NCBI RefSeq assembly: GCF_014205225.1
Contig: NZ_JACHNB010000001.1
Location: forward strand, 5,065,501 to 5,129,500
Direction of reading: 5' to 3'
DNA from: Actinoplanes octamycinicus
Lineage (GTDB): Bacteria; Actinomycetota; Actinomycetes; Mycobacteriales; Micromonosporaceae
DNA length: 64,000 nt
Shown here: positions 1 through 64,000 of the stretch, in pieces
Position numbering within the stretch: the stretch's first letter is position 1
Layout: each line of letters starts with the position of its first letter
The notes under the pieces: model-generated
Databases searched by the model: none
What the model saw: only the letters and a program-made list of their open reading frames with translations
What the model was told of the DNA's origin: nothing
Position numbers and translations under genes: made by a program

Positions 1-1
1 C

Positions 2-586
2 CTCGGCGCTCTGGATGTGCCCACCCACGGGTCGTACAAGCTGGACGGCGTCGAGGTGGGCACGCTCTCCGACGGTCAGCTCGCGCTGGCCCGGAACCGG
101 CTGATCGGCTTCATCTTCCAGGCGTTCAACCTGATCCCGCGGACCACGGCGGTGGCCAACGTCGAGCTGCCGCTGGCGTACGCCGGGGTCCGTCCCAAGG
201 AGCGGCGCCGCCGCGCGATGGCGGCCCTGGACATCGTCGGTCTCGCGGACCGCGCCGGTCACGAGCCCAACCAGCTCTCCGGCGGCCAGCAGCAGCGCGT
301 CGCGGTGGCCCGGGCGCTGGTCACCGAGCCGGCCCTGCTGCTCGCCGACGAGCCCACCGGCAACCTGGACAGCAAGTCCACCGACGACGTGCTGCGGGTC
401 TTCGACGACCTGAGCGCGGCCGGCCGGACCATCGTGATCATCACCCACGAGGACGAGGTCGGCGCCCGGGCCAAGCGGCTGATCCGCCTGGTCGACGGCG
501 CGATCGTGACCGACGTCCGGCAGTCCCCGATCGACCGGCCGCCGGTGGGTCATCCGTACTCTCTCGCCGGGCGGCACAGCGCATGA
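2..586 (+). CDS. ABC transporter ATP-binding protein, MacB/LolD type (5' truncated by window)
   Basis: This is the ATPase of an export-type ABC system that works with the permease encoded just downstream. The reading frame is open to the first base of the window and the first residues (LGALDVPTHG) match the region just after Walker A, so the true start and the P-loop lie upstream; the internal GTG near position 17 is not the start. Visible motifs are the Q-loop (FIFQAFNLIP), the signature LSGGQQQR, Walker B with catalytic Glu (LLLADEPTGNLDS) and the H-loop (ITHED). The stop overlaps the permease start as ATGA, so the two are translationally coupled. MacB-like systems move peptides, lipoproteins or drugs; the substrate here is unknown. 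Confidence 0.93.
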   Translation, partial: LGALDVPTHGSYKLDGVEVGTLSDGQLALARNRLIGFIFQAFNLIPRTTAVANVELPLAYAGVRPKERRRRAMAALDIVGLADRAGHEPNQLSGGQQQRVAVARALVTEPALLLADEPTGNLDSKSTDDVLRVFDDLSAAGRTIVIITHEDEVGARAKRLIRLVDGAIVTDVRQSPIDRPPVGHPYSLAGRHSA

Positions 587-1812
587 GCTTTCTCGAGGTG
601 ATCCGGTTCTCGCTGCGCGGGCTGTCGGCCAACAAGCTGCGCTCGGCGCTCACCATGCTCGGCATCCTGATCGGTGTCGCCGCGGTGATCCTGCTGGTCG
701 CGGTCGGCAACGGCTCGGCCAAGGCGATCAGCGACCGGATCGAGGCGCTGGGCACCAACACGATCACCGTGATGAGCACCGGCCGGGGCGGCTCCAGCAG
801 CACCGCGCTGACCAAGAAGATGGCCGACGCGCTGGTCGACCCGGAGCTGGCCCCGGACATCAAGTCGGTGTCGCCGGTGGTCAGCGCGTCCTCGGCGACG
901 ATGACCTACGAGGGCGCCGACCACGCGGTCAGCACCTTCGTCGGCACCACCCCGGACTGGTTCGGCGCGTCCAGCACCCCGGTTGAGACGGGCGCGTCGT
1001 TCACCGCGGACGACGTCGCCCAGGGCCGCCGGGTGGTGGTGATCGGGCAGACCGTGGCCGAGGAGCTCTTCCCCGGCGTCGACCCGATCGACAAGCAGGT
1101 CACCGTCAGCGGCGCGCTGTTCACCGTGGTCGGCGTGCTCAAGGAGAAGAGCTCCACCGGGTTCCAGGACTCCAACGACACCGCGGTCGCCCCGCTCACC
1201 GCGGTCCAGCAGGTGCTGGCCGGGTACGGCTCGCTGACCTCGATCCTCGTGGAGGCCAAGGACCCGGACAAGGTCGACGCGGTGCAGAGCGAGGTCTCCA
1301 CGATCCTCGACCAGCAGCTCGACGTCTCCTCGTCCACGTCGTCGCGGACCACCGGCACCGGCACCAGCAGCACGCCGTACCGGATCCAGAACGCGTCGTC
1401 GCTGCTGGAGACGCAGACCGAGACCGCGGACACGTTCACCACGCTGCTCGGCGCGGTGGCCGCGATCAGCCTGCTGGTCGGCGGCATCGGGATCACCAAC
1501 ATCATGCTGGTCACGGTCACCGAGCGGACCCGGGAGATCGGCATCCGCAAGGCGCTCGGCGCGCCGCGCCGGGTGATCCTGACCCAGTTCCTGATCGAGG
1601 CGACCCTGCTGAGCGTGCTCGGCGGCGCCCTCGGTGTGGCCGCCGCCCTGATCGGCAGCCATTTCACGATCGTCGGGGTGAAACCGGTGATCGTGCCCAG
1701 CTCGATCGGGCTCGCCGTCGGCGTGTCCGTCGCGATCGGGCTGTTCTTCGGCGGGCTGCCCGCCGCCCGCGCCGCCCGCCTGCGTCCGATCGACGCGCTG
1801 CGCTACGAGTGA
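583..1812 (+). CDS. ABC transporter permease, MacB/FtsX family
   Basis: A 409-residue permease with the MacB topology: an N-terminal membrane segment at about residues 20-42, a large extracytoplasmic MacB_PCD-like domain (about 45-270, Ser/Thr rich near its end) and an FtsX domain with three C-terminal membrane helices (about 285-400). The conserved ERTREIGIRKALGA coupling-helix motif, which contacts the ATPase, is present. It overlaps the ATPase gene by four bases and is followed after 10 bases by a membrane-anchored DUF5666-like protein, which takes the place of the MacA-type adaptor in the operon order. A mechanotransmission role is inferred from the family, not seen directly. Confidence 0.93.
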   Translation: MSFLEVIRFSLRGLSANKLRSALTMLGILIGVAAVILLVAVGNGSAKAISDRIEALGTNTITVMSTGRGGSSSTALTKKMADALVDPELAPDIKSVSPVVSASSATMTYEGADHAVSTFVGTTPDWFGASSTPVETGASFTADDVAQGRRVVVIGQTVAEELFPGVDPIDKQVTVSGALFTVVGVLKEKSSTGFQDSNDTAVAPLTAVQQVLAGYGSLTSILVEAKDPDKVDAVQSEVSTILDQQLDVSSSTSSRTTGTGTSSTPYRIQNASSLLETQTETADTFTTLLGAVAAISLLVGGIGITNIMLVTVTERTREIGIRKALGAPRRVILTQFLIEATLLSVLGGALGVAAALIGSHFTIVGVKPVIVPSSIGLAVGVSVAIGLFFGGLPAARAARLRPIDALRYE

Positions 1813-1822
1813 GGACTCCGCT

Positions 1823-2410
1823 GTGAACCGGATGAACGACGAGACCGCCCTGCTGCCGGCCGTGCCGGCTCCCGCCCCCGCCGACGCCGACGCCGACGCC
1901 GACCACGAGGGTCTGGCCGAGGAGCTGGCGGCGGCCGCGCCGAAGAAGTGGTGGAACAAGGGCACCATCGGGCTCGGCGTCGGGCTGCTGCTGATGGGCG
2001 GCTTCCTCGGCGGCGTCCACGCGCAGAAGCAGTGGGGCACGTCGACGGCCACCACCGCCGGCTTCCCCGGCGGCGGCACCCGCGGCTCGGGGAACTTCCC
2101 GGGCGGGCTCAGCGCCAGCGGCTTCCCCGGTTTCGGGCAGGGCGCCCAGGGCGGCGGCACCGGCGGCACGACCACCGCGGCGGCCGCCGGCACCACCGGC
2201 AAGGTCAAGCTGGTCAACGGCAAGACCATCTATGTGGAGACCGCGGACGGCACCGTGGTCACCGTCAAGACCGACGGCTCGACCGCCGTGTCGACCGCGA
2301 AGAAGGGCAAACTCAGCGACGTCAAGGCCGGCGACTCGGTGACCGTCGAGGGCGCCGCCGGCGCCGACGGCGCGGTCACCGCCACCTCGGTCACCGCGCG
2401 AGGCAAGTGA
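1823..2410 (+). CDS. Membrane-anchored DUF5666-like protein
   Basis: A 195-residue protein starting at GTG 10 bases after the permease stop. It has an acidic, Ala/Pro/Asp-rich cytoplasmic N-terminus with a DADADAD run, one transmembrane segment (about residues 48-66), a Gly/Phe-rich linker (about 75-115) and a small C-terminal beta domain (about 125-195) of the type GKVKLVNGKTIYVETADG...VKAGDSVTVEG, typical of DUF5666 OB-like folds. It belongs to the ABC operon by position and may be an extracytoplasmic accessory of the transporter. The direct function is unknown. No cysteine lipobox is present. Confidence 0.8.
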   Translation: MNRMNDETALLPAVPAPAPADADADADHEGLAEELAAAAPKKWWNKGTIGLGVGLLLMGGFLGGVHAQKQWGTSTATTAGFPGGGTRGSGNFPGGLSASGFPGFGQGAQGGGTGGTTTAAAAGTTGKVKLVNGKTIYVETADGTVVTVKTDGSTAVSTAKKGKLSDVKAGDSVTVEGAAGADGAVTATSVTARGK

Positions 2411-2421
2411 CGAACTAGTTA

Positions 2422-2451
2422 TTGATGACCACGCCTCTCGCTCCCTAGGCT
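2422..2451 (+). promoter_or_regulatory. Candidate promoter of the LuxR-type regulator gene
   Basis: TTGATG (2422-2427) and TAGGCT (2446-2451) are separated by 18 bases, fitting an actinobacterial housekeeping -35 and a TAGnnT-type -10. The predicted transcription start lies about 10 bases before the GTG start. The stretch is locally AT-richer than its flanks. Inferred by eye only. Confidence 0.45.
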
Positions 2452-2466
2452 GAACCTAGATCTAGG
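2444..2466. promoter_or_regulatory. CCTAG inverted-repeat cluster, candidate operator at the regulator start
   Basis: CCTAGG at 2444-2449 overlaps the proposed -10, and a perfect 12-bp palindrome CCTAGATCTAGG at 2455-2466 ends two bases before the GTG start at 2469. CTAG is strongly under-represented in high-GC genomes, so three CTAG in 23 bp is notable. A binding site covering the transcription start would suit repression or autoregulation; the binding protein is unknown. Confidence 0.4.
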
Positions 2467-2468
2467 GG

Positions 2469-5246
2469 GTGAGCCGCGTGCAGCGCGACCTGCCCACACT
2501 GCACGGCCGGGAGGCGTTGCTCGCGGAGATCGACGCGCGGCTCGCCGCCGGCGGCGGGGTGGCCCTGCACGGGCCGCCCGGCATCGGGAAGACCGCTCTC
2601 CTGGACGCCGTCGCCGAGCCCGCCACCGCCCGCGGCGAGCTGGTCCTGCGCCTGCGGCCGGCCCGCGGCGAGCGCACCCTGGCCTGGGCGGGCGTCGCCG
2701 ACCTGATCCGGCAGATCCCACCCGGCGCGGTGGCCGCCCTCCCGCCCGCCGCCCGGCACTCGCTCGCCGCCCTGCGCCAGGGCCGTCCGCCGCGCACCGG
2801 CGTGCCCGCCCTGGCCCGGCGCCTGCTGCTGCCCGCTCTGCTCGCGCACTGCGCCCGCACCGGCCCGGTGCTGCTGGTGCTGGACGACGTGCAGTGGCTC
2901 GACCCGGAGTCCGCCGAGCTGCTCGCCTTCGCGATGCGCCGCCGCCCCGGCCCGCGGATCCGGGCGATCACCGCCGAGCGCCGCCCGGACCCGGCCGGCC
3001 GCCGCCGCGCCGCCCGGCTCTGCCCGCCCCCGGTCACCGAGATGGCCGTGCCGCCGCTCGCGCCGGACGACCTGACCGCCATGCTGGAGGCCCGCGGCCT
3101 GCCCTGCCGCACCGCCAGCCGGCTGCACCGGGCCAGCGCCGGCAACCCGTTCCTCGCCCTCGCGCTGGGCAGCACCGGCGGCGACGGCCCGGCCTGGCGA
3201 CCGGCGCCGCTGCCGGAGATCGCCCGGGACCTGGCCCGCGAGCGGCTCGGCTGCCTGTCCGCCGAGGTGAACCGGACGTTGCTGGTGGCGGCGCTGGCCA
3301 CCGACCCGACGGTCACCCTGCTGCTGCGCGCCGGGCGCGCCGACGCCGCCCGGGAGCTGCGGCTGGCCGCCGCGGCCGGGGTGGTGGAGATGACCGGTGA
3401 GGCGATCCGGTTCACGCCGCCACTGATCGCCCAGGTGCTGATCGACGAGACGCCGGCGGCCGGGCGTACCCAAATCCATGCCGCACTCGCCGCAGCCGCG
3501 CTCGACCCCCTGGACGCCCTGCGGCATCGCGCCCTGCGCGGAGCCCGCCCGGACGCGGCCACCGCCCGGCGGCTCGCGGACGCCGCCGACCAGTGCGCCG
3601 CGCGCGGCGCGGACCGGACCGCCGCCGAGTTCTACCTGCTCGCCGCCGACCGCTGCCCGCACCAGCTGGCCGCCGCGCGCCTCGACTGGCTGGTCGCCGC
3701 GGCCCGCACCGCGCTCACCGGGGGAGCGCCCGCGCTGGCCGGCCGGGCCGCCGAGGCGGTGATCGCGGCCGACGCCCCGGCCGGGCACCGGGTCCGCGCC
3801 CGGGTGGTGCTGATCGACCTGGCCGGGCAGGCGCTCGGCGAGATGGGGGAGATGTTCGCGGCGGCGCTCGCCGAGGCCGGCGACGACCCGGCGCTGCTCG
3901 CCCCGGTCCGGCTGCGGCTCACCTGGCAGGCGATGATCACCGGCGACCCGGACCGGGCCGCCTACGAGGCACGCAGCACCGCCGCGATCGCCCACCGGGT
4001 CGGCGACGCCACCAGCGAGGCGATGGCGCTCAGCAGCCTGGCCCAGATCCAGCGGATGCGCGGCGAGCCGCAGTGGCAGGACTCGCTGGCCCGCGCCCTC
4101 ATGCTGCCCGCCTCGCCGGCGCCGGACTGGCTGCACTACGGCCCGCACTACATCGCCGCCCGCTTCGCGCTGATCGACGACCGGCTCGACGAGGCGCGCG
4201 CCGAGCTGCTCCGCCTGCTCGCGGTCGCCGAGCACGACCGGATCGGCGAGGCCCGGGTCGAGGTGCTGCGCAGCCTGTCCGAGGTGGCGGCCCGGGCCGG
4301 TCGCTGCCGGGAGGCCCTACGGTACGCACACCGCGCGGTGCAGGCAGCGCAGGAGGCCGGCCTGAGCCCCGGCCCGACCTGGTACACCGCCGCGGTGGCC
4401 GAGCTGGCCGGGGGCAGCCTGGCCGCGGCCGCCGGTTTCGCCCAGCGCGGCATCCGCGCCTCCGAGCAGGAAGGCGACAACCTCTACCTGCGCCGCCACC
4501 TGCACGCGCTGGGCCAGGCCCGGCTCCGCTCCGGCGACACCCGGACCGGGGTGGCCGCGCTGCGCCGGCTGCGCGAGCTGGAGGCCGAGGCCGGCAGCGC
4601 CGACCCGATGATCGTCCGCTGGCACGCCGACCTGGCCACCGGGCTGGCCGCGCTCGGCGAGCACGTCGAGGCGGCCGAGACGCTGGCCGGCGCGCGCAAG
4701 GCGGCCGAGCGGCTGGGCAGCACCCCGGCGCTGGCCGGATACCTGGACCGGGCCACCGCGATCGTGCACTCGGAGAGCGGCCAGGCGGACTCGGCGGTCG
4801 AGCTGTCCACCGCCGCGGCGGCCCTCTTCGAACAGCTCCGGCAGCCGGTGGAACAGGGCCACGCGCTGCTGGTGGCCGGCGGCGCGGAACGCCGCCGCCG
4901 CCGCTACGCCGCGGCCCGCCTGCTGATCGGCGCGGCGCTGTCGATCTTCATGGCCGCGGACGCGCGCCCGTGGGCCGAGGAGACCGAGCGGGCCCTCGCC
5001 CGCACCGAGGGCAGCCTCGCGCCGGAGCAGGGGCTGACCTCCACCGAGCTGCGGATCGCCGGGCTGGTCCGGGACGGCGCCAGCAACCGGGAGATCGCCA
5101 CCCGGCTGTACCTGAGCGTGAAGACGGTGGAGGCGACGCTGACCCGGGTCTACCGCAAGCTCGGGGTCCGCTCCCGGACCCAGTTGTCGTCCCGCTTGCA
5201 GGCGGTCGAGGTGGGGCCGCTCCCCGAGCCCACCTCCCCGGCCTGA
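2469..5246 (+). CDS. Large ATP-binding LuxR-family transcriptional regulator (LAL/MalT-like)
   Basis: A 925-residue regulator with an N-terminal STAND/AAA-like ATPase (Walker A GPPGIGKT at about residues 36-43, Walker B LLVLDDVQWLD at about 137-147), a long Ala/Leu-rich helical TPR-like middle region and a C-terminal LuxR HTH (about 857-910; LTSTELRIAGLVRDG...NREIATRLYLS...LGVRSRTQL). This is the LAL architecture, in which ligand and ATP binding gate oligomerisation and promoter activation. The start is GTG with a very short leader. No obvious pathway partner lies next to it: upstream is an ABC operon, downstream a repeat-filled gene-free zone. The effector is unknown. Confidence 0.92.
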   Translation: MSRVQRDLPTLHGREALLAEIDARLAAGGGVALHGPPGIGKTALLDAVAEPATARGELVLRLRPARGERTLAWAGVADLIRQIPPGAVAALPPAARHSLAALRQGRPPRTGVPALARRLLLPALLAHCARTGPVLLVLDDVQWLDPESAELLAFAMRRRPGPRIRAITAERRPDPAGRRRAARLCPPPVTEMAVPPLAPDDLTAMLEARGLPCRTASRLHRASAGNPFLALALGSTGGDGPAWRPAPLPEIARDLARERLGCLSAEVNRTLLVAALATDPTVTLLLRAGRADAARELRLAAAAGVVEMTGEAIRFTPPLIAQVLIDETPAAGRTQIHAALAAAALDPLDALRHRALRGARPDAATARRLADAADQCAARGADRTAAEFYLLAADRCPHQLAAARLDWLVAAARTALTGGAPALAGRAAEAVIAADAPAGHRVRARVVLIDLAGQALGEMGEMFAAALAEAGDDPALLAPVRLRLTWQAMITGDPDRAAYEARSTAAIAHRVGDATSEAMALSSLAQIQRMRGEPQWQDSLARALMLPASPAPDWLHYGPHYIAARFALIDDRLDEARAELLRLLAVAEHDRIGEARVEVLRSLSEVAARAGRCREALRYAHRAVQAAQEAGLSPGPTWYTAAVAELAGGSLAAAAGFAQRGIRASEQEGDNLYLRRHLHALGQARLRSGDTRTGVAALRRLRELEAEAGSADPMIVRWHADLATGLAALGEHVEAAETLAGARKAAERLGSTPALAGYLDRATAIVHSESGQADSAVELSTAAAALFEQLRQPVEQGHALLVAGGAERRRRRYAAARLLIGAALSIFMAADARPWAEETERALARTEGSLAPEQGLTSTELRIAGLVRDGASNREIATRLYLSVKTVEATLTRVYRKLGVRSRTQLSSRLQAVEVGPLPEPTSPA

Positions 5247-5869
5247 CCACCACCCCACCTCACGGTCCGGCGGCCCCGTCTTCCAGCGACCTCCGCGCCT
5301 CCCTAGCTCCTTGCCTTTTCACCGGCCTCCGCGCCGATCTGCCCGCGCTTGCCCGCCGGAGTCTGCGCCCACCTGCCCGCGCTTGCCCGCCGGAGTCTGC
5401 GCCTACCTGCCCGCGCTTGCCCGCCGGAGTCTGCGCCTACCTGCCCGCGCTTGCCCGCCGGAGTCCGCGCCAACCTGCCTCCGCCTTCGTGCCGGCCTGC
5501 CCGCCTGCCCGGTTTCCGGGCCGACTCGTCTCCGCTTCCCTGACTCCCCACTGGCCCTCTTCTCTCCCTTCCGCGCCAGCGTTCTTGTTCCCTCGCTACC
5601 GACTCATCGCTTCCTCTCCGCCGGCATGCCGGCCTTCCGCCGTTGCGCCGGACCGCTGGCTGTCGCGTGCAGCGGTGGGCGACGTCACGGCATTCGCCTG
5701 ACCAGGATTTCCGCGACGGAGAGTGACCTGGGTTACCGCAATACCGTGGCGGCGATCACTTTCATCTTCTAAGTTTTACCTGGTTGATTTGGTGATGAAG
5801 CAGAGGCTCGGCATTGTTGTATGCGGAAGCGACGAGGCTTTCTCCGTCACTATCCGTTAGGAGTGCCCG
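5247..5869. other. Gene-free stretch after the LuxR-type regulator
   Basis: No frame here has convincing codon use. It holds the 34-bp tandem array (5339-5474), a C/T-rich stretch to about 5640, and then about 130 bp of lower GC just before the small gene at 5870, which is where that gene's promoter should lie. I could not pick a confident -10/-35 pair. Confidence 0.6.
5339..5474. repeat. Four tandem copies of a 34-bp unit
   Basis: Copies begin at 5339, 5373, 5407 and 5441, with unit start CTGCCCGCGCTTGCCCGCCG; they differ at only a few bases near each unit's end. Because 34 is not a multiple of three, every forward frame rotates through the same peptide pieces, which argues against coding. 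There are no spacers, so it is a minisatellite and not a CRISPR. Confidence 0.9.
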
Positions 5870-6115
5870 ATGCCGTTCATTCGTGAGATCCGTACCGCCA
5901 TCGTCAACCGCATCGCCGAGCGCCGTGCGCACCGTCAGCTGAGCACCGAGCTGGCCGCCTTCCGCACCGCCGCCGAGCGCACCGAACTCGACCTGATGCT
6001 GGGCCGGCACACCGCCGAGGAGACCCGCGAGATCGAGGCCATCCTGGCCCGGCAGGACGCCCAGCGCCGCTACCAGGCCACCGTGCAGTCCGGCGTTGGC
6101 GGTTTCCACAGCTGA
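5870..6115 (+). CDS. Small basic/helical protein of unknown function
   Basis: An 81-residue protein with a good AGGAG site six bases before the ATG. It is predicted to be almost wholly helical (IREIRTAIVNRIAERRAHRQLSTELAAFRTAAERTELDLML...EIEAILARQDAQRRYQ), with basic N-terminal and mixed-charge central heptads, and no membrane segment or cysteine. Similar short proteins are common in Micromonosporaceae and Streptomyces as hypotheticals. It stands alone between two repeat regions and is followed by a strong hairpin, so it is probably monocistronic. Function not recognised. Confidence 0.8.
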   Translation: MPFIREIRTAIVNRIAERRAHRQLSTELAAFRTAAERTELDLMLGRHTAEETREIEAILARQDAQRRYQATVQSGVGGFHS

Positions 6116-6200
6116 CCCCACACTGAACATCGGGTCGCCAGCCGACCCGGTGGGCCACGCCCGCCTGCCCGGACCGTCCCCGGACAGCGAAGGCCGGCCC

Positions 6201-6238
6201 ACACCCGCCCCCGGCACCCCGTGCGCCGGGGGCGGTGT
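6201..6238 (+). terminator. Hairpin terminator after the 81-residue gene
   Basis: The left arm 6201-6215 pairs with 6225-6238 (core CCGCCCCCGGC / GCCGGGGGCGG, one bulged C, 9-nt loop). There is no U-tract, as is usual for actinomycete terminators. The right arm is the start of the repeated 75-bp unit. Confidence 0.7.
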
Positions 6239-6441
6239 CATGTCCGGGCCGTTCTCGGGTGGCGGAGATCGGCCCGCGCTCGCCGCCGGTGCCCCGTGCG
6301 CCGGGGGCGGTGTCATGTCTGGGCCGTTCTCGGGCGGCGGAGATCGGCCCGCGCTCGCCGCCGGTGCCCCGTGCGCCGGGGGCGGTGTCATGGCTGGGCC
6401 GTTCTCGGGCGGCGGAGATCGGCCCGCGCTCGCCGCCGGTG
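6217..6441. repeat. Three tandem copies of a 75-bp unit
   Basis: Units begin at 6217, 6292 and 6367 and differ by only a few bases; a degenerate fourth partial copy follows (about 6442-6475). Each unit starts with the right arm of the terminator hairpin (GCGCCGGGGGCGGTGTCATG). The length is a multiple of three, so several frames remain open on both strands, but none has a start with a ribosome site. I treat the array as non-coding. Confidence 0.85.
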
Positions 6442-6684
6442 CCCGGTGCCCGGTGCGCCGGGCAGCGCCATGTCTGCGCCTCCCCGGCATCTCCTGTTGT
6501 CCGGTTTCGATTGGTGGTCAATGTGCTGCCGAACCTGCGGATACCTTGGTGCTCATCGGCGACGGGCGGAGGTGGTGCATGAGAGCGTCACTGATTCCGC
6601 CTTCCGGTTGCACCGTCCGTGCCGGCGGCCATCGCTTCTCGGCGGGTAGCGGTCCGCGTCGCTCAACACCTGCGTGGCGCGGTC

Positions 6685-7091
6685 GCGTAGTCGCGGGGGA
6701 GGTGGTGGCGGCCGTGCGGTTGCGTAGTCGCGGGGGAGGTGGTGGCGGCCGTGCGGTTGCGTAGTCGCGGGGTAGGCGGTGGCACCCGTGCGGTTGCGTA
6801 GTCGCGGGGTAGGCGGTGGCACCCGTGCGGTTGCGTAGTCGCGGGGTAGGCGGTGGCACCCGTGCGGTTGCGTAGTCGCGGGGTAGGCGGTGGCACCCGT
6901 GCGGTTGCGTAGTCGCGGGGTAGGCGGTGGCACCCGTGCAGTCGCGTAGTCGCGGGGGAGACGGTGCCCGCCGTGCGATCGCGTCGTCCTATTGGAGACG
7001 GTGCCCGCCGTGCGATCAGGTCGCCCGATTGGAGACGGTGCGGGCCGTGTGGTCGCGTCGTCGCATGAGAGACGGTGCACCGATCATGCGG
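6685..7091. repeat. 37-bp tandem array, about ten to eleven units
   Basis: The unit begins GCGTAGTCGCGGGGTAGGCG and continues GTGGCACCCGTGCGGTT. Starts at 6685, 6722, 6759, 6796, 6833, 6870, 6907 and 6944 are exactly 37 bp apart. The central units (6759-6943) are essentially identical, the first two share one variant, and the last three (from about 6944) decay progressively. Each unit contains a GCAC-CC-GTGC dyad. There are no unique spacers. Between 6480 and 6684 I see no gene. Confidence 0.93.
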
Positions 7092-7101
7092 GGAGGACGA
7101 T

Positions 7102-7139
7102 CGCCCGGCCGCGCGCCGGAACAGGGGCGCGGCCGGGCG
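7102..7139 (-). terminator. Terminator of the TerC operon
   Basis: A perfect 13-bp stem (CGCCCGGCCGCGC at 7102-7114 with its complement at 7127-7139) with a 12-nt loop starts 13 bases downstream of the terC-family stop on the minus strand. Confidence 0.75.
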
Positions 7140-7151
7140 TACCGAAAAGGG

Positions 7152-8156
7152 TCAGTCCTGGGGTTGGCGGTCGGGGTGGCTGTGGAGGCTGCCGGCGTGG
7201 GCTTTCAGGGACGGGTCGCGACGGGATTTGATCAGGCTGGCGACGGTGGTGACGACCAGGATCCCGATGATGACGATGAGCGAGACGGGGGTGCTGACTT
7301 CGGGGACCGCGTCGCTGAGTGACTTGTGGGCCCAGTGCAGGACGAGTTTCACGCCGATGAAGGCGAGGATCACGGCGAGGCCGGTGGACAGGTAGACCAG
7401 GCGGTCCAGCAAGCCCTTGACCAGGAAGAACAGGGCTCGCAGGCCGAGCAGGGCGAAGGCGTTGGCGACGAAGACGATGTACGCCTCCTCGGTGACGCCG
7501 AAGACCGCCGGGATCGAGTCGAGGGCGAACAGGATGTCCGTGCTGCCGATCGCCAGCAGCACCAGGAACAGCGGGGTGACCATCCGCCGGCCGTCGACCC
7601 GGGTGATCATCTTGCCCTCGACGTAGTCGTCGGTCACCGGGAGGAACCGGCGGCCGGCGCGGACCAGGGCGTTGTCCTCGATGCTCGGGTCCTCGTCGCG
7701 GTGCCGGAAGAGCTGCACCGCCGTGTAGATCAGGATCAGCCCGAAGATCAGGAACATGAACGAGAACAGGTTGAGCAGGGTGGCGCCGAGCGCGATGAAG
7801 ACCACCCGCAGGACCAGCGCGATGATGATCCCGAAGGTCAGCACCTCCTGCTGGTACCGCTCGGGCACGGCGAACGTGCTCATGATGATCACGAAGACGA
7901 ACAGGTTGTCGACGGACAGGCTCTTCTCGACGATGTACCCGGCGAAGTACTCCGTGCCGTAGGTCCATCCGGCGACCTGCGCGAAGACCAGGCCGAACGC
8001 GATCGCGACGACGATATAGAAGATCGACCAGCCGGCGGCCTCGCGGAAACCGACGACGTGCGGACGCAACACCCCCAAAGTCAGGTCGAGGGCGAGCAGG
8101 GCGACGATGACGCCGATCGTCAGGGTCCAGCCGAGCGCGGTGACCTCAAGCATCAT
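7152..8156 (-). CDS. TerC/Alx-family integral membrane protein
   Basis: A 334-residue membrane protein of the TerC family, implicated in metal (Mn2+) efflux and in protecting exported proteins from mismetallation, and historically in tellurite resistance. Nine or so hydrophobic segments are visible, with the family signature SLSVDNLFVFVII and the second FALDSIPAVFG motif, both carrying the conserved membrane-embedded acidic residues. I start it at the paired ATGs (MMLEVTALG); the frame continues upstream, but that part reads as intergenic sequence. It is the last gene of a minus-strand membrane operon. No yybP-ykoY riboswitch fits in the 65-bp upstream gap. Confidence 0.92.
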   Translation of the reverse strand: MMLEVTALGWTLTIGVIVALLALDLTLGVLRPHVVGFREAAGWSIFYIVVAIAFGLVFAQVAGWTYGTEYFAGYIVEKSLSVDNLFVFVIIMSTFAVPERYQQEVLTFGIIIALVLRVVFIALGATLLNLFSFMFLIFGLILIYTAVQLFRHRDEDPSIEDNALVRAGRRFLPVTDDYVEGKMITRVDGRRMVTPLFLVLLAIGSTDILFALDSIPAVFGVTEEAYIVFVANAFALLGLRALFFLVKGLLDRLVYLSTGLAVILAFIGVKLVLHWAHKSLSDAVPEVSTPVSLIVIIGILVVTTVASLIKSRRDPSLKAHAGSLHSHPDRQPQD

Positions 8157-8221
8157 CAAAGCATCCCCAAAGTTCCTGCAAAATATGCCCGGAACTCCCT
8201 GCAAGATCCCTGTAAACAGCG

Positions 8222-9226
8222 TCAGCGGGCGTCCACGTAGACGAAACCGCCGGAATACGGTCGGAGGCCGAGCCGGATCCGGTACACGCCCGGCCGGTCG
8301 AAGCAGAGCGTGCCGCGCGCGCGAGCGGGCACCGGCCCGGCCGGCGTGGCATAGGAGGACCCGGACCGGTTGTCGATCACCACGCAGCCGCCCGCCCGGA
8401 TGCGCAACCACTCCGGGCGGAACCGGTCCACCCGCACGACAGCGACCGGCGGGCCGCCGTGCGCCAGGGCGGCCGCCGCGCGCTCCGGTTCGGTCACGTG
8501 CCAGGGGCGATGCCAGAGAACGACGGCCGCGACCGCGAGGAGCAGGATCAGCGCGACACTGTGCCGGCCGGCCCGGCGCAGCGCGGCGTCGGTGGCGTCC
8601 AGGTCCTGCGCCAGCCGGCCGACCGGCCAGCCGTAGAACACGTGCGCGCCGAAGGCGATCAGGATCGGTACGGCGTGACCGGTGAGGCCGTAGCGCGCGG
8701 CGAACGGGCTGAGGATCGCGACCGTCTCCAGCAGCAGCCCCCACCCGACACCCCAGGGCCACGGGCGGCGAGCCGCGAGCACCGCGTAGGCGATGCCGAA
8801 CGTCACGCCGTTCGACAGGTGGTAGAGCCAGCCCAGGGTGCCGGTGAGGGCGGAGGAGGCGGAGGCGTCGGCGATGAGGATCCCGTAGGTCTCGACGGGC
8901 GCGAAGACGCGCTGCCCGGCCAGCGCGAACGGGATCCGGACCAGGTCGTAGCCGAGGGTGCCGAGTGCGCCGGCCACCGCGCCGACCCGGATCCTGGCCC
9001 GCAGGTCCGCGCCCACACCGGGCAGGACCGGCAGGACCGCGAGGGCGGCCATGGCCGGGACGGAGACCAGCCAGAAGACGGCGTGCATCGGCGCGACACC
9101 GTAGAGGTCGGCCAGCAGCGCCGCGATCGAACCGCCGCAGAGCAGGGCGACCGCCAGGCGCGGCGGCCAGGGGTGCGGTGGGCGCTCCTGAGGTGGGGCG
9201 GTGGGGCGCGGTGCACCGGGGATCAT
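8222..9226 (-). CDS. Polytopic membrane protein with C-terminal cupredoxin-like beta domain
   Basis: A 334-residue protein with a Pro-rich N-terminus, about seven hydrophobic helices (residues 22-245) and a C-terminal soluble domain (about 255-334; FRPEWLRIRAGGCVVIDNRSG...GTLCFDRPGVYRIRLGLRPYSGGFVYV) that has the strand pattern of a plastocyanin-like fold. The usual Cys-His-Met copper site is not obvious, although two cysteines are present. The start overlaps the stop of the upstream gene as ATGA, so translation is coupled; the TerC gene follows 65 bp later. No named family is recognised. Metal or redox work alongside TerC is only a guess. Confidence 0.8.
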   Translation of the reverse strand: MIPGAPRPTAPPQERPPHPWPPRLAVALLCGGSIAALLADLYGVAPMHAVFWLVSVPAMAALAVLPVLPGVGADLRARIRVGAVAGALGTLGYDLVRIPFALAGQRVFAPVETYGILIADASASSALTGTLGWLYHLSNGVTFGIAYAVLAARRPWPWGVGWGLLLETVAILSPFAARYGLTGHAVPILIAFGAHVFYGWPVGRLAQDLDATDAALRRAGRHSVALILLLAVAAVVLWHRPWHVTEPERAAAALAHGGPPVAVVRVDRFRPEWLRIRAGGCVVIDNRSGSSYATPAGPVPARARGTLCFDRPGVYRIRLGLRPYSGGFVYVDAR

Positions 9227-11304
9227 GGTTCTCGCGGGGGCACCGGTGGCCGGATGCGGTAGCGGCGGCCGGGGTCGGCGCGGCCAGTCGCGGGCGGGGC
9301 AGCGTCCGCTTCGTGCTCCTGCTCCCGTGCCCGGTGCCGACCGACCCGCTCCACAGCCTGCGGCCGCCGGCCTTCCTCTACGGCCCGCGGCCGGCGGGCC
9401 TGTCCTTCAGCCTGTGCTTCTTCGCCGGTCTGAGGCAGACGGGCTTGTTCTCGAGCCTGTGGCGGGCGGGCTTCTTCCTCGGCCGGTTTCTGGTGGGCGT
9501 CGGCTGGGGCGGTTGGTTCCTTGCGTTCGGGCACGTCCGGCATGAAGTCCTCCAGGTCGTCCCACTTGATGCCGGGTGACCGGCCGATCGCCGGGGGACC
9601 GGACGCGGGTGGATGGGGGATCGGGTGGACGTCGGCGGGCAGGTCCGCCGAGGCCGAACGGTAGAGGTGTCCGTGCGCCGGGCCGGCCGTGTCGTAGGTG
9701 GCGGACCGGTAGATCGTGCCGCCCTCATCCGGTCCGGGCTGCGGCTGGGGGTGGGGCGGCGAATCGGCTCCGTGGCCGGCCGGCACCTCCCACGATGGCG
9801 GCTTGCCGTCCGGATGACGCTGCGCCTGGTGGTGCGGGAGCGGTTCAGGCCGTGGCGGTGCTTCCGCGCCGTGGCCGGCCGGCTGGTGGTGTCCGCCGGG
9901 CGGCACCTCCCATGGCGGGGCACCGGAACCGTCGGGGCGAGGCGGTGCCTGGTGGTGTGGTCGCGATGGCGTCTCGTGGTCAGGGGGCGCCGACGTGGGT
10001 GCGGCCGGTGGTGGTGGCTGCGGCGAGGGGGCAGAGGGCGCCGACGTCGGTGCGCCTGGTGGTGGGTCCGGTGGTTCCGGGGGTGGTGGCTGCGGCGAGG
10101 GGCGCGGCAGCGAGGGGGCAGGGGGCGCCGACGTCGGTGCGCCTGGTGGTGGCGCCGGTGGCTCCGGGGGTGGGGGCTGCGGCGAGGGGCGCGGTCGCGG
10201 TGCGGGGTGTGGCGGCGAGGGGTCAGGGGGCGTTCGGGTGGGCAGGGGCGGTTCGGGATGAGGCCGCGGCCGCGGGATGCGGGTGGCCGGCCGGCGGCTG
10301 TCATCGGCGCCTGAACTGCCGGTCCGGGCGTGCGCGACGGCCGCCGCCGCGCCCAGGCCCAGGCCCAGCAGCACGCCCAGCGCGGCGGACACCCCGCCGA
10401 TCGAACCCATCGTCAGGACGTGCGAGGCGCCGTCCGATCGCATCCAGGCGAGGACGCCCGCCAGCCCGAGGTCCGCGCACGGACGCCCGTCGGCGGTGAC
10501 GCACTCCAGCCAGCCGCCGTCGTCGGCGTAGGCGCCGCGGACCCGGAGCACCTGCGCCGCCACCACCGCACCGGCCACCACCAGGACCATCGCGGTCCGG
10601 GGGCGCGGCGCGCCGCGGACCAGCAGGAGGGACGCGGCCGCGGCGATCAGCCCAAGACTCAGCTTGATCGGCCAGTTGTCGATCACTCCGTCCACCAGCA
10701 GGCCGGCGGCCTCGCCGAGCATCACCATGAACGGGCTGATCATCGCGGCCACCCGGGGGCCGGCCTTGGGCGCCACGATCCCGCACAGGCCGCGCCACAC
10801 CCGGATCAGCGCGAAGTTCAGCACCACCCCGATCGGTGAGGCGGCCAGTGCCAGCAGCGCCAGTGCGAGGACCTTGGCGACCGCCGAGGAGATCGCCGTG
10901 GCGATCACCAGCGCGACGGAGGAACCCCACAGCAGCATGGCGACCGCGCCGGCGGGGTGTTCCGACATGGCGGCGGAGATCCGCCGGGGGAACTCCGCGA
11001 CGTCGGCTTTGAAGGCGGTCCATCCGCGGGTCCAGGCGTACGTGATCACCGCGCTCACCATCGTGAACAGGATCAGCCAGAACAGTCCGTTACCGGTGTG
11101 CCCGTCGGCCGTGGCGGTCGTCGTGTCGCCCGGCGCGACCTGGCTGCCCTCGAGTCCGACCGCCATGGCGTACGTGTTCCAGGCCCAGCCCGTGAAGAAC
11201 GCCAGCACGCTGAGCGCCAGAGTGAGGCGCCAGTTGGTACGCGTCCAGTGCCGCCACTGGCGCATGACGTCACGGGTCCACCCCAGTGCGTCCTGCAGCG
11301 TCAT
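9223..11304 (-). CDS. Membrane protein with long Pro-rich C-terminal tail
   Basis: About 693 residues from the ATG of MTLQDALGW; the frame stays open for another 81 codons upstream, but those residues look non-coding. The N-terminal half has about seven to eight membrane helices (to about residue 330), including a Cys-containing loop CVTADGRPCADLG. The C-terminal half is disordered, Pro/Gly/His-rich with imperfect in-frame repeats (RPSPQPPPPEPP...PPPGAPTSAP; DNA repeat starts at 9986, 10037 and 10124, 51 and 87 bp apart), then a charged Glu/Ala/Arg tail. The general look resembles polytopic conjugation or secretion membrane proteins, but I do not recognise the family. It heads a three-gene membrane operon. 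A repeat-rich tail of this kind may vary between strains. Confidence 0.75.
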   Translation of the reverse strand: MTLQDALGWTRDVMRQWRHWTRTNWRLTLALSVLAFFTGWAWNTYAMAVGLEGSQVAPGDTTTATADGHTGNGLFWLILFTMVSAVITYAWTRGWTAFKADVAEFPRRISAAMSEHPAGAVAMLLWGSSVALVIATAISSAVAKVLALALLALAASPIGVVLNFALIRVWRGLCGIVAPKAGPRVAAMISPFMVMLGEAAGLLVDGVIDNWPIKLSLGLIAAAASLLLVRGAPRPRTAMVLVVAGAVVAAQVLRVRGAYADDGGWLECVTADGRPCADLGLAGVLAWMRSDGASHVLTMGSIGGVSAALGVLLGLGLGAAAAVAHARTGSSGADDSRRPATRIPRPRPHPEPPLPTRTPPDPSPPHPAPRPRPSPQPPPPEPPAPPPGAPTSAPPAPSLPRPSPQPPPPEPPDPPPGAPTSAPSAPSPQPPPPAAPTSAPPDHETPSRPHHQAPPRPDGSGAPPWEVPPGGHHQPAGHGAEAPPRPEPLPHHQAQRHPDGKPPSWEVPAGHGADSPPHPQPQPGPDEGGTIYRSATYDTAGPAHGHLYRSASADLPADVHPIPHPPASGPPAIGRSPGIKWDDLEDFMPDVPERKEPTAPADAHQKPAEEEARPPQAREQARLPQTGEEAQAEGQARRPRAVEEGRRPQAVERVGRHRAREQEHEADAAPPATGRADPGRRYRIRPPVPPREP

Positions 11305-11466
11305 CGTCTCAGCCACGCCGACCACCCACCCGGGATCGGCGTCGGCGCCGTACGGCCGAGGCCGACCACCAACGACGCTAGGCACGGGTGGGGTGCCGTG
11401 GAAGGCGGAAGTCGCCTTTCCGTCCCGCGGCCGGGATCGAGCGGACCGGGGCAGGGGACAAAAGCG

Positions 11467-11514
11467 GCCCGGTGGGGCCGGCCGCGAGGGGAGTCGCGGG
11501 CGGCCCCACCGGGC
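11467..11514. terminator. Nested perfect hairpin, probable terminator
   Basis: The outer stem is 14 bp (GCCCGGTGGGGCCG at 11467-11480 with its exact complement at 11501-11514) and encloses a second stem (CCGCGA 11482-11487 / TCGCGG 11494-11499). It lies about 170 bp downstream of the minus-strand DODA gene and 160 bp upstream of the membrane operon start, so it insulates the two. Confidence 0.7.
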
Positions 11515-11551
11515 AAGGGGGGCCGGCCGGGCGCAAGCAAAGGGCAAGGCC

Positions 11552-11665
11552 CGGCGGGAACGAGAGGCAAGGCCAGGCGAAGCGAAAGGCCGGGTCCGGC
11601 GGGAACGAGAGGCAAGGTCAGGCGAAGTGAAAGGCAGGGCCGGGCGGGAAGCGAAAGGAAGGCAG
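11552..11665. repeat. 45-bp tandem repeat, about 2.5-3 units
   Basis: CGGCGGGAACGAGAGGCAAG begins at 11552 and 11597, and a degenerate copy begins near 11642, a 45-bp period. The array is purine-rich on the plus strand and sits directly downstream of the DODA gene. Confidence 0.75.
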
Positions 11666-11681
11666 TGGTGGAGGCAGGTCG

Positions 11682-12449
11682 TCAGGCGGTGACGAAGGAC
11701 CGCTTGGCCAGTCCCATCCAGAAGCCGTCGATCGGCTGAGCGGGGGACTGGTCCGGGGTGCCGGAGGCGCCCAGCGTGAGGAACATCGGGGCGAAGTGCT
11801 CGATGGTCGGGTGGGCGTAGGGCATACCGGGGGCGACGGCGCGGAAGTCGGCCAGCTCGTCGACGGCGCCGCGGGCGAGGGTCTCGGCGGCCCAGGCGTC
11901 GAACTCGCGGGACCAGCCGGGGGCGGCCGCGTCCGGGCGCCAGTCGCGCAGGAACGGCAGGCCGTGCGTGGTGAAACCGGAACCGACGATCAGCACGCCC
12001 TCGTCGCGCAGCGGGGCCAGCCGGGCGCCCAGGTCGAGCAGGCGGTCCGGCTCCAGGGTGGGTAGCGACATCTGCAGGACCGGGATGTCGGCCTCCGGGT
12101 ACATCACGGTGAGCGGCACATAGGCCCCGTGGTCGAGGCCCCGGCTGGTCCGGGCGACCGTCTCACCGTCCGGCATCAGCGCGGCGACCTGGTCGGCCAG
12201 CACCGGCGCGCCGGGCGCCCGGTACTGCACCTCGTAGTAGTGCTGGGGGAAGCCGCCGAAGTCGTAGACCAGCGGGACGGTCTCGGTGGCGCCGAGCATC
12301 AGCGGCGCCGACTCCCAGTGCGCGGAGGCCATCAGGATCGCCCGGGGCCGCGGCAGGGCGGCGGCCAGCTCCCGCAGCTGCGCGACCCAGGTCGGGTCGT
12401 CCACCAGGGGCGGTGCGCCGTGGCTCAGGAACAGGGTGGGCATCCGCAC
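11682..12449 (-). CDS. DODA-type class III extradiol ring-cleavage dioxygenase (YgiD-like)
   Basis: A 255-residue member of the LigB/DODA superfamily, which cleaves catecholic rings with a non-haem metal. The metal-binding histidines are visible in LFLSHGAPP (residue 10), SAHWES (about 44), TTHGLPFLRDW and YAHPTIEHFAP. Length and motifs fit the bacterial YgiD/4,5-DOPA-dioxygenase group. A GTG start preceded by GGAGG (five-base spacing) is chosen over the ATG two codons later. It is monocistronic, driven by a clear minus-strand promoter with two operator-like dyads. The natural substrate is not deducible. Confidence 0.93.
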   Translation of the reverse strand: MRMPTLFLSHGAPPLVDDPTWVAQLRELAAALPRPRAILMASAHWESAPLMLGATETVPLVYDFGGFPQHYYEVQYRAPGAPVLADQVAALMPDGETVARTSRGLDHGAYVPLTVMYPEADIPVLQMSLPTLEPDRLLDLGARLAPLRDEGVLIVGSGFTTHGLPFLRDWRPDAAAPGWSREFDAWAAETLARGAVDELADFRAVAPGMPYAHPTIEHFAPMFLTLGASGTPDQSPAQPIDGFWMGLAKRSFVTA

Positions 12450-12459
12450 GGGAACCTCC

Positions 12460-12515
12460 GTTGAAACTTCAACTACCTGGCACCTACCGTACGCCGAAGT
12501 GTTTGATTCTTCAAC
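12460..12515 (-). promoter_or_regulatory. Two operator-like dyads at the DODA promoter
   Basis: GTTGAAACTTCAAC at 12460-12473 is a perfect 6-2-6 inverted repeat just after the expected transcription start. TTTGATTCTTCAAC at 12502-12515 matches it at 11 of 14 bases and overlaps the -35. The size and symmetry suit a MarR-type repressor, which often controls such dioxygenases. No MarR gene lies next door. Confidence 0.6.
12486..12514 (-). promoter_or_regulatory. Promoter of the DODA gene
   Basis: On the minus strand TTGAAG (12514-12509) and TACGGT (12491-12486) are separated by exactly 17 bases. The predicted start point is about 30 bases before the GTG codon. Confidence 0.6.
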
Positions 12516-12626
12516 TATCCCGGCGGAAGATTACTTAACGTAGTATCTGATCTTGATTGGTGACGCTCCGTCCACCATCTCGCGATCTCATGGACATCGA
12601 TGGACGTTTCCGCGACGTCCCTTCGT

Positions 12627-12696
12627 AGTTGATCACCAGGTTCGCGGCCGTTTATTGATCAATGCTCGAAATACCAGGCAGAAGGTGTGATCAACT
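12627..12696. promoter_or_regulatory. Three TTGATCA-type sites upstream of the GPP34 gene
   Basis: AGTTGATCAC (12627-12636) and its exact reverse complement GTGATCAACT (12687-12696) flank a perfect palindrome TTGATCAA (12655-12662). The region 12520-12760 has clearly lower GC than its surroundings and otherwise no gene. It could be a multi-site operator for either divergent gene; role inferred. Confidence 0.4.
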
Positions 12697-12873
12697 TCGC
12701 CCACAGTGGAACACCCTTTTGTCTCTTCTGGACGTTGCGAAGTTCCGGCGGGTTTGGCAGGCTACTCGCGATCGCGCTTCGGGGAGCGGCGACATCAGTG
12801 TTCGTGACACCTCACCTTGACTACGTTCGGTGAAATACGCGGGCATTCCCAGGCGTCGAGAGGAGAACCAGCC

Positions 12874-13524
12874 GTGGCGTTGCCGCCGCAGCTACCGCCC
12901 GCGGACGATCTCTACCTGACCGCGCACGACACCATTCGCGGCAAGTCGTTGCTGTCCCCGGCCACCCTCGGCCTGGGCCTCGGCGCGGCGCTGCTCGGCG
13001 AGCTGATGCTGTGGCGCCGGATCGACCTGGCCGAGACCGAGCTGCTCGTGATCGACGAGCGCCCGACCGGCGACGCCGCGACCACGGCCCTGCTGGAGCA
13101 GATCCGGCGTGAGGCGGGTCAGCACGGCGTCCGCAACTGGATCGCCTATCTCTCCACCGGCATCGCCACCGACCTGGTCGAGCGCCGCCTCGCCCGGGGC
13201 GGCCTGATCAAGCGGCAGGAGAAGCGTGGGCTGCTCGGCACCAAGATCTCGATGGTGCCGGCCGACTCGATGACCGCCGGCTGGCCGGCCACCCGGCTGC
13301 GCACCAAGGTCTCCCGCGACGAGCAGCTCGACGTGGCCGACCTGCTGCTCGCCGGGCTGATCCTGGCCACCGGCCTGGACCAGCACGTGCTCGCCACCCT
13401 CAACGCCCGGGACCGGGCCCGCCTGTTCGACCAGTTCCGCCGGGTGTTCCCGGCGATGCTGCAGCAGCTCGTCGCGCATGCCGAGGCCGCCGTCGGCGAC
13501 GCCGTGATGGCCCGCCGCGCCTGA
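12874..13524 (+). CDS. GPP34 family phosphoprotein
   Basis: A 216-residue protein of the GPP34 (Golgi phosphoprotein 3-like) family, abundant in actinomycetes, where the role is largely unknown; eukaryotic members bind PI4P at the Golgi. Family marks are DDLYLTAHDTIRGKSLLSP near the N-terminus, alternating helices, and ARGGLIKRQEKRGLLGTKISMVPAD in the middle. I start it at the GTG with AGGAGA seven bases upstream (MALPPQLPPADDLY) and not at the earlier in-frame non-ATG codon. It precedes an APC permease by about 50 bp, possibly the same transcript. Confidence 0.92.
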   Translation: MALPPQLPPADDLYLTAHDTIRGKSLLSPATLGLGLGAALLGELMLWRRIDLAETELLVIDERPTGDAATTALLEQIRREAGQHGVRNWIAYLSTGIATDLVERRLARGGLIKRQEKRGLLGTKISMVPADSMTAGWPATRLRTKVSRDEQLDVADLLLAGLILATGLDQHVLATLNARDRARLFDQFRRVFPAMLQQLVAHAEAAVGDAVMARRA

Positions 13525-13576
13525 ACCACCTGAATCACCCCTCCTTTCGCCCCCCTCATCAAATCGGGAGATACGC

Positions 13577-15097
13577 GTGTCCTCGACCGCAACCCAACCC
13601 GCGGAGAGCCAGCTCTCCAACGCCCTGGCCCGGGACCGCCTCGGCGTCGCCGCCGTGGTCTTCTTCGTGATGTCGGCAGCCGCCCCGCTCACCGTGGTCG
13701 CCGGGGTGGTGCCCACCGGTCTGGCGGTCACCGGCCTGACCGGCATCTCGGTCGCCTTCGTCGCGGTCGCGGTGGTGCTGGCGATCTTCTCGGTCGGCTA
13801 CGTCGCGATGGCCCGGCACATCTCCAACGCCGGCGCCTTCTACGCCTACGTGGCCCGCGGCCTCGGCCGGCCCACCGGCGTCGGCGCCTCCTGGGTCGCC
13901 CTGCTCGCCTACAACATGTTCCAGGTCGCGTCGTACGGCGGCTTCGGCGCCATCGCTCAGCCGCTCTTCGTCGACTGGTTCGGCCTGGACGCCCCGTGGT
14001 GGTCGTTCGCCCTGGTGGCCTGGGCGCTGGTCGCCGTGCTCGGGGTCCGCGACGTCGCGGTCAACGGCAAGGTGCTGGCCACCCTGCTGGTCGCCGAGAT
14101 CGCGCTGACCGTGGTCTTCAGCGTCGCCGAGATCCTCTCGTCCGGCTTCCACCCGTCGGCCGCCCCGGTCGACGTCTCCACGCTGACCGGTGCCGGCTCC
14201 GGCGCGCTGCTGGTCATGGCGATCACCGGCTTCGTCGGCTTCGAGCAGTCGGTGGTGTTCAGCGAGGAGTCGCGCGACCCGCGGCGGACCGTGCCCCGGG
14301 CCACCTACATCGCGATCGCGCTGATCGCGGTGCTCTACGCCTTCGCCTCCTGGGCGATGATCTCCGCGGCCGGCCCCGACCAGGTGGTCGGCAAGGCCGC
14401 CGAGGAGGGTCCCGAGCTCTTCTTCAACCTGGCCGCCGGCCCGCTCGGCAGCATCGCGCTGCACCTGGGCCACATCTTGTTCCTGACCTCGCTGATCGCC
14501 GCGATGATCTCGTTCCACAACATCATCTCGCGGTACATGTTCTCGCTGGGCCGGGAGGGCGTGCTGCCCCGCCTGTTCGGCCGGACCGTGCCGGGCACCG
14601 GCGCCCCGAAGAACGGCTCCCTCGCCCAGTCCACCGTCGGCCTGCTGGTCATCGTGCTCTACGCGGTGATGGGCTGGGACCCGCTGGTCCAGCTCTTCTT
14701 CTGGGGCGGCACCGGCGGTGGCCTCGGCGTGCTGCTGCTGATCACGCTGACCGCGTTCGCGGTGATCGGCTACTTCGCCCGCCACCCGGAGGGCGAGGAC
14801 GTGCTGCACCGGATCGTCGCCCCGGTGGTCGGCGCGGTCCTCCTGCTGGTCGTCTCCTACCTGGCCCTGGACAACATCGCCACGCTGCTCGGCGTGGAGC
14901 CGGGCAGCAAGCCGGCCGTCGTGGTGCCGGCCTCCTTCGGGGTGCTGCTGCTCGGCGGCATGCTGTGGGCGTTCTTCCTGCGCGGCTCCCGCCCGCAGGT
15001 GTACGCCGGGATCGGCCTGGGCGCGAACAGCGCCACCACCGGCGGGGGCTTCGCCGCCGCGCTGAACGAGGGCGCCGACCCGGGGGCGATCCGATGA
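13577..15097 (+). CDS. APC-superfamily amino acid permease
   Basis: A 506-residue transporter with about twelve membrane helices. The first helix motif (VMSAAAPLTVVAGVVPTGLAVTG) and the later GFEQSVVFSEESRDPRRTVPRATY motif identify the APC amino acid/polyamine family. The start is GTG with GGGAG upstream. The stop overlaps the start of a GNAT acetyltransferase (ATGA), so the two are co-translated, which suggests uptake of an amine or amino acid that the partner acetylates. The substrate is not predictable from sequence. Confidence 0.93.
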   Translation: MSSTATQPAESQLSNALARDRLGVAAVVFFVMSAAAPLTVVAGVVPTGLAVTGLTGISVAFVAVAVVLAIFSVGYVAMARHISNAGAFYAYVARGLGRPTGVGASWVALLAYNMFQVASYGGFGAIAQPLFVDWFGLDAPWWSFALVAWALVAVLGVRDVAVNGKVLATLLVAEIALTVVFSVAEILSSGFHPSAAPVDVSTLTGAGSGALLVMAITGFVGFEQSVVFSEESRDPRRTVPRATYIAIALIAVLYAFASWAMISAAGPDQVVGKAAEEGPELFFNLAAGPLGSIALHLGHILFLTSLIAAMISFHNIISRYMFSLGREGVLPRLFGRTVPGTGAPKNGSLAQSTVGLLVIVLYAVMGWDPLVQLFFWGGTGGGLGVLLLITLTAFAVIGYFARHPEGEDVLHRIVAPVVGAVLLLVVSYLALDNIATLLGVEPGSKPAVVVPASFGVLLLGGMLWAFFLRGSRPQVYAGIGLGANSATTGGGFAAALNEGADPGAIR

Positions 15098-15693
15098 CCG
15101 CCGTCATCCGGCCGGCCCGCGCCGACGAGCTCGCCGCGATCGGCGCGCTGATCTCGCACTCGTTCGACCACCTGGCCGCGGACGCGTACCTGGTGCCGGT
15201 CCCGGCGGACCGGGAGCGGGTGATGGCCGACTTCTTCACCCTGGAGACCGAGTACGCCTTCAGCCACGGCAAGGTGGAGGTGATCGACCACCCGGACGGC
15301 GGGCACGCGGCCGCCGCGGTCTGGTTCGACCGGGTCACCCCGCTGCCCGAGTTCCCCGGGTACCTGGAGCGGCTCACCGCGCTGGCCGGCGACCACCTGG
15401 AGCGGTTCGGCGCGCTGGGCGAGCTGTTCGAGAAGAACCACCCCACCGAGCAGCACTGGCACCTGCAGTTCCTCGCGGTCCGGCCGAGCGAGCAGGGGCA
15501 CGGGCTGGGCGGCGCGCTGATGCGGAACGTGCACGACCAGCTGGACGCGCGGGGGCTGCCGGCCTACCTGGAGGCGACCAACGAGAACAACGTGCGGCTG
15601 TACCGCCGGTACGGCTACACCGGGATGGACCCGTTCGAGATCCATCTCCCGGACGGCACCCCGTTCTACCGGATGTGGCGCCCGCCGTCCTGA
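15094..15693 (+). CDS. GNAT-family N-acetyltransferase
   Basis: A 199-residue GNAT protein. The acetyl-CoA loop is visible as LQFLAVRPSEQGHGLGGALM (V-x-x-x-x-Q/R-G-x-G/A), followed by the C-terminal LEATNENNVRLYRRYGY motif. Such proteins N-acetylate small amines, antibiotics or protein N-termini. It overlaps the permease gene by four bases and is followed by a strong terminator, so it closes the operon. Confidence 0.92.
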   Translation: MTAVIRPARADELAAIGALISHSFDHLAADAYLVPVPADRERVMADFFTLETEYAFSHGKVEVIDHPDGGHAAAAVWFDRVTPLPEFPGYLERLTALAGDHLERFGALGELFEKNHPTEQHWHLQFLAVRPSEQGHGLGGALMRNVHDQLDARGLPAYLEATNENNVRLYRRYGYTGMDPFEIHLPDGTPFYRMWRPPS

Positions 15694-15708
15694 CCGAGGC
15701 CACCCGGA

Positions 15709-15742
15709 GGGGGCATGAGCTGAGGCTCGTGCCCCCTTTCCG
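15709..15742 (+). terminator. Rho-independent type terminator after the GNAT gene
   Basis: A 12-bp stem (GGGGGCATGAGC 15709-15720 with GCTCGTGCCCCC 15725-15736, one G-U pair, loop TGAG) is followed by TTTCCGTTT. Confidence 0.88.
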
Positions 15743-15756
15743 TTTCTGTGCAGCTA

Positions 15757-15785
15757 TTGACGTGGACGCACAGCCGTAATTACAT
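15757..15785 (+). promoter_or_regulatory. Candidate promoter of the inositol operon
   Basis: TTGACG (15757-15762), a perfect -35 core, is followed after 17 bases by TTACAT (15780-15785). A GTCCA/TGGAC inverted pair (15795-15799, 15811-15815) just downstream could be an operator. No iolR-type regulator gene is in the window. Confidence 0.4.
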
Positions 15786-15901
15786 CGAAAACAGGTCCAC
15801 TCAGCGTCGCTGGACGATCACCGACGGCTGACGGCTTGGTTGATCACGTCCGTGACCGCACGGGACCTGACCCTCCCGGGTGGATGGCCGGAGGGACGGC
15901 G

Positions 15902-16969
15902 ATGTCCGCACACGAGGTCCTCACGATGGGGCGGATCGGCGTCGACCTGTATCCGGAGCAGGCCGGGGTGGGGCTCGCGGAGGTGCGGACCTTCGCCAAG
16001 TTCCTCGGCGGGAGTCCGTCCAATGTGGCGGTGGCCGCCGCGCGATATGGCCGGCGGGCCGCGGTGATCACCCGGGTGGGCGCGGATCCGTTCGGCGGTT
16101 ATCTGCGGTCGGCGTTGCGCGGCTTCGGGGTGGACGATCGGTTCGTCGCCGAGGTGGACGGCTTGCCGACGCCGGTGACCTTCTGTGAGATCTTCCCGCC
16201 GGACCGGTTCCCGCTCTATTTCTACCGCTACCCCCAAGCCCCGGACATGATGATTTTTCCGTACGAACTGGACGCGGCGGCGATCCGGGCAGCGGGGATC
16301 TTCTGGGCGACCGGGACCGGTCTGAGCGCGGAGCCGAGTCGAGAAGCCACCTTGACCGCGCTGAGATGTCGCGAAAGAACGGGCGTGACGGTGCTCGATC
16401 TGGACTGGCGGCCGATGTTCTGGCAGGAGCCACCCCAGCACGTCTACACCGAGGCCCTGGCCCACGCCACGGTGGCGGTGGGCAACCTCGACGAGGTGGA
16501 GATCGCGACCGGCACCCGCGACCCGGAGGCGGCCGCCGACGCGCTGCTGCGGTCCGGTGTGGAGCTGGCCGTGATCAAGCAGGGCCCGGCCGGAGTGATG
16601 GCGCGGAGCCGGACCGAGCGGGCCCGGTCCGAGCCGGTGCCGGTCAAGGTGATCAACGGGCTCGGCGCGGGCGATGCCTTCGGCGGAGCCCTCTGCCACG
16701 GCCTGCTCGCGGGTTGGCCGCTGCAGGCGTCGCTCGACTTCGCGAACGCGGCGGGGGCGCTGGTCGCCGGACGCTTGGCCTGTGCCGACGCGATGCCCAC
16801 CGAGCCGGAGGTCCGGGCGATGCTCCGCCCGGAGGAGGGGAACGACAGCCGGGAGAGGGTGGGAGACCACATCCGCGAGGGGCCGGGGGACGGGTGCGGC
16901 GGGGGAACCGGGAACGGCTTCGGTGGCAGTGCCGGGGATGGCCTCCGGGAGGGGGCCGGGCATGGCTGA
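15902..16969 (+). CDS. iolC: 5-dehydro-2-deoxygluconokinase (IolC)
   Basis: A PfkB-family sugar kinase that phosphorylates 2-deoxy-5-keto-D-gluconate in inositol breakdown. Seen are the N-terminal LTMGRIGVDLYPEQAG, the FLGGSPSNVAVAAARYG substrate motif, IFPPDRFPLYFYRYP typical of IolC, and the C-terminal NGLGAGDAFGGAL with catalytic Asp. The start is the ATG with GGAGGG six bases upstream (355 residues). The last 35 residues are a Gly/Asp-rich low-complexity tail not needed by the family. The stop overlaps iolB by eight bases. First gene of the operon. Confidence 0.93.
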   Translation: MSAHEVLTMGRIGVDLYPEQAGVGLAEVRTFAKFLGGSPSNVAVAAARYGRRAAVITRVGADPFGGYLRSALRGFGVDDRFVAEVDGLPTPVTFCEIFPPDRFPLYFYRYPQAPDMMIFPYELDAAAIRAAGIFWATGTGLSAEPSREATLTALRCRERTGVTVLDLDWRPMFWQEPPQHVYTEALAHATVAVGNLDEVEIATGTRDPEAAADALLRSGVELAVIKQGPAGVMARSRTERARSEPVPVKVINGLGAGDAFGGALCHGLLAGWPLQASLDFANAAGALVAGRLACADAMPTEPEVRAMLRPEEGNDSRERVGDHIREGPGDGCGGGTGNGFGGSAGDGLREGAGHG

Positions 16970-17855
16970 GGCCCGGGCCAATCCGCTGGTCCGCCGGGGC
17001 AGCACCGCGGAGCGCCCGTTCGAGGTGGTGGTCAGCCCGGAGAACGCCGGCTGGCGGCACAGCGGCCTGCGGGTGGTGAACCTGCCGGTCGGCGGCCGGG
17101 TCAAGTTCCACACCGGCCACGACGAGGTGCTGGTCCTGCCGCTCACCGGCGGCTGCGACGTGGCCTGCGACGACGAGCGGCTCACCCTGACCGGCCGCCG
17201 CTCGGTCTTCTCCCGGGTCACCGACTTCGCCTACCTGCCGCGGGACACCGTGATCACCCTGCGGGCGCCGAACGGCGGCCGGTTCGCGCTGCCCGCCGCC
17301 CGGGCCCGGCGGCAGCTGCCGTTCCGCTACGGACCGGCCGAGGACGTGCCGGTCGAGCTGCGCGGCGCCGGGCAGGCCAGCCGGCAGGTCAACAACTTCT
17401 GCACGCCCGAGTCGTTCGAGGCGGACGCGCTGATCGCGGTCGAGGTGCTCACCCCGGGCGGCAACTGGTCGTCCTACCCGCCGCACAAGCACGACGAGGA
17501 CTCTCCCGAGGAGAGCCGGCTGGAGGAGATCTACTACTTCGAGGTGGCGCCGTCCCCGTCCGGCCGGCCGGGCTGCGGGTACCAGCGGGTCTACGGCCAT
17601 CCGGACCGCCCGATCGACGTCTGCGCCGAGATCCGCACCGGTGACGTGGTGCTGATCCCGTACGGCTGGCACGGCCCGTCGATGGCGTCCCCCGGTTACG
17701 ACCTCTACTACCTGAACGTGATGGCCGGCCCCGGTGAGCGCCGCTGGCTGATCCGCGACGACCCGGCGCACGGCTGGGTCCGCGGCACCTGGACGACCCA
17801 GAAGATCGACCCTCGGTTACCGCTGACCACGGCCCGGGAGCGGAGGCGGATGTGA
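16962..17855 (+). CDS. iolB: 5-deoxy-glucuronate isomerase (IolB)
   Basis: A 297-residue double-cupin isomerase converting 5-deoxy-D-glucuronate to 2-deoxy-5-keto-D-gluconate. Metal ligands appear in PPHKHDED...EEIYYFE and in the later YGWHGPSMASPGYDLYYLNVMAG. Length and motifs are normal for the family. An ATG with a GGAGGG site lies inside the end of iolC. The last bases of the gene form the first half of a 41-bp tandem duplication that continues into iolD. Confidence 0.95.
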   Translation: MAEARANPLVRRGSTAERPFEVVVSPENAGWRHSGLRVVNLPVGGRVKFHTGHDEVLVLPLTGGCDVACDDERLTLTGRRSVFSRVTDFAYLPRDTVITLRAPNGGRFALPAARARRQLPFRYGPAEDVPVELRGAGQASRQVNNFCTPESFEADALIAVEVLTPGGNWSSYPPHKHDEDSPEESRLEEIYYFEVAPSPSGRPGCGYQRVYGHPDRPIDVCAEIRTGDVVLIPYGWHGPSMASPGYDLYYLNVMAGPGERRWLIRDDPAHGWVRGTWTTQKIDPRLPLTTARERRRM

Positions 17856-17903
17856 GGCACTGGCTGACCACGGCCCCGGAGCGGAGGCGGATGTGAAGCA
17901 CCG
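17822..17903. repeat. 41-bp tandem duplication at the iolB-iolD junction
   Basis: Copies at 17822-17862 and 17863-17903 match at 38 of 41 bases. Each carries GGAGCGGAGGCGGATGTGA, a ribosome site plus an ATGTGA stop/start. Copy one gives the iolB stop; copy two gives the iolD GTG start. Between them a 14-codon frame (GTG 17852 to TGA 17896) overlaps both genes. Confidence 0.9.
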
Positions 17904-19770
17904 GCTCACCGTCGCGCAGGCGGTGGTGCGTTTCCTGGCGAACCAGTTCACCGAGCGCGACGGCATCCGGCAACGGGCGGTCGCCGGGTTCCTCGGCATC
18001 TTCGGGCACGGCAACGTGGCCGGGATCGGGCAGGCGCTGCTGCAGGCGCAGCGCACCGGGTCCCCGGAGATGTCCTACCTGCTGGCCCGCAACGAGCAGG
18101 CGATGGTGCACACCGCGGTGGGCTACGCCCGGATGCGCAACCGGCTGTCCACCCTGGCCTGCACCGCCTCGATCGGCCCGGGCTCCACCAACATGCTGAC
18201 CGGCGCGGCGCTGGCCACCGTCAACCGGATCCCGGTGCTGCTGCTGCCCTCCGACGTCTTCGCCACCCGGGTCGCCGTCCCGGTGCTGCAGGAGCTGGAG
18301 GATCCCCGCTCCGGCGACGTGTCGGTCAACGACGCGTTCCGGCCGCTGTCGAGGTTCTTCGACCGGGTCTGGCGCCCGGAGCAGCTGCCGGCCGCGCTGC
18401 TCGGCGCGATGCGGGTGCTGACCGACCCGGTGGAGACCGGCGCGGTCACCGTCTGCCTGCCGCAGGATCTGCAGACCGAGGCGTACGACTACCCCGACGA
18501 GCTGTTCGCCGAGCGGATCTGGCACGTCACCCGCCCGGCCCCGGACCCGCTCGCGGTGGAGCGCGCCGCCGCGGTGATCCGGGGTGCCCGCCGCCCGCTG
18601 ATCGTGGCCGGCGGCGGGGTGATCTACTCGGAGGCGACCGCGCAGCTCGACCGGTTCGCCCGGGAGACCGGCATCCCGGTGGCCGACACCCAGGCCGGCA
18701 AGGGCGCGCTCAGCTGGGACCACCCGAACGCGGTGGGTGGCGTCGGCGCGACTGGCAGCCCGGTGGCGAACCGGCTGGCCGGGCACGCCGACGTGGTGCT
18801 CGGCATCGGCACCCGGTACTCCGATTTCACCACCGCCTCGCGGACCGCGTTCCGGCATCCGCAGGTCCGGTTCGTCAACCTCAACGTGGCCTCCTTCGAC
18901 GCCGGGAAACTGTCCGCGCTGCCGCTGGTCGCGGATGCCCGGGCCGGGCTGGCGGCGCTCCGCCCGGCCCTGCACGGACGGCGGTTCACCGGCGACTTCC
19001 ACGACGACGTGGCCGCCTGGAACGCGACGGTGGACCGGGCGTACCGGGGAAGCAAGAGCAACCACCTGCCCACCCAGGCCGAAGTGATCGGGGTGGTGAA
19101 CGACGCGTGCGGAGCACGCGACGTCGTGGTGCAGGCGGCCGGCAGCCTGCCGGGCGACCTGCAACGGCTGTTCCGGGCCCGGGACCCGAAGCAGTACCAC
19201 GTCGAGTACGGCTACTCCTGCATGGGCTTCGAGATCGCCGGCGCCCTGGGGATCAAGCTGGCCGACCCGGCCCGCGAGGTGTACGCGCTGGTCGGCGACG
19301 GCTCCTACCTGATGATGGCGCAGGAGCTGGTGACCGCGATCGCCGAGGGCGTGAAGCTGATCGTGGTGCTGGTGCAGAACCACGGCTTCGCGTCGATCGG
19401 CGCGCTCTCCGAGCAGGTCGGCTCGCAACGGTTCGGCACCAGCTACCGGTTCAAGAGCGCGCAGACCGGCGACTACGACGGCGCGCTGCTCCCGGTCGAC
19501 CTGGCGGCCAACGCGGAGAGCCTGGGTGCCGCGGTGATCCGCTGCCGGACCGCGGCCGACCTGGCCGAGGGCCTGAAACGGGCGCGCGAGGCGGACCGGC
19601 TGACCGTGCTGCACATCGAGACCGACCCGCTGGCCGGCGGGCCCGGCTCGGAGTCGTGGTGGGACGTGCCGGTGGCCGAGGTGGCCACCCTGCACAGCAC
19701 CCGGCACGCCCGCACCGGATACCTGGAGGGCAAGCGCGACCAGCGGCATCACCTGCGACCCGGAGGCTGA
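17893..19770 (+). CDS. iolD: 3D-(3,5/4)-trihydroxycyclohexane-1,2-dione acylhydrolase (IolD)
   Basis: A 625-residue ThDP-dependent enzyme that opens the inositol-derived ring. It has the ThDP-family order: N-terminal PYR domain with the catalytic Glu in LARNEQAMVHTAVGYARM, a central domain, and a C-terminal PP domain with the metal-ThDP motif VGDGSYLMMAQEL...VVLVQNHGFASIG. Length is normal. The GTG start is set by the duplicated GGAGCGGAGG site. Three bases separate it from iolA. Confidence 0.95.
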   Translation: MKHRLTVAQAVVRFLANQFTERDGIRQRAVAGFLGIFGHGNVAGIGQALLQAQRTGSPEMSYLLARNEQAMVHTAVGYARMRNRLSTLACTASIGPGSTNMLTGAALATVNRIPVLLLPSDVFATRVAVPVLQELEDPRSGDVSVNDAFRPLSRFFDRVWRPEQLPAALLGAMRVLTDPVETGAVTVCLPQDLQTEAYDYPDELFAERIWHVTRPAPDPLAVERAAAVIRGARRPLIVAGGGVIYSEATAQLDRFARETGIPVADTQAGKGALSWDHPNAVGGVGATGSPVANRLAGHADVVLGIGTRYSDFTTASRTAFRHPQVRFVNLNVASFDAGKLSALPLVADARAGLAALRPALHGRRFTGDFHDDVAAWNATVDRAYRGSKSNHLPTQAEVIGVVNDACGARDVVVQAAGSLPGDLQRLFRARDPKQYHVEYGYSCMGFEIAGALGIKLADPAREVYALVGDGSYLMMAQELVTAIAEGVKLIVVLVQNHGFASIGALSEQVGSQRFGTSYRFKSAQTGDYDGALLPVDLAANAESLGAAVIRCRTAADLAEGLKRAREADRLTVLHIETDPLAGGPGSESWWDVPVAEVATLHSTRHARTGYLEGKRDQRHHLRPGG

Positions 19771-19773
19771 GGC

Positions 19774-21267
19774 ATGAGCGTGATCGAGCACTGGATCGGT
19801 GGCCGGTTCACGGCGGGTGTGTCGACCCGCCGGTCGCCGGTCTACCAACCGGCGACCGGGCTGCGGCAGCACGAGGTGCTGCTCGGCGAACCGGACGATG
19901 TGGACGCCGCGGTGACCGCGGCCGCGGCCGCCTTCGAGGACTGGCGCGAGGAGTCGCTGAGCCGGCGCACCAAGGTGCTGTTCGCGTTCCGCGAGCTGGT
20001 CAACGCGCGGGCCGGGCGGCTCGCCGAGATCGTCTCGGACGAGCACGGCAAGGTGCTCTCCGACGCGGCCGGCGAGGTCCAGCGCGGCCTCGAGGTGATC
20101 GAGTTCGCCTGCGGCATCCCGTCGCTGGTGGCCGGCTCCTACTCGCACCAGGCGTCGGCCGGCGTCGACGTCTTCGACTTCCGCGAGCCGCTCGGGGTCT
20201 GCGCCGGCATCACCCCGTTCAACTTCCCGGCCATGGTGCCGATGTGGATGCACCCGATCGCGATCGCCTGCGGCAACACGTTCGTGCTCAAGCCCAGCGA
20301 GCGGGACCCGTCGGCGTCCGGCTTCGTGGCCGAGCTGTGGCGCGAGGCCGGGCTGCCGGACGGCGTCTTCAACGTGGTGCACGGCGACAAGGTGGCGGTC
20401 GACGCGATCCTGGCGCATCCCGGGATCGCCGCGGTGTCGTTCGTCGGGTCCACCCCGATCGCCAGGTACATCCACCAGCAGGCGAGCGCGGCCGGCAAGC
20501 GGGTGCAGGCGCTCGGCGGGGCGAAGAACCACGCGGTGGTGCTGCCCGACGCCGACCTGGACTTCGCGGCCGACCACCTGGCCGCCTCCGCGTTCGGCTC
20601 GGCCGGGCAGCGCTGCATGGCGATCTCCGCCGCGGTCGCCGTCGGCGGCGCCGCCGACGAGCTGGTCGACCTGGTCAGCCGCAAGGCCGGCGAGGTGGTG
20701 GTCGGCCCGGGCCGGGACCCGGCCAGCGAGATGGGCCCGGTGATCACCGCGGCCGCCAAGGACCGGATCGAGGGCCTGGTCGCGGCGGGGGAGCGGCAGG
20801 GCGCGACGCTCGCGGTGGACGGGCGGGGGATCAAGATCCCGGGGTACGAGAACGGCTTCTTCGTCGGCCCGACCGTGCTGGACCGGGTCGCCGCCGGGAT
20901 GGACGTCTACCGCGAGGAGGTGTTCGGCCCAGTGCTGTCGGTGCTCCGGGTGCCGGGCGTCGACGAGGCGATCGACCTGATCAACAGCAATCCGTACGGC
21001 AACGGCACCGCCCTGTTCACCGGCAGCGGCGCGGCGGCCCGCCGGTTCCAGCGCGGCGTGCGGGTCGGGATGATCGGGATCAACGTGCCGATCCCGGTGC
21101 CGATGGCGTACCACTCGTTCGGCGGCTGGAAGGACTCGCTGTTCGGGCAGAGCCACATCTACGGGCCGGAGGGAGTGGCCTTCTACACCCGGGCCAAGGT
21201 GGTCACCCAGCGCTGGCCGGGCGAGGAGAGCTCCGGGGCGTCGCTGCACTTCCCGACGGCGCGGTGA
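19774..21267 (+). CDS. iolA: CoA-acylating methylmalonate-/malonate-semialdehyde dehydrogenase (IolA/MmsA)
   Basis: A 497-residue aldehyde dehydrogenase that converts malonate semialdehyde to acetyl-CoA and CO2. The NAD fold motif FVGSTPIARYI, the MMSDH-specific LGGAKNHAVVLPDAD (Asn in place of the general-base Glu of hydrolytic ALDHs) and the catalytic Cys in SAGQRCMAIS are present. The C-terminal SFGGWKDSLFGQSHIYG is typical of this subfamily. Start ATG with GGAGG. It overlaps iolE. Confidence 0.95.
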   Translation: MSVIEHWIGGRFTAGVSTRRSPVYQPATGLRQHEVLLGEPDDVDAAVTAAAAAFEDWREESLSRRTKVLFAFRELVNARAGRLAEIVSDEHGKVLSDAAGEVQRGLEVIEFACGIPSLVAGSYSHQASAGVDVFDFREPLGVCAGITPFNFPAMVPMWMHPIAIACGNTFVLKPSERDPSASGFVAELWREAGLPDGVFNVVHGDKVAVDAILAHPGIAAVSFVGSTPIARYIHQQASAAGKRVQALGGAKNHAVVLPDADLDFAADHLAASAFGSAGQRCMAISAAVAVGGAADELVDLVSRKAGEVVVGPGRDPASEMGPVITAAAKDRIEGLVAAGERQGATLAVDGRGIKIPGYENGFFVGPTVLDRVAAGMDVYREEVFGPVLSVLRVPGVDEAIDLINSNPYGNGTALFTGSGAAARRFQRGVRVGMIGINVPIPVPMAYHSFGGWKDSLFGQSHIYGPEGVAFYTRAKVVTQRWPGEESSGASLHFPTAR

Positions 21268-22166
21268 GCGGCATGCTGCGGCTGGGCAGCTGTCCCGACT
21301 CGTGGGGTGTCTGGTACGCCGACGACCCGGCGCAGACCCCGTGGTCCCGGTTCCTCGACGAGCTGGCCGAGGCCGGTTACCGCTGGCTGGAGCTCGGCCC
21401 CTACGGCTATCTGCCGACCGATCCGGCGCGGCTGGCCGACGAGCTGGCCGGGCGCGGGCTGCGGTGTGCGGCCGGGACGGTCGGCGGGGTGGGCGGACCG
21501 CACCGCGACCTTCCCGCCGTGCTGGCGGAGACCCGGCGCGTCGCTGAGCTGACCCGCGCCGCCGGTGGCCGCGACGTGGTGTTCGTGCCGGTGCCCGGTT
21601 ACCGGGACGACGCGACCGGCGGGTATCTGGAGGCGTCCACGCTGAGCGACACCCAGTGGCGCGACCTTCTGTCCCATACCGACATTCTGGGCCGGATGCT
21701 CGCCGAGGAGTACGGGCTCAGCCTGCGGTTCCATCCGCACGCGGACTACCAGGTGGAGAACCAGGCGCAGGTGGAGCGGTTCCTGGACGGGACCGATCCG
21801 CGCTTCGTGTCGTTGTGCCTGGACGTCGGGCACCTGGCGTATCGCCGCGCCGACATCATCGGACTCATCCAGAAATATCCATCGCGAATTGGATATGTCC
21901 ATCTCAAGCAGATGGACCCGGAACTGGCCCTCCGTGCGGAAGCCGAAGATCTCGCCTTCGCTCAAGCCGTCCGGCTGGGGGTGAGCGTCGCGCCACCGGC
22001 CGGCGCACCCGACATGCCCGCGGTGCTGGCCGCCCTCGCCGCCCTGGACACCGACCTCTTCTGCGTGGTCGAGCAGGACATGTACCCGGTGGACTTCGAC
22101 ATCCCGTTGCCGATCGCGATCCATACCCGCAGATACCTCGAGGAGACAGGAGATTTCGACACATGA
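21264..22166 (+). CDS. iolE: Inosose dehydratase / TIM-barrel isomerase-like protein (IolE)
   Basis: A 300-residue AP-endonuclease-2/xylose-isomerase-like TIM barrel that dehydrates 2-keto-myo-inositol. Motifs include SCPDSWGVWYADDP, RFHPHADYQVENQAQVERFL, LCLDVGHLAYRRAD and the late VVEQDMYPVDFD, which carry the metal-binding acidic and His residues. The start is taken as GTG overlapping the iolA stop (GTGA); an ATG three codons later is possible. The local codon use around 21860-21960 is less GC-rich than elsewhere. The stop overlaps the transporter gene. Confidence 0.93.
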   Translation: MSGMLRLGSCPDSWGVWYADDPAQTPWSRFLDELAEAGYRWLELGPYGYLPTDPARLADELAGRGLRCAAGTVGGVGGPHRDLPAVLAETRRVAELTRAAGGRDVVFVPVPGYRDDATGGYLEASTLSDTQWRDLLSHTDILGRMLAEEYGLSLRFHPHADYQVENQAQVERFLDGTDPRFVSLCLDVGHLAYRRADIIGLIQKYPSRIGYVHLKQMDPELALRAEAEDLAFAQAVRLGVSVAPPAGAPDMPAVLAALAALDTDLFCVVEQDMYPVDFDIPLPIAIHTRRYLEETGDFDT

Positions 22167-23140
22167 GGCCATTTCTCGCCGCGGCCGCCGTGGCAGTCCT
22201 CTCCCTCGCCGCGTGCAGCAGCGGCGGTCGCGACGACGGCAAGGCCGACAGTGACAGCGGTGGCGGCAACGCCGCCGGCAGCTCCGGTTACACGGTCGCC
22301 TTCGTGACCCACGAGACGCCCGGGGACACCTTCTGGGACAAGGTCCGGGCCGGCGCCGAGCAGGCCGCCAAGGACACCGGCGTGACGCTGAAGTACTCCA
22401 ACGACCCGGACGCCGCCAAACAGGCCCAGCTGATCCAGAGCGCGGTCGACGCCAAGGTCAGCGGGATCGCCACCACCCTGGTCACCCCGGACGCCCTGGC
22501 CGGCGCGGTCAAGTCGGCCGGCACCGCGGGCATCCCGGTGGTCGGCCTGAACGCCGGCATCGACCAGTACCAGAAGCTCGGCGCGCTGATGTACTTCGGC
22601 TCCGACGAGTCGCTGGCCGGCACCAGTGTCGGCAAGCGGATCGCCGCCCAGGGCGTCAAACACCCGCTCTGCGTGATCCACCAGACCGGCTCGGTGGCCC
22701 TGGAGGCCCGCTGCGCCGGCGTCAAGAGCGCCGTCCCGGGCACCGAGAACATCCAGGTGAACGGGGCCGACGACAGCGCCGTGACGACCACCCTGCAGGC
22801 CAAGCTGGCGCAGGACAAGTCGATCGACTACGTGGTCGCGCTGAACGCCCAGGTCGCTCTGGACGCGATCAACGCCAAGCAGCAGTCGTCGTCCACGGCC
22901 AAGGTGTCCACCTTCGACCTGAACCCGGAGATCGCCAAGCGGATCAAGGACGGCCAGGTCGAGTTCGCCATCGACCAGCAGCCCTACGTGCAGGGCTACC
23001 TGGCGGTCAGCTCGCTCTACCTCTACCTGAAGAACGGCAACGACATCGGCGGCGGCAAACCGGTGCTGACCGGGCCGTCCTTCGTGGACTCGGCGAACAT
23101 CGAGAAGATCCTGCCGTTCACCGAGAAGAACACCCGGTGA
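22163..23140 (+). CDS. Sugar (probably inositol) ABC transporter substrate-binding lipoprotein
   Basis: A 325-residue periplasmic-binding-protein-like lipoprotein: signal peptide with lipobox LSLAAC (lipidated Cys18), a Gly/Ser/Asp linker, then a type-1 sugar-binding fold (YTVAFVTHETPGDTFWDKVRAGAEQAAKDTG...). It overlaps iolE by four bases and the permease by four. Its place inside the iol operon indicates inositol as substrate, as with IbpA of rhizobia. Confidence 0.92.
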   Translation: MRPFLAAAAVAVLSLAACSSGGRDDGKADSDSGGGNAAGSSGYTVAFVTHETPGDTFWDKVRAGAEQAAKDTGVTLKYSNDPDAAKQAQLIQSAVDAKVSGIATTLVTPDALAGAVKSAGTAGIPVVGLNAGIDQYQKLGALMYFGSDESLAGTSVGKRIAAQGVKHPLCVIHQTGSVALEARCAGVKSAVPGTENIQVNGADDSAVTTTLQAKLAQDKSIDYVVALNAQVALDAINAKQQSSSTAKVSTFDLNPEIAKRIKDGQVEFAIDQQPYVQGYLAVSSLYLYLKNGNDIGGGKPVLTGPSFVDSANIEKILPFTEKNTR

Positions 23141-24192
23141 GGCGGTCGCTCCGGCTGCTGGCGCGCCCCGAGGCGGGCGCGCTCGCGGCAGCCCTGGTGA
23201 TCTTCGTGTTCTTCCTGGTGGTGGCGCCGTCGTTCCGCTCGATGGCGGCGTTCTGCACGGTGCTGTACCAGTCGTCGACGATCGGCATCGTCGCGGTCGG
23301 CGTCGGCCTGCTGATGATCGGCGGCGAGTTCGACCTGTCGGCCGGCGTGATCACCATCAGCGCCGGGCTGGTGAACTCGATGTTCTGCTGGTACCTGGGC
23401 GTCAACCTGTGGGCCGGCGCGCTCCTGTCGCTGGCGTTCTGCCTGCTGGTCGGCTTCCTCAACGGATGGCTGGTGATGCGCACCGGGATACCCAGTTTCC
23501 TGGTCACGCTGGGCACCTTCTTCGTCCTGCAGGGTGCCAACCTCGGGGTGACCAAGCTGGTCACCGGGTCGGTGTCGAGCCGCGACATCAGCGCGATCGA
23601 CGGGTTCACCTCGCTGCAGAAGGTCTTCGCCTGGAGCTTCCCGCTCGGCGCGGCGACCGTCTGGATCACCGTGCTGTGGTGGGCGCTCTTCGTCGCGCTG
23701 GCCGCCTGGACCCTGCAGCGCGCCCGGATCGGCAACTGGATCTACGCGGTCGGCGGCGCGGCGGACAGCGCCCGCGCGGTCGGCGTGCCGGTGGTCCGCA
23801 CCAAGATCGGGCTGTTCATGACGGTGTCGTTCCTCGGCTGGTTCGTCGGCATGCACCTGCTCTACCGGTTCAACACGCTGCAGGCCGGCAACGGCGTGGG
23901 CAACGAGTTCCTCTACATCATCGCCGCGGTGGTCGGCGGCACGCTGCTCACCGGCGGGTTCGGCAACGCCTTCGGCGTCGCGATCGGAGCGTTCATCTTC
24001 GGTACGACCAGTCTGGGCATCGTCTACGCGGGGTGGGACCCGAACTGGTTCAAGGCCTTCCTCGGCGTCATGCTGCTGCTGGCCGTGCTGGTCAACACGT
24101 ACGTCAGGCGGCTGTCCTCGGCGCCGGCCCCGGCCGCCCCGGCGGCCGGCCCGCCCGTGCCGGTGCCGGCCGCGTCCGGGAAGGAGGGCTGA
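23137..24192 (+). CDS. Sugar ABC transporter permease (RbsC-like)
   Basis: A 351-residue permease with about eight to ten membrane helices and the GGEFDLSAGVITISAGLVNSM and GMHLLYRFNTLQAGNGVGNEF...VVGGTLLTGGFGN motifs of the ribose/inositol permease family. GTG start overlapping the binding-protein stop. It pairs with the ATPase one base downstream. Confidence 0.94.
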   Translation: MRRSLRLLARPEAGALAAALVIFVFFLVVAPSFRSMAAFCTVLYQSSTIGIVAVGVGLLMIGGEFDLSAGVITISAGLVNSMFCWYLGVNLWAGALLSLAFCLLVGFLNGWLVMRTGIPSFLVTLGTFFVLQGANLGVTKLVTGSVSSRDISAIDGFTSLQKVFAWSFPLGAATVWITVLWWALFVALAAWTLQRARIGNWIYAVGGAADSARAVGVPVVRTKIGLFMTVSFLGWFVGMHLLYRFNTLQAGNGVGNEFLYIIAAVVGGTLLTGGFGNAFGVAIGAFIFGTTSLGIVYAGWDPNWFKAFLGVMLLLAVLVNTYVRRLSSAPAPAAPAAGPPVPVPAASGKEG

Positions 24193-24193
24193 C

Positions 24194-25012
24194 GTGACCG
24201 ACACCCTGGCCGACCACGCGGACCGCGCGCTGCGGCGCGGCGAGCCCCTGGTCGAACTGATCGGCGTGGGCAAGTCCTACGGCCCGATCCGGGCGCTGCG
24301 CGACGTCGACCTGGTGGCCGCGGCCGGTGAGGTGACCTGCGTGCTCGGCGACAACGGGGCGGGCAAGTCGACGCTGATCAAAATCATCTCCGGGCTGCAC
24401 CCGCACACCGCCGGGACGATGCGGGTGGACCGGGTGGAGCGGTCGTTCGGCTCGCCGCGCGAGGCGCTCGACCTGGGCATCGCCACCGTCTACCAGGACT
24501 TGGCGGTGGTCCCGCTGATGGAGGTGTGGCGCAACTTCTTCCTCGGCTCCGAGCTGGTCGCCGGGCGCTACCCGCTGGCCGGGATGCGGATCCGGGAGAT
24601 GCGCCGGATCGCCGACCAGGAGCTGCGCAAGATGGGCATCGCGGTGGCCGACATCAACCAGCCGATCGGCACGCTGTCCGGCGGTCAGCGGCAGTGCGTG
24701 GCGATCGCCCGGGCGGTCTACTTCGGCGCCCGGGTGCTGATCCTGGACGAGCCGACCGCGGCGCTCGGCGTCAAGCAGTCCGGGGTGGTGCTGAAATACA
24801 TCGCGGCGGCCCGGGACGCCGGCCTCGCGGTCGTCTTCATCACCCACAACCCGCAGCACGCCTACCTGGTCGGCGACCACTTCGTGATCCTCAAGCTGGG
24901 CGCCGCGGTGCTCGACGCCCGGCGCGGCACGGTCACCCTGGACGAGCTGACCACCCAGATGGCCGGCGGCGACGAGCTCGCCGAGCTGGCCCGCGAGCTG
25001 GACCGCCGGTGA
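24194..25012 (+). CDS. Sugar ABC transporter ATPase (single NBD)
   Basis: A 272-residue ATPase with Walker A GDNGAGKST, Q-loop TVYQDLAVVPLM, signature TLSGGQRQC, Walker B LILDEPTAALGV and H-loop FITHN. It has one NBD, while RbsA/IatA-type sugar ATPases usually have two fused, so it should act as a homodimer. The final codon overlaps the iolG start (GTGA). Confidence 0.94.
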   Translation: MTDTLADHADRALRRGEPLVELIGVGKSYGPIRALRDVDLVAAAGEVTCVLGDNGAGKSTLIKIISGLHPHTAGTMRVDRVERSFGSPREALDLGIATVYQDLAVVPLMEVWRNFFLGSELVAGRYPLAGMRIREMRRIADQELRKMGIAVADINQPIGTLSGGQRQCVAIARAVYFGARVLILDEPTAALGVKQSGVVLKYIAAARDAGLAVVFITHNPQHAYLVGDHFVILKLGAAVLDARRGTVTLDELTTQMAGGDELAELARELDRR

Positions 25013-26025
25013 CCGGCCTGCGGGTCGGGGTGATCGGCACCGGCATGATCGGGCGCGACCACATCCGCCGGATGGGCACCGTCCAGGCCGGCGTCACGGT
25101 GGTCGCGGTGACCGATGTGGACGCCGCGCTGGCGGCCCGGGTGGCCGCCCCGCTCGGCGCCGCCACCCACCCGGACGGGCTCGACCTGATCGCCTCGCCG
25201 CGGGTGGACGCCGTGCTGGTCTGCTCGTGGGGCGGCGCGCACGAGGAGTACGTGCTCGCCGCGATCGCCGCCGGCAAGCCGGTCTTCTGCGAGAAGCCGC
25301 TGGCCACCACGCCGGAGGCGTGCCTGCGGATCGTCGCGGCCGAGACCGGGCACGGCCGCCGGCTGGTGCAGGTCGGCTACATGCGACGGTACGACGCCGC
25401 GTACCGGGCGCTGAAACGGGTGCTGGACAGCGGGCTGATCGGGGCGCCGCTGATGATGCACTGCGCGCACCGCAACGCGGGCGTGCCCGATTTCTATCAG
25501 CCGGACAACATCATCACCGACACCGCGGTGCACGAGATCGACATGGTGCGCTGGATGTTCGGCAGCGAGGTCGCCGCGGTCCGCGTGCTCCGGCCGCGGG
25601 CCAGCCGGAACGCCGGTGAGCTGCCCGATCCGCTGCTGCTCGTGCTGGAACTGGCGAACCGGGTGCTGATCGACGTGGAGATCTCGGTGAACGTCCGCTA
25701 CGGGTACGACATCCGCGGCGAGATCCTCGGCGAGGACGGCACGGTGTCGCTGGGCGATCCGGGGCTGATCGCGGTGCGGCAGGGCGGGCGGCTGGCCAGC
25801 CCGGTGCCGGGGGACTGGCGGGACCGGTTCGGCGCGGCCTACGACGTCGAGCTGCGCGAGTGGGCCGCCGCGGTGGCCGGCGGCGGGCCGCCCGACGGGC
25901 CCGGGGCGTGGGACGGTTACGCGGCGGCGGCGGTCTCTGCCGCGGCGGTGCGGGCGCTGCGGACCGGGGAGCGGGTTCCGGTCGACCTGGGGGAGCGGCC
26001 CCGGCTCTACGACGCGGGGCGCTGA
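25009..26025 (+). CDS. iolG: Inositol 2-dehydrogenase-like Gfo/Idh/MocA oxidoreductase (IolG)
   Basis: A 338-residue NAD(P)-dependent dehydrogenase that starts inositol breakdown by oxidising it to 2-keto-myo-inositol. The Rossmann motif GVIGTGMIGRDH, the catalytic Lys in CEKPLATTPE and the TDTAVHEIDMVRWMFGSE motif with catalytic Asp/His are present. Operon position supports inositol rather than another polyol; scyllo- or chiro-inositol specificity cannot be told apart. It is the last gene, followed by a terminator. Confidence 0.88.
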   Translation: MTGLRVGVIGTGMIGRDHIRRMGTVQAGVTVVAVTDVDAALAARVAAPLGAATHPDGLDLIASPRVDAVLVCSWGGAHEEYVLAAIAAGKPVFCEKPLATTPEACLRIVAAETGHGRRLVQVGYMRRYDAAYRALKRVLDSGLIGAPLMMHCAHRNAGVPDFYQPDNIITDTAVHEIDMVRWMFGSEVAAVRVLRPRASRNAGELPDPLLLVLELANRVLIDVEISVNVRYGYDIRGEILGEDGTVSLGDPGLIAVRQGGRLASPVPGDWRDRFGAAYDVELREWAAAVAGGGPPDGPGAWDGYAAAAVSAAAVRALRTGERVPVDLGERPRLYDAGR

Positions 26026-26041
26026 ACGTACCGAAGAAGGA

Positions 26042-26060
26042 ACTGACCGGAAGTGGTCAG
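26042..26060. promoter_or_regulatory. CTGACC-GGTCAG dyad after the inositol operon
   Basis: CTGACC (26043-26048) and GGTCAG (26055-26060) form a perfect inverted repeat with 6-base spacing. The half-site equals that of the operator-like site before paaN, although the spacing differs by two. It may be a second TetR site or part of the 3' end structure. Confidence 0.35.
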
Positions 26061-26077
26061 CGGACCGGCGCGCGGGA

Positions 26078-26111
26078 GTGTCATCGCCGACGTCGTTGGC
26101 GGCGATGACAC
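26078..26111 (+). terminator. Terminator of the inositol operon
   Basis: A perfect 12-bp stem GTGTCATCGCCG / CGGCGATGACAC with a 10-nt loop begins 53 bases after the iolG stop. No U-tract. Confidence 0.8.
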
Positions 26112-26273
26112 CCGGTCTCCGGGCGGATCCGTCCCGCGCGCGGCCCACGGCCGCTGGGGATATTCCTACCCGCCTGATGCCAGGTTAACTCATTGGTCGG
26201 CTTGCTCACCTTGATCATCTGTTGTGTCGATTGTCCGAAGTCCGTCGGAGCGGCCGAAGCTGCTCCTTGAATA

Positions 26274-26295
26274 ACTGACCGATAGGTTGGTAAAA
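26274..26295 (+). promoter_or_regulatory. PaaR/TetR-like operator before paaN
   Basis: The site ACTGACCGATAGGTTGGTAA fits, as I remember it, the 22-bp PaaR motif of Corynebacterium (ACT-N-ACCG-NN-CG-NN-CGGT-N-AGT) fully in the left half and mostly in the right half with the same spacing. It ends seven bases before the paaN GTG. TTGAAT at 26268-26273 could be the -35, which would make the paaN transcript leaderless or nearly so. Confidence 0.5.
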
Positions 26296-26302
26296 AAGAG
26301 GG

Positions 26303-27985
26303 GTGACCGCACCCGCAGACCTGTACGCCACCCACCGCGAGCTCCTCGAGCGCGCGATCGCCGCAGCCGCCGCCCGCGACTACTGGTCCGCGTTCCCGGA
26401 GTCGCCCAGCAAGGCCGTCTACGGGGAGGACGCCGCGCCGGCCGGCGAGCGCGCCTTCGCCGCCCTGCTCGGCAAGCCGTTCCCGATCGAGGTGCCCGGT
26501 GCGGTCGGCACCGTCGCCACCGAGCGCTCGCCGTTCGGCATCGAGCTGGCCGTCAGCTACCCCCGGGCCGACCCGCTCGCCCTGGTCGCCGCGGCCCGCG
26601 CCACCATCCCGGCCTGGCGCGCCGTCGGTCCGGAGGGCCGTGCCGGGATCGCCGCCGAGATCCTGAAGCGGATCAACGCGCGGATCTTCGAGCTGGCGCA
26701 CGCCGTCCAGCACACCTCCGGCCAGGCGTTCGTGATGGCCTTCCAGGCCGGTGGGGCGCACGCGCAGGACCGGGCGCTGGAGGCGATCGCCTGCGCGCTG
26801 GCCGCCACCACCCGGATGCCGGCCCGGGCGTCCTGGTCGAAGCCGCAGCGCGGCGGCGACCCGCTCGCGCTGACCAAGACCGGCACCGTGGTCGGCCGGG
26901 GCGTCGCCCTGGTCATCGGCTGCACCACCTTCCCGACCTGGAACAGCTACCCGGGCCTGTTCGCCAGCCTGGTCACCGGCAACCCGGTGATCGTCAAACC
27001 GCACCCGGGTGCGGTGCTGCCGCTCGCCATCACCGTGCGGATCTGCCGCGAGGTGCTGACCGAGGCCGGGATCAGCCCGGACGTGGTCACCCTCGCCGCC
27101 GAGGAGCCCGGCGACGGCATCGCGGCCACCCTGGCCACCCATCCGGACGTGCGGATCGTCGACTTCACCGGGTCCAGCTCGTTCGGCGACTGGCTGGAGG
27201 CGAACGCGCGGCAGGCGGTCGTCTACACCGAGAAGGCCGGGCTGAACACGGTCGTGCTCGACTCCACCGACGACTACCGGGGCCTGCTGCGCAACCTGGC
27301 GTTCTCGCTGTCGCTCTACAGCGGACAGATGTGCACCACCCCGCAGAACCTGCTGATCCCGCGCGACGGCATCGACACCGACCAGGGCCGGCGCACGCCG
27401 GAGGAGTTCGGCGCCGACCTGGCCACCGCGCTCGACAAGCTGCTCGGCGACCCGAAACGGGCGGCCGGCACGCTCGGCGCGATCGTCAACGACGGCGTGC
27501 TGGCCCGGCTGACCGAGGCGGCCGGGTCGCCGGGGGTGGTGCACCCGTCGGCACCGGTGACCGACGAGCAGTTCCCGGGGGCCACCATCCGGACGCCGGT
27601 GGTGCTGCGCCTGGACGCGGCCGACGAGAAGACGTACACCCGGGAGTGGTTCGGGCCGGTGTCGTTCCTGATCACCACCGACTCGACCGGGCACAGCCTG
27701 CGGATCCTCACCGAGACGGTGCGGGCGCACGGGGCGCTGACCGCGCTGGTGCACTCGTCGTCGCCGGCGGTGCTGGCGGCGGCCCGGGAGGCGGCGCTGG
27801 ACGCCGGGGTGCACCTGTCGGAGAACCTGACTGGAGGAGTTTTCGTGAATCAGACGGCCGCGTTCAGCGATCTGCACGGGACGGGGGCGAATCCGGCGGC
27901 GACCGCGTCGCTCACCGACGACTATTTCGTCGCCGGCCGGTTCTTCACGCTGCAGTCCCGGCGTCACTGCCCGGACGCGTCATGA
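26303..27985 (+). CDS. paaN: Phenylacetic acid degradation protein PaaN (aldehyde dehydrogenase family)
   Basis: A 560-residue ALDH-fold protein of the PaaN family, thought to oxidise the ring-opened semialdehyde in phenylacetate catabolism when a PaaZ fusion is absent. Typical are the N-terminal [28 protein letters not shown], the NAD-binding [32 protein letters not shown] split over the fold, and the catalytic Cys in [14 protein letters not shown] start with AGAGG almost touching it, consistent with a short leader. The stop overlaps paaA (ATGA). Confidence 0.93.
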
Positions 27986-28935
27986 GCGGCTCCGCGGCGG
28001 CCGGCCCGGCGCGGACCGGCGAGGCCGTCTTCACCGAGACCATCGCCCGTGACCAGCGGGTCGAGCCGCGGGACTGGATGCCGGACGGCTACCGGCAGAC
28101 GCTGATCCGGCAGATCGCCCAGCACGCCCACTCCGAGATCATCGGCATGCAGCCGGAGGGCGAGTGGATCACCCGTGCCCCGACCCTGCGGCGCAAGGCG
28201 ATCCTGCTGGCCAAGGTGCAGGACGAGGCCGGCCACGGCCTCTACCTCTACTCGGCCGCCGAGACGCTCGGCGCCGACCGGGGTGACCTGACCCGGCGGC
28301 TGATCGAGGGCCGGCAGAAGTACTCGTCGATCTTCAACTATCCGACGCTGAGCTTCGCCGACGTCGGGGTGATCGGCTGGCTGGTCGACGGCGCGGCGAT
28401 CTGCAACCAGGTCCCGCTCTGCCGCAGCTCCTACGGCCCGTACGCGCGGGCGATGATCCGGATCTGCAAGGAGGAGTCCTTCCACCAGCGGCAGGGCTAC
28501 GAGCTGCTGATGACCATGATGGGCGGCACGCCGGCCCAGCGCGACATGGTGCAGGACGCGGTGAACCGCTGGTGGTGGCCGTCGCTGATGATGTTCGGCC
28601 CGCCGGACGGCGACTCGCCGAACTCGGCCCGTTCGATGGCCTGGAAGATCAAACGGCACAGCAACGACGAGCTGCGGCAGCGTTTCGTCGACATGACCGT
28701 GCCGCAGGCGCAGGCGCTGGGCGTCACCCTGCCCGACCCGGACCTGCGGTGGAACGAGGACCGGCAGAGCCACGACTTCGGCGAACCGGACTGGTCCGAG
28801 CTGAAGCGGGTGATCACCGGGGACGGGCCGCTGAACCGGCAGCGGATCGAGCGGCGCAAGCAGGCGGACAGCGACGGGGCGTGGGTGCGCGAGGCCGCTG
28901 CCGCGCACGCGGCGAAACACAGGAGTGGATCATGA
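27982..28935 (+). CDS. paaA: 1,2-phenylacetyl-CoA epoxidase catalytic subunit PaaA
   Basis: A 317-residue diiron oxygenase subunit that epoxidises phenylacetyl-CoA. The ferritin-like diiron ligands appear in [16 protein letters not shown] and [14 protein letters not shown] (two E-x-x-H motifs). It overlaps paaN by four bases and paaB by four bases. Length and motifs are normal. Confidence 0.96.
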
Positions 28936-29228
28936 GCGAGGACGTCCGGCACGAGTGGCCGTTGTTCGAGGTGTTCGTACGGGCCAAGCGCGGGCTCAAC
29001 CACGTGCACGTGGGCTCGCTGCGGGCCGCCGACCACCGGATGGCGGTGCACCACGCGCGGGATCTCTACACCCGGCGCAACGAGGGGGTCAGCATCTGGG
29101 TGGTGCGCTCCGACGACGTGGTGGCCAGCGATCCCGAGGAGAAGGCGGCGCTGTTCGAGCCGAGCGCCGACAAGGTGTACCGGCACCCGACGTACTACGC
29201 CATCCCCGATTCGGTTCCGCACATCTGA
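28932..29228 (+). CDS. paaB: 1,2-phenylacetyl-CoA epoxidase subunit PaaB
   Basis: A 98-residue subunit that bridges the PaaAC heterodimers. Typical start [30 protein letters not shown] and the conserved [20 protein letters not shown] with AGGAG eight bases upstream. Its stop shares one base with the paaC start (TGATG). Confidence 0.95.
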
Positions 29229-30049
29229 TGGCCTTCGACGACGCGTACGGCGCGCTGACCGACCACGATGACGACGCCCGCTGGGCGTACGGGACCGGCT
29301 TCACCGACCCGCTCCACGGCGTGCCCGCGGAGATCCCGGACGGGGTGGACCGGGCCGGGCTGTTCGCCCGCTGCCTGGCGCTCGGCGACGACGCCCTGAT
29401 CATGTCGCACCGGCTGCAGCAGTGGGTGACCCGGGCGCCCGAGCTGGAGGACGAGCTGGCCCTGGCCAACATCGGGCTGGACCTGCTCGGCCAGGCCCGG
29501 CTGCTGCTCACCCGGGCCGGCGAGGCCGAGGGGGCCGGGCGGGACGAGGACGATCTGGCGTACCGGCGGGAGCCGCACGAGTTCCGCAACGTGCGGCTCG
29601 CCGAGGTCGCCGACGCCGACTTCGCGCACCTGGTGGCCCGGCTGCTGGTCTTCGCGACCTGGCGGCTGGCGCTCTTCGACCGGCTGACCGCCGACCCCGA
29701 CCCGGTGCTCGCCGCGATCGCGGCGAAAGGCGTCAAGGAGATCACCTACCACCGGGACTACGCCGCCCAGTGGGTGGTCCGGCTCGGCGACGGCACCGAG
29801 TTGTCGCACGAGCGGATGGTCGCGGCGATGACCGCGGTGGCTCCGCTGATCGACGAGCTGTTCGACGGCGATGCCGGGCTGCGCGCCGAGTGTGACGCGG
29901 TGCTCGCCCAGGTGCTCACCGCGGCGACCGTCCCGGCGCCGCCGATCCCGGCCGGATCGGGCCGGCGCGACGAGCACACCGCGGCGCTGACCGAGATCCT
30001 CGCCGAGATGCAGCAGCTGGCCCGCGCCGTCCCGGGCGGGTCCTGGTGA
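29228..30049 (+). CDS. paaC: 1,2-phenylacetyl-CoA epoxidase structural subunit PaaC
   Basis: A 273-residue ferritin-like subunit that pairs with PaaA but lacks a catalytic iron centre. Family marks are LGDDALIMSHRLQQWVTRAPELEDELALANIGLDLLGQARLLL and KEITYHRDYAAQWVVRLGDGTELSHERM. Overlaps the start of paaD (GTGA). Confidence 0.94.
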   Translation: MAFDDAYGALTDHDDDARWAYGTGFTDPLHGVPAEIPDGVDRAGLFARCLALGDDALIMSHRLQQWVTRAPELEDELALANIGLDLLGQARLLLTRAGEAEGAGRDEDDLAYRREPHEFRNVRLAEVADADFAHLVARLLVFATWRLALFDRLTADPDPVLAAIAAKGVKEITYHRDYAAQWVVRLGDGTELSHERMVAAMTAVAPLIDELFDGDAGLRAECDAVLAQVLTAATVPAPPIPAGSGRRDEHTAALTEILAEMQQLARAVPGGSW

Positions 30050-30534
30050 ACGCGCAGGCCGTGGTCGGCACCGTCACCGACCCGGAGCTGCCCATGGTCA
30101 CCCTGGCCGAGCTGGGCATCGTGCGCGAGGTGCGGCAGGACGGCGACGGGGTGGTCGTGACGATCACCCCGACCTACTCGGGCTGCCCGGCGATGGAGAG
30201 CATCCGGGCCGACATCGCCACCGCGCTGCGCCGGGCCGGGTTCGGGACGGTCGAGGTGCGTACCGTGCTGGCGCCCGCCTGGACCACCGACTGGATCAGC
30301 GAGAGCGGCCGCCGCAAGCTGGCCGAGGCCGGCATCGCGCCGCCCGGCGCGGCGCCGCGCCGGGGTGCCGGGCCGATCCCGCTCACCCTGACCCCCCGGT
30401 CGTCCGCGGTCCACTGCCCGCGCTGCGGGGCCGCGGAGACCGAGGCGGTCGCCGCGTTCGGCGCGACCGCCTGCCGCGAGCTGCGCCGCTGCCCGGCCTG
30501 CCGGGAGCCGTTCGAGCACATGAAGGAGATCTGA
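30046..30534 (+). CDS. paaD: Phenylacetate degradation protein PaaD (Fe-S assembly, MIP18 domain)
   Basis: A 162-residue protein needed to assemble the epoxidase iron centres. It has an N-terminal MIP18/DUF59 domain (VTDPELPMVTLAELGIVREV...TPTYSGCPAMESI) and a C-terminal zinc-ribbon-like part with CPRCGA and CPACREP. GTG start overlapping paaC. One base separates its stop from the paaE GTG. Confidence 0.93.
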   Translation: MNAQAVVGTVTDPELPMVTLAELGIVREVRQDGDGVVVTITPTYSGCPAMESIRADIATALRRAGFGTVEVRTVLAPAWTTDWISESGRRKLAEAGIAPPGAAPRRGAGPIPLTLTPRSSAVHCPRCGAAETEAVAAFGATACRELRRCPACREPFEHMKEI

Positions 30535-30535
30535 G

Positions 30536-31582
30536 GTGGCGATCGGCGAGTTCCACGCGCTGCGGGTCGCCGCGGTCGACCGGCTCTGCCCGGACGCCGT
30601 GGCGGTCACCCTGGCCGTGCCACCCGACCTGGCCGACCGGTTCGCCTTCCGGCCCGGCCAGTCGCTGACCGTCCGCCGGGCCGGCGAGCGCCGCACCTAT
30701 TCGATCTGCGCGCCGGCCGGCGCCGCGCCGCGGATCGGCGTGCGGGAGGTGCCCGGCGGCGCGGTGTCCAGCTGGATCGTCCATGAGCTGCGGCCCGGCG
30801 ACGAGGTCGAGGTGGCGCCGCCGTCCGGCACGTTCACCCCCGACCTGGCCACCGGCGGCCGGCACGTGCTGATCGCGGCCGGTTCCGGGATCACCCCGGT
30901 GCTGTCCATGGTGGCCTCGCTGCTGCGCCGCCCGGACACCGAGGTGACCCTGCTCTACGGCAACCGCCGGGCCGAGACGGTGATGTTCGCCGAAGAGCTC
31001 GCCGACCTCAAGGACCGCTACCCGGCCCGGCTGGAGCTGGTGCACGTGCTGTCCCGGGAGCCGCGCGAGGCCGACCTGTTCTCCGGCCGGCTCGACGCGG
31101 CCCGGCTGCGCGCCCTGCTGCCGGCGCTGATCGACGTCCCGGCGGTCGACCACTGGTGGCTGTGCGGGCCGTTCGGCATGGTGACCGACGCGACCGAGGT
31201 GCTCGGCGAGGCCGGGGTGGCGCCGGAGCGGATCCACCGGGAGCTGTTCTGGGTGGACGAGGCGCCGCCCGAGCCGGTCCGTCCCGAGGCCGAGTCGCAC
31301 GGCCCGAGCAGCGAGGTCACCGTGCACCTGGACGGCCGGGCCACCACGGTCACCGTCGAGGAGGGCGTCACCCTGCTGGACGGGGTGCAGCGGTCCCGGC
31401 CGGACCTGCCGTTCGCCTGCAAGGGCGGGGTGTGCGGGACCTGCCGCGCCCGGGTGGTCGAGGGCGAGGTGACGATGCGGCGCAACTTCGCGCTGGAGCC
31501 GGCCGAGCTGGCCGCCGGGTTCGTGCTGACCTGTCAGAGCACGGCCGCGTCAGCCAAGGTGGTGGTCGACTTCGACGAGTGA
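30536..31582 (+). CDS. paaE: 1,2-phenylacetyl-CoA epoxidase reductase PaaE
   Basis: A 348-residue reductase that feeds electrons from NAD(P)H to PaaA. Domains in order: FAD-binding (RTYSICAPAG near residue 55), NAD-binding (LIAAGSGITPVLSM near 115) and a C-terminal 2Fe-2S ferredoxin with CKGGVCGTCRARV and the final LTCQS cysteine. The last 33 bases run antisense into the end of the convergent hydrolase gene. Confidence 0.94.
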   Translation: MAIGEFHALRVAAVDRLCPDAVAVTLAVPPDLADRFAFRPGQSLTVRRAGERRTYSICAPAGAAPRIGVREVPGGAVSSWIVHELRPGDEVEVAPPSGTFTPDLATGGRHVLIAAGSGITPVLSMVASLLRRPDTEVTLLYGNRRAETVMFAEELADLKDRYPARLELVHVLSREPREADLFSGRLDAARLRALLPALIDVPAVDHWWLCGPFGMVTDATEVLGEAGVAPERIHRELFWVDEAPPEPVRPEAESHGPSSEVTVHLDGRATTVTVEEGVTLLDGVQRSRPDLPFACKGGVCGTCRARVVEGEVTMRRNFALEPAELAAGFVLTCQSTAASAKVVVDFDE

Positions 31583-32404
31583 CAGATACTCGTCGAGGAC
31601 GAGCCGGAACTCGTCCGGCCGCTCCACCCACGGGTAATGGCCGCACTTCGGCAGCACCTCGGCCCGGCCGGCCGGGAAGAGGCCGGCCAGCGCGACCACC
31701 GGGGCCAGCCCGGTCAGGCAGTCCTCGGCGCCGGCGACGACCAGCACCGGGGCGGTCACCCGGCCCAGGCGGGCGGCGAAATCGGCCGGCGGCGGCACGC
31801 TGAAGAACGCCACCATGGCCGGCAGCGCGAACTCGCCGACCGCGGCGTGCGCCTGCTCGGCCGGACCCCAGGCGGCGTAGCCGAGGGGCGCGCACACCCG
31901 GAACCAGGCGGCGAAGGCCTCCGCGCCGGACAGGTCCGGTCCGGCCTTCGCGGCCGCCGCGGCGGCGTCGAAGACCGGCTCGCCCCGGCGGCGGGCGATC
32001 AGCTCCTCGGCGTCCGGCGGCGTGTCGACCAGGTGGGTGGCGGGCGGCGTGATCAGCGCCAAGCCGGCCACCCGCTCCGGGAACCGGGCGGCATAGGCGG
32101 TCGCCAGCCGGGTCCCGGCGGAATGTCCGGCGATCACCAGCCGGTCCCGGCCCAGGTGCCGGCGCAGCTCGTCGAGGTCGTCGGCCTGGTCCCAGTAGGA
32201 GCCGGACGGCCCGGCCGGGGAGCGGCCGACCCCGCGCAGGTGCGGGACCACGAGGCGGTGCCGCCCGGTCAGCCCGGCCAGGTCACCCAGGTAGTCCGGG
32301 TGCCTGGCCGCGCCGCCGGCCAGCACGATCACCGGCGGCCGGTCAGCGGGTCCGTGGTCGTCGTAGTGCAGGGGCGTTCCGTCAGATCCGGAGTAACTCG
32401 GCAC
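31550..32404 (-). CDS. Alpha/beta-hydrolase (proline iminopeptidase-like)
   Basis: A 284-residue hydrolase with the nucleophile elbow GHSAGT (Ser about residue 95), HLRGVGRS after strand 4, an acidic member in VVAGAEDCLTG and the final His in KCGHYPWVE, so the triad is complete. Substrate unknown. It overlaps paaE tail-to-tail. The next upstream gene on the same strand, a methyltransferase, ends 17 bases before it, so they are probably co-transcribed. Confidence 0.9.
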   Translation of the reverse strand: MPSYSGSDGTPLHYDDHGPADRPPVIVLAGGAARHPDYLGDLAGLTGRHRLVVPHLRGVGRSPAGPSGSYWDQADDLDELRRHLGRDRLVIAGHSAGTRLATAYAARFPERVAGLALITPPATHLVDTPPDAEELIARRRGEPVFDAAAAAAKAGPDLSGAEAFAAWFRVCAPLGYAAWGPAEQAHAAVGEFALPAMVAFFSVPPPADFAARLGRVTAPVLVVAGAEDCLTGLAPVVALAGLFPAGRAEVLPKCGHYPWVERPDEFRLVLDEYLSLVEVDHHLG

Positions 32405-32421
32405 GCCCCGACCCTAGCGGC

Positions 32422-33024
32422 TTAGTCCCGGAGCCGGGCCAGCGCGAAGATCTGGCTCTCCTGCGGCCCGTCGGTCGGCGTGAAGAAGACCGTCTCGATG
32501 CTCTCCACGGTGAAGCCGTGCGCCTCCAGGACCGCCTTCAGATCCGGCTCCAGGTAACCGGACACGGTCACCGGGACGCCCATGAACTCGATCGGGATGC
32601 TGTCCGCGTCGAAGTTGACCATGCCGATCGCGAAGTGACCGCCCGGCTGCAGCCAGCCCGCGACCTTGTCGAGAGTGCGCTCGATCTCCGCCTTGCTCAG
32701 CATGAGCAGCGAGAAGAACGCGGTGACCGCCTCGAACCTCCCGAAGTCGGCGGGCAGCTCGGCGAAGTTGCCGTGCACGAACTCGGCCGCGGGCACCTGC
32801 TCGCGGGCCAGCCGCAGCATCCCCTCGGCGATGTCCACCCCGACCACCCGATGACCGTCATCGGTCAGGAGCTGGGCGGTCGGGACGCCGGTGCCGCAGC
32901 CCAGATCGAGCACCGAGGCAGCGGCCGGAAGCAGCGCGCTGACCTTCTCGATCAGCGCTGTCTGGAACGGATTATGGCTGTGCTCGCCCTGGTATTTCTC
33001 AGCGAGTTGATCGAAAACCTCCAT
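32422..33024 (-). CDS. SAM-dependent class I methyltransferase
   Basis: A 200-residue methyltransferase with the SAM-binding motif VLDLGCGTGVPTAQLL, the acidic ribose contact VVGVDIAEGM and a short C-terminal beta part (VSGYLEPDLKAVLEAHGF). The substrate is not deducible. It is transcribed with the hydrolase downstream. Confidence 0.92.
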   Translation of the reverse strand: MEVFDQLAEKYQGEHSHNPFQTALIEKVSALLPAAASVLDLGCGTGVPTAQLLTDDGHRVVGVDIAEGMLRLAREQVPAAEFVHGNFAELPADFGRFEAVTAFFSLLMLSKAEIERTLDKVAGWLQPGGHFAIGMVNFDADSIPIEFMGVPVTVSGYLEPDLKAVLEAHGFTVESIETVFFTPTDGPQESQIFALARLRD

Positions 33025-33065
33025 GGGCGCACGCTACCGCCCAGACCTTCCACAGTGGAAGAAGA

Positions 33066-33800
33066 TCAGAACACGCATGTCACGCCCTCGGCCGCGATCC
33101 GCTCGTCCCGGCGCGACCGATCAAGCCCGGCGCAGAGCACGATCGACGCCCCGGCGGTCAGCGGTGCCAGCAGCCAGATCAGCGGCTCCTCCGAGGCGGC
33201 CGCGTCGATCAGCACCCGGTCACCCCGCCGCAGACCGCGCGACCGGGCGACCTCCGCGGCAACCGCGCCGTATGCACCGAAGGTGGTCCCGTCCGTCGCG
33301 GCCGGCTCATCGAGCCGGACCCGATCCCGCGGCGGGGCCGCGCCGAGATGCGCGCGCACCGCGGGCAGGAAATCACGGTAATCCTCCGGTACGTCGTCAG
33401 CCCCCGCCCCGAGCACGAACCGGTGCCGCGCCGCCGGCACCTCGTCCAGCCAGCTGCCCACCCGGCGCCGCTCGACGAACGTCACGTCCAGCTCCGCACC
33501 GCCCGTGCCCGGCCCGGCCGCGTCCCCTCGGCTTCCGCTCAACCCGGCCGGCCCCCAGCCACGGAACGACACCTCGAGCCCGGCCGCCCACGCGCCGAGC
33601 AGCACCACCGCCGTCTGCCAGTGCGGCGGCAGCAGCACCCCGGCCCGGCTCCCGGCGGCCAGCCCGCACTCGTCGGCCAGCAGCGCCGCGGTCGCCGCGC
33701 TCCACCGGCCCAGCTCGGCCGCGGTCAGCCCGACGCGCTCCCCGCGGGCGTCGTCGTAGTAGGTGATCAACTCGACGGTCCGCTGCTCAACGCTCATCAT
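33066..33800 (-). CDS. TIGR03089 family protein (truncated AMP-binding-like)
   Basis: A 244-residue protein of the actinobacterial TIGR03089 group. It resembles part of an acyl-CoA synthetase/adenylation domain (ELITYYDDARGERVGLTAAELGRWSAATAALLADECGLAAGSRAGVLLPPHWQ) but lacks the full catalytic core, including a clear A8/A10 region. The start is one of two adjacent ATGs. Members are small, conserved and of unknown function. Confidence 0.85.
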   Translation of the reverse strand: MMSVEQRTVELITYYDDARGERVGLTAAELGRWSAATAALLADECGLAAGSRAGVLLPPHWQTAVVLLGAWAAGLEVSFRGWGPAGLSGSRGDAAGPGTGGAELDVTFVERRRVGSWLDEVPAARHRFVLGAGADDVPEDYRDFLPAVRAHLGAAPPRDRVRLDEPAATDGTTFGAYGAVAAEVARSRGLRRGDRVLIDAAASEEPLIWLLAPLTAGASIVLCAGLDRSRRDERIAAEGVTCVF

Positions 33801-33845
33801 CGGCCAACCTACCGAGACCGGGCGGCGGTGTCCCACGATGGGGTG

Positions 33846-34754
33846 ATGACCGCGACCGCGACCCGCCATCCCGCCCCCGGTGGCGTCCGCCTCGACGTCC
33901 GCGGCCCGGTCCGCCCGGCCCTGCGGATCGAAGCCGCCGGCCGCAAGCGTTTCGTGCTGCGCCAGCCCGCCGGCCCGGTCCTCTTCGGACGCGTCGAGGG
34001 CGACTGGTCCGGCGCCGACTATCTGCGCACCGGTCGGTTCCGCTCGCCGATCGGGCCGCTGCGCACGCCTGCGGACCGCTTCGAGGAAGAGGACGATTCC
34101 TGGTACGCCCGGTGGGCGCACCACCTGGCCACTGAACTGCTCGCCTCTCCGGACGGCCCGCTCTACACCGGTCAGTGGCTGCTCAGCTCGGCCGTTCGCA
34201 GGCTGGCGGTCCGGCCCGGGAGCATGCCGGTCGCCCGGCGCTGGGCTGAGCTGCTGTGCGCCCCGGACCGGGACGAGCTGGACTGGATCTCGCAGGCCGG
34301 GCTGTGGCGGGTGCTGCCGCTGCGTGACCTGTCCGCCCCGGACGCCGGGCGGGTCAAGGCGTACCGGAAACAGGCCCGCGCCGGGGTCCTCCCGCCGGTC
34401 CTGCTCTGGTGGCTCAGTGCCCTGGAGTGCCATGTCGTGCTGGACGGCCACGACCGCCTGGTCGCGGCGATCGCCGAGGACCGGGAGCCGCCGCTGCTCG
34501 GCCTGGCGACGGTCAGACCGGCGGTGGCGGCCCGGGAGGCCGAGGAGGCGGTGGAGCGCTACCTGACCGCGACGGTCCAGCCCTGGGCCGGCTTCGTTCC
34601 CGATCTCGGCGACCGGCTCGCCGGTGAGCTGCGGGACGCCGACGCCGCCCCGGCACGGACCCGGGCCTGGCCGCTCCGCGGCGGCTCCGCTGCCTGGTCC
34701 GCTTTGGTCGCCGCACACGCCACGGACTGGCCACCGGGCGGCGACGACCGGTAG
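33846..34754 (+). CDS. Hypothetical protein with DGHDRL motif
   Basis: A 302-residue soluble protein, ATG preceded by GTG in frame and GGGG upstream. Codon use is strongly coding. Near residue 200 it has ECHVVLDGHDRLVAAIAEDREPPLLGL, which resembles the VxDGHHR-LxAA motif of ParB-like nuclease/N-terminal domains, but I see no HTH or other ParB parts. No operon partners; the neighbour at its 3' end is convergent. Function unknown. Confidence 0.8.
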   Translation: MTATATRHPAPGGVRLDVRGPVRPALRIEAAGRKRFVLRQPAGPVLFGRVEGDWSGADYLRTGRFRSPIGPLRTPADRFEEEDDSWYARWAHHLATELLASPDGPLYTGQWLLSSAVRRLAVRPGSMPVARRWAELLCAPDRDELDWISQAGLWRVLPLRDLSAPDAGRVKAYRKQARAGVLPPVLLWWLSALECHVVLDGHDRLVAAIAEDREPPLLGLATVRPAVAAREAEEAVERYLTATVQPWAGFVPDLGDRLAGELRDADAAPARTRAWPLRGGSAAWSALVAAHATDWPPGGDDR

Positions 34755-34789
34755 GCCGCGGCGCTTTGGCCGGCGGGCGGTGACGGTGG

Positions 34790-35074
34790 TCAGGCCGCGC
34801 TGCGGAAGGCGGCCAGGGCGCGGGCCTCGCGGGCGTAGTGGGCGAGCAGGTGGACCGTCTCCGGGCCGGCCTCGCCGTCGGGGTCGATGCCGACCCGGGT
34901 CTGGAAGGCGCGGACCGCCTCGATGAGCTCGGCCGGGTCCGGGCCGACCTGGACGCCGAAGTCGGCGAAGTGCGCGCGCAGGCTTTCCGGGTCCGCGGTG
35001 GGCGGGGTGTCGGACCAGCCGATCAGGCCGCCGACGGCGGAGCCGACCACGGTGAGCATTCCTCGTGCGGTCAT
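34790..35074 (-). CDS. Small protein with peptidoglycan-binding-like motif
   Basis: A 94-residue protein with a strong GGGAGG site seven bases before the ATG. A short hydrophobic N-terminus (LTVVGSAVGGLIGW) is followed by a region ending in LIEAVRAFQTRVGIDPDGEAGPETVHLLAHYA, which has the AVRAFQ...G...DG..GP.T pattern of PG_binding_1 domains. Whether it is exported is unclear, since the hydrophobic part is short. Confidence 0.7.
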   Translation of the reverse strand: MTARGMLTVVGSAVGGLIGWSDTPPTADPESLRAHFADFGVQVGPDPAELIEAVRAFQTRVGIDPDGEAGPETVHLLAHYAREARALAAFRSAA

Positions 35075-35379
35075 CGTTACCTCCCGGATTCGCTTCGTGA
35101 TTCCAGGATCGGAATTTCCGCTGTGCCTGACATCTGCCGAGGGGCTCGATCCCCTGTGCGCCCCTCTTACTTTCGGCCGATCGGTTCGGCCGTCCGCAAG
35201 GACTACCGGCCGAGCCACCGGCTCCGGGTGGACCCGGAGTCCCCGCAGGTCACGCCGCTCGGGGTCGGGTCCGGCCGGCTCGGGGTGCAGCCGGGACAAC
35301 GGCCCGCCGGGCCAGCCGTCCGACCCGACGCCGCGGGTCCAGGGACCCGGCCGGGGAGGGACCCGGCTCGGGCAGCTTT
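35075..35379. other. Gene-free stretch
   Basis: No convincing coding frame. Its right two-thirds is GC-rich spacer; the part next to the small gene is AT-richer and contains the inverted repeat CGGAA-T-TTCCG at 35110-35120, which could be a regulatory site for the minus-strand gene. Confidence 0.4.
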
Positions 35380-35742
35380 TCAGCGGGGGCAGAGGTCGGT
35401 GAGGGCGACCTCACGCAGCCGCCGGGCCTGGGCGGCCGAGACCCCGGAGGCGGTCAGCTCGTCCTGCCGCCCCGCCGCGGCCGGCGAGCAGGCGTCGAGG
35501 CCGAGATCGGCGATCTCCTCGTCCCGCCGGTCCAGCGCCAGCTCCGGCAGCTCCCGCCGGATGGCCGCGACGAACCGGTCCGGACTCCCCGGCGCCGCCG
35601 CCGGGCCGGACCGGGCCCCGGCGGAGGCGGACGGGTAGGCGCGTCCCTCCAGCCAGACCGGCGCCGGCTCGGAACATCCCGCCACCGCGCCCAGCGCCAG
35701 CACGGCAAAGCCAACAGAACCGATAATTCGCCCAGAAATCAC
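35380..35742 (-). CDS. Small lipoprotein (DUF732-like)
   Basis: From GTG 35742 the product is 120 residues with a lipoprotein signal peptide and lipobox AVAGC (Cys23). An ATG 19 codons upstream would place a basic extension before the signal peptide, so I prefer the GTG. The C-terminal half has two spaced cysteines (DLGLDACSPAAAG and TDLCPR) with a G-V-S..A..L pattern as in DUF732-type secreted proteins. Divergent from the protease gene; may share its promoter region. Confidence 0.7.
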   Translation of the reverse strand: MISGRIIGSVGFAVLALGAVAGCSEPAPVWLEGRAYPSASAGARSGPAAAPGSPDRFVAAIRRELPELALDRRDEEIADLGLDACSPAAAGRQDELTASGVSAAQARRLREVALTDLCPR

Positions 35743-35857
35743 TCGAGGGACGGTAGACCATCGCACCGCCCGGACCGGTCCGGCACGCCGCGGGCGCACA
35801 GCGAAGTCACAGACCGCTCACCGCCCGGGGACAATTTCCGGAGCGACCTTGGATCCC

Positions 35858-36715
35858 ATGAGTGATCCGCTGAACCGCCTCGCCGAGCACCCCTACGTCA
35901 CCCACATCGCGCCGGTGATGGTCGCCCCGCCGCGCGACCCGCGCTGGAAGCGCCGGCTCGCCGGGGGCGCCGCGGTCCTGGTCCTGGTCGGTGGCGGCGG
36001 CACGGCCGGCGCGTTCCTCACCGAGAAGTACCTGGACGGGACCCCGGCCGCCGCGGTGAGCACCGCGACCGGCAGCACCGTCGCCGCCACCACGGTGACC
36101 GAGGACGACGAGCTCGCCCCGGTCGTGGCGAAGGTGCAGCCGAGCATCGTGACCGTCCTGGTCGACGGGGCCCGCGAGTCGTCGCTCGGCTCCGGCGTGG
36201 TGATCGGCGCCGACGGCCTGATCCTCACCAACAACCACGTGATCGCCTCGACCGGCACGGTCAGCGTGCGGCTCTCCACCGGCGAGACGGTCCCGGCCAA
36301 GGTGGTCGCCGCGGACAGCGTCCACGACCTGGCCCTGGTCCAGGCCACCGGGCTGTCCGGGCTGACCCCGGTCACCTTCGCCGCCGACGACAGCGTCGCG
36401 GTCGGCGACACGGTGCTGGCCTTCGGCGCGCCGCTCGGCCTGGAGGGCACCGTCACCTCGGGCATCCTCTCCGCCAAGGACCGCAGCCTGAGCACCGGCG
36501 AGGAGACCCTCACCGGGCTGCTGCAGACCGACGCCGCGATCAACCAGGGCAACTCGGGCGGCGCGCTGGTCGACACCGCCGGCCAGCTGGTCGGGATCAA
36601 CGTCGCGATCGCCACCGCCGGGGAGAGCACTGGCAGCGTCGGGCTCGGCTTCGCGATCCCGTCCGGCACCGTGGCCGGCGTGGTCAAGCAGCTCCAGGCT
36701 CAGATCGACAGCTGA
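35858..36715 (+). CDS. Membrane-anchored S1C serine protease (HtrA-like, no PDZ)
   Basis: A 285-residue protease: cytoplasmic N-terminus, one membrane helix (about residues 33-52) and an extracytoplasmic trypsin-like domain. The triad is visible as NNHVI (His127), HDLAL (Asp157) and GNSGGALVD (Ser233). The protein ends right after the protease domain with VKQLQAQIDS, so the PDZ domain of classical HtrA is absent. Start at the ATG; a TTG three codons earlier also has a GGAG. The last 16 bases overlap the convergent monooxygenase gene. Confidence 0.92.
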   Translation: MSDPLNRLAEHPYVTHIAPVMVAPPRDPRWKRRLAGGAAVLVLVGGGGTAGAFLTEKYLDGTPAAAVSTATGSTVAATTVTEDDELAPVVAKVQPSIVTVLVDGARESSLGSGVVIGADGLILTNNHVIASTGTVSVRLSTGETVPAKVVAADSVHDLALVQATGLSGLTPVTFAADDSVAVGDTVLAFGAPLGLEGTVTSGILSAKDRSLSTGEETLTGLLQTDAAINQGNSGGALVDTAGQLVGINVAIATAGESTGSVGLGFAIPSGTVAGVVKQLQAQIDS

Positions 36716-38175
36716 GGACCACCGAACCAGCGGGTCAGCGCGGTCACCAGCCCCTCGGTGTCCGGCACCGGATCATCCGACGACCAGGCCACGTAGGTGT
36801 CCGGCCGGACCAGCATCGCGGTCCCGGACGGCAGCGACGCGGTGACCAGCTCCACCCGGTCCCGCCACGGCGCGACCGTCCCGGCCAGGGTTCCGGTGTT
36901 GTCCACCAGCAACGGCCGGCCGGCGTGGGTCAGGGCGCCGAGATCCGGGGCGAGACCGGCCACCCCGTCGTACCGGAAATCCGTCCCCGCGATCAACGCG
37001 GCCAGACGCCGGACCACGGCCTCCTCCTCCAGCAACTCGGCGAAGAGCGCGCGCAGCGCGGTCACCGCCGGCCCCGGCCCGGCCAGCACACTCTGCGCCT
37101 GGGTGTGCATCACCACCCGCTCGGCCACCGGCCGGCGCTCCGACTCGTAGGTGTCCAGCAACCCGGCCGGCGCCCGGTGGTGAACCTGCGCCGCCAGCTT
37201 CCAGCCCAGGTTGATCGCGTCCTGCAGGCCCAGGTTGAGGCCCGGACCGCCGATCGCCGAGTGCACGTGGGCGGCGTCGCCGAGCAGGATGACCCGGCCC
37301 CTGCGGTAGTGGTCGGCGATCCGGCTGTTGCCGCCGGCGAGCCGGCGCAGGGTGTGCGGTTCCGGACCGGTCGGCGGCCGCAGTGGCACCGCGACGCCGA
37401 GCACGTAGTGCAGCGTGTCGAGCACCTCGGCCAGCGTCACCGGTGCGTCGCCGGCCGGCCGCGCGGTGGTCGCGACAGTGATCAGTTTCCGCCCATCCGG
37501 GAACGGCGCGAAGGCCACCATGCCACGCTCGGTGCGGTGGTGCTGGAACGGCGGCACCCGGCCGTACCCGGGAATCAGCAGGCCGCCGGTCTCCGGATCG
37601 AGCAGCTCGGCGGGCACGTCGACCACGGCGGTGCGCGACACCGAGTGGTCGTCGGTGACGCCGGGGAAGGCGAAACCGGTCAGCTTCCGGGTCACGCTGC
37701 GCCCGCCGTCGGCCCCGACGAGATAGCGGGCCTCGATCCGGTAGGCGCCGTCCGGGCCGGTCACGTCCGCCACCACCCGGTCGTCCTTCTGATCCAGACC
37801 GGTCAGCTCGTGTCCACTGCGGACCTGCACGCCCAGTTCGGCGGCGCGCTCGGCGAGCATCGATTCGATCTTCTGCTGCGGCGCGAGCAGGATGTGCATC
37901 GGGTTGTCCGAGATCCCGGCCAGGTGCAGGGCGAAAGCGCCGAACACGTGACCCGGCGCCGGTTCCGGCCCGCCGGGGCGGCCGGTCAGCCGCTCGTAGA
38001 GGCCGCGCCGGTGCAGCATCGGCACGATCTGGCCGACCAGGCCGTTGGCGCGCTGCTCGGTGGACGGGCCGGTGCGGCGCTCCAGGAGCAGCGGGCGGAC
38101 GCCGTTGAGGGCGAGTTCGCAGGCGAGCATGAGGCCGTTGGGCCCACCCCCGACGATCACAACATCAAAAGACAT
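36700..38175 (-). CDS. FAD-dependent aromatic monooxygenase (PheA/TetX-like)
   Basis: A 491-residue flavin hydroxylase with the FAD motif VVIVGGGPNGLMLACELAL, the central YLVGADGGRSVTRKLTG (DG motif) and GDAAHVHSAIGGPGLNLGLQDAINLGWKL. The C-terminal thioredoxin-like domain is present. Such enzymes hydroxylate phenols, polyketides or antibiotics. ATG preceded by AAGGGG. The next upstream gene on this strand encodes a TetR regulator, 657 bp away across repeats, a plausible regulator. Confidence 0.93.
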   Translation of the reverse strand: MSFDVVIVGGGPNGLMLACELALNGVRPLLLERRTGPSTEQRANGLVGQIVPMLHRRGLYERLTGRPGGPEPAPGHVFGAFALHLAGISDNPMHILLAPQQKIESMLAERAAELGVQVRSGHELTGLDQKDDRVVADVTGPDGAYRIEARYLVGADGGRSVTRKLTGFAFPGVTDDHSVSRTAVVDVPAELLDPETGGLLIPGYGRVPPFQHHRTERGMVAFAPFPDGRKLITVATTARPAGDAPVTLAEVLDTLHYVLGVAVPLRPPTGPEPHTLRRLAGGNSRIADHYRRGRVILLGDAAHVHSAIGGPGLNLGLQDAINLGWKLAAQVHHRAPAGLLDTYESERRPVAERVVMHTQAQSVLAGPGPAVTALRALFAELLEEEAVVRRLAALIAGTDFRYDGVAGLAPDLGALTHAGRPLLVDNTGTLAGTVAPWRDRVELVTASLPSGTAMLVRPDTYVAWSSDDPVPDTEGLVTALTRWFGGPQLSI

Positions 38176-38275
38176 GATAAAACCCCTTTTCCCGTACGAA
38201 GATGGCCGCGCATCGTGGTCCTCAGTTCTGTCCGGTGTGGCCGAAGGCCGCACCCCACCCCGGGGCGGTCGGAGC

Positions 38276-38408
38276 CGTGGCTTTGTGGGCCGCACCCTGC
38301 TCCCGGCCGGGCAGTGCGGCCGTGGCTTGTGGGCCGCACCCTGCTCCCGGCCGGGCAATGCGACCGTGGCTTGTGGACCGCGCCCTGCTCCGGCCGGGCG
38401 ATCGGCGG
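38276..38408. repeat. 44-bp tandem repeat, three units
   Basis: CGTGGCTTGTGGGCCGCACC begins at 38276 (with one extra T), 38321 and 38365. Each unit holds the inverted pair CCCGGCCGGG. Last unit slightly degenerate. Confidence 0.85.
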
Positions 38409-38428
38409 GGCTCGCAAGCCACCCCGGT

Positions 38429-38611
38429 TTCTCGTCGTGTCCTGCGGTTTGTGGTCGTGCCGTTCCGGCTGCTCGTCGTTCGCTGCTGCTTCTCGCCGTG
38501 CCGTGCCGGTTTCTCGCCGTGTCCTGCGGTATCTAGCCGTGCCGCGCCGGTCTCTCGTCGTGCCGTGCGGTTTCTTGCCGGGCCGCGCCGGTCTCTTGTC
38601 CTGTCTGCGAT
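38429..38611. repeat. Degenerate 20/21-bp tandem repeat, about nine units
   Basis: Units of TTCTCGYCGTGYCCTGCGGT type follow one another with lengths alternating 20 and 21, giving a higher-order dimer of 41 bp. Starts near 38429, 38449, 38470, 38490, 38511, 38531, 38552, 38572 and 38593. Clearly older than the other arrays. Confidence 0.75.
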
Positions 38612-38708
38612 TTCCACAGTCATGGGTTGTCCACAGCCCGTCCGGAGTGGGCCTTGGCTTGTCGCGATAATGGCTGTGGCGGGGGTCCCCCCAGGGAGGG
38701 TGGGACTT

Positions 38709-38822
38709 TGTGCTCGGGCCAGGGCGACCCGCGGATGTGAGGCTCGGGCCGGGAGACCCGCGGATGTCGCGCGTGGCCCGGGGAGACCGCGGATGTCGTG
38801 CGCGGCCCGGGGAGGCCCGCTC
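38709..38822. repeat. 29-bp tandem repeat, about four units
   Basis: TGTSGnGCnYGGCCCGGGGAGACC-CGCGGA type units start at 38709, 38736, 38765 and 38794. The array stops about 10 bases before the tetR stop codon. Confidence 0.8.
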
Positions 38823-38832
38823 AGATCTGGCG

Positions 38833-39447
38833 TCAAGGCTGCGGCAGACCCGCCCGCAACTGGCGCAGCGCCTCGGTGAGCAGCTCCGGAACCGTGTGCC
38901 AGCGGTCGCCGCCGGACGACTGGAATTGGCGGACGGCCACGTTGTTGGCCGCGAGCACCGCTGCCGCGACCAGTTTCGGATAGAGGTCCCGGTCGACGTC
39001 GAGGCCGGTCCGCTCGGCGACGGCGGCGCCGATGGCCCGGGCTGCGTCGTCGCTGCCGCGCAGGATCTCCGCCTGGATGGCCGGCACCGTGACCATCTCG
39101 CGGATCCCGGCCAGCCACAGCTCCATGTCCGGTTCCGGGTGGGCGGTGACCTCCGGGCCGGGGGTGAACGCGGTCAGCACGGCCTGGGTGATCGCGTCCC
39201 AGAGTGGCTCGTCGGCTGGTCGCTCGCGCAGCGCGTCCGCGACGGCGAAGCAACGGTCGCGGTGCCGGGCCGCGACCGCCTCGGCCTTGCTGGCGAAGTA
39301 GTTGTTGAAGGTGCGGGGTGACACCCCGGCGGCCGCCGCGATGTCCTCCACCAGCACCCGGTCGTAGCCGCGCTCGACGATGAGCCGGATCGCGGCCCAG
39401 CTGAGCGCGGCCCGGGTGGCCTGCTTCTTGGTCTCCCGGAGTCCCAT
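38833..39447 (-). CDS. TetR-family transcriptional regulator
   Basis: A 204-residue repressor with an N-terminal HTH (MGLRETKKQATRAALSWAAIRLIVERGYDRVLVEDIAAAAGVSPRTFNNYFASKAEAVA) and a ligand-binding C-terminal domain. The frame continues 46 codons upstream, but that part runs through two perfect hairpins, so I use ATG 39447. A TACGGT -10 at 39459-39454 places the transcript start on the ATG, a leaderless gene. Likely target is the monooxygenase downstream or itself. Confidence 0.92.
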   Translation of the reverse strand: MGLRETKKQATRAALSWAAIRLIVERGYDRVLVEDIAAAAGVSPRTFNNYFASKAEAVAARHRDRCFAVADALRERPADEPLWDAITQAVLTAFTPGPEVTAHPEPDMELWLAGIREMVTVPAIQAEILRGSDDAARAIGAAVAERTGLDVDRDLYPKLVAAAVLAANNVAVRQFQSSGGDRWHTVPELLTEALRQLRAGLPQP

Positions 39448-39462
39448 GCGTCCACCGTAACA

Positions 39463-39502
39463 AAAACTGCGTGCCCCGCAAAGTTGCGGGGCACGCAGTT
39501 TT
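39463..39502. promoter_or_regulatory. Perfect 40-bp palindrome before tetR (operator and/or bidirectional terminator)
   Basis: Nineteen-base arms (AAAACTGCGTGCCCCGCAA and its exact complement) meet around AG. The A/T tracts at both ends make a perfect bidirectional intrinsic terminator for the ABC exporter on the minus strand. At the same time it covers the likely -35 (TTTGCG, 17 bases from TACGGT) of tetR, so it could be its own operator. Confidence 0.75.
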
Positions 39503-39544
39503 CTCAGCGCCGTCTCAGCTTGCCGGCGCGCGGCCGGGCTGGCT

Positions 39545-39581
39545 CCCGCGGGTGTCTCCGCCGTGCGGAGACACCCGCGGG
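39545..39581. repeat. Perfect 17-bp hairpin, core-only member of the dispersed palindrome family
   Basis: CCCGCGGGTGTCTCCGC and its exact complement with a CGT loop, flanked by GGCTGGCT on the left and a decayed AGCCAGCC (CACAGCC) on the right. It begins 24 bases downstream of the exporter stop. The core and flanks match the centres of the elements at 50082-50489 and 63089-63530. Confidence 0.8.
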
Positions 39582-39604
39582 GCACAGCCGGCCACCCGCC
39601 GGTG

Positions 39605-42600
39605 TCAGCCCGCCAGGTGGCCCCAGCGGTCCTCCAGCTCCGGCCAGGTGCCCTGGTCCTCGGCCTTGCCGCCGATCAGCACGACCACCCGGTCGGCCTG
39701 GGCCAGCGCCGCCCGTTTCGACGTCGATCCGACCACGGTCACCCCGTGTGAGCGCAGCGCCCGCCAGAGCTCCAGCTCCGTGGTGACGTCCAGGGCGGAC
39801 GACACGTCGTCCGCGATCAGCAGTTCGGTACGCGGGGCGAGCGCCCGGGCCAGCGCCAGCCGCTGCAGCTGGCCGCCGGAGAGCCGGGTGCCCTTGTGTC
39901 CGATCAGCAGGCCGAGGCCGCCGCCGGACGCGGTCAGGTCGTGCTCCAGCTGGGCCACCGAGACCGCGTCGGCCGCGTCCACCTCGTGCCCGAGCTGGAT
40001 GTTGTCGGCCACCGTCCCGGACAGCACCCGGGGCAGCTGGGCCACGTAGCCGACCTGGTTGGGCCGCAGGAACAGCTCCGGGTCCCGCACCGGCTCGCCG
40101 TTCCAGCGCAGGTCGCCGGTGTGGTGCACGATCCCGGCCAGGGCCCGCAGCAGCGACGACTTGCCGGAGCCGACCGGGCCGACGACCAGCACCAGCTCGC
40201 CGCGCTGCACGGTCAGGTCGACGTCCCGGACGCCCTGGGCGCCGTTCTCGTGGACCGCGCTGAACCCGCGCAGCTCCAGCGTCCGCAACGGGTTGCGGGG
40301 CGCGGCGGGCGGCGCCGGCGCGGTGCCGGCCGAGATGTCCACCCCGGTGACGCCGGACGAGTACTCCGCGGCGCCGGTCATCGCGACCGTCCGGGCCGTC
40401 CACACCTTGGCCGACGGGTAGTGCGACACCAGCGACGCGGTCGTCCAGGCGAACCACCGCGCCGAGCCCAGCGTCGCCACCGCGATCAGCGTCGCCGCCG
40501 AGCTGAGCCGGTCGGACAGGTACAGCGCCCAGACCGCGATCGGCAGCAGGCCGCTGGCGATCGACGGCGTGGACCGCGCCCACACCTGGATCGCGATCTC
40601 CCGCCACTGCAGCTCGCTGCGCTTCGCGTCGAGCCCGGCCAAATGGTCGAGCACCGGCTCGGTCGCGCCGGCCAGCTTCACCGTGCGCGCCGCGGACAGC
40701 GACGACACCAGCGAGGTGGCGAACGCCGCGCGGGCTGCCACGGTCCGCCGGGCGGCCTGCTCCAGCCGCGGCCCGAACAGGGTCGCGGCCAGCCCGGACA
40801 CCAGCATGGTGCCGAGGAAGAACAGGGCCGGCACCAGCGACTGCGAGGTCACCGTCATGGCCACCGCGACGATCAGCGCGACACCGCTGTCGATCAGGTT
40901 GTCGGCCAGCATCACCACCCGCTCGGTGTCGCCGCCCTGGGCGACCACCTCGGCCGGGGTGTGCTTGCTGACCCGGCGCGGCCCGATCTGCCCGTGCACC
41001 AGGCGCAGGCTGATCCGCAGCATCTGCCGCACCCACCACTCCGGGAACCAGGCGCCGGTGTAGTACAGCGTCGGGATCAGGGCGAGCAGGGCCACCGCGA
41101 TGCCGAGCGCCGGCAGCATCGGGCTGCCCACACCGTCCACCACGTCCGACCAGAGCAGTGGCAGCACCACCCCGTCCAGTCCGAAGAGGACCAGCAGCAC
41201 GAACAGGCCGACGGCGCCGAGACCGTACCGGGCGTCGTTGGTGGCCAGCCGGGCGATCTCGCGCATCGTCCGGGTCGGCGGCGGGGTGGGCAGCGGCGGC
41301 GGCGCCACCGCGGGCAGCGGGTTGGTCAGCGCGTCCGCGCCGAGCTCCAGCCGCACCGCGGCGTCCCAGTCGCCCGCCTCCTCGTCCTCGACCAGCACCC
41401 CGCCGTTTGCCGGCGCGGCCGGCGCCGGGACGGCCAGGTTGCTGCTCGCCATCAGCTCGGCGAACCGGCGGGACTCGCGCAGCGGACCGGCCTCCATCAC
41501 CTGGCCGTCGGCGAGCACCACGACCTCGTCGCAGCGCTGCACCGAGGAGAGCCGGTGCGCCACGATCACGCCGATCCGGCCGGCCAGCAGGCGGTCGGTG
41601 GCCCGCTGCACCCAGGACTCGGTGACCGGGTCCATCCGGGCGGTCGCCTCGTCCAGGATCACCACCTGCGGGTCCCGGACCAGGATCCGGGCGAACGCCA
41701 CCAGCTGCTCCTGCCCGGCGGAGAGCTTGTAGCCGCCCTCGCCGAGCTTGGTGTCGATGCCGTCCGGCAGCCCGTCGACCCAGGCGGTCAGACCCAGCTC
41801 GTCGAGCGCCGCGCCGGCCCGGGGCAGCAGCTCCCGGTCGAAGAGCGCGATGTTCTCGGCGAGGGTGCCGGCCAGGATCTCGGTGCGCTGCGGGACGATC
41901 GCGGTCCACCGGCGCAGCCCCTCGACGGCGAGGTCGTTGATGTCGGCGCCGCCCAGGAACACCGTGCCGGACGGCACCTCGACCGCGCGGGTGAGCACCT
42001 TGGCCAGGGTGGACTTGCCGGAGCCGGTGCGGCCGATCAGCGCATAGGAACGGCCCCGGGCGAAGGTGAGGGTCACCCCGCGCAGGGCCGGCGGCCGGCT
42101 GCTGTCCGCCTCGCCGTACTGGAAGGTCAGGTCTCTGACCTCCAGGTCGCCGTCGGTGGGGGCGGCGCCCTCGGTGGGTTCCTGCGTGACCGCGCGGAGC
42201 ATCTGCACCCGGCCCCAGGCGCCGAGCGCGTTCTGCAGCTCGGGGACCATCCGGGTGACGTGCTCCAGGGTGCCGCCGAAGCCGAGCGCGAGCAACCAGA
42301 TGCCGGTCAGCCGGGCGCCGTCGATGTGCCCGGTGACCAGCGCCCAGGCGCCGACCAGGACGAGCGAGGCGATCAGCGAACGGGTGATCGCGCCGGCCCA
42401 CATGGTGACCCGGGACGAGGAGCGCCAGACCCGGCGGCCACGGGCCAGCACCTCGCGGGCCCGGTCGGCGAAGAGGCGGTGCACGTACGGCGCGGCCAGG
42501 CTGGTGCGCACGTCGTCCTGCCCGTGGATCGCCTCCTCCATCACGGCGGCCAGGTCGGACCAGGCCTCCTCCTCGGCGATCCGGACCGGGCCGATCCGCT

Positions 42601-43099
42601 GGATCGGCTTGTTCATGGTGAGGTAGATCAGGACGCTGACCGCGATCATCGCCAGGCCGGCCGGCCACCAGACGAAGAACGCGGTGACGATGGAGAGCGT
42701 GGCCACCGCGAGCGACTGGGCGATCCGGACGCCGCTGCCGCGCAGCTCCGAGCCGACCTGGTAGACGTCCGAGTCGATCCGGTCGAGCAGCTCGCCGACC
42801 GGCGTGTTCTCCAGCGTCGGGATGTCCTGGCCGAAGGCGACCCGGTTGAGTCCACGCCGGACCTGGGCGGCCCAGTCGGCGGTCAGCCGGGCGGCGACCA
42901 GCCCGACGACGACGTCGCTGACCACCACCGCGACGAGCGCGACGGCCAGCGCCACGAACATCGGGGCGGACCGGTCCACCAGCACCGGGCCGGCCAGCGC
43001 GAGGGCCACGGCCGATCCGGCCGCGCCGAGCACGATCAGGAACGCGGCCAGCGCCGTGCGACTTCGGGAGGTAACCCACAGGTCGCTGAGCAGACGCAT
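39605..43099 (-). CDS. Fused two-half ABC exporter (TMD-NBD-TMD-NBD)
   Basis: An 1,164-residue exporter made of two type-IV half transporters in one chain. NBD1: Walker A GRTGSGKS (about 354), signature LSAGQ (about 460), Walker B VVILDEATA, H-loop IVAHRLSS, all functional-looking. NBD2: Walker A GPVGSGKS (about 972), canonical LSGGQ (about 1071), but Walker B ends LLIADDVSSALD with Asp in place of the catalytic Glu, and the H-loop His is replaced (VVGSTSKRAAL). So one ATP site is catalytically weak, as in asymmetric heterodimeric exporters. Substrate unknown; the adjacent TetR and FAD monooxygenase suggest a drug-like or aromatic compound. Confidence 0.93.
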   Translation of the reverse strand: MRLLSDLWVTSRSRTALAAFLIVLGAAGSAVALALAGPVLVDRSAPMFVALAVALVAVVVSDVVVGLVAARLTADWAAQVRRGLNRVAFGQDIPTLENTPVGELLDRIDSDVYQVGSELRGSGVRIAQSLAVATLSIVTAFFVWWPAGLAMIAVSVLIYLTMNKPIQRIGPVRIAEEEAWSDLAAVMEEAIHGQDDVRTSLAAPYVHRLFADRAREVLARGRRVWRSSSRVTMWAGAITRSLIASLVLVGAWALVTGHIDGARLTGIWLLALGFGGTLEHVTRMVPELQNALGAWGRVQMLRAVTQEPTEGAAPTDGDLEVRDLTFQYGEADSSRPPALRGVTLTFARGRSYALIGRTGSGKSTLAKVLTRAVEVPSGTVFLGGADINDLAVEGLRRWTAIVPQRTEILAGTLAENIALFDRELLPRAGAALDELGLTAWVDGLPDGIDTKLGEGGYKLSAGQEQLVAFARILVRDPQVVILDEATARMDPVTESWVQRATDRLLAGRIGVIVAHRLSSVQRCDEVVVLADGQVMEAGPLRESRRFAELMASSNLAVPAPAAPANGGVLVEDEEAGDWDAAVRLELGADALTNPLPAVAPPPLPTPPPTRTMREIARLATNDARYGLGAVGLFVLLVLFGLDGVVLPLLWSDVVDGVGSPMLPALGIAVALLALIPTLYYTGAWFPEWWVRQMLRISLRLVHGQIGPRRVSKHTPAEVVAQGGDTERVVMLADNLIDSGVALIVAVAMTVTSQSLVPALFFLGTMLVSGLAATLFGPRLEQAARRTVAARAAFATSLVSSLSAARTVKLAGATEPVLDHLAGLDAKRSELQWREIAIQVWARSTPSIASGLLPIAVWALYLSDRLSSAATLIAVATLGSARWFAWTTASLVSHYPSAKVWTARTVAMTGAAEYSSGVTGVDISAGTAPAPPAAPRNPLRTLELRGFSAVHENGAQGVRDVDLTVQRGELVLVVGPVGSGKSSLLRALAGIVHHTGDLRWNGEPVRDPELFLRPNQVGYVAQLPRVLSGTVADNIQLGHEVDAADAVSVAQLEHDLTASGGGLGLLIGHKGTRLSGGQLQRLALARALAPRTELLIADDVSSALDVTTELELWRALRSHGVTVVGSTSKRAALAQADRVVVLIGGKAEDQGTWPELEDRWGHLAG

Positions 43100-43137
43100 A
43101 CGAAGTCCTCTGGACGATGGGAGAAGGGCGGTACCCC

Positions 43138-43167
43138 ATCCTGCTGCGGCCCGTTCGAAGCGCTCAA
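43138..43167 (-). promoter_or_regulatory. Candidate promoter of the ABC exporter gene
   Basis: On the minus strand TTGAGC (43167-43162) and CAGGAT (43143-43138) are 18 bases apart. The start codon lies about 39 bases downstream with AGAGGA before it. Confidence 0.35.
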
Positions 43168-43277
43168 CCGGTTTAAATAGGACATGTCATCCGCCCGGGG
43201 GCGGAAAGTGATCATGGCCTCGGGCGACTCGGGAATCGGCTGGCGGTGGCGTCCGCGGGTGCGATGTACTGCCGGCC

Positions 43278-43517
43278 ATGGGCGGAACCGCACTCAGCAT
43301 CCTCAGCCCGCTGACCGCGGCCCGCGCCGAGCCGATCGTGGTGGCCGAGATGGCCGCCGAGGGCCTGACCCGCTACCCGCCGAGCCCGGACCTGCTGGCC
43401 CGCCTCGACCGGGCCGGCCGCTGCCTGCGCAGCCCGGACCTGCACGGCTCGGTGCTGCTGGACGCCCCCGCAGTCGCCGCCTGGCGAGCGCACCCGGACT
43501 TCCACATCGTGAAGTAG
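43278..43517 (+). CDS. Small protein of unknown function
   Basis: A 79-residue protein whose third codon positions are almost all G/C, so the frame is very probably real. It contains TRYPPSPDLLARLDRAGRCLRSPDLHGSVLLDAP, no membrane segment and a single Cys. It stands alone on the plus strand and its stop abuts the stop of the convergent phosphoesterase with no gap. Not recognised. Confidence 0.6.
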   Translation: MGGTALSILSPLTAARAEPIVVAEMAAEGLTRYPPSPDLLARLDRAGRCLRSPDLHGSVLLDAPAVAAWRAHPDFHIVK

Positions 43518-44705
43518 TCAGGCGGCGCGCAGGGTGAGCAGGGTGATCTCGCTGGGGGCGAAGATACGGAACGGCGGGCCCCAGAATCCGGTGCCGCGGC
43601 TGGTGTAGAGCTGGGTGCGCTCGGAGTGCCGGGACAGGCCCTGCAGGACCGGCTGGTCGATCCGGACCAGGTAGTGGAACGGCCACATCTGGCCGCCATG
43701 GGTGTGGCCGGACAGCTGCAGGTCGATGCCGTGCGCGACGGCGCCGGAGATCTGCTGCGGCTGGTGGGCGAGCAGCAGCACCGGAAGCTGGGGGTCGGCG
43801 CCGGCCAGCGCGGCCTCGTGGTCCATGTGGTGGCCGGGGACGCCGGAGCCGGCCGCGGTGCGGTCGTCGACGCCGGCCACGACGAGCGAGTCGCCGCCGC
43901 GGGAGACGACCAGATGCCGGTTGTGCAGGGCCTCCCAGCCGAGCTCGGACATGTGCTCGACCCAGCCCTGGGCGCCGCTCATGTACTCGTGGTTGCCGGT
44001 CACGTAGACCCGGGCCAGGCTCGCGCGGACGTCGCCGAGCGGCGCGGCCATCTCGCGGCGCTGGTCGACCTCGCCGTCGGCGATGTCGCCGGTGTGCGCG
44101 ACGATGTCCGCGTCCAACGAGTTGATCACCTCGGTCACGCCGCGGGACCAGCGTGCCCGGTCGATCGGGCCGTAGTGGGTGTCGGTGATCAGCACCACCC
44201 GCAGCCCGTCCAGGCCCCGGCCCAGGCGCGGGATGGTGACGTTCACCCGGCGCACCCGGGAGACCCGCATCGCCTCGGCGTAGCCGTAGACCAGCAGGAT
44301 CAGCGAGACGGCCAGCACGGTGCCGGTGACCACCCGGGAGCGGACCGGGTCGGCGACCCCGGCGAGGGCCAGGACCAGGCCGAACAGCTGGCCCAGGAGC
44401 GACCAGACGAAGAGCACCCAGAGCACGCCGAGCGTGGTGTCGGCGATCCGGGCGGCGGTGTCGTCGCGCCGGCCGTGGCCGCGGAACATCAGCACCGGGA
44501 AGGCCGCCGCGACCAGCACGACCAGCACGGTGGCGGTGACGACCACCGGGGTGGGCCAGGCGTTGCCGGACCAGACCAGGGTGGCCCACGGCACCCCGAA
44601 GAGCAGGGCGAGGACCGCCACCAGGATCACACCGAACCGGGCGCCCGCCCGTCGCCGCCGGGGCTTGGCCTCGACCGCCTCATCCACTGACATGCGAGCA
44701 AGCAT
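43518..44705 (-). CDS. Membrane metallophosphoesterase (YkuE-like)
   Basis: A 395-residue protein with about five membrane helices in the first 145 residues followed by a calcineurin-like phosphoesterase domain. The metal ligands appear in order as DTHYG, GDIADG, GNHEY, LLAHQP and SGHTHGGQ. Related proteins act on UDP-diacylglucosamine or lipid phosphates; the substrate here is unknown. The start may instead be the ATG four codons downstream (MSVDEAVE). The gene upstream on the same strand ends nine bases before. Confidence 0.93.
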   Translation of the reverse strand: MLARMSVDEAVEAKPRRRRAGARFGVILVAVLALLFGVPWATLVWSGNAWPTPVVVTATVLVVLVAAAFPVLMFRGHGRRDDTAARIADTTLGVLWVLFVWSLLGQLFGLVLALAGVADPVRSRVVTGTVLAVSLILLVYGYAEAMRVSRVRRVNVTIPRLGRGLDGLRVVLITDTHYGPIDRARWSRGVTEVINSLDADIVAHTGDIADGEVDQRREMAAPLGDVRASLARVYVTGNHEYMSGAQGWVEHMSELGWEALHNRHLVVSRGGDSLVVAGVDDRTAAGSGVPGHHMDHEAALAGADPQLPVLLLAHQPQQISGAVAHGIDLQLSGHTHGGQMWPFHYLVRIDQPVLQGLSRHSERTQLYTSRGTGFWGPPFRIFAPSEITLLTLRAA

Positions 44706-44714
44706 GCCACCGCG

Positions 44715-45410
44715 TCACGGCGAAAACCCGTCCGCCGGATCAGCGCGCAGCGAACACAGCAGCGCGGACGGCACCACCAGGTCGGCCCGGTCCCGGGTGG
44801 TGGCGATCAGTGCGGCGTTCCGCTCGTCGGTGCCGGTCGCCCAGGCCCGCGCGGCCTCCGGTGACTTGCCGAAGCGGACGTGCCGGGCGATCAGCCGGCG
44901 CAGCCGCTCGGCCGGGTCGAGATCGGTGTACCAGACCTCGCTGAACACCTCCCGCAATCCGGCCCACCGGCCCTCGCCGAGCAGCAGGTAGTTGCCCTCG
45001 GTGAGGATCAGCCGGGCGGTGCGGGGCACCCCGATGGCGCCGGCGATCGGCTGCTCCAGGACCCGCTCGAAACCGGGCACGTAGACCATGTCGTCGCGGT
45101 CGTCGAGCAGCCGGCGCAGCAGCGCGGAATACCCCCAGCCGTCGAAGGTGTCCGGCGCGCCCTTGCGGTCGCGCAGCCCGAGCCGGTCCAGCTCGACGTC
45201 GGCCAGGTGGAAGCCGTCCATCGGCACGTGCGCCACCCAGCCGCCGGCGGTCAGCCCGGCCGGCGGCTCCGGGGCGAGGGCGGCCAGCAGCGACTCGGCC
45301 AGGGTGGTCTTGCCGGCGCCGGGCGGTCCGGCGATGCCGAGGACGGCGCGCCGCCCGCCGGCGACGAGGGACCGGGCCCGGCGCACCAGATCGGGGAACG
45401 TGCCTGTCAT
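44715..45410 (-). CDS. Nucleoside/sugar kinase of the uridine-kinase (PRK) family
   Basis: A 231-residue P-loop kinase: Walker A GPPGAGKTTLAESL, the HVPMDGFHLADVELDRLG motif with catalytic Asp, LTEGNYLLLGEGRW (Walker B-like) and the lid RRLIARHVRFGKSPEAARAW. It resembles the YggC/FrcK group, which phosphorylates fructose or other small substrates, rather than true uridine kinase. An ATG start is chosen; the frame is open further upstream without coding character. Confidence 0.9.
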   Translation of the reverse strand: MTGTFPDLVRRARSLVAGGRRAVLGIAGPPGAGKTTLAESLLAALAPEPPAGLTAGGWVAHVPMDGFHLADVELDRLGLRDRKGAPDTFDGWGYSALLRRLLDDRDDMVYVPGFERVLEQPIAGAIGVPRTARLILTEGNYLLLGEGRWAGLREVFSEVWYTDLDPAERLRRLIARHVRFGKSPEAARAWATGTDERNAALIATTRDRADLVVPSALLCSLRADPADGFSP

Positions 45411-45512
45411 ACCGCAGACCGTACCGGGGGTCGGATCTCCGACTGGGACGAGAGATGCGCGGCGGCGCCGTGGACCCTGACGGAGTTCCCGGCTACTACC
45501 GAGAGGAATTAG

Positions 45513-45875
45513 ATGATCACGTTCGGCTCGGCGGCGATGGCCGCCCTTCTCGTCGTCCCGGCGCCGGTCGCGCCGTCCGCGGAGTCGCCGGCCGGTGCGG
45601 AGGCGGCCGGCGGTTCCGCGGTGACGCGCGGCCCGGACGGCGCCTACTACGTCGGTGACCGGGCCGGCCGCGTCCTGCGGATCGCGCCCGGCCACGTTCC
45701 CCAGGTCTACGCCACCGGCCTGCCCGGCCTGGTCAGCCTCGCCTGGGGCGCCGATCACCGGCTCTACGCGCGGGCCACCACCCGTAAGCGCCTGCGCTCC
45801 ACCGTGCTGATCCAGGTCAGCCGCACCGGCGCACACCGGCTGGTGGAGATCGACCCGGTCCCGGCCCGGCGCTAG
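45513..45875 (+). CDS. Short secreted ScyD/ScyE-like protein (one beta-propeller blade)
   Basis: A 120-residue protein with a signal peptide (MITFGSAAMAALLVVPAPVAPSA) and GAEAAGGSAVTRGPDGAYYVGDRAGRVLRIAPG, the repeat seen in ScyD/ScyE family NHL-like proteins, which normally run 300 or more residues. Good GAGAGGAAT site before the ATG. It is either a decayed remnant or a minimal form. Confidence 0.7.
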   Translation: MITFGSAAMAALLVVPAPVAPSAESPAGAEAAGGSAVTRGPDGAYYVGDRAGRVLRIAPGHVPQVYATGLPGLVSLAWGADHRLYARATTRKRLRSTVLIQVSRTGAHRLVEIDPVPARR

Positions 45876-45909
45876 GCACGGTCCGCTCCGGGTGCGGGCC
45901 GCCGCTTTC

Positions 45910-45985
45910 CGGTACGCGCGAGGCGGTCCCGGCGCGAGGCCGCCTCGCGCCGGACGGCCGCGGCGGGACCGCTCCGGGCGTACCG
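45910..45985. terminator. Composite inverted repeat between convergent genes
   Basis: Three nested dyads: CGGTACGC/GCGTACCG (45910-45917, 45978-45985), GCGGTCCCG/CGGGACCGC (45923-45931, 45964-45972) and a 10-bp arm GGCGCGAGGC/GCCTCGCGCC around one base (45931-45951). Probably a bidirectional terminator. Confidence 0.7.
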
Positions 45986-46042
45986 TCAATCGGTGGTCCC
46001 GATCGGAGCGGACCTGGCGCGGGCCCGCGGACCGGCGGGGGT

Positions 46043-46130
46043 GCTCAGCCGAGACCGGGGCGCAGCCCGGCCACGCCGGCGGGTTTGCTCAGCCGAGACC
46101 GAGGCGCAGCCCGGCCACGCCGGCGGGGGA
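46043..46130. repeat. 44-bp tandem duplication at a gene 3' end
   Basis: GCTCAGCCGAGACCGNGGCG begins at 46043 and again at 46087 and the copies match almost throughout. The second copy encodes the last residues and stop of the minus-strand gene; the first lies just past the stop. Confidence 0.88.
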
Positions 46131-46742
46131 GAGCGGCCGGGAGGTGGCCCGGGCCAGGTCGGTACGGATGCCGTCGGGGAGTTCCTCGCCGAGCGCGCAG
46201 AGCGCCGGGTAGAGGTCGAGGACCTGGCGGTGGCTGAGCGCGCCCGCGCCGATCAGCAGGCCGTTGAGCGCGGTCGGGGTCTGGCTCAGCTCGCCGCACA
46301 GTTCGGCGCGCCAGGACGGGTCGTGGACGTGGTCGGCGAACTCGCGGGCGATCCGGTTGCCGGCCGGGGAGCGCAGGCCGCCGAGGGAGCTCTGCCGGTG
46401 CCGGCTGATCGGCGGGGCGAGCCGGCAGGCGATCCCGAGCCGGCGGGCCAGCTGCGGCACGGTGAGCACGTCCAGGCCGGCCGCGCATCCCTCGCACAGC
46501 CGCTGGAAGGTGGTCGCGTGGATCACCGAGGCGGGCCGCTGGCAGGCGCCGTCCAGGCCGCAGGACGGGTCGAGGATCACCTCGGTGAGGGTGCCCTCGT
46601 GGTCGAACCGGCCGACCGCGAAGTAGGTCGCCGGGGCGGTGCGGTAACGGGCCAGCGCCGCGCGGGCGCTGACATAGCCGTCCGGGTCGACGCCGATGCG
46701 TGGCACACCGGCGTCGGTGTGCAACTGGATGAGCCGGAACAT
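46089..46742 (-). CDS. Hypothetical protein with Cys pairs
   Basis: A 217-residue soluble protein. ATG 46742 is chosen since GGGAG is seven bases before it, although a GTG two codons earlier is in frame. It has CGLDGACQ and LCEGCAAGLDVLTVPQLARRLGIACRL, possible metal or disulfide cysteines, in a helical context. Not recognised. The C-terminal LSPAGVAGLRLGLG is encoded by a duplicated 44-bp segment. The next gene is divergent; the 238-bp gap between them holds three GTCAC/GTGAC half sites (46815, 46825, 46836). Confidence 0.75.
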   Translation of the reverse strand: MFRLIQLHTDAGVPRIGVDPDGYVSARAALARYRTAPATYFAVGRFDHEGTLTEVILDPSCGLDGACQRPASVIHATTFQRLCEGCAAGLDVLTVPQLARRLGIACRLAPPISRHRQSSLGGLRSPAGNRIAREFADHVHDPSWRAELCGELSQTPTALNGLLIGAGALSHRQVLDLYPALCALGEELPDGIRTDLARATSRPLSPAGVAGLRLGLG

Positions 46743-46980
46743 GGGCACGCTCCCGGGGTGAAGCGAATTCGGTGTCGTCCTCCGGTACGTCAGCCGCGCG
46801 GCAAAGGTTCACAAGTCACTCTGTGTCACCAGATCGTGACGGCGTTTGCGCTGGCAGACGTCCCGGATGGGAGCGAAGATTACTCCGGGTAGTGGAAATT
46901 GGCTAGGGCGAACGGAGGAGGCCGCAAGATCGGGATTTGGGTACGGTGGGTTGCCGAATGGCGGGACAAAGGGGGACTTT

Positions 46981-47775
46981 GTGGGCTGGAGCACGTTGCC
47001 GGCGCTGATGTATCACTCGGTCTCCGCCGTGGACGGCCCGCTGCGTGATCTCGCCGTCCCACCGGACCGGCTGGCCGAGCAGCTGGAGGCGCTCACCGCC
47101 GCCGGCTACCGCCTGGTCGGCCTGACCGAGGCGCTCGACCAGGTGCGCGCCGGCAGCACCGAGAAGCTGCTCGCGGTCACCTTCGACGACGGCTACCGCG
47201 ACTTCCTCACCGCCGGCGTCCCCGCGCTGCGGGCGGCCGGCGCCGGCGCCACCCTGTACGCGTCGGTCGGCCACCTCGGCGGCCGGGCCGGCTGGCTGGG
47301 CCGCTGGTCACCCGACTTCGGCCCGATGCTGACCTGGGAGGAGCTGGCCGAGGTGGCCGCCCAGGGCATCGAGATCGGCAACCACAGCCTGATCCACCAC
47401 CCGCTCGACGTGCTGCCCCCGGCGCTGCTGCGCGACGAGGTGTACCGCAGCCGCGACGAGCTGGAGCAGCGCCTGCAGCGCGGGGTGCGGTCGTTCGCCT
47501 ACCCGCACGGCTACAACAGCCGCCGGGTCCGCGACGTGGTCGCCGCGGCCGGGCACGACAACGCCACCGAGGTCGGCTACCGGGTGCACACCCCGCGCGA
47601 GCGGCAGTTCGCGGTGCCGCGCTTCCAGCCCACCCCGGACCACACCGGCGCCGACCTGGTCGCGCTGGTCGAGGGCCACGGATCCGGCCTGGTCCCGACC
47701 CTGAAGCGGTACGCTCAGCCGGGCTGGCGCCTGGTCCGCAAGCTCGCCCGCGCGACGGGCCGGACCCTGACCTGA
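46981..47775 (+). CDS. Polysaccharide deacetylase (NodB/CE4 family)
   Basis: A 264-residue CE4 domain with AAGGGGG before the GTG start (GWSTLPALMYHSVS). Motif 1 TFDDGYRDF, motif 2 NHSLIHH (metal His pair) and motif 3 FAYPHGYNS are present. CE4 enzymes remove acetyl groups from polymers such as N-acetylglucosamine glycans. There is no clear signal peptide, so it may be cytoplasmic or anchored through partners. It is the first of three genes for glycan-acting proteins, two bases before the next gene. Confidence 0.92.
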   Translation: MGWSTLPALMYHSVSAVDGPLRDLAVPPDRLAEQLEALTAAGYRLVGLTEALDQVRAGSTEKLLAVTFDDGYRDFLTAGVPALRAAGAGATLYASVGHLGGRAGWLGRWSPDFGPMLTWEELAEVAAQGIEIGNHSLIHHPLDVLPPALLRDEVYRSRDELEQRLQRGVRSFAYPHGYNSRRVRDVVAAAGHDNATEVGYRVHTPRERQFAVPRFQPTPDHTGADLVALVEGHGSGLVPTLKRYAQPGWRLVRKLARATGRTLT

Positions 47776-47776
47776 G

Positions 47777-48754
47777 GTGCCCGTGCTGATCTCCCGACGC
47801 CACCTGCTGCTGCTCGCCGGGTCCGCGGCGCTGGCCGGCTGCACCGCCCCCGACAAGCCCTCCTGGCCGCCGGTGCCGTCCGCGCTGCCGTCCCCGTCCG
47901 CGGTCCGGACCGGCGGCGGACCGGTGCCGCTGCAGCCCGGCAAGGTGATGCTCGGCGCCTACGTCGCGCTCCACGGGATGAGCCCGGCCGGCGGGCTGGC
48001 GCTGCGCCGCCGTCAGCTCGGCCACGACCTGCGGATCGTGCACCGCTACTACTCGTGGACCGATCAGCTGCCGACCCGGCTGTCCTACCTGCCGCCGGCG
48101 AGCACGCTGATGATCTCCTGGCGCGGCCCGCGGCTCACCGACATCACCACCGGCCGGGCCGACCGGCTGATCACCGCGGCGGCCCGCCGGCTCGCCGCCG
48201 GCGACCGGCCGGTCCTGCTGCGCTGGGGCTGGGACATGAACCGCGACTTCTACCGCTGGGGCGGCGCCGCCAACGGCCGGTCGCCGGCCGGCTACGTGAC
48301 CGCCTGGAAACGGCTGCGCGGACTGTTCGCCGAGGCCGGCGCGGACAACGTCTCCTGGGTGTGGAGCCCGAACTGGAACACCCACCCCGAGGAACCCTGG
48401 AACAATCGGGACGGGTACTACCCGGGTGACGACCTGGTCGACTGGGTGGGCGTGTCCGGGTACTCGCAGGGCGAGACCCCGGAGCAGATGTTCGACCCGG
48501 TCTACCAGACGTACGCCGCCCGGAAACCCATCATGATCACGGAGGTGGCGGTGGCGGACCGCGGCGGCGCCAGCAAACCGGACTGGATCCGGGACTTCGC
48601 GGCCTGGGCGCGGTCCCGGCCCGCGGTCGGCGCCGCCGTCTGGTTCGACACCGACACCCACCCCGGCTCGACGGAGAAGTGGCGGATCGACTCGGACCGG
48701 GCCAGCCTGGCCGCGTACCGGGCGATGGCCGGCGATCCGGTGTTCGGCGCGTGA
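47777..48754 (+). CDS. GH26-like glycoside hydrolase lipoprotein
   Basis: A 325-residue secreted lipoprotein (twin-arginine SRRHLLLL, lipobox LAGC, Cys22) followed by a GH26-type TIM barrel, the mannanase fold. The usual acid/base segment H-E-M-N-G reads RWGWDMNRDFYRWGG, with Asp153 at the acid/base position, while the nucleophile is kept (KPIMITEVAV, Glu256). WSPNWNTHPEEPWNNRDGYYPGDDLVDWVGVSGY is typical of the family. Substrate could be an exopolysaccharide. GTG start; overlaps the beta-helix gene. Confidence 0.85.
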   Translation: MPVLISRRHLLLLAGSAALAGCTAPDKPSWPPVPSALPSPSAVRTGGGPVPLQPGKVMLGAYVALHGMSPAGGLALRRRQLGHDLRIVHRYYSWTDQLPTRLSYLPPASTLMISWRGPRLTDITTGRADRLITAAARRLAAGDRPVLLRWGWDMNRDFYRWGGAANGRSPAGYVTAWKRLRGLFAEAGADNVSWVWSPNWNTHPEEPWNNRDGYYPGDDLVDWVGVSGYSQGETPEQMFDPVYQTYAARKPIMITEVAVADRGGASKPDWIRDFAAWARSRPAVGAAVWFDTDTHPGSTEKWRIDSDRASLAAYRAMAGDPVFGA

Positions 48755-50067
48755 GACGGGTCGTCCTCGCGGTGGCGGTGCTGATCCCGCTGGTGGCGCT
48801 GGTCGCCTGGGCGTTCACCCACGAGCCGTCCGGCACCGCCGAGGCGCCCGCCGGCTACTGGGTCTCCGCCTACGGCGACGACGCCGGCGACGGCAGCTCC
48901 CGGCACCCGTGGCGCTCGGTCACCAAAGCGGTCAGCGCGGTCCCCGAGGGCGCCACCATCCACCTGCGCGGCGGGGACTACCGCCCGTTCACGGTGGACC
49001 GGCCCGGCCTGACGATCACCAGCGCGCCCGGCGAGAAGGCGACGATCGTCGGGCAGTCCGGCACCCGGGACGTCATCCTGGTCACCGACGACCACGTCAC
49101 GCTGCGGAACCTCGAGGTGCGCGGCTGCGTGCCCAACCCGGCCCCGGACGCGGCGGAGACCGGCGACCACGGCAGCGGCGTGCGGATCCACGGCACCACC
49201 GGGGTCACCGTGCAGAACGTGCACGTGCACCACAGCGCCGGGACGACCGCGGCCGGGCTGCCGGTCGGCTGCTACGGCATCCTCGCCACCGACGCCCGGG
49301 ACCTGACCGTGAGCGGCAACGAGGTGGACCACAACGGCGCCGGGATCGTGGTCTCCGGCGGCGGCCGCGGCGTGCTGGTGGACGGCAACACCGTGCACGA
49401 CCAGGACCGGATCATCCACAACACGGCGGCGCCGCTGGACGACTTCGGCGGCTACGGGCTGGCCGCGACGTTCGTCGAGGACGACCCGGGGCCGGTCTTC
49501 CGGAACAACACGGTGACGCACAACCTCGGGCCGTCCACCGACTACGGCGTCGACGGCGGCGGCATCGAGATCTACGACGCCGGGCACGTGACGATCACCG
49601 GCAACACGTTCGCCGACAACGACGGCGCGCTGGAGACCGGCACCGGCTCCGGCGGCGGCTGCGACGGCAACGTCTTCGCCGGCAACACCGTCGCCACCCG
49701 CGACCACGGCGACGACCGCTCCACCGGCCTGGTGCTGCGCTGCGCCGCCGACATGCGGGTCACCGGCAACACCTTCGAGAACCTCAGCCAGTTCACCTTC
49801 CTGATCTCCACGGACGGCGACTTCGCCGGCCGCATCGACGGTCTCACCATCACCGGCAACGATGTCCGCCAGGCGCCGGGCGTGGTCGTGCACCGCCTCC
49901 AGGTGCCCTCGACCGCGTCGCTGCCCCGCATCACGATCGACGCCAACCGCTACCGGCTGGCCGGCGCGTCCTTCGCGGTGATCGGCCCGGACGACTCGCC
50001 GGACGCCGCCAACACGGTCGACTTCGCCACCTGGCAGCAGCGCACCCGCTTCGACGCGACGTCCTAG
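48751..50067 (+). CDS. Membrane-anchored right-handed parallel beta-helix protein
   Basis: A 438-residue protein with an N-terminal signal anchor (VVLAVAVLIPLVALVAWAF) and a beta-helix of PbH1 repeats (GVTVQNVHVHHS, DLTVSGNEVDHNG, GVLVDGNTVHDQD, HVTITGNTFADND, DMRVTGNTFENLS, GLTITGNDVRQAP). The start YWVSAYGDDAGDGSSRHPWRSVTKAVSAVPEGATIHLRGG is common to pectate-lyase-like/poly-lyase proteins. GTG start overlaps the GH26 stop. Probably binds or cleaves an acidic polysaccharide; the substrate is not known. Confidence 0.9.
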   Translation: MRRVVLAVAVLIPLVALVAWAFTHEPSGTAEAPAGYWVSAYGDDAGDGSSRHPWRSVTKAVSAVPEGATIHLRGGDYRPFTVDRPGLTITSAPGEKATIVGQSGTRDVILVTDDHVTLRNLEVRGCVPNPAPDAAETGDHGSGVRIHGTTGVTVQNVHVHHSAGTTAAGLPVGCYGILATDARDLTVSGNEVDHNGAGIVVSGGGRGVLVDGNTVHDQDRIIHNTAAPLDDFGGYGLAATFVEDDPGPVFRNNTVTHNLGPSTDYGVDGGGIEIYDAGHVTITGNTFADNDGALETGTGSGGGCDGNVFAGNTVATRDHGDDRSTGLVLRCAADMRVTGNTFENLSQFTFLISTDGDFAGRIDGLTITGNDVRQAPGVVVHRLQVPSTASLPRITIDANRYRLAGASFAVIGPDDSPDAANTVDFATWQQRTRFDATS

Positions 50068-50081
50068 ATCCGGACCACCCT

Positions 50082-50489
50082 CGCTGCCGCGACGCCGCCC
50101 TCCCCCTTCCGGATCCTTGTCCGGTACGACTCGGAGCCCCGTGCGAGCCGGCCCGCGATGCCCCGGCCCGCGCAGGACCGCCACGCGTGTCGTGCGGGTC
50201 CGCCGGCGGACCGCGACGCCCGCCGCCGGTCACGGCTGCGGCCGCGCCCCCTGTCCCGGGCTGGCTTCCACGGGTGTCTCACAGCGGTCGAGACACCCGT
50301 GAGAGCCAGCCGGGGGCGGGAGCCGCGGCCGGGGCCGTGACCAGAAGCGGGCGTCGCGGGCCAGCGGCGGACCCGCACGACACGCGCGGCGGTCGGGGGT
50401 GGGCCGCAGCCTCGCGGGCCGACTGTCACGGGACTCCGAGTCGTACCGGACAAAGGATCCGTAAGGCGGAGGGCGGCGTCGCGGCAGCG
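50082..50489. repeat. 408-bp near-perfect palindrome (giant hairpin element)
   Basis: Arms of about 200 bp run from CGCTGCCGCGACGCCGCCCT inwards to a core GGCTGGCTTCCACGGGTGTC / GACACCCGTGAGAGCCAGCC around a 9-nt loop centred at 50285. The outer 65 bp of each arm differ by three substitutions and one indel; the rest is alignable throughout. It starts 14 bases after the stop of the left gene and ends 53 bases before the stop of the right, convergent gene. No transposase frame lies within it. Confidence 0.95.
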
Positions 50490-50541
50490 GGGAAAGGCGA
50501 CGGCCCCGGCACCTCGGGGTGCCGGGGCCGTGGCGAAGCCG

Positions 50542-53031
50542 CTATCCGGCCAGCTGGTAGATGGTGACGCCGGGGGCCTGGTAGAAGACCTTCCACGCCG
50601 GGGACGCGGACAGGCCCTGCTTCAACGAGGTGAAGGAGCCGTCCGGGAGGGTGCCGAAGTAGGCGGTCTGGCGTTCCATCGAGTCGCTGACCACCAGGTA
50701 GTTGGTGGGGTAGTTCATCGCCTTGACGTACTCGGTGAGGTCGGCGATCCGGGAGCTGTTGATGTTGCCGGTGAAGTACGGGTCGCCGATCAGGGAGATG
50801 TCGACCGAGACGTGGCCCTTGTTGAAGGAGCCGTAGTTGCCCCTCAGCTTGGTCGGGAAGTTCGGGGCGATCAGGATGACGCCGGAGTCCGGCTTGGCGT
50901 GGTCGTAGAGGTAGTTCGCGGCGACGATGTCGGTGCGGGTGACGAAGTGGACCTCGCTCTGGCCCTGCAGGCCCTGCAGGCCGGCGAACATCAGGACGCC
51001 GGTCAGGACGCCGGAGCCGGCCTTCCAGTACCAGGAGCGATGCGGCTTGCCGCCGGCCCAGAAGGTGGCGACCAGCAGCGCGGTGAACGGCAGCGAGAAG
51101 GCGTAGACCCGGTAGATCGCCTCGCCGCCGTAGCTGCCGCCGGCCAGCGTGGTGATCGGCAGGTAGGCGAGCAGGGCGGCGACCAGCACCGTGCCGAGCT
51201 TCTTGCGGGCCCGCCAGACGGTGAACAGGCCGGTGGCCCAGAGGCCGATCGCCAGGGCACGGGCGACCAGGGCGGAGAACTCCTGCTGCGGGGTGCTCCA
51301 GCTGGCCGCGTTGCCGGACGCGTTGGCGAACAGGTTGAAGTCGAAGATCGAGTACTGGCTGCTGACCGAGCCGATCCGGGGAGCCAGGAAGGCCACCAGG
51401 ACGGCGCCGAACAGCACCGCGAGCAGGCGCGGCCGCAGGATGCCGAGCATCGCCAGGACCACCACCGGGACCATCATCATCACCGGGGTGAGCTGGTGCG
51501 ACACCACGATCGCGGCGTAGATGACGGTGGCCGCGGCGGCCGCCCAGAGCCGGCTGCGGCGGCTGACGTCGGGACGTTCCGGCAGGTCCCGGGTGAGCCA
51601 GGCGCGCAGCCGCTCGATTCGCGGGAACCGCTGGATCTCGCCGGTCGGCGGGCCGGTCAGCCAGCGGATGACGATCACCCAGAAGGCGAGCATCAGCGGG
51701 TAGACGTAGCCCTGCGGGGAGAAGTAGCCGATGTCCACCCACATGCACGCCTGGGCCATCAGCGTGCCGAGCGCGATCACCCGGCGGTTGGTGGTGAACT
51801 GGCGCAGCAGGGCTGCGGTCATCAGGCCGTTGAGCACCATGCAGGCCAGCGACGACCAGGCGGCGAACGAGATCGGGTCCAGGCCGGAGACCTTGGACAG
51901 CAGCGCCATCACCGCGAAGAAGCCGGGCCACTGCTGGTAGATGTCGGTGGAGTCGATCAGGTGGCCGTTGTCCCGGATCAGCTCGACGACGCCGAGGTGC
52001 TTGTAGGTCCAGGCGTACTCGGTGGTGCCGCTCAGGATCGGGACGGTGGCCTGCATGATCGCCGGGACGGCGAGGATGCCGGCGGTCAGCACCAGCGGGC
52101 GGGCCCGGCCGAACAGCTCGGCCGCGAAACCGATGCCGAGCAGCGCGAGCGCCACGAAGAACGGGACGCCCAGGGTGGTGGAGAGGCCGTAGGCGCCGAA
52201 GTGGGCGGGGCTGAACCGGACCAGCGTGAAGATCCACAGGGCCAGGCCGGCCGGCAGGGTGACCAGCGGCAGCAGGGCGGTCAGCCGGTCGGCGCCGCGC
52301 TCGGCCGGGTCGCTGAGGACCGGGCGGGTGAAGCGGGCGCCGGAGCGCCACTGCCGGGTCAGCTGGACCAGGCCGGCGAGCATGCTGCCGCCGGCCAGCA
52401 CGCCGAGCGAGGCGGCCGGGTGCCAGAGGTGCAGCCAGAGGGTGAGCACGGCCGGGGCGACGCTGATCGACAGGCTCAGCGCGGTCGCCATCGACCAGGC
52501 GGTGAGCCGGTTCTGCAACGGGACGAAGCCGAGTACCGCGGCGCCCGGGGCGACCAGGATCATCGCGAGGAGCAGCAGCAGGCGGGTGCCCGGGTGCGGG
52601 ACCAGCTCGCCGGCGACGCCGAGCAGCCCGCCGAGGACCGCGATGGCGGCGAACTCCAGCCGGGTGTCCAGCCCCGGGGTGTCGTCGGCCGGGGCGGCCG
52701 ACGGCTGTGGCCGCCCGGCCTTCACCGGGCGGCGGATCATCTGGGTGACGCTCTCCAGCCGGGGGATCAGCTGGGTGGCGTTCTTGTCGACCTGGGGGAT
52801 GACCTGGGTGGCGGCGGCCTCCGGAGCGGCCTTCTCGGGCAGCGGGATCCGGACGGTCTTCTCGCCGAGATCCAGGCGCGTCGTCTCCTCGCCGACCGGC
52901 TTCGTGGCCGGCGCCGGGATCACCGCGGTCGCCTCCGGGTCCTGGCGGGCCGCGTCCGTACGGATGATGACGGTCGCCGCCGGGTCCGGCGACGATCCGT
53001 CCTTGGTCTCGGGCGAGCGCTGCTGCGCCAT
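50542..53031 (-). CDS. Polytopic membrane glycan-biosynthesis protein with TxxI-rich cytoplasmic N-terminus
   Basis: An 829-residue protein: a 110-residue N-terminal tail, about 16 membrane helices (about 125-660) and a C-terminal extracytoplasmic domain (about 680-829, with VVSDSMERQTAYFGTLPDGSF). The large loop TEYAWTYKHLGVVELIRDNGHLIDSTDIYQQWPGFF, with its acidic residues, resembles the catalytic loops of GT-C glycosyltransferases. The N-tail has six T-x-x-I motifs (Thr 20, 35, 59, 75, 86, 96). It heads nothing downstream; the GT genes of the same strand lie upstream. Function in surface glycan assembly inferred from context. Confidence 0.8.
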   Translation of the reverse strand: MAQQRSPETKDGSSPDPAATVIIRTDAARQDPEATAVIPAPATKPVGEETTRLDLGEKTVRIPLPEKAAPEAAATQVIPQVDKNATQLIPRLESVTQMIRRPVKAGRPQPSAAPADDTPGLDTRLEFAAIAVLGGLLGVAGELVPHPGTRLLLLLAMILVAPGAAVLGFVPLQNRLTAWSMATALSLSISVAPAVLTLWLHLWHPAASLGVLAGGSMLAGLVQLTRQWRSGARFTRPVLSDPAERGADRLTALLPLVTLPAGLALWIFTLVRFSPAHFGAYGLSTTLGVPFFVALALLGIGFAAELFGRARPLVLTAGILAVPAIMQATVPILSGTTEYAWTYKHLGVVELIRDNGHLIDSTDIYQQWPGFFAVMALLSKVSGLDPISFAAWSSLACMVLNGLMTAALLRQFTTNRRVIALGTLMAQACMWVDIGYFSPQGYVYPLMLAFWVIVIRWLTGPPTGEIQRFPRIERLRAWLTRDLPERPDVSRRSRLWAAAAATVIYAAIVVSHQLTPVMMMVPVVVLAMLGILRPRLLAVLFGAVLVAFLAPRIGSVSSQYSIFDFNLFANASGNAASWSTPQQEFSALVARALAIGLWATGLFTVWRARKKLGTVLVAALLAYLPITTLAGGSYGGEAIYRVYAFSLPFTALLVATFWAGGKPHRSWYWKAGSGVLTGVLMFAGLQGLQGQSEVHFVTRTDIVAANYLYDHAKPDSGVILIAPNFPTKLRGNYGSFNKGHVSVDISLIGDPYFTGNINSSRIADLTEYVKAMNYPTNYLVVSDSMERQTAYFGTLPDGSFTSLKQGLSASPAWKVFYQAPGVTIYQLAG

Positions 53032-53068
53032 GCGGTGGGGCCTCCAGAGGTATGTCTGTCGGGTCGGC

Positions 53069-54373
53069 TCAGGGGCGCCGGCGGAGCGTGGCCCGGGCGG
53101 CCCGCCGCCCGCGCAGGTAGGCGCGCGGGCCGGCGATCATTCCCTTTCGGTTGGCGCCGAGCAGTTCACGAGGGAAATCGGCCTGCAGGGTGGCGACCCG
53201 CGGGCTGTCCGAGCCGGTCAGATCCCGGTACGCGGTGGGCGCCAGCTTGAGCAGCCGCCAGATCAGCCCCGGCCGCCCGAGCAACAGGCTGGTGTACGCC
53301 GCGGTCAGCCCGGTGCCGTACCCGACCATCTGCTTGCGCAGCCCCTCGAAGTCCCGCCGGTGGTAGTGGTGGGTGACCGCGGTCGGCTGGTAGACGATCG
53401 TCCCGCCGGCCAGCAGCACCTGGGTGAAGGCGAGAGTGTCCTCGGAGCCCATCGCCGGGGTGCCGGCGCCGAGCGCGGTGTCCCAGCCGCCGACCCGCTC
53501 GATCACGCCGGGCCGGAAGGTCATGTTGGCCCCGGTGCCGAACGGCGGCAGCGGGTAGAGCGGGCTCTGCGGGTGCCGCGGCCCGAACACGTCCGGCACG
53601 AACCCGCGGCCCTTGCTGTGCCCGCCGAACTGCTCGAACCAGATTTGCGCCCGGGTCTCCAGCTCGGCCGGGACGATCACGCCGGAGACCACGTCCGCCT
53701 CCGGGTGCTCGACCAGCGCCCGGGCCACCTCGGCCAGCCAGTGCGGGTCGGCCAGCTCGTCGTCGTCGATCCAGGCCATGATCTCGCCGGGGCAGGCGGC
53801 GACCGCCGCGTTGCGGGCGAACGACAGGCCGGCCTTCGGCTCCTTGAGGTAGGTGACCGGGCCGCGCCGGGCCGCCGACCGGACCACCTCGGCGGTGGCC
53901 CCGGTGACCGGCGCGTTGTCCACCACCAGGATCCGGAAGTTCGGGTACTGCTGGCCGAGCAGGCTGTCCAGGCAGCGGGCCAGCGCACCAGGCCGCTCCC
54001 GGGTGCAGATCACCACGGTGATGTCCGGGGCGGCGGCCAGCACCGCGCGCCGGGAGGCCAGGAACGCGGGCTCGGTGGCCGGGGTGAAGCCGGTGGCCGG
54101 GATGGCCGCGCCGCCCAGCCGGGGGCGCACCACGTCGCCCAGCTCGTCGTCGATCGCGGCGGCCAGGTCGACCGGGCTGAGGCCGTACTCCGGGACGTCG
54201 ACCAGGATGGTGCCGAGCGGCTCGGTGAAGAGCCGGACCAGCGCCCAGGCCTGCTGCACCCGGCGGCCGTCCGCGGTGGTCGCGGAGACCCGGGGCAGCG
54301 GCTCGGACAGTTCCAGGTCGAGCACGACGGCGGGGAGCACGGCGTCGGTGGAGAAGACGGGGGCGGTGGTCAC
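53069..54373 (-). CDS. Family-2 glycosyltransferase with N-terminal extension
   Basis: A 434-residue enzyme with a GT-A domain: nucleotide-binding ITVVICTRERPGALARCLDSLL, DXD-like motif MAWIDDDELADPHWL and the acceptor-side GTGANMTFRPGVIERVGGWD...GSEDTLAFTQVLL. About 135 N-terminal residues precede the catalytic domain and are unfamiliar. GTG start overlaps the previous gene's stop (GTGA). Cytoplasmic; the sugar donor is unknown. Confidence 0.9.
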   Translation of the reverse strand: MTTAPVFSTDAVLPAVVLDLELSEPLPRVSATTADGRRVQQAWALVRLFTEPLGTILVDVPEYGLSPVDLAAAIDDELGDVVRPRLGGAAIPATGFTPATEPAFLASRRAVLAAAPDITVVICTRERPGALARCLDSLLGQQYPNFRILVVDNAPVTGATAEVVRSAARRGPVTYLKEPKAGLSFARNAAVAACPGEIMAWIDDDELADPHWLAEVARALVEHPEADVVSGVIVPAELETRAQIWFEQFGGHSKGRGFVPDVFGPRHPQSPLYPLPPFGTGANMTFRPGVIERVGGWDTALGAGTPAMGSEDTLAFTQVLLAGGTIVYQPTAVTHHYHRRDFEGLRKQMVGYGTGLTAAYTSLLLGRPGLIWRLLKLAPTAYRDLTGSDSPRVATLQADFPRELLGANRKGMIAGPRAYLRGRRAARATLRRRP

Positions 54374-55317
54374 TGGGCGGCCTTCACTGCGGGGCGCCGG
54401 GCGGACCGGCGCGAGCTGACGGTTTCCACGAGGCCGCCGACCCCGGCGGCGGCCACTCCGGCGACCACCCCACCGGCGCGCAGCAGCTGGTTCACGCCCT
54501 GGCCGCGGGCGGCGCCGGCGAGGTGCCGCAGGAACGCTTTGGGCAGCGACCGGAGATAGCTGCGCTCGGCGCCGAGGGCGTCCTGTTCGTGCAGGCCGGC
54601 CATCTGCACCTTGCCCCGCCCCTCGGCGTAGCAGCGGCGCACGAAGAACCGGAACGAGGCCCGCTCGGCGGGCACCTCGTGCTGGATGACGGCGCCCGGC
54701 ACGTACATCCAGCGGCCACCGGCGACCTGGCTCATCCGCAGGCAGAGGTCGGTGTCCTCGGGCCGGTTGCGGTCGCCGAGCTTGCCGAAGCCGACCCGGA
54801 ACCCGCCGGCCGCGTGGAACGTGTCCCGGCGGACGATCATGTTGGCCGACCAGACGTTGCGGATCGGCGCGGTCTCGGTGGGCATCCCGGCGTACGACCC
54901 GCCGACCGCCCACAGGAACTCGGCCGGCATCCAGCGCGGCTCGCCGTCCTCCCAGGCCGGGACGATCGCCCCACCGGTGCCGACCACCGCCGGGTCCGCG
55001 AACGGCTCGATCTGCCGGGCCAGCCAGTGCCGGTCGGCGATGATGTCGTCGTCGAGGAACGCGATCAGCGGCGTCCGGGCGTGCTCGGCGCCGGTGTTCC
55101 GGTTGCCCGAGACGCCCTGCGGGTAGGCGTTCTCCAGCACGGTCACGCCGGTCAGCTCGTCCGTGGCCCGGGCGTACATCGCCGGGTTGTGGTCGACGAC
55201 CACGACGACCTCGTCCGGCTGGTGCGTCTGCGCGCGGGCCGACTCCAGCGTGCGCCGCAGACAGTCCCAGCGCTTCTCGGTGTAGGTGGGGATGACGATC
55301 GTGGTGGGGTGGGTCAC
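54370..55317 (-). CDS. Family-2 glycosyltransferase
   Basis: A 315-residue GT2: TIVIPTYTEKRWDCLRRTLESARAQ, the NRNTGAEHARTPLIAFLDDDIIAD stretch with DXD, and the late WSANMIVRRDTFHAAGGFRVGFGKLGDRNRPEDTDLCLRM. The C-terminal tail has a short hydrophobic region (GGVVAGVAAAGVGGLVE) that might associate with the membrane. GTG start with GGAG nine bases upstream. Co-translated with the preceding GT gene in the operon. Confidence 0.9.
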   Translation of the reverse strand: MTHPTTIVIPTYTEKRWDCLRRTLESARAQTHQPDEVVVVVDHNPAMYARATDELTGVTVLENAYPQGVSGNRNTGAEHARTPLIAFLDDDIIADRHWLARQIEPFADPAVVGTGGAIVPAWEDGEPRWMPAEFLWAVGGSYAGMPTETAPIRNVWSANMIVRRDTFHAAGGFRVGFGKLGDRNRPEDTDLCLRMSQVAGGRWMYVPGAVIQHEVPAERASFRFFVRRCYAEGRGKVQMAGLHEQDALGAERSYLRSLPKAFLRHLAGAARGQGVNQLLRAGGVVAGVAAAGVGGLVETVSSRRSARRPAVKAAQ

Positions 55318-55349
55318 GAGGGGGTGCTCCTGACGGCGGGGCGGGCGTC

Positions 55350-56348
55350 CTAGTTCTGACGCGACCGCAGGTCGCGGGTAGGACGGGTGCCGAGGTCGTC
55401 GATGCCCGGGGCGCGCAGCTGGTTCAGGTCCTGGGTGGGGCGGACGCCGAGGTCGTCGCGGCGGGCCCGGTTGAGGTGGCCGCGCGGGCCGACGGCGTGC
55501 GGCCCGGTGACGGCGGCGGCGCGGCGGGCGGCGGCCTGGCCGGCCAGCTTGGCGGCGAACGGCTCGAGGCCGGCCCGGCGGCGGACCCGGGCCCGGCCGA
55601 ACTCGCTGAAGATGGTGCGCAGCACGCGGAAGCCGTCGCGGAAGGTGTTCAGGTTGCTCTGCCCGTGGATCCGCTCGTGCTCGGTGCTGCCGACCTCGCC
55701 GACCTTGAGCTGCTCGGCCACCGCGCGGATGTTGATCATGGTCTCGATCTCGAAGCCGTCGCCCCACAGCTTGCTGCCGTCGGCCGGCCGGGGCAGGTCG
55801 ACGTCCGGCAGGTCGAGGGCCGGCACCACGTCGCGCCAGAACGCGTTGTAGCCGTAGCAGAGGTCGGTGAACTTCGTCTTGAACAGGACGTTCACCACCA
55901 GGTTGAGCCCGTCGTTGCCGAGCTTGCGCAGCCGGGTGATGTCGTGGCTGTGACCGCCGAAGTTGAACCGGGTGCCCTTCACGAACTGGTCGCCGCCGGT
56001 CAGCTTGGCCACGAACAGCGGGATCTCGCCCGGGTCGGTCGAGCCGTCGGCGTCGATCATCACGATGATGTCGCCGGTGCAGGCCGCGAAACCGCAGGCC
56101 AGGGCGTTGCCCTTGCCGGTACGGGTCTGCTGCACCACGACCACGTCGGGGCGCAGCTCGCGGGCCACCTCGACGGTCCGGTCCTTCGACCCGCCGTCGA
56201 CCAGGATCACCTCGGTGATCATCGCCGGGAGCTTCGCGAACACGTGCGGCAGGTTCCGCTCCTCATTCAGCGCGGGGATGACCACGCTTACGGTCGGTGA
56301 CTGCGGCCGGTTACTGTCGGTGCTCGTGTTCACGTGCGAAAGCTCCAT
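55350..56348 (-). CDS. DPM1/GtrB-like family-2 glycosyltransferase
   Basis: A 332-residue enzyme of the polyprenyl-phosphate-mannose/glucose synthase group: VSVVIPALNEERNLPHVFAKLP, LVDGGSKDRTVEVA, IVMIDADGSTDPGEIP (DXD) and KGTRFNFGGHSHDITRLRKLGN. There are no C-terminal membrane helices. The C-tail carries two near-identical segments DDLGVRPTQDL and DDLGTRPTRDL. The ATG is chosen over a longer start because GGAAGGGA lies six bases before it. First gene of the minus-strand glycan operon. Confidence 0.9.
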   Translation of the reverse strand: MELSHVNTSTDSNRPQSPTVSVVIPALNEERNLPHVFAKLPAMITEVILVDGGSKDRTVEVARELRPDVVVVQQTRTGKGNALACGFAACTGDIIVMIDADGSTDPGEIPLFVAKLTGGDQFVKGTRFNFGGHSHDITRLRKLGNDGLNLVVNVLFKTKFTDLCYGYNAFWRDVVPALDLPDVDLPRPADGSKLWGDGFEIETMINIRAVAEQLKVGEVGSTEHERIHGQSNLNTFRDGFRVLRTIFSEFGRARVRRRAGLEPFAAKLAGQAAARRAAAVTGPHAVGPRGHLNRARRDDLGVRPTQDLNQLRAPGIDDLGTRPTRDLRSRQN

Positions 56349-56432
56349 GTCGGTCCCTTCCGGGGGCGGCAATACGGCCGGTAACGCGATTTCCTGAATC
56401 GGAGTTCACGTGGCCGCTCGCTTCAGGGACCG

Positions 56433-56460
56433 AATTTAGCAACACATTACGTAGCGTCAA
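56433..56460 (-). promoter_or_regulatory. Promoter of the glycosyltransferase operon
   Basis: On the minus strand TTGACG (56460-56455) and TAAATT (56438-56433) are 16 bases apart in an AT-rich island; the leader before the ATG would be about 80 nt. Confidence 0.65.
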
Positions 56461-56714
56461 CAGCCGTCAAGTTGGTCGCGCGTCACAACCGATCGTCTGA
56501 GCGCGGAGGACCGTACGAACGGCTGGCGACCTTGGTCACATCGCTACGGTGGGTAACGGACATGGCGTCGCTCCGTGGATCTTCCGCGCGATTGCCGCGG
56601 CGGCCTGCCGATCCCGAGAAATTCGGAAATGCCGGAGATGTTCGGAACGCGGGCATTTGGTCACCCTGCGTGCCGGGGTCCGGCGGGCGTGACGGCCGGT
56701 GAGGTGGCACCCTG
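56461..56714. other. Intergenic stretch between glycosyltransferase operon and small protein
   Basis: I see no convincing gene in it. It divides divergent transcription units and has a lower GC content near both promoters. Confidence 0.4.
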
Positions 56715-56879
56715 GTGACTGTGGGAATGACGACCGAGGACGCCGGCTGTGTGTGCGGGCACCCCTTCGCCGCGCACCAGCACTACCGCGCCGGCAGCGA
56801 GTGCGCGCTCTGCGGGCCGCAGCGGTGCCCGCGGTTCCGGCGGTCGCGCTGGTGGCGGCGGCTCCTGCCCGCATCCTGA
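56715..56879 (+). CDS. Small Cys/His-rich protein (probable zinc-binding), 54 residues
   Basis: A GTG with GAGGTGG seven bases upstream opens a 55-codon frame: CVCGHPFAAHQHYRAGSECALCGPQRCPRFRRSRWWRRL. Six of its residues are Cys and three are His in CxC...H...H.H...C..C...C spacing, with a basic Arg/Trp tail. This pattern recurs in many actinobacterial small proteins annotated hypothetical. It is read in a frame different from the longer open frame covering the same bases, which lacks cysteines. Confidence 0.7.
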   Translation: MTVGMTTEDAGCVCGHPFAAHQHYRAGSECALCGPQRCPRFRRSRWWRRLLPAS

Positions 56880-56893
56880 GCGCCGGGTAGCGA

Positions 56894-56916
56894 AAGCCTA
56901 TTACTTCTGTAGGCTT
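56894..56916. promoter_or_regulatory. Inverted repeat upstream of the sulfotransferase gene
   Basis: AAGCCTA (56894-56900) and TAGGCTT (56910-56916) are perfect complements with a 9-base spacer. TAGGCT could also act as a -10. It may be an operator or the terminator of the small gene that ends 14 bases before. Confidence 0.45.
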
Positions 56917-56942
56917 AGCTCACTTTGACGCAGGGAGGCACC

Positions 56943-57896
56943 ATGTCACTTCCCGACTTCCTGATCGCCGGAGTCCCCAAGGCGGGCACGACGGCCCTGC
57001 ACGCGGCCCTGACCGCGCACCCTCAGCTGTTCCTGCCGTCGGTGAAGGAACCCAAGTTCTTCCTCTCCGACGGGCCCCCGCCGGCCCACGGCGGACCCGG
57101 CGACGTGCAGACCTACCAGGAGCACGTCTGGCGCCGGACCGACTACGAGGCGCTCTTCGCCCCGGCCCCGCCGGGCGCCGTGAAGGGCGAGGCCACCCCG
57201 TTCTACCTGCACGACGTGGCCGCGCACGACCGGATCAAGGCGCTCGTCCCGGACGTGCGGATCATCCTGTTGCTGCGCGACCCGGTGGACCGGGCGCACT
57301 CCAACTGGACGCACCTGTGGAACGCCGGCCTGGAGCCGGAGGCGGACTTCCTGGCCGCCTGCCGGGCCGAGCCCAAGCGCCGCGCGGCCGGCTGGGCGCC
57401 GTTCTGGCACTACCTCGACCTGGGCCGTTACGGCCACCAGGTGGAGCAGCTCTACCAGCGGTTCCCGCGCGAGCAGGTGCTGCTCCTGCGGTACCGGGAG
57501 CTGAAGGACGCGCCGGCCGCCACGCTGGACCGGGTCTGCGCCTTCCTCGGCGTGCGCACCGGCCTGCTCGGCGCCATCCCGAAGGAGAACGTGAACCGGC
57601 ACGTCGTCGAGGACACCGCGGTCAACCGGGTGCTGCGCGGCCTGCTCCGCTCCGGCGGCACCTTCGGCCACCACTTCCCGGTGCCGCTGCGGCTGGCCGC
57701 CCGCGGGCCGCTGCTCACCCTGCTGCACCGCAAGAAGGGCAACCGGCCGGTGACCACCCCGGCCGAACGGGCCGAGCTGCTGCCGCACTTCGCCGCGGAC
57801 ATCGCGCTGCTGCAGGACGTCACCGGCGAGCGGTACGACGACTGGCTCAGCGTGGACCGACACGCCCGGATCGCAGATACCCCACCAGTCCAATAG
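56943..57896 (+). CDS. Sulfotransferase domain protein
   Basis: A 317-residue sulfotransferase that transfers sulfate from PAPS. The 5'-phosphosulfate loop [16 protein letters not shown] is at residues 7-22 and the 3'-phosphate motif [14 protein letters not shown] near 105-118. [10 protein letters not shown] and the late [16 protein letters not shown] are typical of the heparan-sulfate-like bacterial group. ATG with GGGAGG five bases upstream. Its place beside four glycosyltransferases suggests a sulfated carbohydrate product. Confidence 0.9.
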
Positions 57897-57943
57897 GTGA
57901 TGGCAAAATCGTCAGAAACCACTCATTTCTCCCGGAGGCCGCG

Positions 57944-58855
57944 TTGACCGTCGGAATAACCGCTCTGCCCCTGCCGAGCTGGGAAGACGCCACGGTGGTG
58001 GTGGAGCCGCCGAGCACCGAGCCGGGCGCCTGGTCCGGTGCGCCGAGCACGATCACCGTGGACGGGCACATCTACCTGGCCTACCGGGTGCGGCTGCCGA
58101 TCGGCGCCGGGCGCGGGATCGCCAACGTGATCGCCCGGTCCGCCGACGGCCTGACCTTCACCGTGGTGGCCGAGGTGAGCAAGGACCGGTTCGGCGCCGA
58201 GTCGCTGGAGCGCCCGGCCCTGGTGCACACCCCGGACGGGCGCTGGCGGCTCTACGTCAGCGCGGCCACCCCGGGCACCAAGCACTGGCGGGTCGAGCTG
58301 ATCGAGGCGGACACCCCGGAGGGCCTGGCCACCGCGACGCCCCGGACCGTGCTGGCCGGCGACGAGACGGCCGGGGTCAAGGACCCGGTGCTGCACCACG
58401 ACGAGCACGGCTGGCACCTGTGGGCGTCGGTGCACCCGCTGGAGTCCTGGGACGACGCCGACCGGATGACCACCGAGTACGCCACCAGCCCGGACGGCGT
58501 GCACTGGACCTGGCGGCGGACCGCGCTGGCCGGCCGGCCCGGGCAGTGGGACGCGCGCGGGGTGCGGGTGTCCTCCGTGCAGGTGGTGGGCGACGAGATC
58601 ACGGTCGCCTACGACGGGCGGGCCACGGCGGGGGAGAACTGGGAGGAGCGGACCGGGACGGCCCGCGGCACGCGCCTGCCGGACGGGTCGTTCGGCGAGC
58701 TCACCGCCGAGGAGCGGGAGCCGGTGGGCAGCCCGCACGCGCCGTACGGGCTGCGCTACCTGAGCCTGGTCGAGGCGCCGGGCGGCGGGCGGCGGCTGTA
58801 CTACGAGGCGACTCGCGAGGACGGGGCGCACGACCTGCGTACCGAGAAGGTCTGA
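57944..58855 (+). CDS. Five-bladed beta-propeller protein, GH43/GH32-like
   Basis: A 303-residue protein beginning at TTG with GGAGG five bases upstream ([18 protein letters not shown]). Repeats such as [63 protein letters not shown] and SPDGVHWTW mark a GH43/GH32-type propeller. Asp/Glu candidates for catalysis lie in [14 protein letters not shown] and [10 protein letters not shown]. It is the second gene after the sulfotransferase. Sugar-lyase or hydrolase activity is inferred only. Confidence 0.8.
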
Positions 58856-58860
58856 GAGTG

Positions 58861-58885
58861 CGGTCACTCCCGCCGGGGGTGACCG
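58861..58885 (+). terminator. Hairpin after the beta-propeller gene
   Basis: CGGTCAC/GTGACCG with an inner CCC/GGG pair forms a stem starting five bases after the stop; no U-tract. Confidence 0.55.
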
Positions 58886-58959
58886 GAGGCGCCTCGGGAG
58901 CCCCGGCCTAGCGTGGTCTCCGACGGCAGATGGTCGCGCACAGCGACGACGCGTCGATG

Positions 58960-59002
58960 GGCGGAACCGGTCTCACAAGGACCCGGTTCCGCCTTTCCTT
59001 TT
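58960..59002 (+). terminator. Intrinsic terminator with T-tract
   Basis: An 11-bp perfect stem (GGCGGAACCGG 58960-58970, complement 58983-58993) with a 12-nt loop is followed by TTTCCTTTT on the plus strand, about 105 bp past the propeller gene. Because a nearer hairpin already exists, it may end a separate short transcript from about 58909. Confidence 0.85.
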
Positions 59003-59077
59003 CCGTACGGCGATTACCGACAGTAAGCGCAGGCCGTCCCGTTTGTCCCGCCTTTGCATTTCCTATGAATAGACACG

Positions 59078-59109
59078 CGACAATTCTTGAGGCCACTGTG
59101 GAATTGTCG
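59078..59109. promoter_or_regulatory. Inverted repeat upstream of the Ser/Thr kinase gene
   Basis: CGACAATTC (59078-59086) and GAATTGTCG (59101-59109) are exact complements around a 14-base spacer, about 85 bp before the GTG. TTTGTC...TATGAA (59042-59069 region) could be the promoter, which would place this site at the transcription start. GTTTGTCCC also occurs twice (59041, 59133). The 58886-59192 stretch otherwise has no gene. Confidence 0.45.
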
Positions 59110-59192
59110 GTCGCTCGTTCGGCGGAGATCACGTTTGTCCCACGGACGCCGGGGTATCGCCGAAACCAGCGAAATTTCGGGAGGGGAGCGCC

Positions 59193-60170
<978 letters not shown>

Positions 60171-60958
60171 CACCCGGCGGGCCGGGCCGTACCCCCGGGA
60201 GCCGCAGAACAGCACGTCCAGGCCGGTCAGCGCGGCCAGCTCCTCGATCACGTCGCCGGAACGCAGCTCCCACTCCACGGTGACGTCCGGGACGGTGGCG
60301 GCGGCTTTCCGGAGTGCCTCCTCGTAGGTCTCCCGGGCGGTGTCCAGGAAGGCCCGCTCGGCGTCGTCGCCGATCATGAACGGCAGCGCCGCGTCCCCGC
60401 CGGCCACCACGGTGACCAGCAGCAGCGGGCTGCCGGTCCGCCGGGCCAGCCCGGCCGCCGCGTCGAGCGCCGCCCGGCCGTCCGGGGTGTCCACGTAGGC
60501 CACCCCGATCCGGCCGGCGGTGCCGGGCGGCGCCGCGCAGCCCGCCGGGGTGACCGCGACCGGGCAGACGCTGCCGGCCAGCAGCCGCTCGGCGGTGCTG
60601 CCGGCGAAGATCCGGGCGGCCGGCGCGGCCGTCCCGGACCCGACCACCAGCAGCGCCGCGCCGGACTGCTCGGCCAGGTCGTGCAGGCCGTGCGCGGCCG
60701 AGCTGGACGCGACGATCCGGTAGTCCACCCCCGGTGGATCGTCCAGGGTGGCCCGGGCCTCGGCCAGGATCCGCTCGGCGGCCCGGTGCCGGTCGGCGAT
60801 CCACTCGGCGTCGACCCGGCCGGAGCCGAGCGCCGACGGGGCCGGGTGCACCACCGCGACGATCAGGCCGGTGGCGTAGGCGCCGGCCAGCCAGCGCCCC
60901 AGCGCGAGGGCGTCGGCCGTCCCCGCGCCATGGTCCGCGCCGACCACCACCGGCGCGC

Positions 60959-62374
60959 TCATGATCCGGACCGTTCCGGCGAGCGCAGCCGGGAGTGCCG
61001 GTAGCCGTAGAGGCCGTAGATGAGCAGGCCGACCGCCAGCCAGGCGACGAACCGGACCCAGGTGTCCCACGGCAGGTCGGACATCAGGTAGACGGCGAAC
61101 GCCACGCCGATCAGCGGCAGCACCGGCGACCACGGCACACGGTAGGGCCGGGGCATGTCCGGGCGGGTCCGGCGCAGGATGATCACCCCGATGTTGACCA
61201 GCACGAAGGCGAACAGCGTGCCGATGTTGACCAGCTCGACGATGGTGCCCAGCGGCACCAGCGCGGCCAGGATCGCGATCAGCCCGCCGAGCACGAAGGT
61301 GAGCTTGGCCGGCGTGCCGTAGCGCGGGTGCACGGTGGCCATCCGGCGGGGCAGCAGACCGTCCCGGCACATCGCGAAGAAGATCCGGGTCTGACCGTAG
61401 AAGATCACCAGGACCACGCTGGTGATCGCGATGACCGCGCCCAGCGCCAGGATGCCGGCCGCCCAGCTCATCCCGGCGCCCTCGTCCAGCGCCGCGGCGA
61501 GCGGGGCGTCGCTGTCCTTCATCTGGTCCGGGCTGGCGATGCCTAGCGCGCCGACCGTGGTGAGCACGTAGAACACCGTGCAGATGGCGAGCGAGCCGAT
61601 GATCGCCCAGGGCAGGTCGCGGGCCGGGTTGCGGGCCTCCTCGCTGCCGGTGGAGACCGCGTCGAACCCGATGTACGCGAAGAAGATGATCGCCGCGGCC
61701 GCGGTTATCCCGTCCACGCCGGCCGGGGCGAACGGGTGGAAGTTGCCGGTCCCGAAGTTGGCGAACGCCACCACGATGAAGAAGACCAGCACGACCAGCT
61801 TGATCACGACCATCACCAGGTTCACCCGGGCGCTCTCGGTGACGCCGCGGACCAGCAGGAACGTGATGGCCAGGACCACGAAGACGGCCGGCAGGTTGAA
61901 CATGCCGCCGTCCTCCGGGGACTTGGCGATCGCGTCCGGCAGGCTGAACCCGAACGCCGCGTCCAGGAACGCGTTCAGGTTGCCGCCCCAGCCGATCGCG
62001 ATGCCGGCCACCGAGACGCCGTACTCCAGGATCAGGTCCCAGCCGATGATCCAGGCGACGATCTCGCCGAGGGTGGCGTAGGTGTAGGTGTACGCGCTGC
62101 CGGAGACCGGGATCGACGAGGCCAGCTCGGCGTAGGACAGTGCGGAGAACGCGCAGGCCACCGCGGCCAGCACGAAGGACAGGATGACCGCCGGCCCGGC
62201 GATGCCGGAACCCTTGCCGATCACCACGAAGATGCCGGTGCCGATGATCGCGCCGACCCCCATCGCGGTCAGCTGGGTCACCCCGACCGCCTTCTTGAGC
62301 TCGGTGCCCTCCTCGGACGTCTCGTGGATCAACGATCCGACGTCCCGGATGGCGAACAGTCCGCTTCCGGCCAT
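60959..62374 (-). CDS. APC-superfamily cationic/branched amino acid transporter (YfnA/CAT-like)
   Basis: A 471-residue transporter with twelve helices. GVGAIIGTGIFVVIGKGSGIAGPAVILSFVLAAVACAFSALSYAELASSIPVSGSAYTYTYATLGE is the classic CAT signature and GFDAVSTGSEEARNPARDLPWAI the later one. ATG with AAAGGGGG about six bases before it. Co-translated with the USP gene. Confidence 0.95.
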   Translation of the reverse strand: MAGSGLFAIRDVGSLIHETSEEGTELKKAVGVTQLTAMGVGAIIGTGIFVVIGKGSGIAGPAVILSFVLAAVACAFSALSYAELASSIPVSGSAYTYTYATLGEIVAWIIGWDLILEYGVSVAGIAIGWGGNLNAFLDAAFGFSLPDAIAKSPEDGGMFNLPAVFVVLAITFLLVRGVTESARVNLVMVVIKLVVLVFFIVVAFANFGTGNFHPFAPAGVDGITAAAAIIFFAYIGFDAVSTGSEEARNPARDLPWAIIGSLAICTVFYVLTTVGALGIASPDQMKDSDAPLAAALDEGAGMSWAAGILALGAVIAITSVVLVIFYGQTRIFFAMCRDGLLPRRMATVHPRYGTPAKLTFVLGGLIAILAALVPLGTIVELVNIGTLFAFVLVNIGVIILRRTRPDMPRPYRVPWSPVLPLIGVAFAVYLMSDLPWDTWVRFVAWLAVGLLIYGLYGYRHSRLRSPERSGS

Positions 62375-62716
62375 GCCGCGCCCCCTTTCGCTGCCTCAGG
62401 CCACCGTCATCCCGCGATCACCCCGCCCGCAAGCCGGGCGGGGAGACGATCGGCGCGATGTGGGAAGTTCGGTTGCCCGGCTTGCCTACTGACCAGCGCG
62501 GTGGGTGAAAAACCGTTCGGCGTACGGGTTGTGCGCCGTCCCCGACAAACCGCGCGGCAGCCTGCGAGGGGTACGGCGGGGCGGGTACGGTGGGGTGAGA
62601 AGGGGCAAATCGCCTCTTTGGGTCAGTTCGGCCGGCTCGGGTCTCCCCGGCCGGCCCAGGCCGGTTCTTCAATCTGCCCGGAGCGTCCGGCTCGGGGCTT
62701 CTCCTGGGGGGACGCG
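62375..62716. other. Intergenic stretch between divergent genes
   Basis: No gene seen. It has a 9-bp hairpin CCCCGCCCG/CGGGCGGGG (62421-62443) in what would be the leader of the transporter gene and GGGGTACGGC/GGGTACGGTG direct repeats near 62576-62592 that might belong to the STAS-gene promoter. Confidence 0.4.
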
Positions 62717-63034
62717 ATGGGGCAGGCCGTGATGACGACACGGCGACAGGCCGACGGCGCCACCGTCGTCGACGTGCGCGGCACCCTGGACGCCGCCACC
62801 GTCGACGCCCTCCGCGAGATCCTGGTCGACACCCTGCAGCGCGACCGCCCCACCGCGATGATCGTCGACCTCACCTACGTCACCTTCATGGACTCGGTCG
62901 GCATCGGCGCCCTGGTCGCCGGCCAGCGCGCGGCCCGCGACATCGGCGCCCGCTTCCAGCTGCGCAACCCGAGCGACTTCGTCCACCGCCAGCTCCGCGT
63001 CACCGGCCTCACCGACCTCCTCGGCTGCATCTGA
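62717..63034 (+). CDS. STAS-domain anti-sigma factor antagonist
   Basis: A 105-residue STAS protein (SpoIIAA/RsbV type). The phosphorylation site is in VTFMDSVGIGALVAGQRAA (Ser60 next to Asp59). Such proteins bind and release anti-sigma kinases. ATG with GGGGGGA five bases upstream. No anti-sigma gene is next to it. It ends 55 bp before the second giant hairpin element. Confidence 0.93.
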   Translation: MGQAVMTTRRQADGATVVDVRGTLDAATVDALREILVDTLQRDRPTAMIVDLTYVTFMDSVGIGALVAGQRAARDIGARFQLRNPSDFVHRQLRVTGLTDLLGCI

Positions 63035-63088
63035 CCGGGCTGTCGTCCCGGCCGCTCGCGGTCCGCCTCTCGTCCCCGACAACCATCC

Positions 63089-63530
63089 CGCTGCCGCGAC
63101 GCCGCTCCCCAGCTCGCGGTCTTCTTTCCGGTACGACTCGCAGCCCCATGGCAGCCGGCCCGCGATGCCCGGCCCCCTCGCGGCCGCAGCGCGGCGCACG
63201 GTCCCGGCTGGTTCTCACGGGTGTCTCAGGGCGGTTGAGGCACCCGTGGGAGCCAGCCGGACGACCGTTGCGCGCGGCTGGGCGGTGCGGTGCACGGTCC
63301 GGGCTGGTTCTCAGGGGTGTTTCAGGGTGGTTGAGAGACCCGTGGGAGCAAGCCGGACGACCGCTGCGCGCGGCTGGGCGGTGCTGGTCCTGAGGGGTGT
63401 TTCAGGGTGGTTGAGAGACCCGTGGGAGCCAGCCGGACGACCGCTGCGCGCGGCTGGGCGGTGCGGCAGGGTGGCCGGGCGGCGTCAGCGCGTGGCGGGG
63501 CGGCTTCGGGCGTACCGGAAACGGGGTAGG
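63089..63530. repeat. Decayed relative of the 408-bp palindrome with three tandem hairpin cores
   Basis: The left arm (63089-63180) matches the left arm at 50082: CGCTGCCGCGACGCCGC, then TCCGGTACGACTCGNAGCCC and GCCGGCCCGCGATGCC. It is followed by three copies of the GGCTGG...CACGGGTGTCTC...GAGACACCCGTG...AGCCAGCC core at about 63206, 63302 and 63382, spaced 96 and about 81 bp. The right arm is almost gone: only CGTACCGGAA near 63510 remains. It lies between convergent STAS and P450 genes. Confidence 0.85.
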
Positions 63531-63567
63531 CCATGAGCGGCGGCGGTCTTGCGCCGGGGGTGGGGGT

Positions 63568-64000
63568 TCAGCGGGGGGTGAGGACTCGGGCTCGGAGGGG
63601 GAGGGAGAGCGGGCCGCGGATGATGCTGGCGTCGCGGCGGCGGAGCGGGCCGGCTCGGCGGAGGTCGGGCAGGCGTTCGGCGAGCATGCGGAGGGCGATG
63701 CCGGCTTCCAGGCGGGCCAGCGGGGCGCCGACGCAGTAGTGGATGCCACTGGAGAAGGCCAGGTGGTCGGCTTCCGGGACGCGGTGCAGGTCGAACTGGT
63801 CGGCGCGGGCGTAGACGGCCGGGTCGCGGTTGGCGCCGCCGAGCAGGGAGACGACGAACTGGCCGCGGCGGACCGGGACGCCGGCCACCTCGACGTCCTC
63901 GCGGGCGCAGCGGGCGGTGCGCTGCACCGGCGGGTCCCAGCGCAGCGTCTCCTCGACCGCGGCGTCGGCCAGGCCGGCCGGGTCGGCGCAGAGCGCGGCC
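63568..64000 (-). CDS. Cytochrome P450, C-terminal part (cut by the window edge)
   Basis: The frame runs to the last base of the window, so only about 144 C-terminal residues are visible. The ExxR helix (AVEETLRWDPPVQRTARC), the meander (RADQFDLHRVPEADHLAFSSG) and the haem-binding motif FSSGIHYCVGAPLARLE with its axial Cys are seen. It belongs to the soluble bacterial CYP class. Redox partner and substrate are not visible. Confidence 0.94.
   Translation of the reverse strand, partial: AALCADPAGLADAAVEETLRWDPPVQRTARCAREDVEVAGVPVRRGQFVVSLLGGANRDPAVYARADQFDLHRVPEADHLAFSSGIHYCVGAPLARLEAGIALRMLAERLPDLRRAGPLRRRDASIIRGPLSLPLRARVLTPR

Follow-up and report, generated by a model that had tools for sequence, protein, structure and literature searches.

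A long palindrome between convergent Actinoplanes genes belongs to a dispersed arm family carrying a lineage-specific 11-bp word

The stretch of DNA analysed here (the window) covers 64,000 nucleotides of the 10.3-Mb genome of Actinoplanes octamycinicus, termed G000 below; G013, G020, G035, G046, G047 and G051 denote other genomes of the genus. Two convergent genes in the window end 474 bp apart, stop to stop, and the gap contains the whole of an imperfect palindrome of 414 bases with arms of 202–203 nt (Table 1). The right-hand gene has a small hairpin of its own ahead of the palindrome. An earlier note had described this inverted repeat as near-perfect, sited exactly between two gene 3′ ends and free of any transposase. 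The repeat is real and lies at most 3 bases from where it had been placed; its position and its lack of a transposase are as described, and the arms do pair over their full length around a 9-nt loop. "Near-perfect" is generous wording, however, as global alignment of the arms gives 172 identical columns out of 203 (84.7%; 31 differ, including one gap), with a longest perfect run of 22. Five differences fall in the outer 65 arm columns, in agreement with the very few changes claimed there, and the match extends over the whole arms rather than being confined to the central 50 bp. An assembly artefact is unlikely, given the 31 differing columns between the arms and the presence of both outer ends in recognizable form (the left one degraded) at the matching position of a related genome.

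Folding of 50070–50500 as RNA, a check that the earlier note had proposed, yields −408.1 kcal/mol against −245.7 (s.d. 6.4) for 100 shuffles (z = −25.3), none of which folds as well. The palindrome is also the strongest self-inverted repeat in a scan of the window, at 439 bits, the other two scoring 72.5 and 64.4. Separate inverted repeats (40 and 81 columns) are found at 39463–39602, between same-strand TetR-family and ABC-transporter genes; the arm profile has no match to them. An intrinsic bidirectional terminator has a hairpin and then a T run on the transcribed side. The palindrome shows the reverse, each arm having its T run at the outer 5′ edge and its A run at the 3′ edge, and 49900–50700 contains no intrinsic-terminator-like site. 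These features, and the right gene's own small hairpin, speak against a simple terminator.

Table 1. Positions of the palindrome, its flanking genes and related arm and word sites in the window
Feature	Position	Strand	Basis or remark
Left convergent gene, right-handed β-helix (Beta_helix, NosD, DUF1565)	48751..50067	+	Gene finder, ORF list, Pfam
Right convergent gene, 829 aa, without Pfam match	50542..53031	-	Gene finder, ORF list, Pfam
Entire imperfect palindrome, both inverted arms plus loop	50079..50492	no strand	Repeat scan, fold, arm alignment
Left arm, a member of the dispersed arm family	50079..50280	+	Inverted-repeat and family matches
Right arm, second copy, inverted	50290..50492	-	Inverted-repeat and family matches
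Loop, 9 nt	50281..50289		
Tip hairpin GGGCTGG..CCAGCC	50258..50311		Resembles ~61–64-bp hairpin units in tandem in several other copies
Conserved core, left arm	50116..50209	+	Model R1 match G000:C1:5115616-5115709
Conserved core, right arm	50362..50454	-	Model R1 match G000:C1:5115862-5115954
Word TGTCCGGTACG, one mismatch to TTTYCGGTACG	50118..50128	+	50 nt past left-gene stop
Same word variant, inverted	50442..50452	-	89 nt past right-gene stop
Small separate GC-rich hairpin between palindrome and right-gene stop	50497..50534	-	
Second arm copy in the window, between convergent genes	63088..63214	+	Profile match
Exact word at second arm site	63125-63135	+	
Exact inverted word at second arm site	63511-63521	-	
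Exact word in convergent gap	45906..45916	+	30 nt past stop codon
Exact word TTTTCGGTACG	7138..7148	-	3 nt past stop codon, strong hairpin next
Exact word in coding gene, sense	36969..36979	-	Same place in G051 ortholog
Exact word in predicted coding gene, antisense	34360..34370	-	No ortholog found in G051 strip

The palindrome is not unique: it is one of many similar hairpins in the A. octamycinicus genome. The BLASTN check suggested for the arms, run with the left arm, recovers at least 59 matches at 39 or more places of the genome it comes from, with 40 of the 463 candidates scored, and a profile hidden Markov model finds 63 arm matches at 43 places in the 800 kb fetched around the blastn places (~20 kb around each). 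Two contiguous strips, 491 kb of G000 (picked because it surrounds the window) and the matching 462 kb of G051, each contain six arm places, a density that extrapolates to ~125 per genome. Some places consist of two inverted arms, forming a palindrome, and others of a single arm. Across 67 genomes of the genus, model R1 at E ≤ 1e-6 detects the family in three (at least 62 matches in each of G000 and G051, 37 in G035) and has no match in the remaining 64, where weak copies may be missed since the search used Infernal's stricter filters. Blastn at 1e-12 matches 2 of 60 relatives (G000 and G035) and none of the 24 from other families. No arm match was found in phages and plasmids at blastn sensitivity, and viral contigs gave no match to an exact two-part pattern; among named genomes the same pattern gave six single matches in five unlike taxa, one a Micromonospora, which we take as chance. 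The three species each hold dozens to ~100 or more sites with a longer arm (core ~85 nt, up to 200 nt); where two such arms pair, the hairpin reaches 400 bp or more, and in some cases tandem hairpin units occupy its middle. Both this family and the word underlying it had been missed in the earlier note.

Arm places favour the space between convergent genes. By the calls of our own simple codon-usage gene finder, which is used throughout and differs from standard annotation, 26/43 places in G000, 24/42 in G051 and 15/25 in G035 are convergent (one of 26 in G035 being left out, its left gene cut off). Pooled, this is 65/110 against 341 of 1,686 adjacent gene pairs in a background that includes element-bearing pairs (Fisher p 1.5e-20). 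Counted by distinct gaps, of which the 110 places make 108, 63 are convergent and 7 divergent; divergent pairs make up 334/1686 of the background. A survey of folding in gaps of 120–900 bp, biased because its regions were picked for elements, finds hairpins most in excess in convergent gaps that bear an element, with 4/18 convergent gaps lacking an element also above the same threshold. A long palindrome (258 nt, 76%) at 19432–19689 of L039 occupies a convergent gap without an arm of the family.

Nine long copies were inspected for their interiors. None has a gene called between its flanking genes; seven hold tandem arrays with a period of ~61–64 bp, and of the remaining two, L138 has a 57-bp array and L040 has different periods. 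We rejected the idea of transposon ends or terminal inverted repeats on these grounds, the interiors having tandem arrays in seven of nine cases and no called gene. The ~61–64-bp units are each a hairpin (GGCTGG..GGCCC..GGGCC..CCAGCC) and stand between inverted arms or beside an arm, with arrays at L104/L089 (G051), L132, L136, L112, L117, L137, L110 and L130. A different arrangement is seen at L056, where inverted arms at 9938–10061 (+) and 15435–15558 (−) flank a single 5.2-kb gene in a same-strand row.

The arm family is conserved over a core of ~85 nt. In 58 aligned cores from the three species, picked from 130 eligible matches, GTACGAC and 20 further columns show no variation, and neighbouring columns do vary. 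The other two species depart from the columns conserved in G000 in only 33 of 2,015 cells, and from the variable columns in 635 of 1,336; finding copies by similarity favours conserved columns, an effect we judge too weak to account for the difference. RNAalifold predicts 18 pairs in the core, none with a compensatory change, and an Rfam search at E up to 1 returns two matches, both far below the gathering score (54.2 against 197; 19 against 80). We therefore rejected a structured RNA family; what the core conserves is its primary sequence, not a structure.

The arms of one palindrome are little closer to each other than to arms elsewhere, with a mean identity of 0.821 (n = 10) against 0.786 (s.d. 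0.038, 180 pairs) across different palindromes. This small difference bears on the idea that the palindrome is a recent inverted duplication or template-switch product unrelated to other loci. Copying of one arm from its partner is conceivable in principle, and both arms here have the same TGTCC variant, but a rare variant is shared within only one of ten palindromes (permutation p 0.43), and the dispersed family and the G051 ortholog described below contradict an isolated event; we regard such an origin as very improbable. The same permutation test does not show arm-to-arm conversion, despite fewer mismatches at variable columns within palindromes (154/376, 0.41) than between paralogs (0.537). 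Active copying, which the earlier note had offered as one cause of the palindrome's persistence, is supported for the family as a whole, present at many dispersed places in three species, and not for correction of one arm by the other.

Recent origin, a second cause offered, is contradicted at this locus because a right arm is present in the orthologous gap of G051 together with a left arm in degraded form (a weak match, E 2e-4), the two being separated by ~1 kb of tandem hairpin units and other, unassigned sequence. The more distant G046, at 74% protein identity and with no match to the arm model, has inverted one-mismatch words 243 bases apart and a deep hairpin in the homologous gap. The inverted word pair may therefore be older than the arms at this locus, on the basis of this one genome; G013 has no inverted word pair in its homologous gap, and two-mismatch words there in other genomes are at chance level by estimate.

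Beyond this locus, 12 of 13 comparisons of syntenic gene pairs (8/9 G000 gaps) find a G000 arm place also occupied in the other species, a sample biased because the regions were chosen for elements. Among conserved adjacent-gene gaps in the two strips, two are concordant for the arm and one discordant. By flanking genes, ~4/6 arm places per strip are common to G000 and G051, the window locus included; for the rest, the matching position of the second genome lacks an arm. Word sites turn over as well: among orthologous genes, the word is shared in 10 and present on one side only in 12 and 13. In ten pairs of orthologous arm copies, conserved columns differ in 14/518 comparisons and variable columns in 170/372 (46%); the comparisons used 10 of 12 and 10 of 11 listed pairs, those without a full arm being dropped. 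Fourfold-degenerate sites are 79% identical between G000 and G051 (21% differ), so that either the variable columns evolve freely and are saturated or copies are exchanged between sites. Plain vertical descent without turnover was rejected on the same figures. Selection, the third cause in the earlier note, is supported for the word and the core by the contrast between the two classes of column. Rapid change in length between G000 and G051 is seen in element-free convergent gaps too (eight gaps, median identity 0.505 over the longer length).

Dispersed, extragenic, inverted doublets that are scarce in divergent gaps and patchy among species invite comparison with selfish elements of the REP/BIME/REPIN or MITE kind, whose doublets would replicate through a hairpin transposase and settle harmlessly at gene 3′ ends, solo arms being decayed doublets. 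REPINs are described in PMC3116915 as inverted REP doublets that form hairpins, and the discordant gap above could pass for an empty site: G000 has 514 bp with an arm where G051 has 8 bp. No target duplication is visible in this one pair, though, and either polarity is possible, deletion in G051 being an equal candidate. REP-type tags (GTAG/CGTC; defined in PMC3733652) are not conserved; counted anywhere in the core, GTAG is present in 7 of the 58 cores and CGTC in 17, and neither is fixed at the hairpin foot. No arm-linked transposase was found with PF01797, the only profile used, in the palindrome's own genome and the fetched flanks. The five Y1_Tnp proteins of the genome resemble multi-copy IS200/IS605 TnpA, and their loci have the word nearby in one case of five and the arm in none. 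These loci, L164–L168, hold five similar IS200/IS605-like copies, some shortened or fused in frame. Most syntenic places are also occupied in both species, albeit in regions chosen for elements. We consider a selfish element unlikely.

Each palindrome arm holds a variant of the 11-bp word TTTYCGGTACG, which is more widespread than the arms. The window has 15 matches with up to one mismatch, against 0.52 expected. Counted as exact TTTCCGGTACG, the word has 393 copies in G000 (the reversed control has one), 403 in G035, 247 in G051, 234 in G013 and 160 in G020. Over the 67 genomes of the genus the count runs from 5 to 403 (reversed controls 0–5): nine genomes have 100 copies or more and 58 fewer, many species being near background. 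An extended form, TTTYCGGTACGCC, has 194 copies in G000 and 219 in G051, ranges from 1 to 219 in 36 genomes of the genus, many of them low, and occurs 0–5 times in each of 164 genomes from other genera of the family, where the word was counted in this form only. The head of the arm, TTTCYGGTACGAC, is also enriched in genomes that lack arms (67 copies in G013, 21 in G047 and 13 in G046, with 112 in G000; reversed controls 0–1). The word is a lineage-specific expansion within the genus, not a mark of every species, because it is high in some genomes and low in many others and in the other genera.

We mapped the word, with up to one mismatch unless stated, across the two strips. In sense orientation it lies within 120 nt of non-coding DNA downstream of 61/841 genes (492 of which have at least 30 nt of such DNA), compared with 25 genes for antisense downstream copies and 15 for sense copies upstream. 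The commonest distance past the stop is 5–9 nt, and within 100 nt the word is found at 56/841 genes where permuted control words are found at 0–4. Seventy-eight copies are intergenic; on the upstream side of their own strand, 56 have a stop codon and 22 a start. Pairs within one gap are head-to-head in 15 cases (11 and 4 in the two strips), tail-to-tail in none and direct in one—inverted extragenic doublets are over-represented, as in REP families. In the most compact pairs, such as TTTCCGGTACGGCGGGGAGCCTCCCGCCGTACCGGAAA, the words form an entire hairpin of 36 or 38 bp in a convergent gap; the long palindrome is arranged in the same way but on larger arms. Free energy over the next 50 nt downstream of the word is slightly lower than in other 3′ regions (−19.6 versus −17.9), a small difference. 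A second recurring stretch, GGTCCGCTTC or similar, is often present ~20–30 nt upstream of the word at gene ends in both strips, as at strip A 479568 (G000:C1:5409568); coding occurrences of its exact 10-mer (17) outnumber intergenic ones (10).

Sense-strand placement after stops, and conservation of primary sequence rather than structure, are what one would predict if the word were the operator of an abundant putative DNA-binding protein of nucleoid or roadblock type that halts RNA polymerase where genes end. On that view the coding copies, which lie in both orientations, would obstruct transcription within genes, and we doubt this reading. Of the 54 exact TTTCCGGTACG copies in the two strips, 24 are in predicted coding sequence, and a purely 3′-end role is therefore insufficient. 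In the internal coding DNA of 621 gene copies, pooling both members of G000–G051 ortholog pairs, the word occurs 21 times against 0.57 expected under synonymous codon resampling, ranking first of 301 words; the other 300, all permuted, sum to 33 occurrences where 31.1 are expected. Eight positions are common to G000 and G051 (peptide context), so that some of the 21 depend on one another. Coding sites are sense and antisense and in two frames; some that lie outside the restricted 621-copy test may be miscalled by our gene finder. An 11-mer in conserved reading frames on both strands cannot have arisen by insertion, which again speaks against a selfish element; point mutation with selection, or a directional drive, can produce it. 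No pattern of replication-strand skew is visible, the origin position not being fixed.

Over-representation in coding DNA on both strands, head-to-head intergenic pairs and restriction to a lineage are together reminiscent of a genome-wide word of uptake-sequence or Chi type. The arms would then be byproducts, and pairs would settle between convergent genes as the least costly place and as usable terminators, as in Neisseria and Pasteurellaceae. Uptake words also occur in coding DNA. To our knowledge, no transformation has been reported for the genus, which counts against this reading. A ComEC-family protein is present in the A. octamycinicus genome, but the family is found in 10/14 control genomes and its presence therefore says little. 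PMC1852404 describes uptake sequences that form terminator hairpins and puts uptake signals at generally 1,000 copies or more; the 393 exact TTTCCGGTACG copies in 10.3 Mb, exact copies being the only ones counted genome-wide, fall below this. The word alone also leaves arms of 85–200 nt unexplained. We hold an uptake or Chi-type word with incidental arms to be possible, if on the unlikely side.

The explanation we favour, at slightly better than even confidence, is that the palindrome is an overgrown 3′-end hairpin, formed by two repeats confined to this clade that grew up around a lineage-specific word, with a function read from sequence patterns. Two inverted copies of one dispersed repeat, one per convergent gene, make up the palindrome, each built around TTTYCGGTACG, a word that has multiplied in some species of the genus. 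A sequence-specific DNA-binding factor may recognize the word, and intergenic word pairs would act as bidirectional 3′-end hairpins, keeping convergent transcripts apart with no need of a T tail. In an ancestor of the three species, a longer word-containing arm probably spread to many such sites by copying, after which the interiors would grow and shrink by replication slippage or tandem duplication. A doubtful but more encompassing version starts from an uptake- or recombination-type word TTTYCGGTACG kept by selection in genes and at gene ends in some species of the genus; head-to-head pairs in convergent gaps would have become 3′-end hairpins and, in one clade, seeded a repeat family with 400-bp palindromes and gaps of more than 1 kb.

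The word suggests an as yet unrecognized genome-wide recognition signal. The bacteria known to have uptake words in genes together with gene-end hairpins are Gram-negative; a strong candidate in a 10-Mb actinobacterium would raise questions about sequence-specific DNA exchange, recombination or 3′-end control there. With counts of 5 to 403 within one genus, gain of the signal can be traced in a natural series. The arm family accounts for a long-lived imperfect palindrome of 400 bp without recent origin, and may relate to the GC-rich structures that hamper Actinoplanes sequencing: according to PMC3364876, many stable GC-rich secondary structures hindered sequencing of Actinoplanes sp. SE50/110. 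Like the ones described here, those structures are many and stable, and they possibly come from the same genus; they are treated there as a technical problem, the text available naming neither a family nor a word. The portion of PMC7682106 available likewise names no such motif, and a search of the open-access literature, made without the letters of the word, found no published description of the arm family or the word.

Among known systems, Rho-independent bidirectional terminators share with the palindrome a hairpin between convergent genes, and the palindrome differs from them in lacking a T tail, with its T run on the other side, a far longer stem and a fixed word. REP, BIME and REPIN sequences are alike in being high-copy extragenic repeats with inverted hairpin doublets in 3′ gaps. 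REPINs are linked to RAYTs (PMC3116915, PMC3733652), whereas the window family has neither a fixed GTAG/CGTC tag nor a RAYT among our finds, has arms of up to 200 nt rather than 20–40 bp, and is underlain by a word that is also found in coding DNA. The uptake sequences of Neisseriaceae and Pasteurellaceae (DUS and USS) are short and over-represented, with inverted pairs that serve as terminator hairpins (PMC1852404). The window family matches them in having a short, over-represented, lineage-specific word whose inverted pairs form hairpins at gene ends, and departs from them in its actinobacterial host genus, lower density, missing T tail and arms of 85–200 nt, an uptake role for the word being hypothetical. 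The family thereby resembles both uptake sequences and REPINs, each in part.
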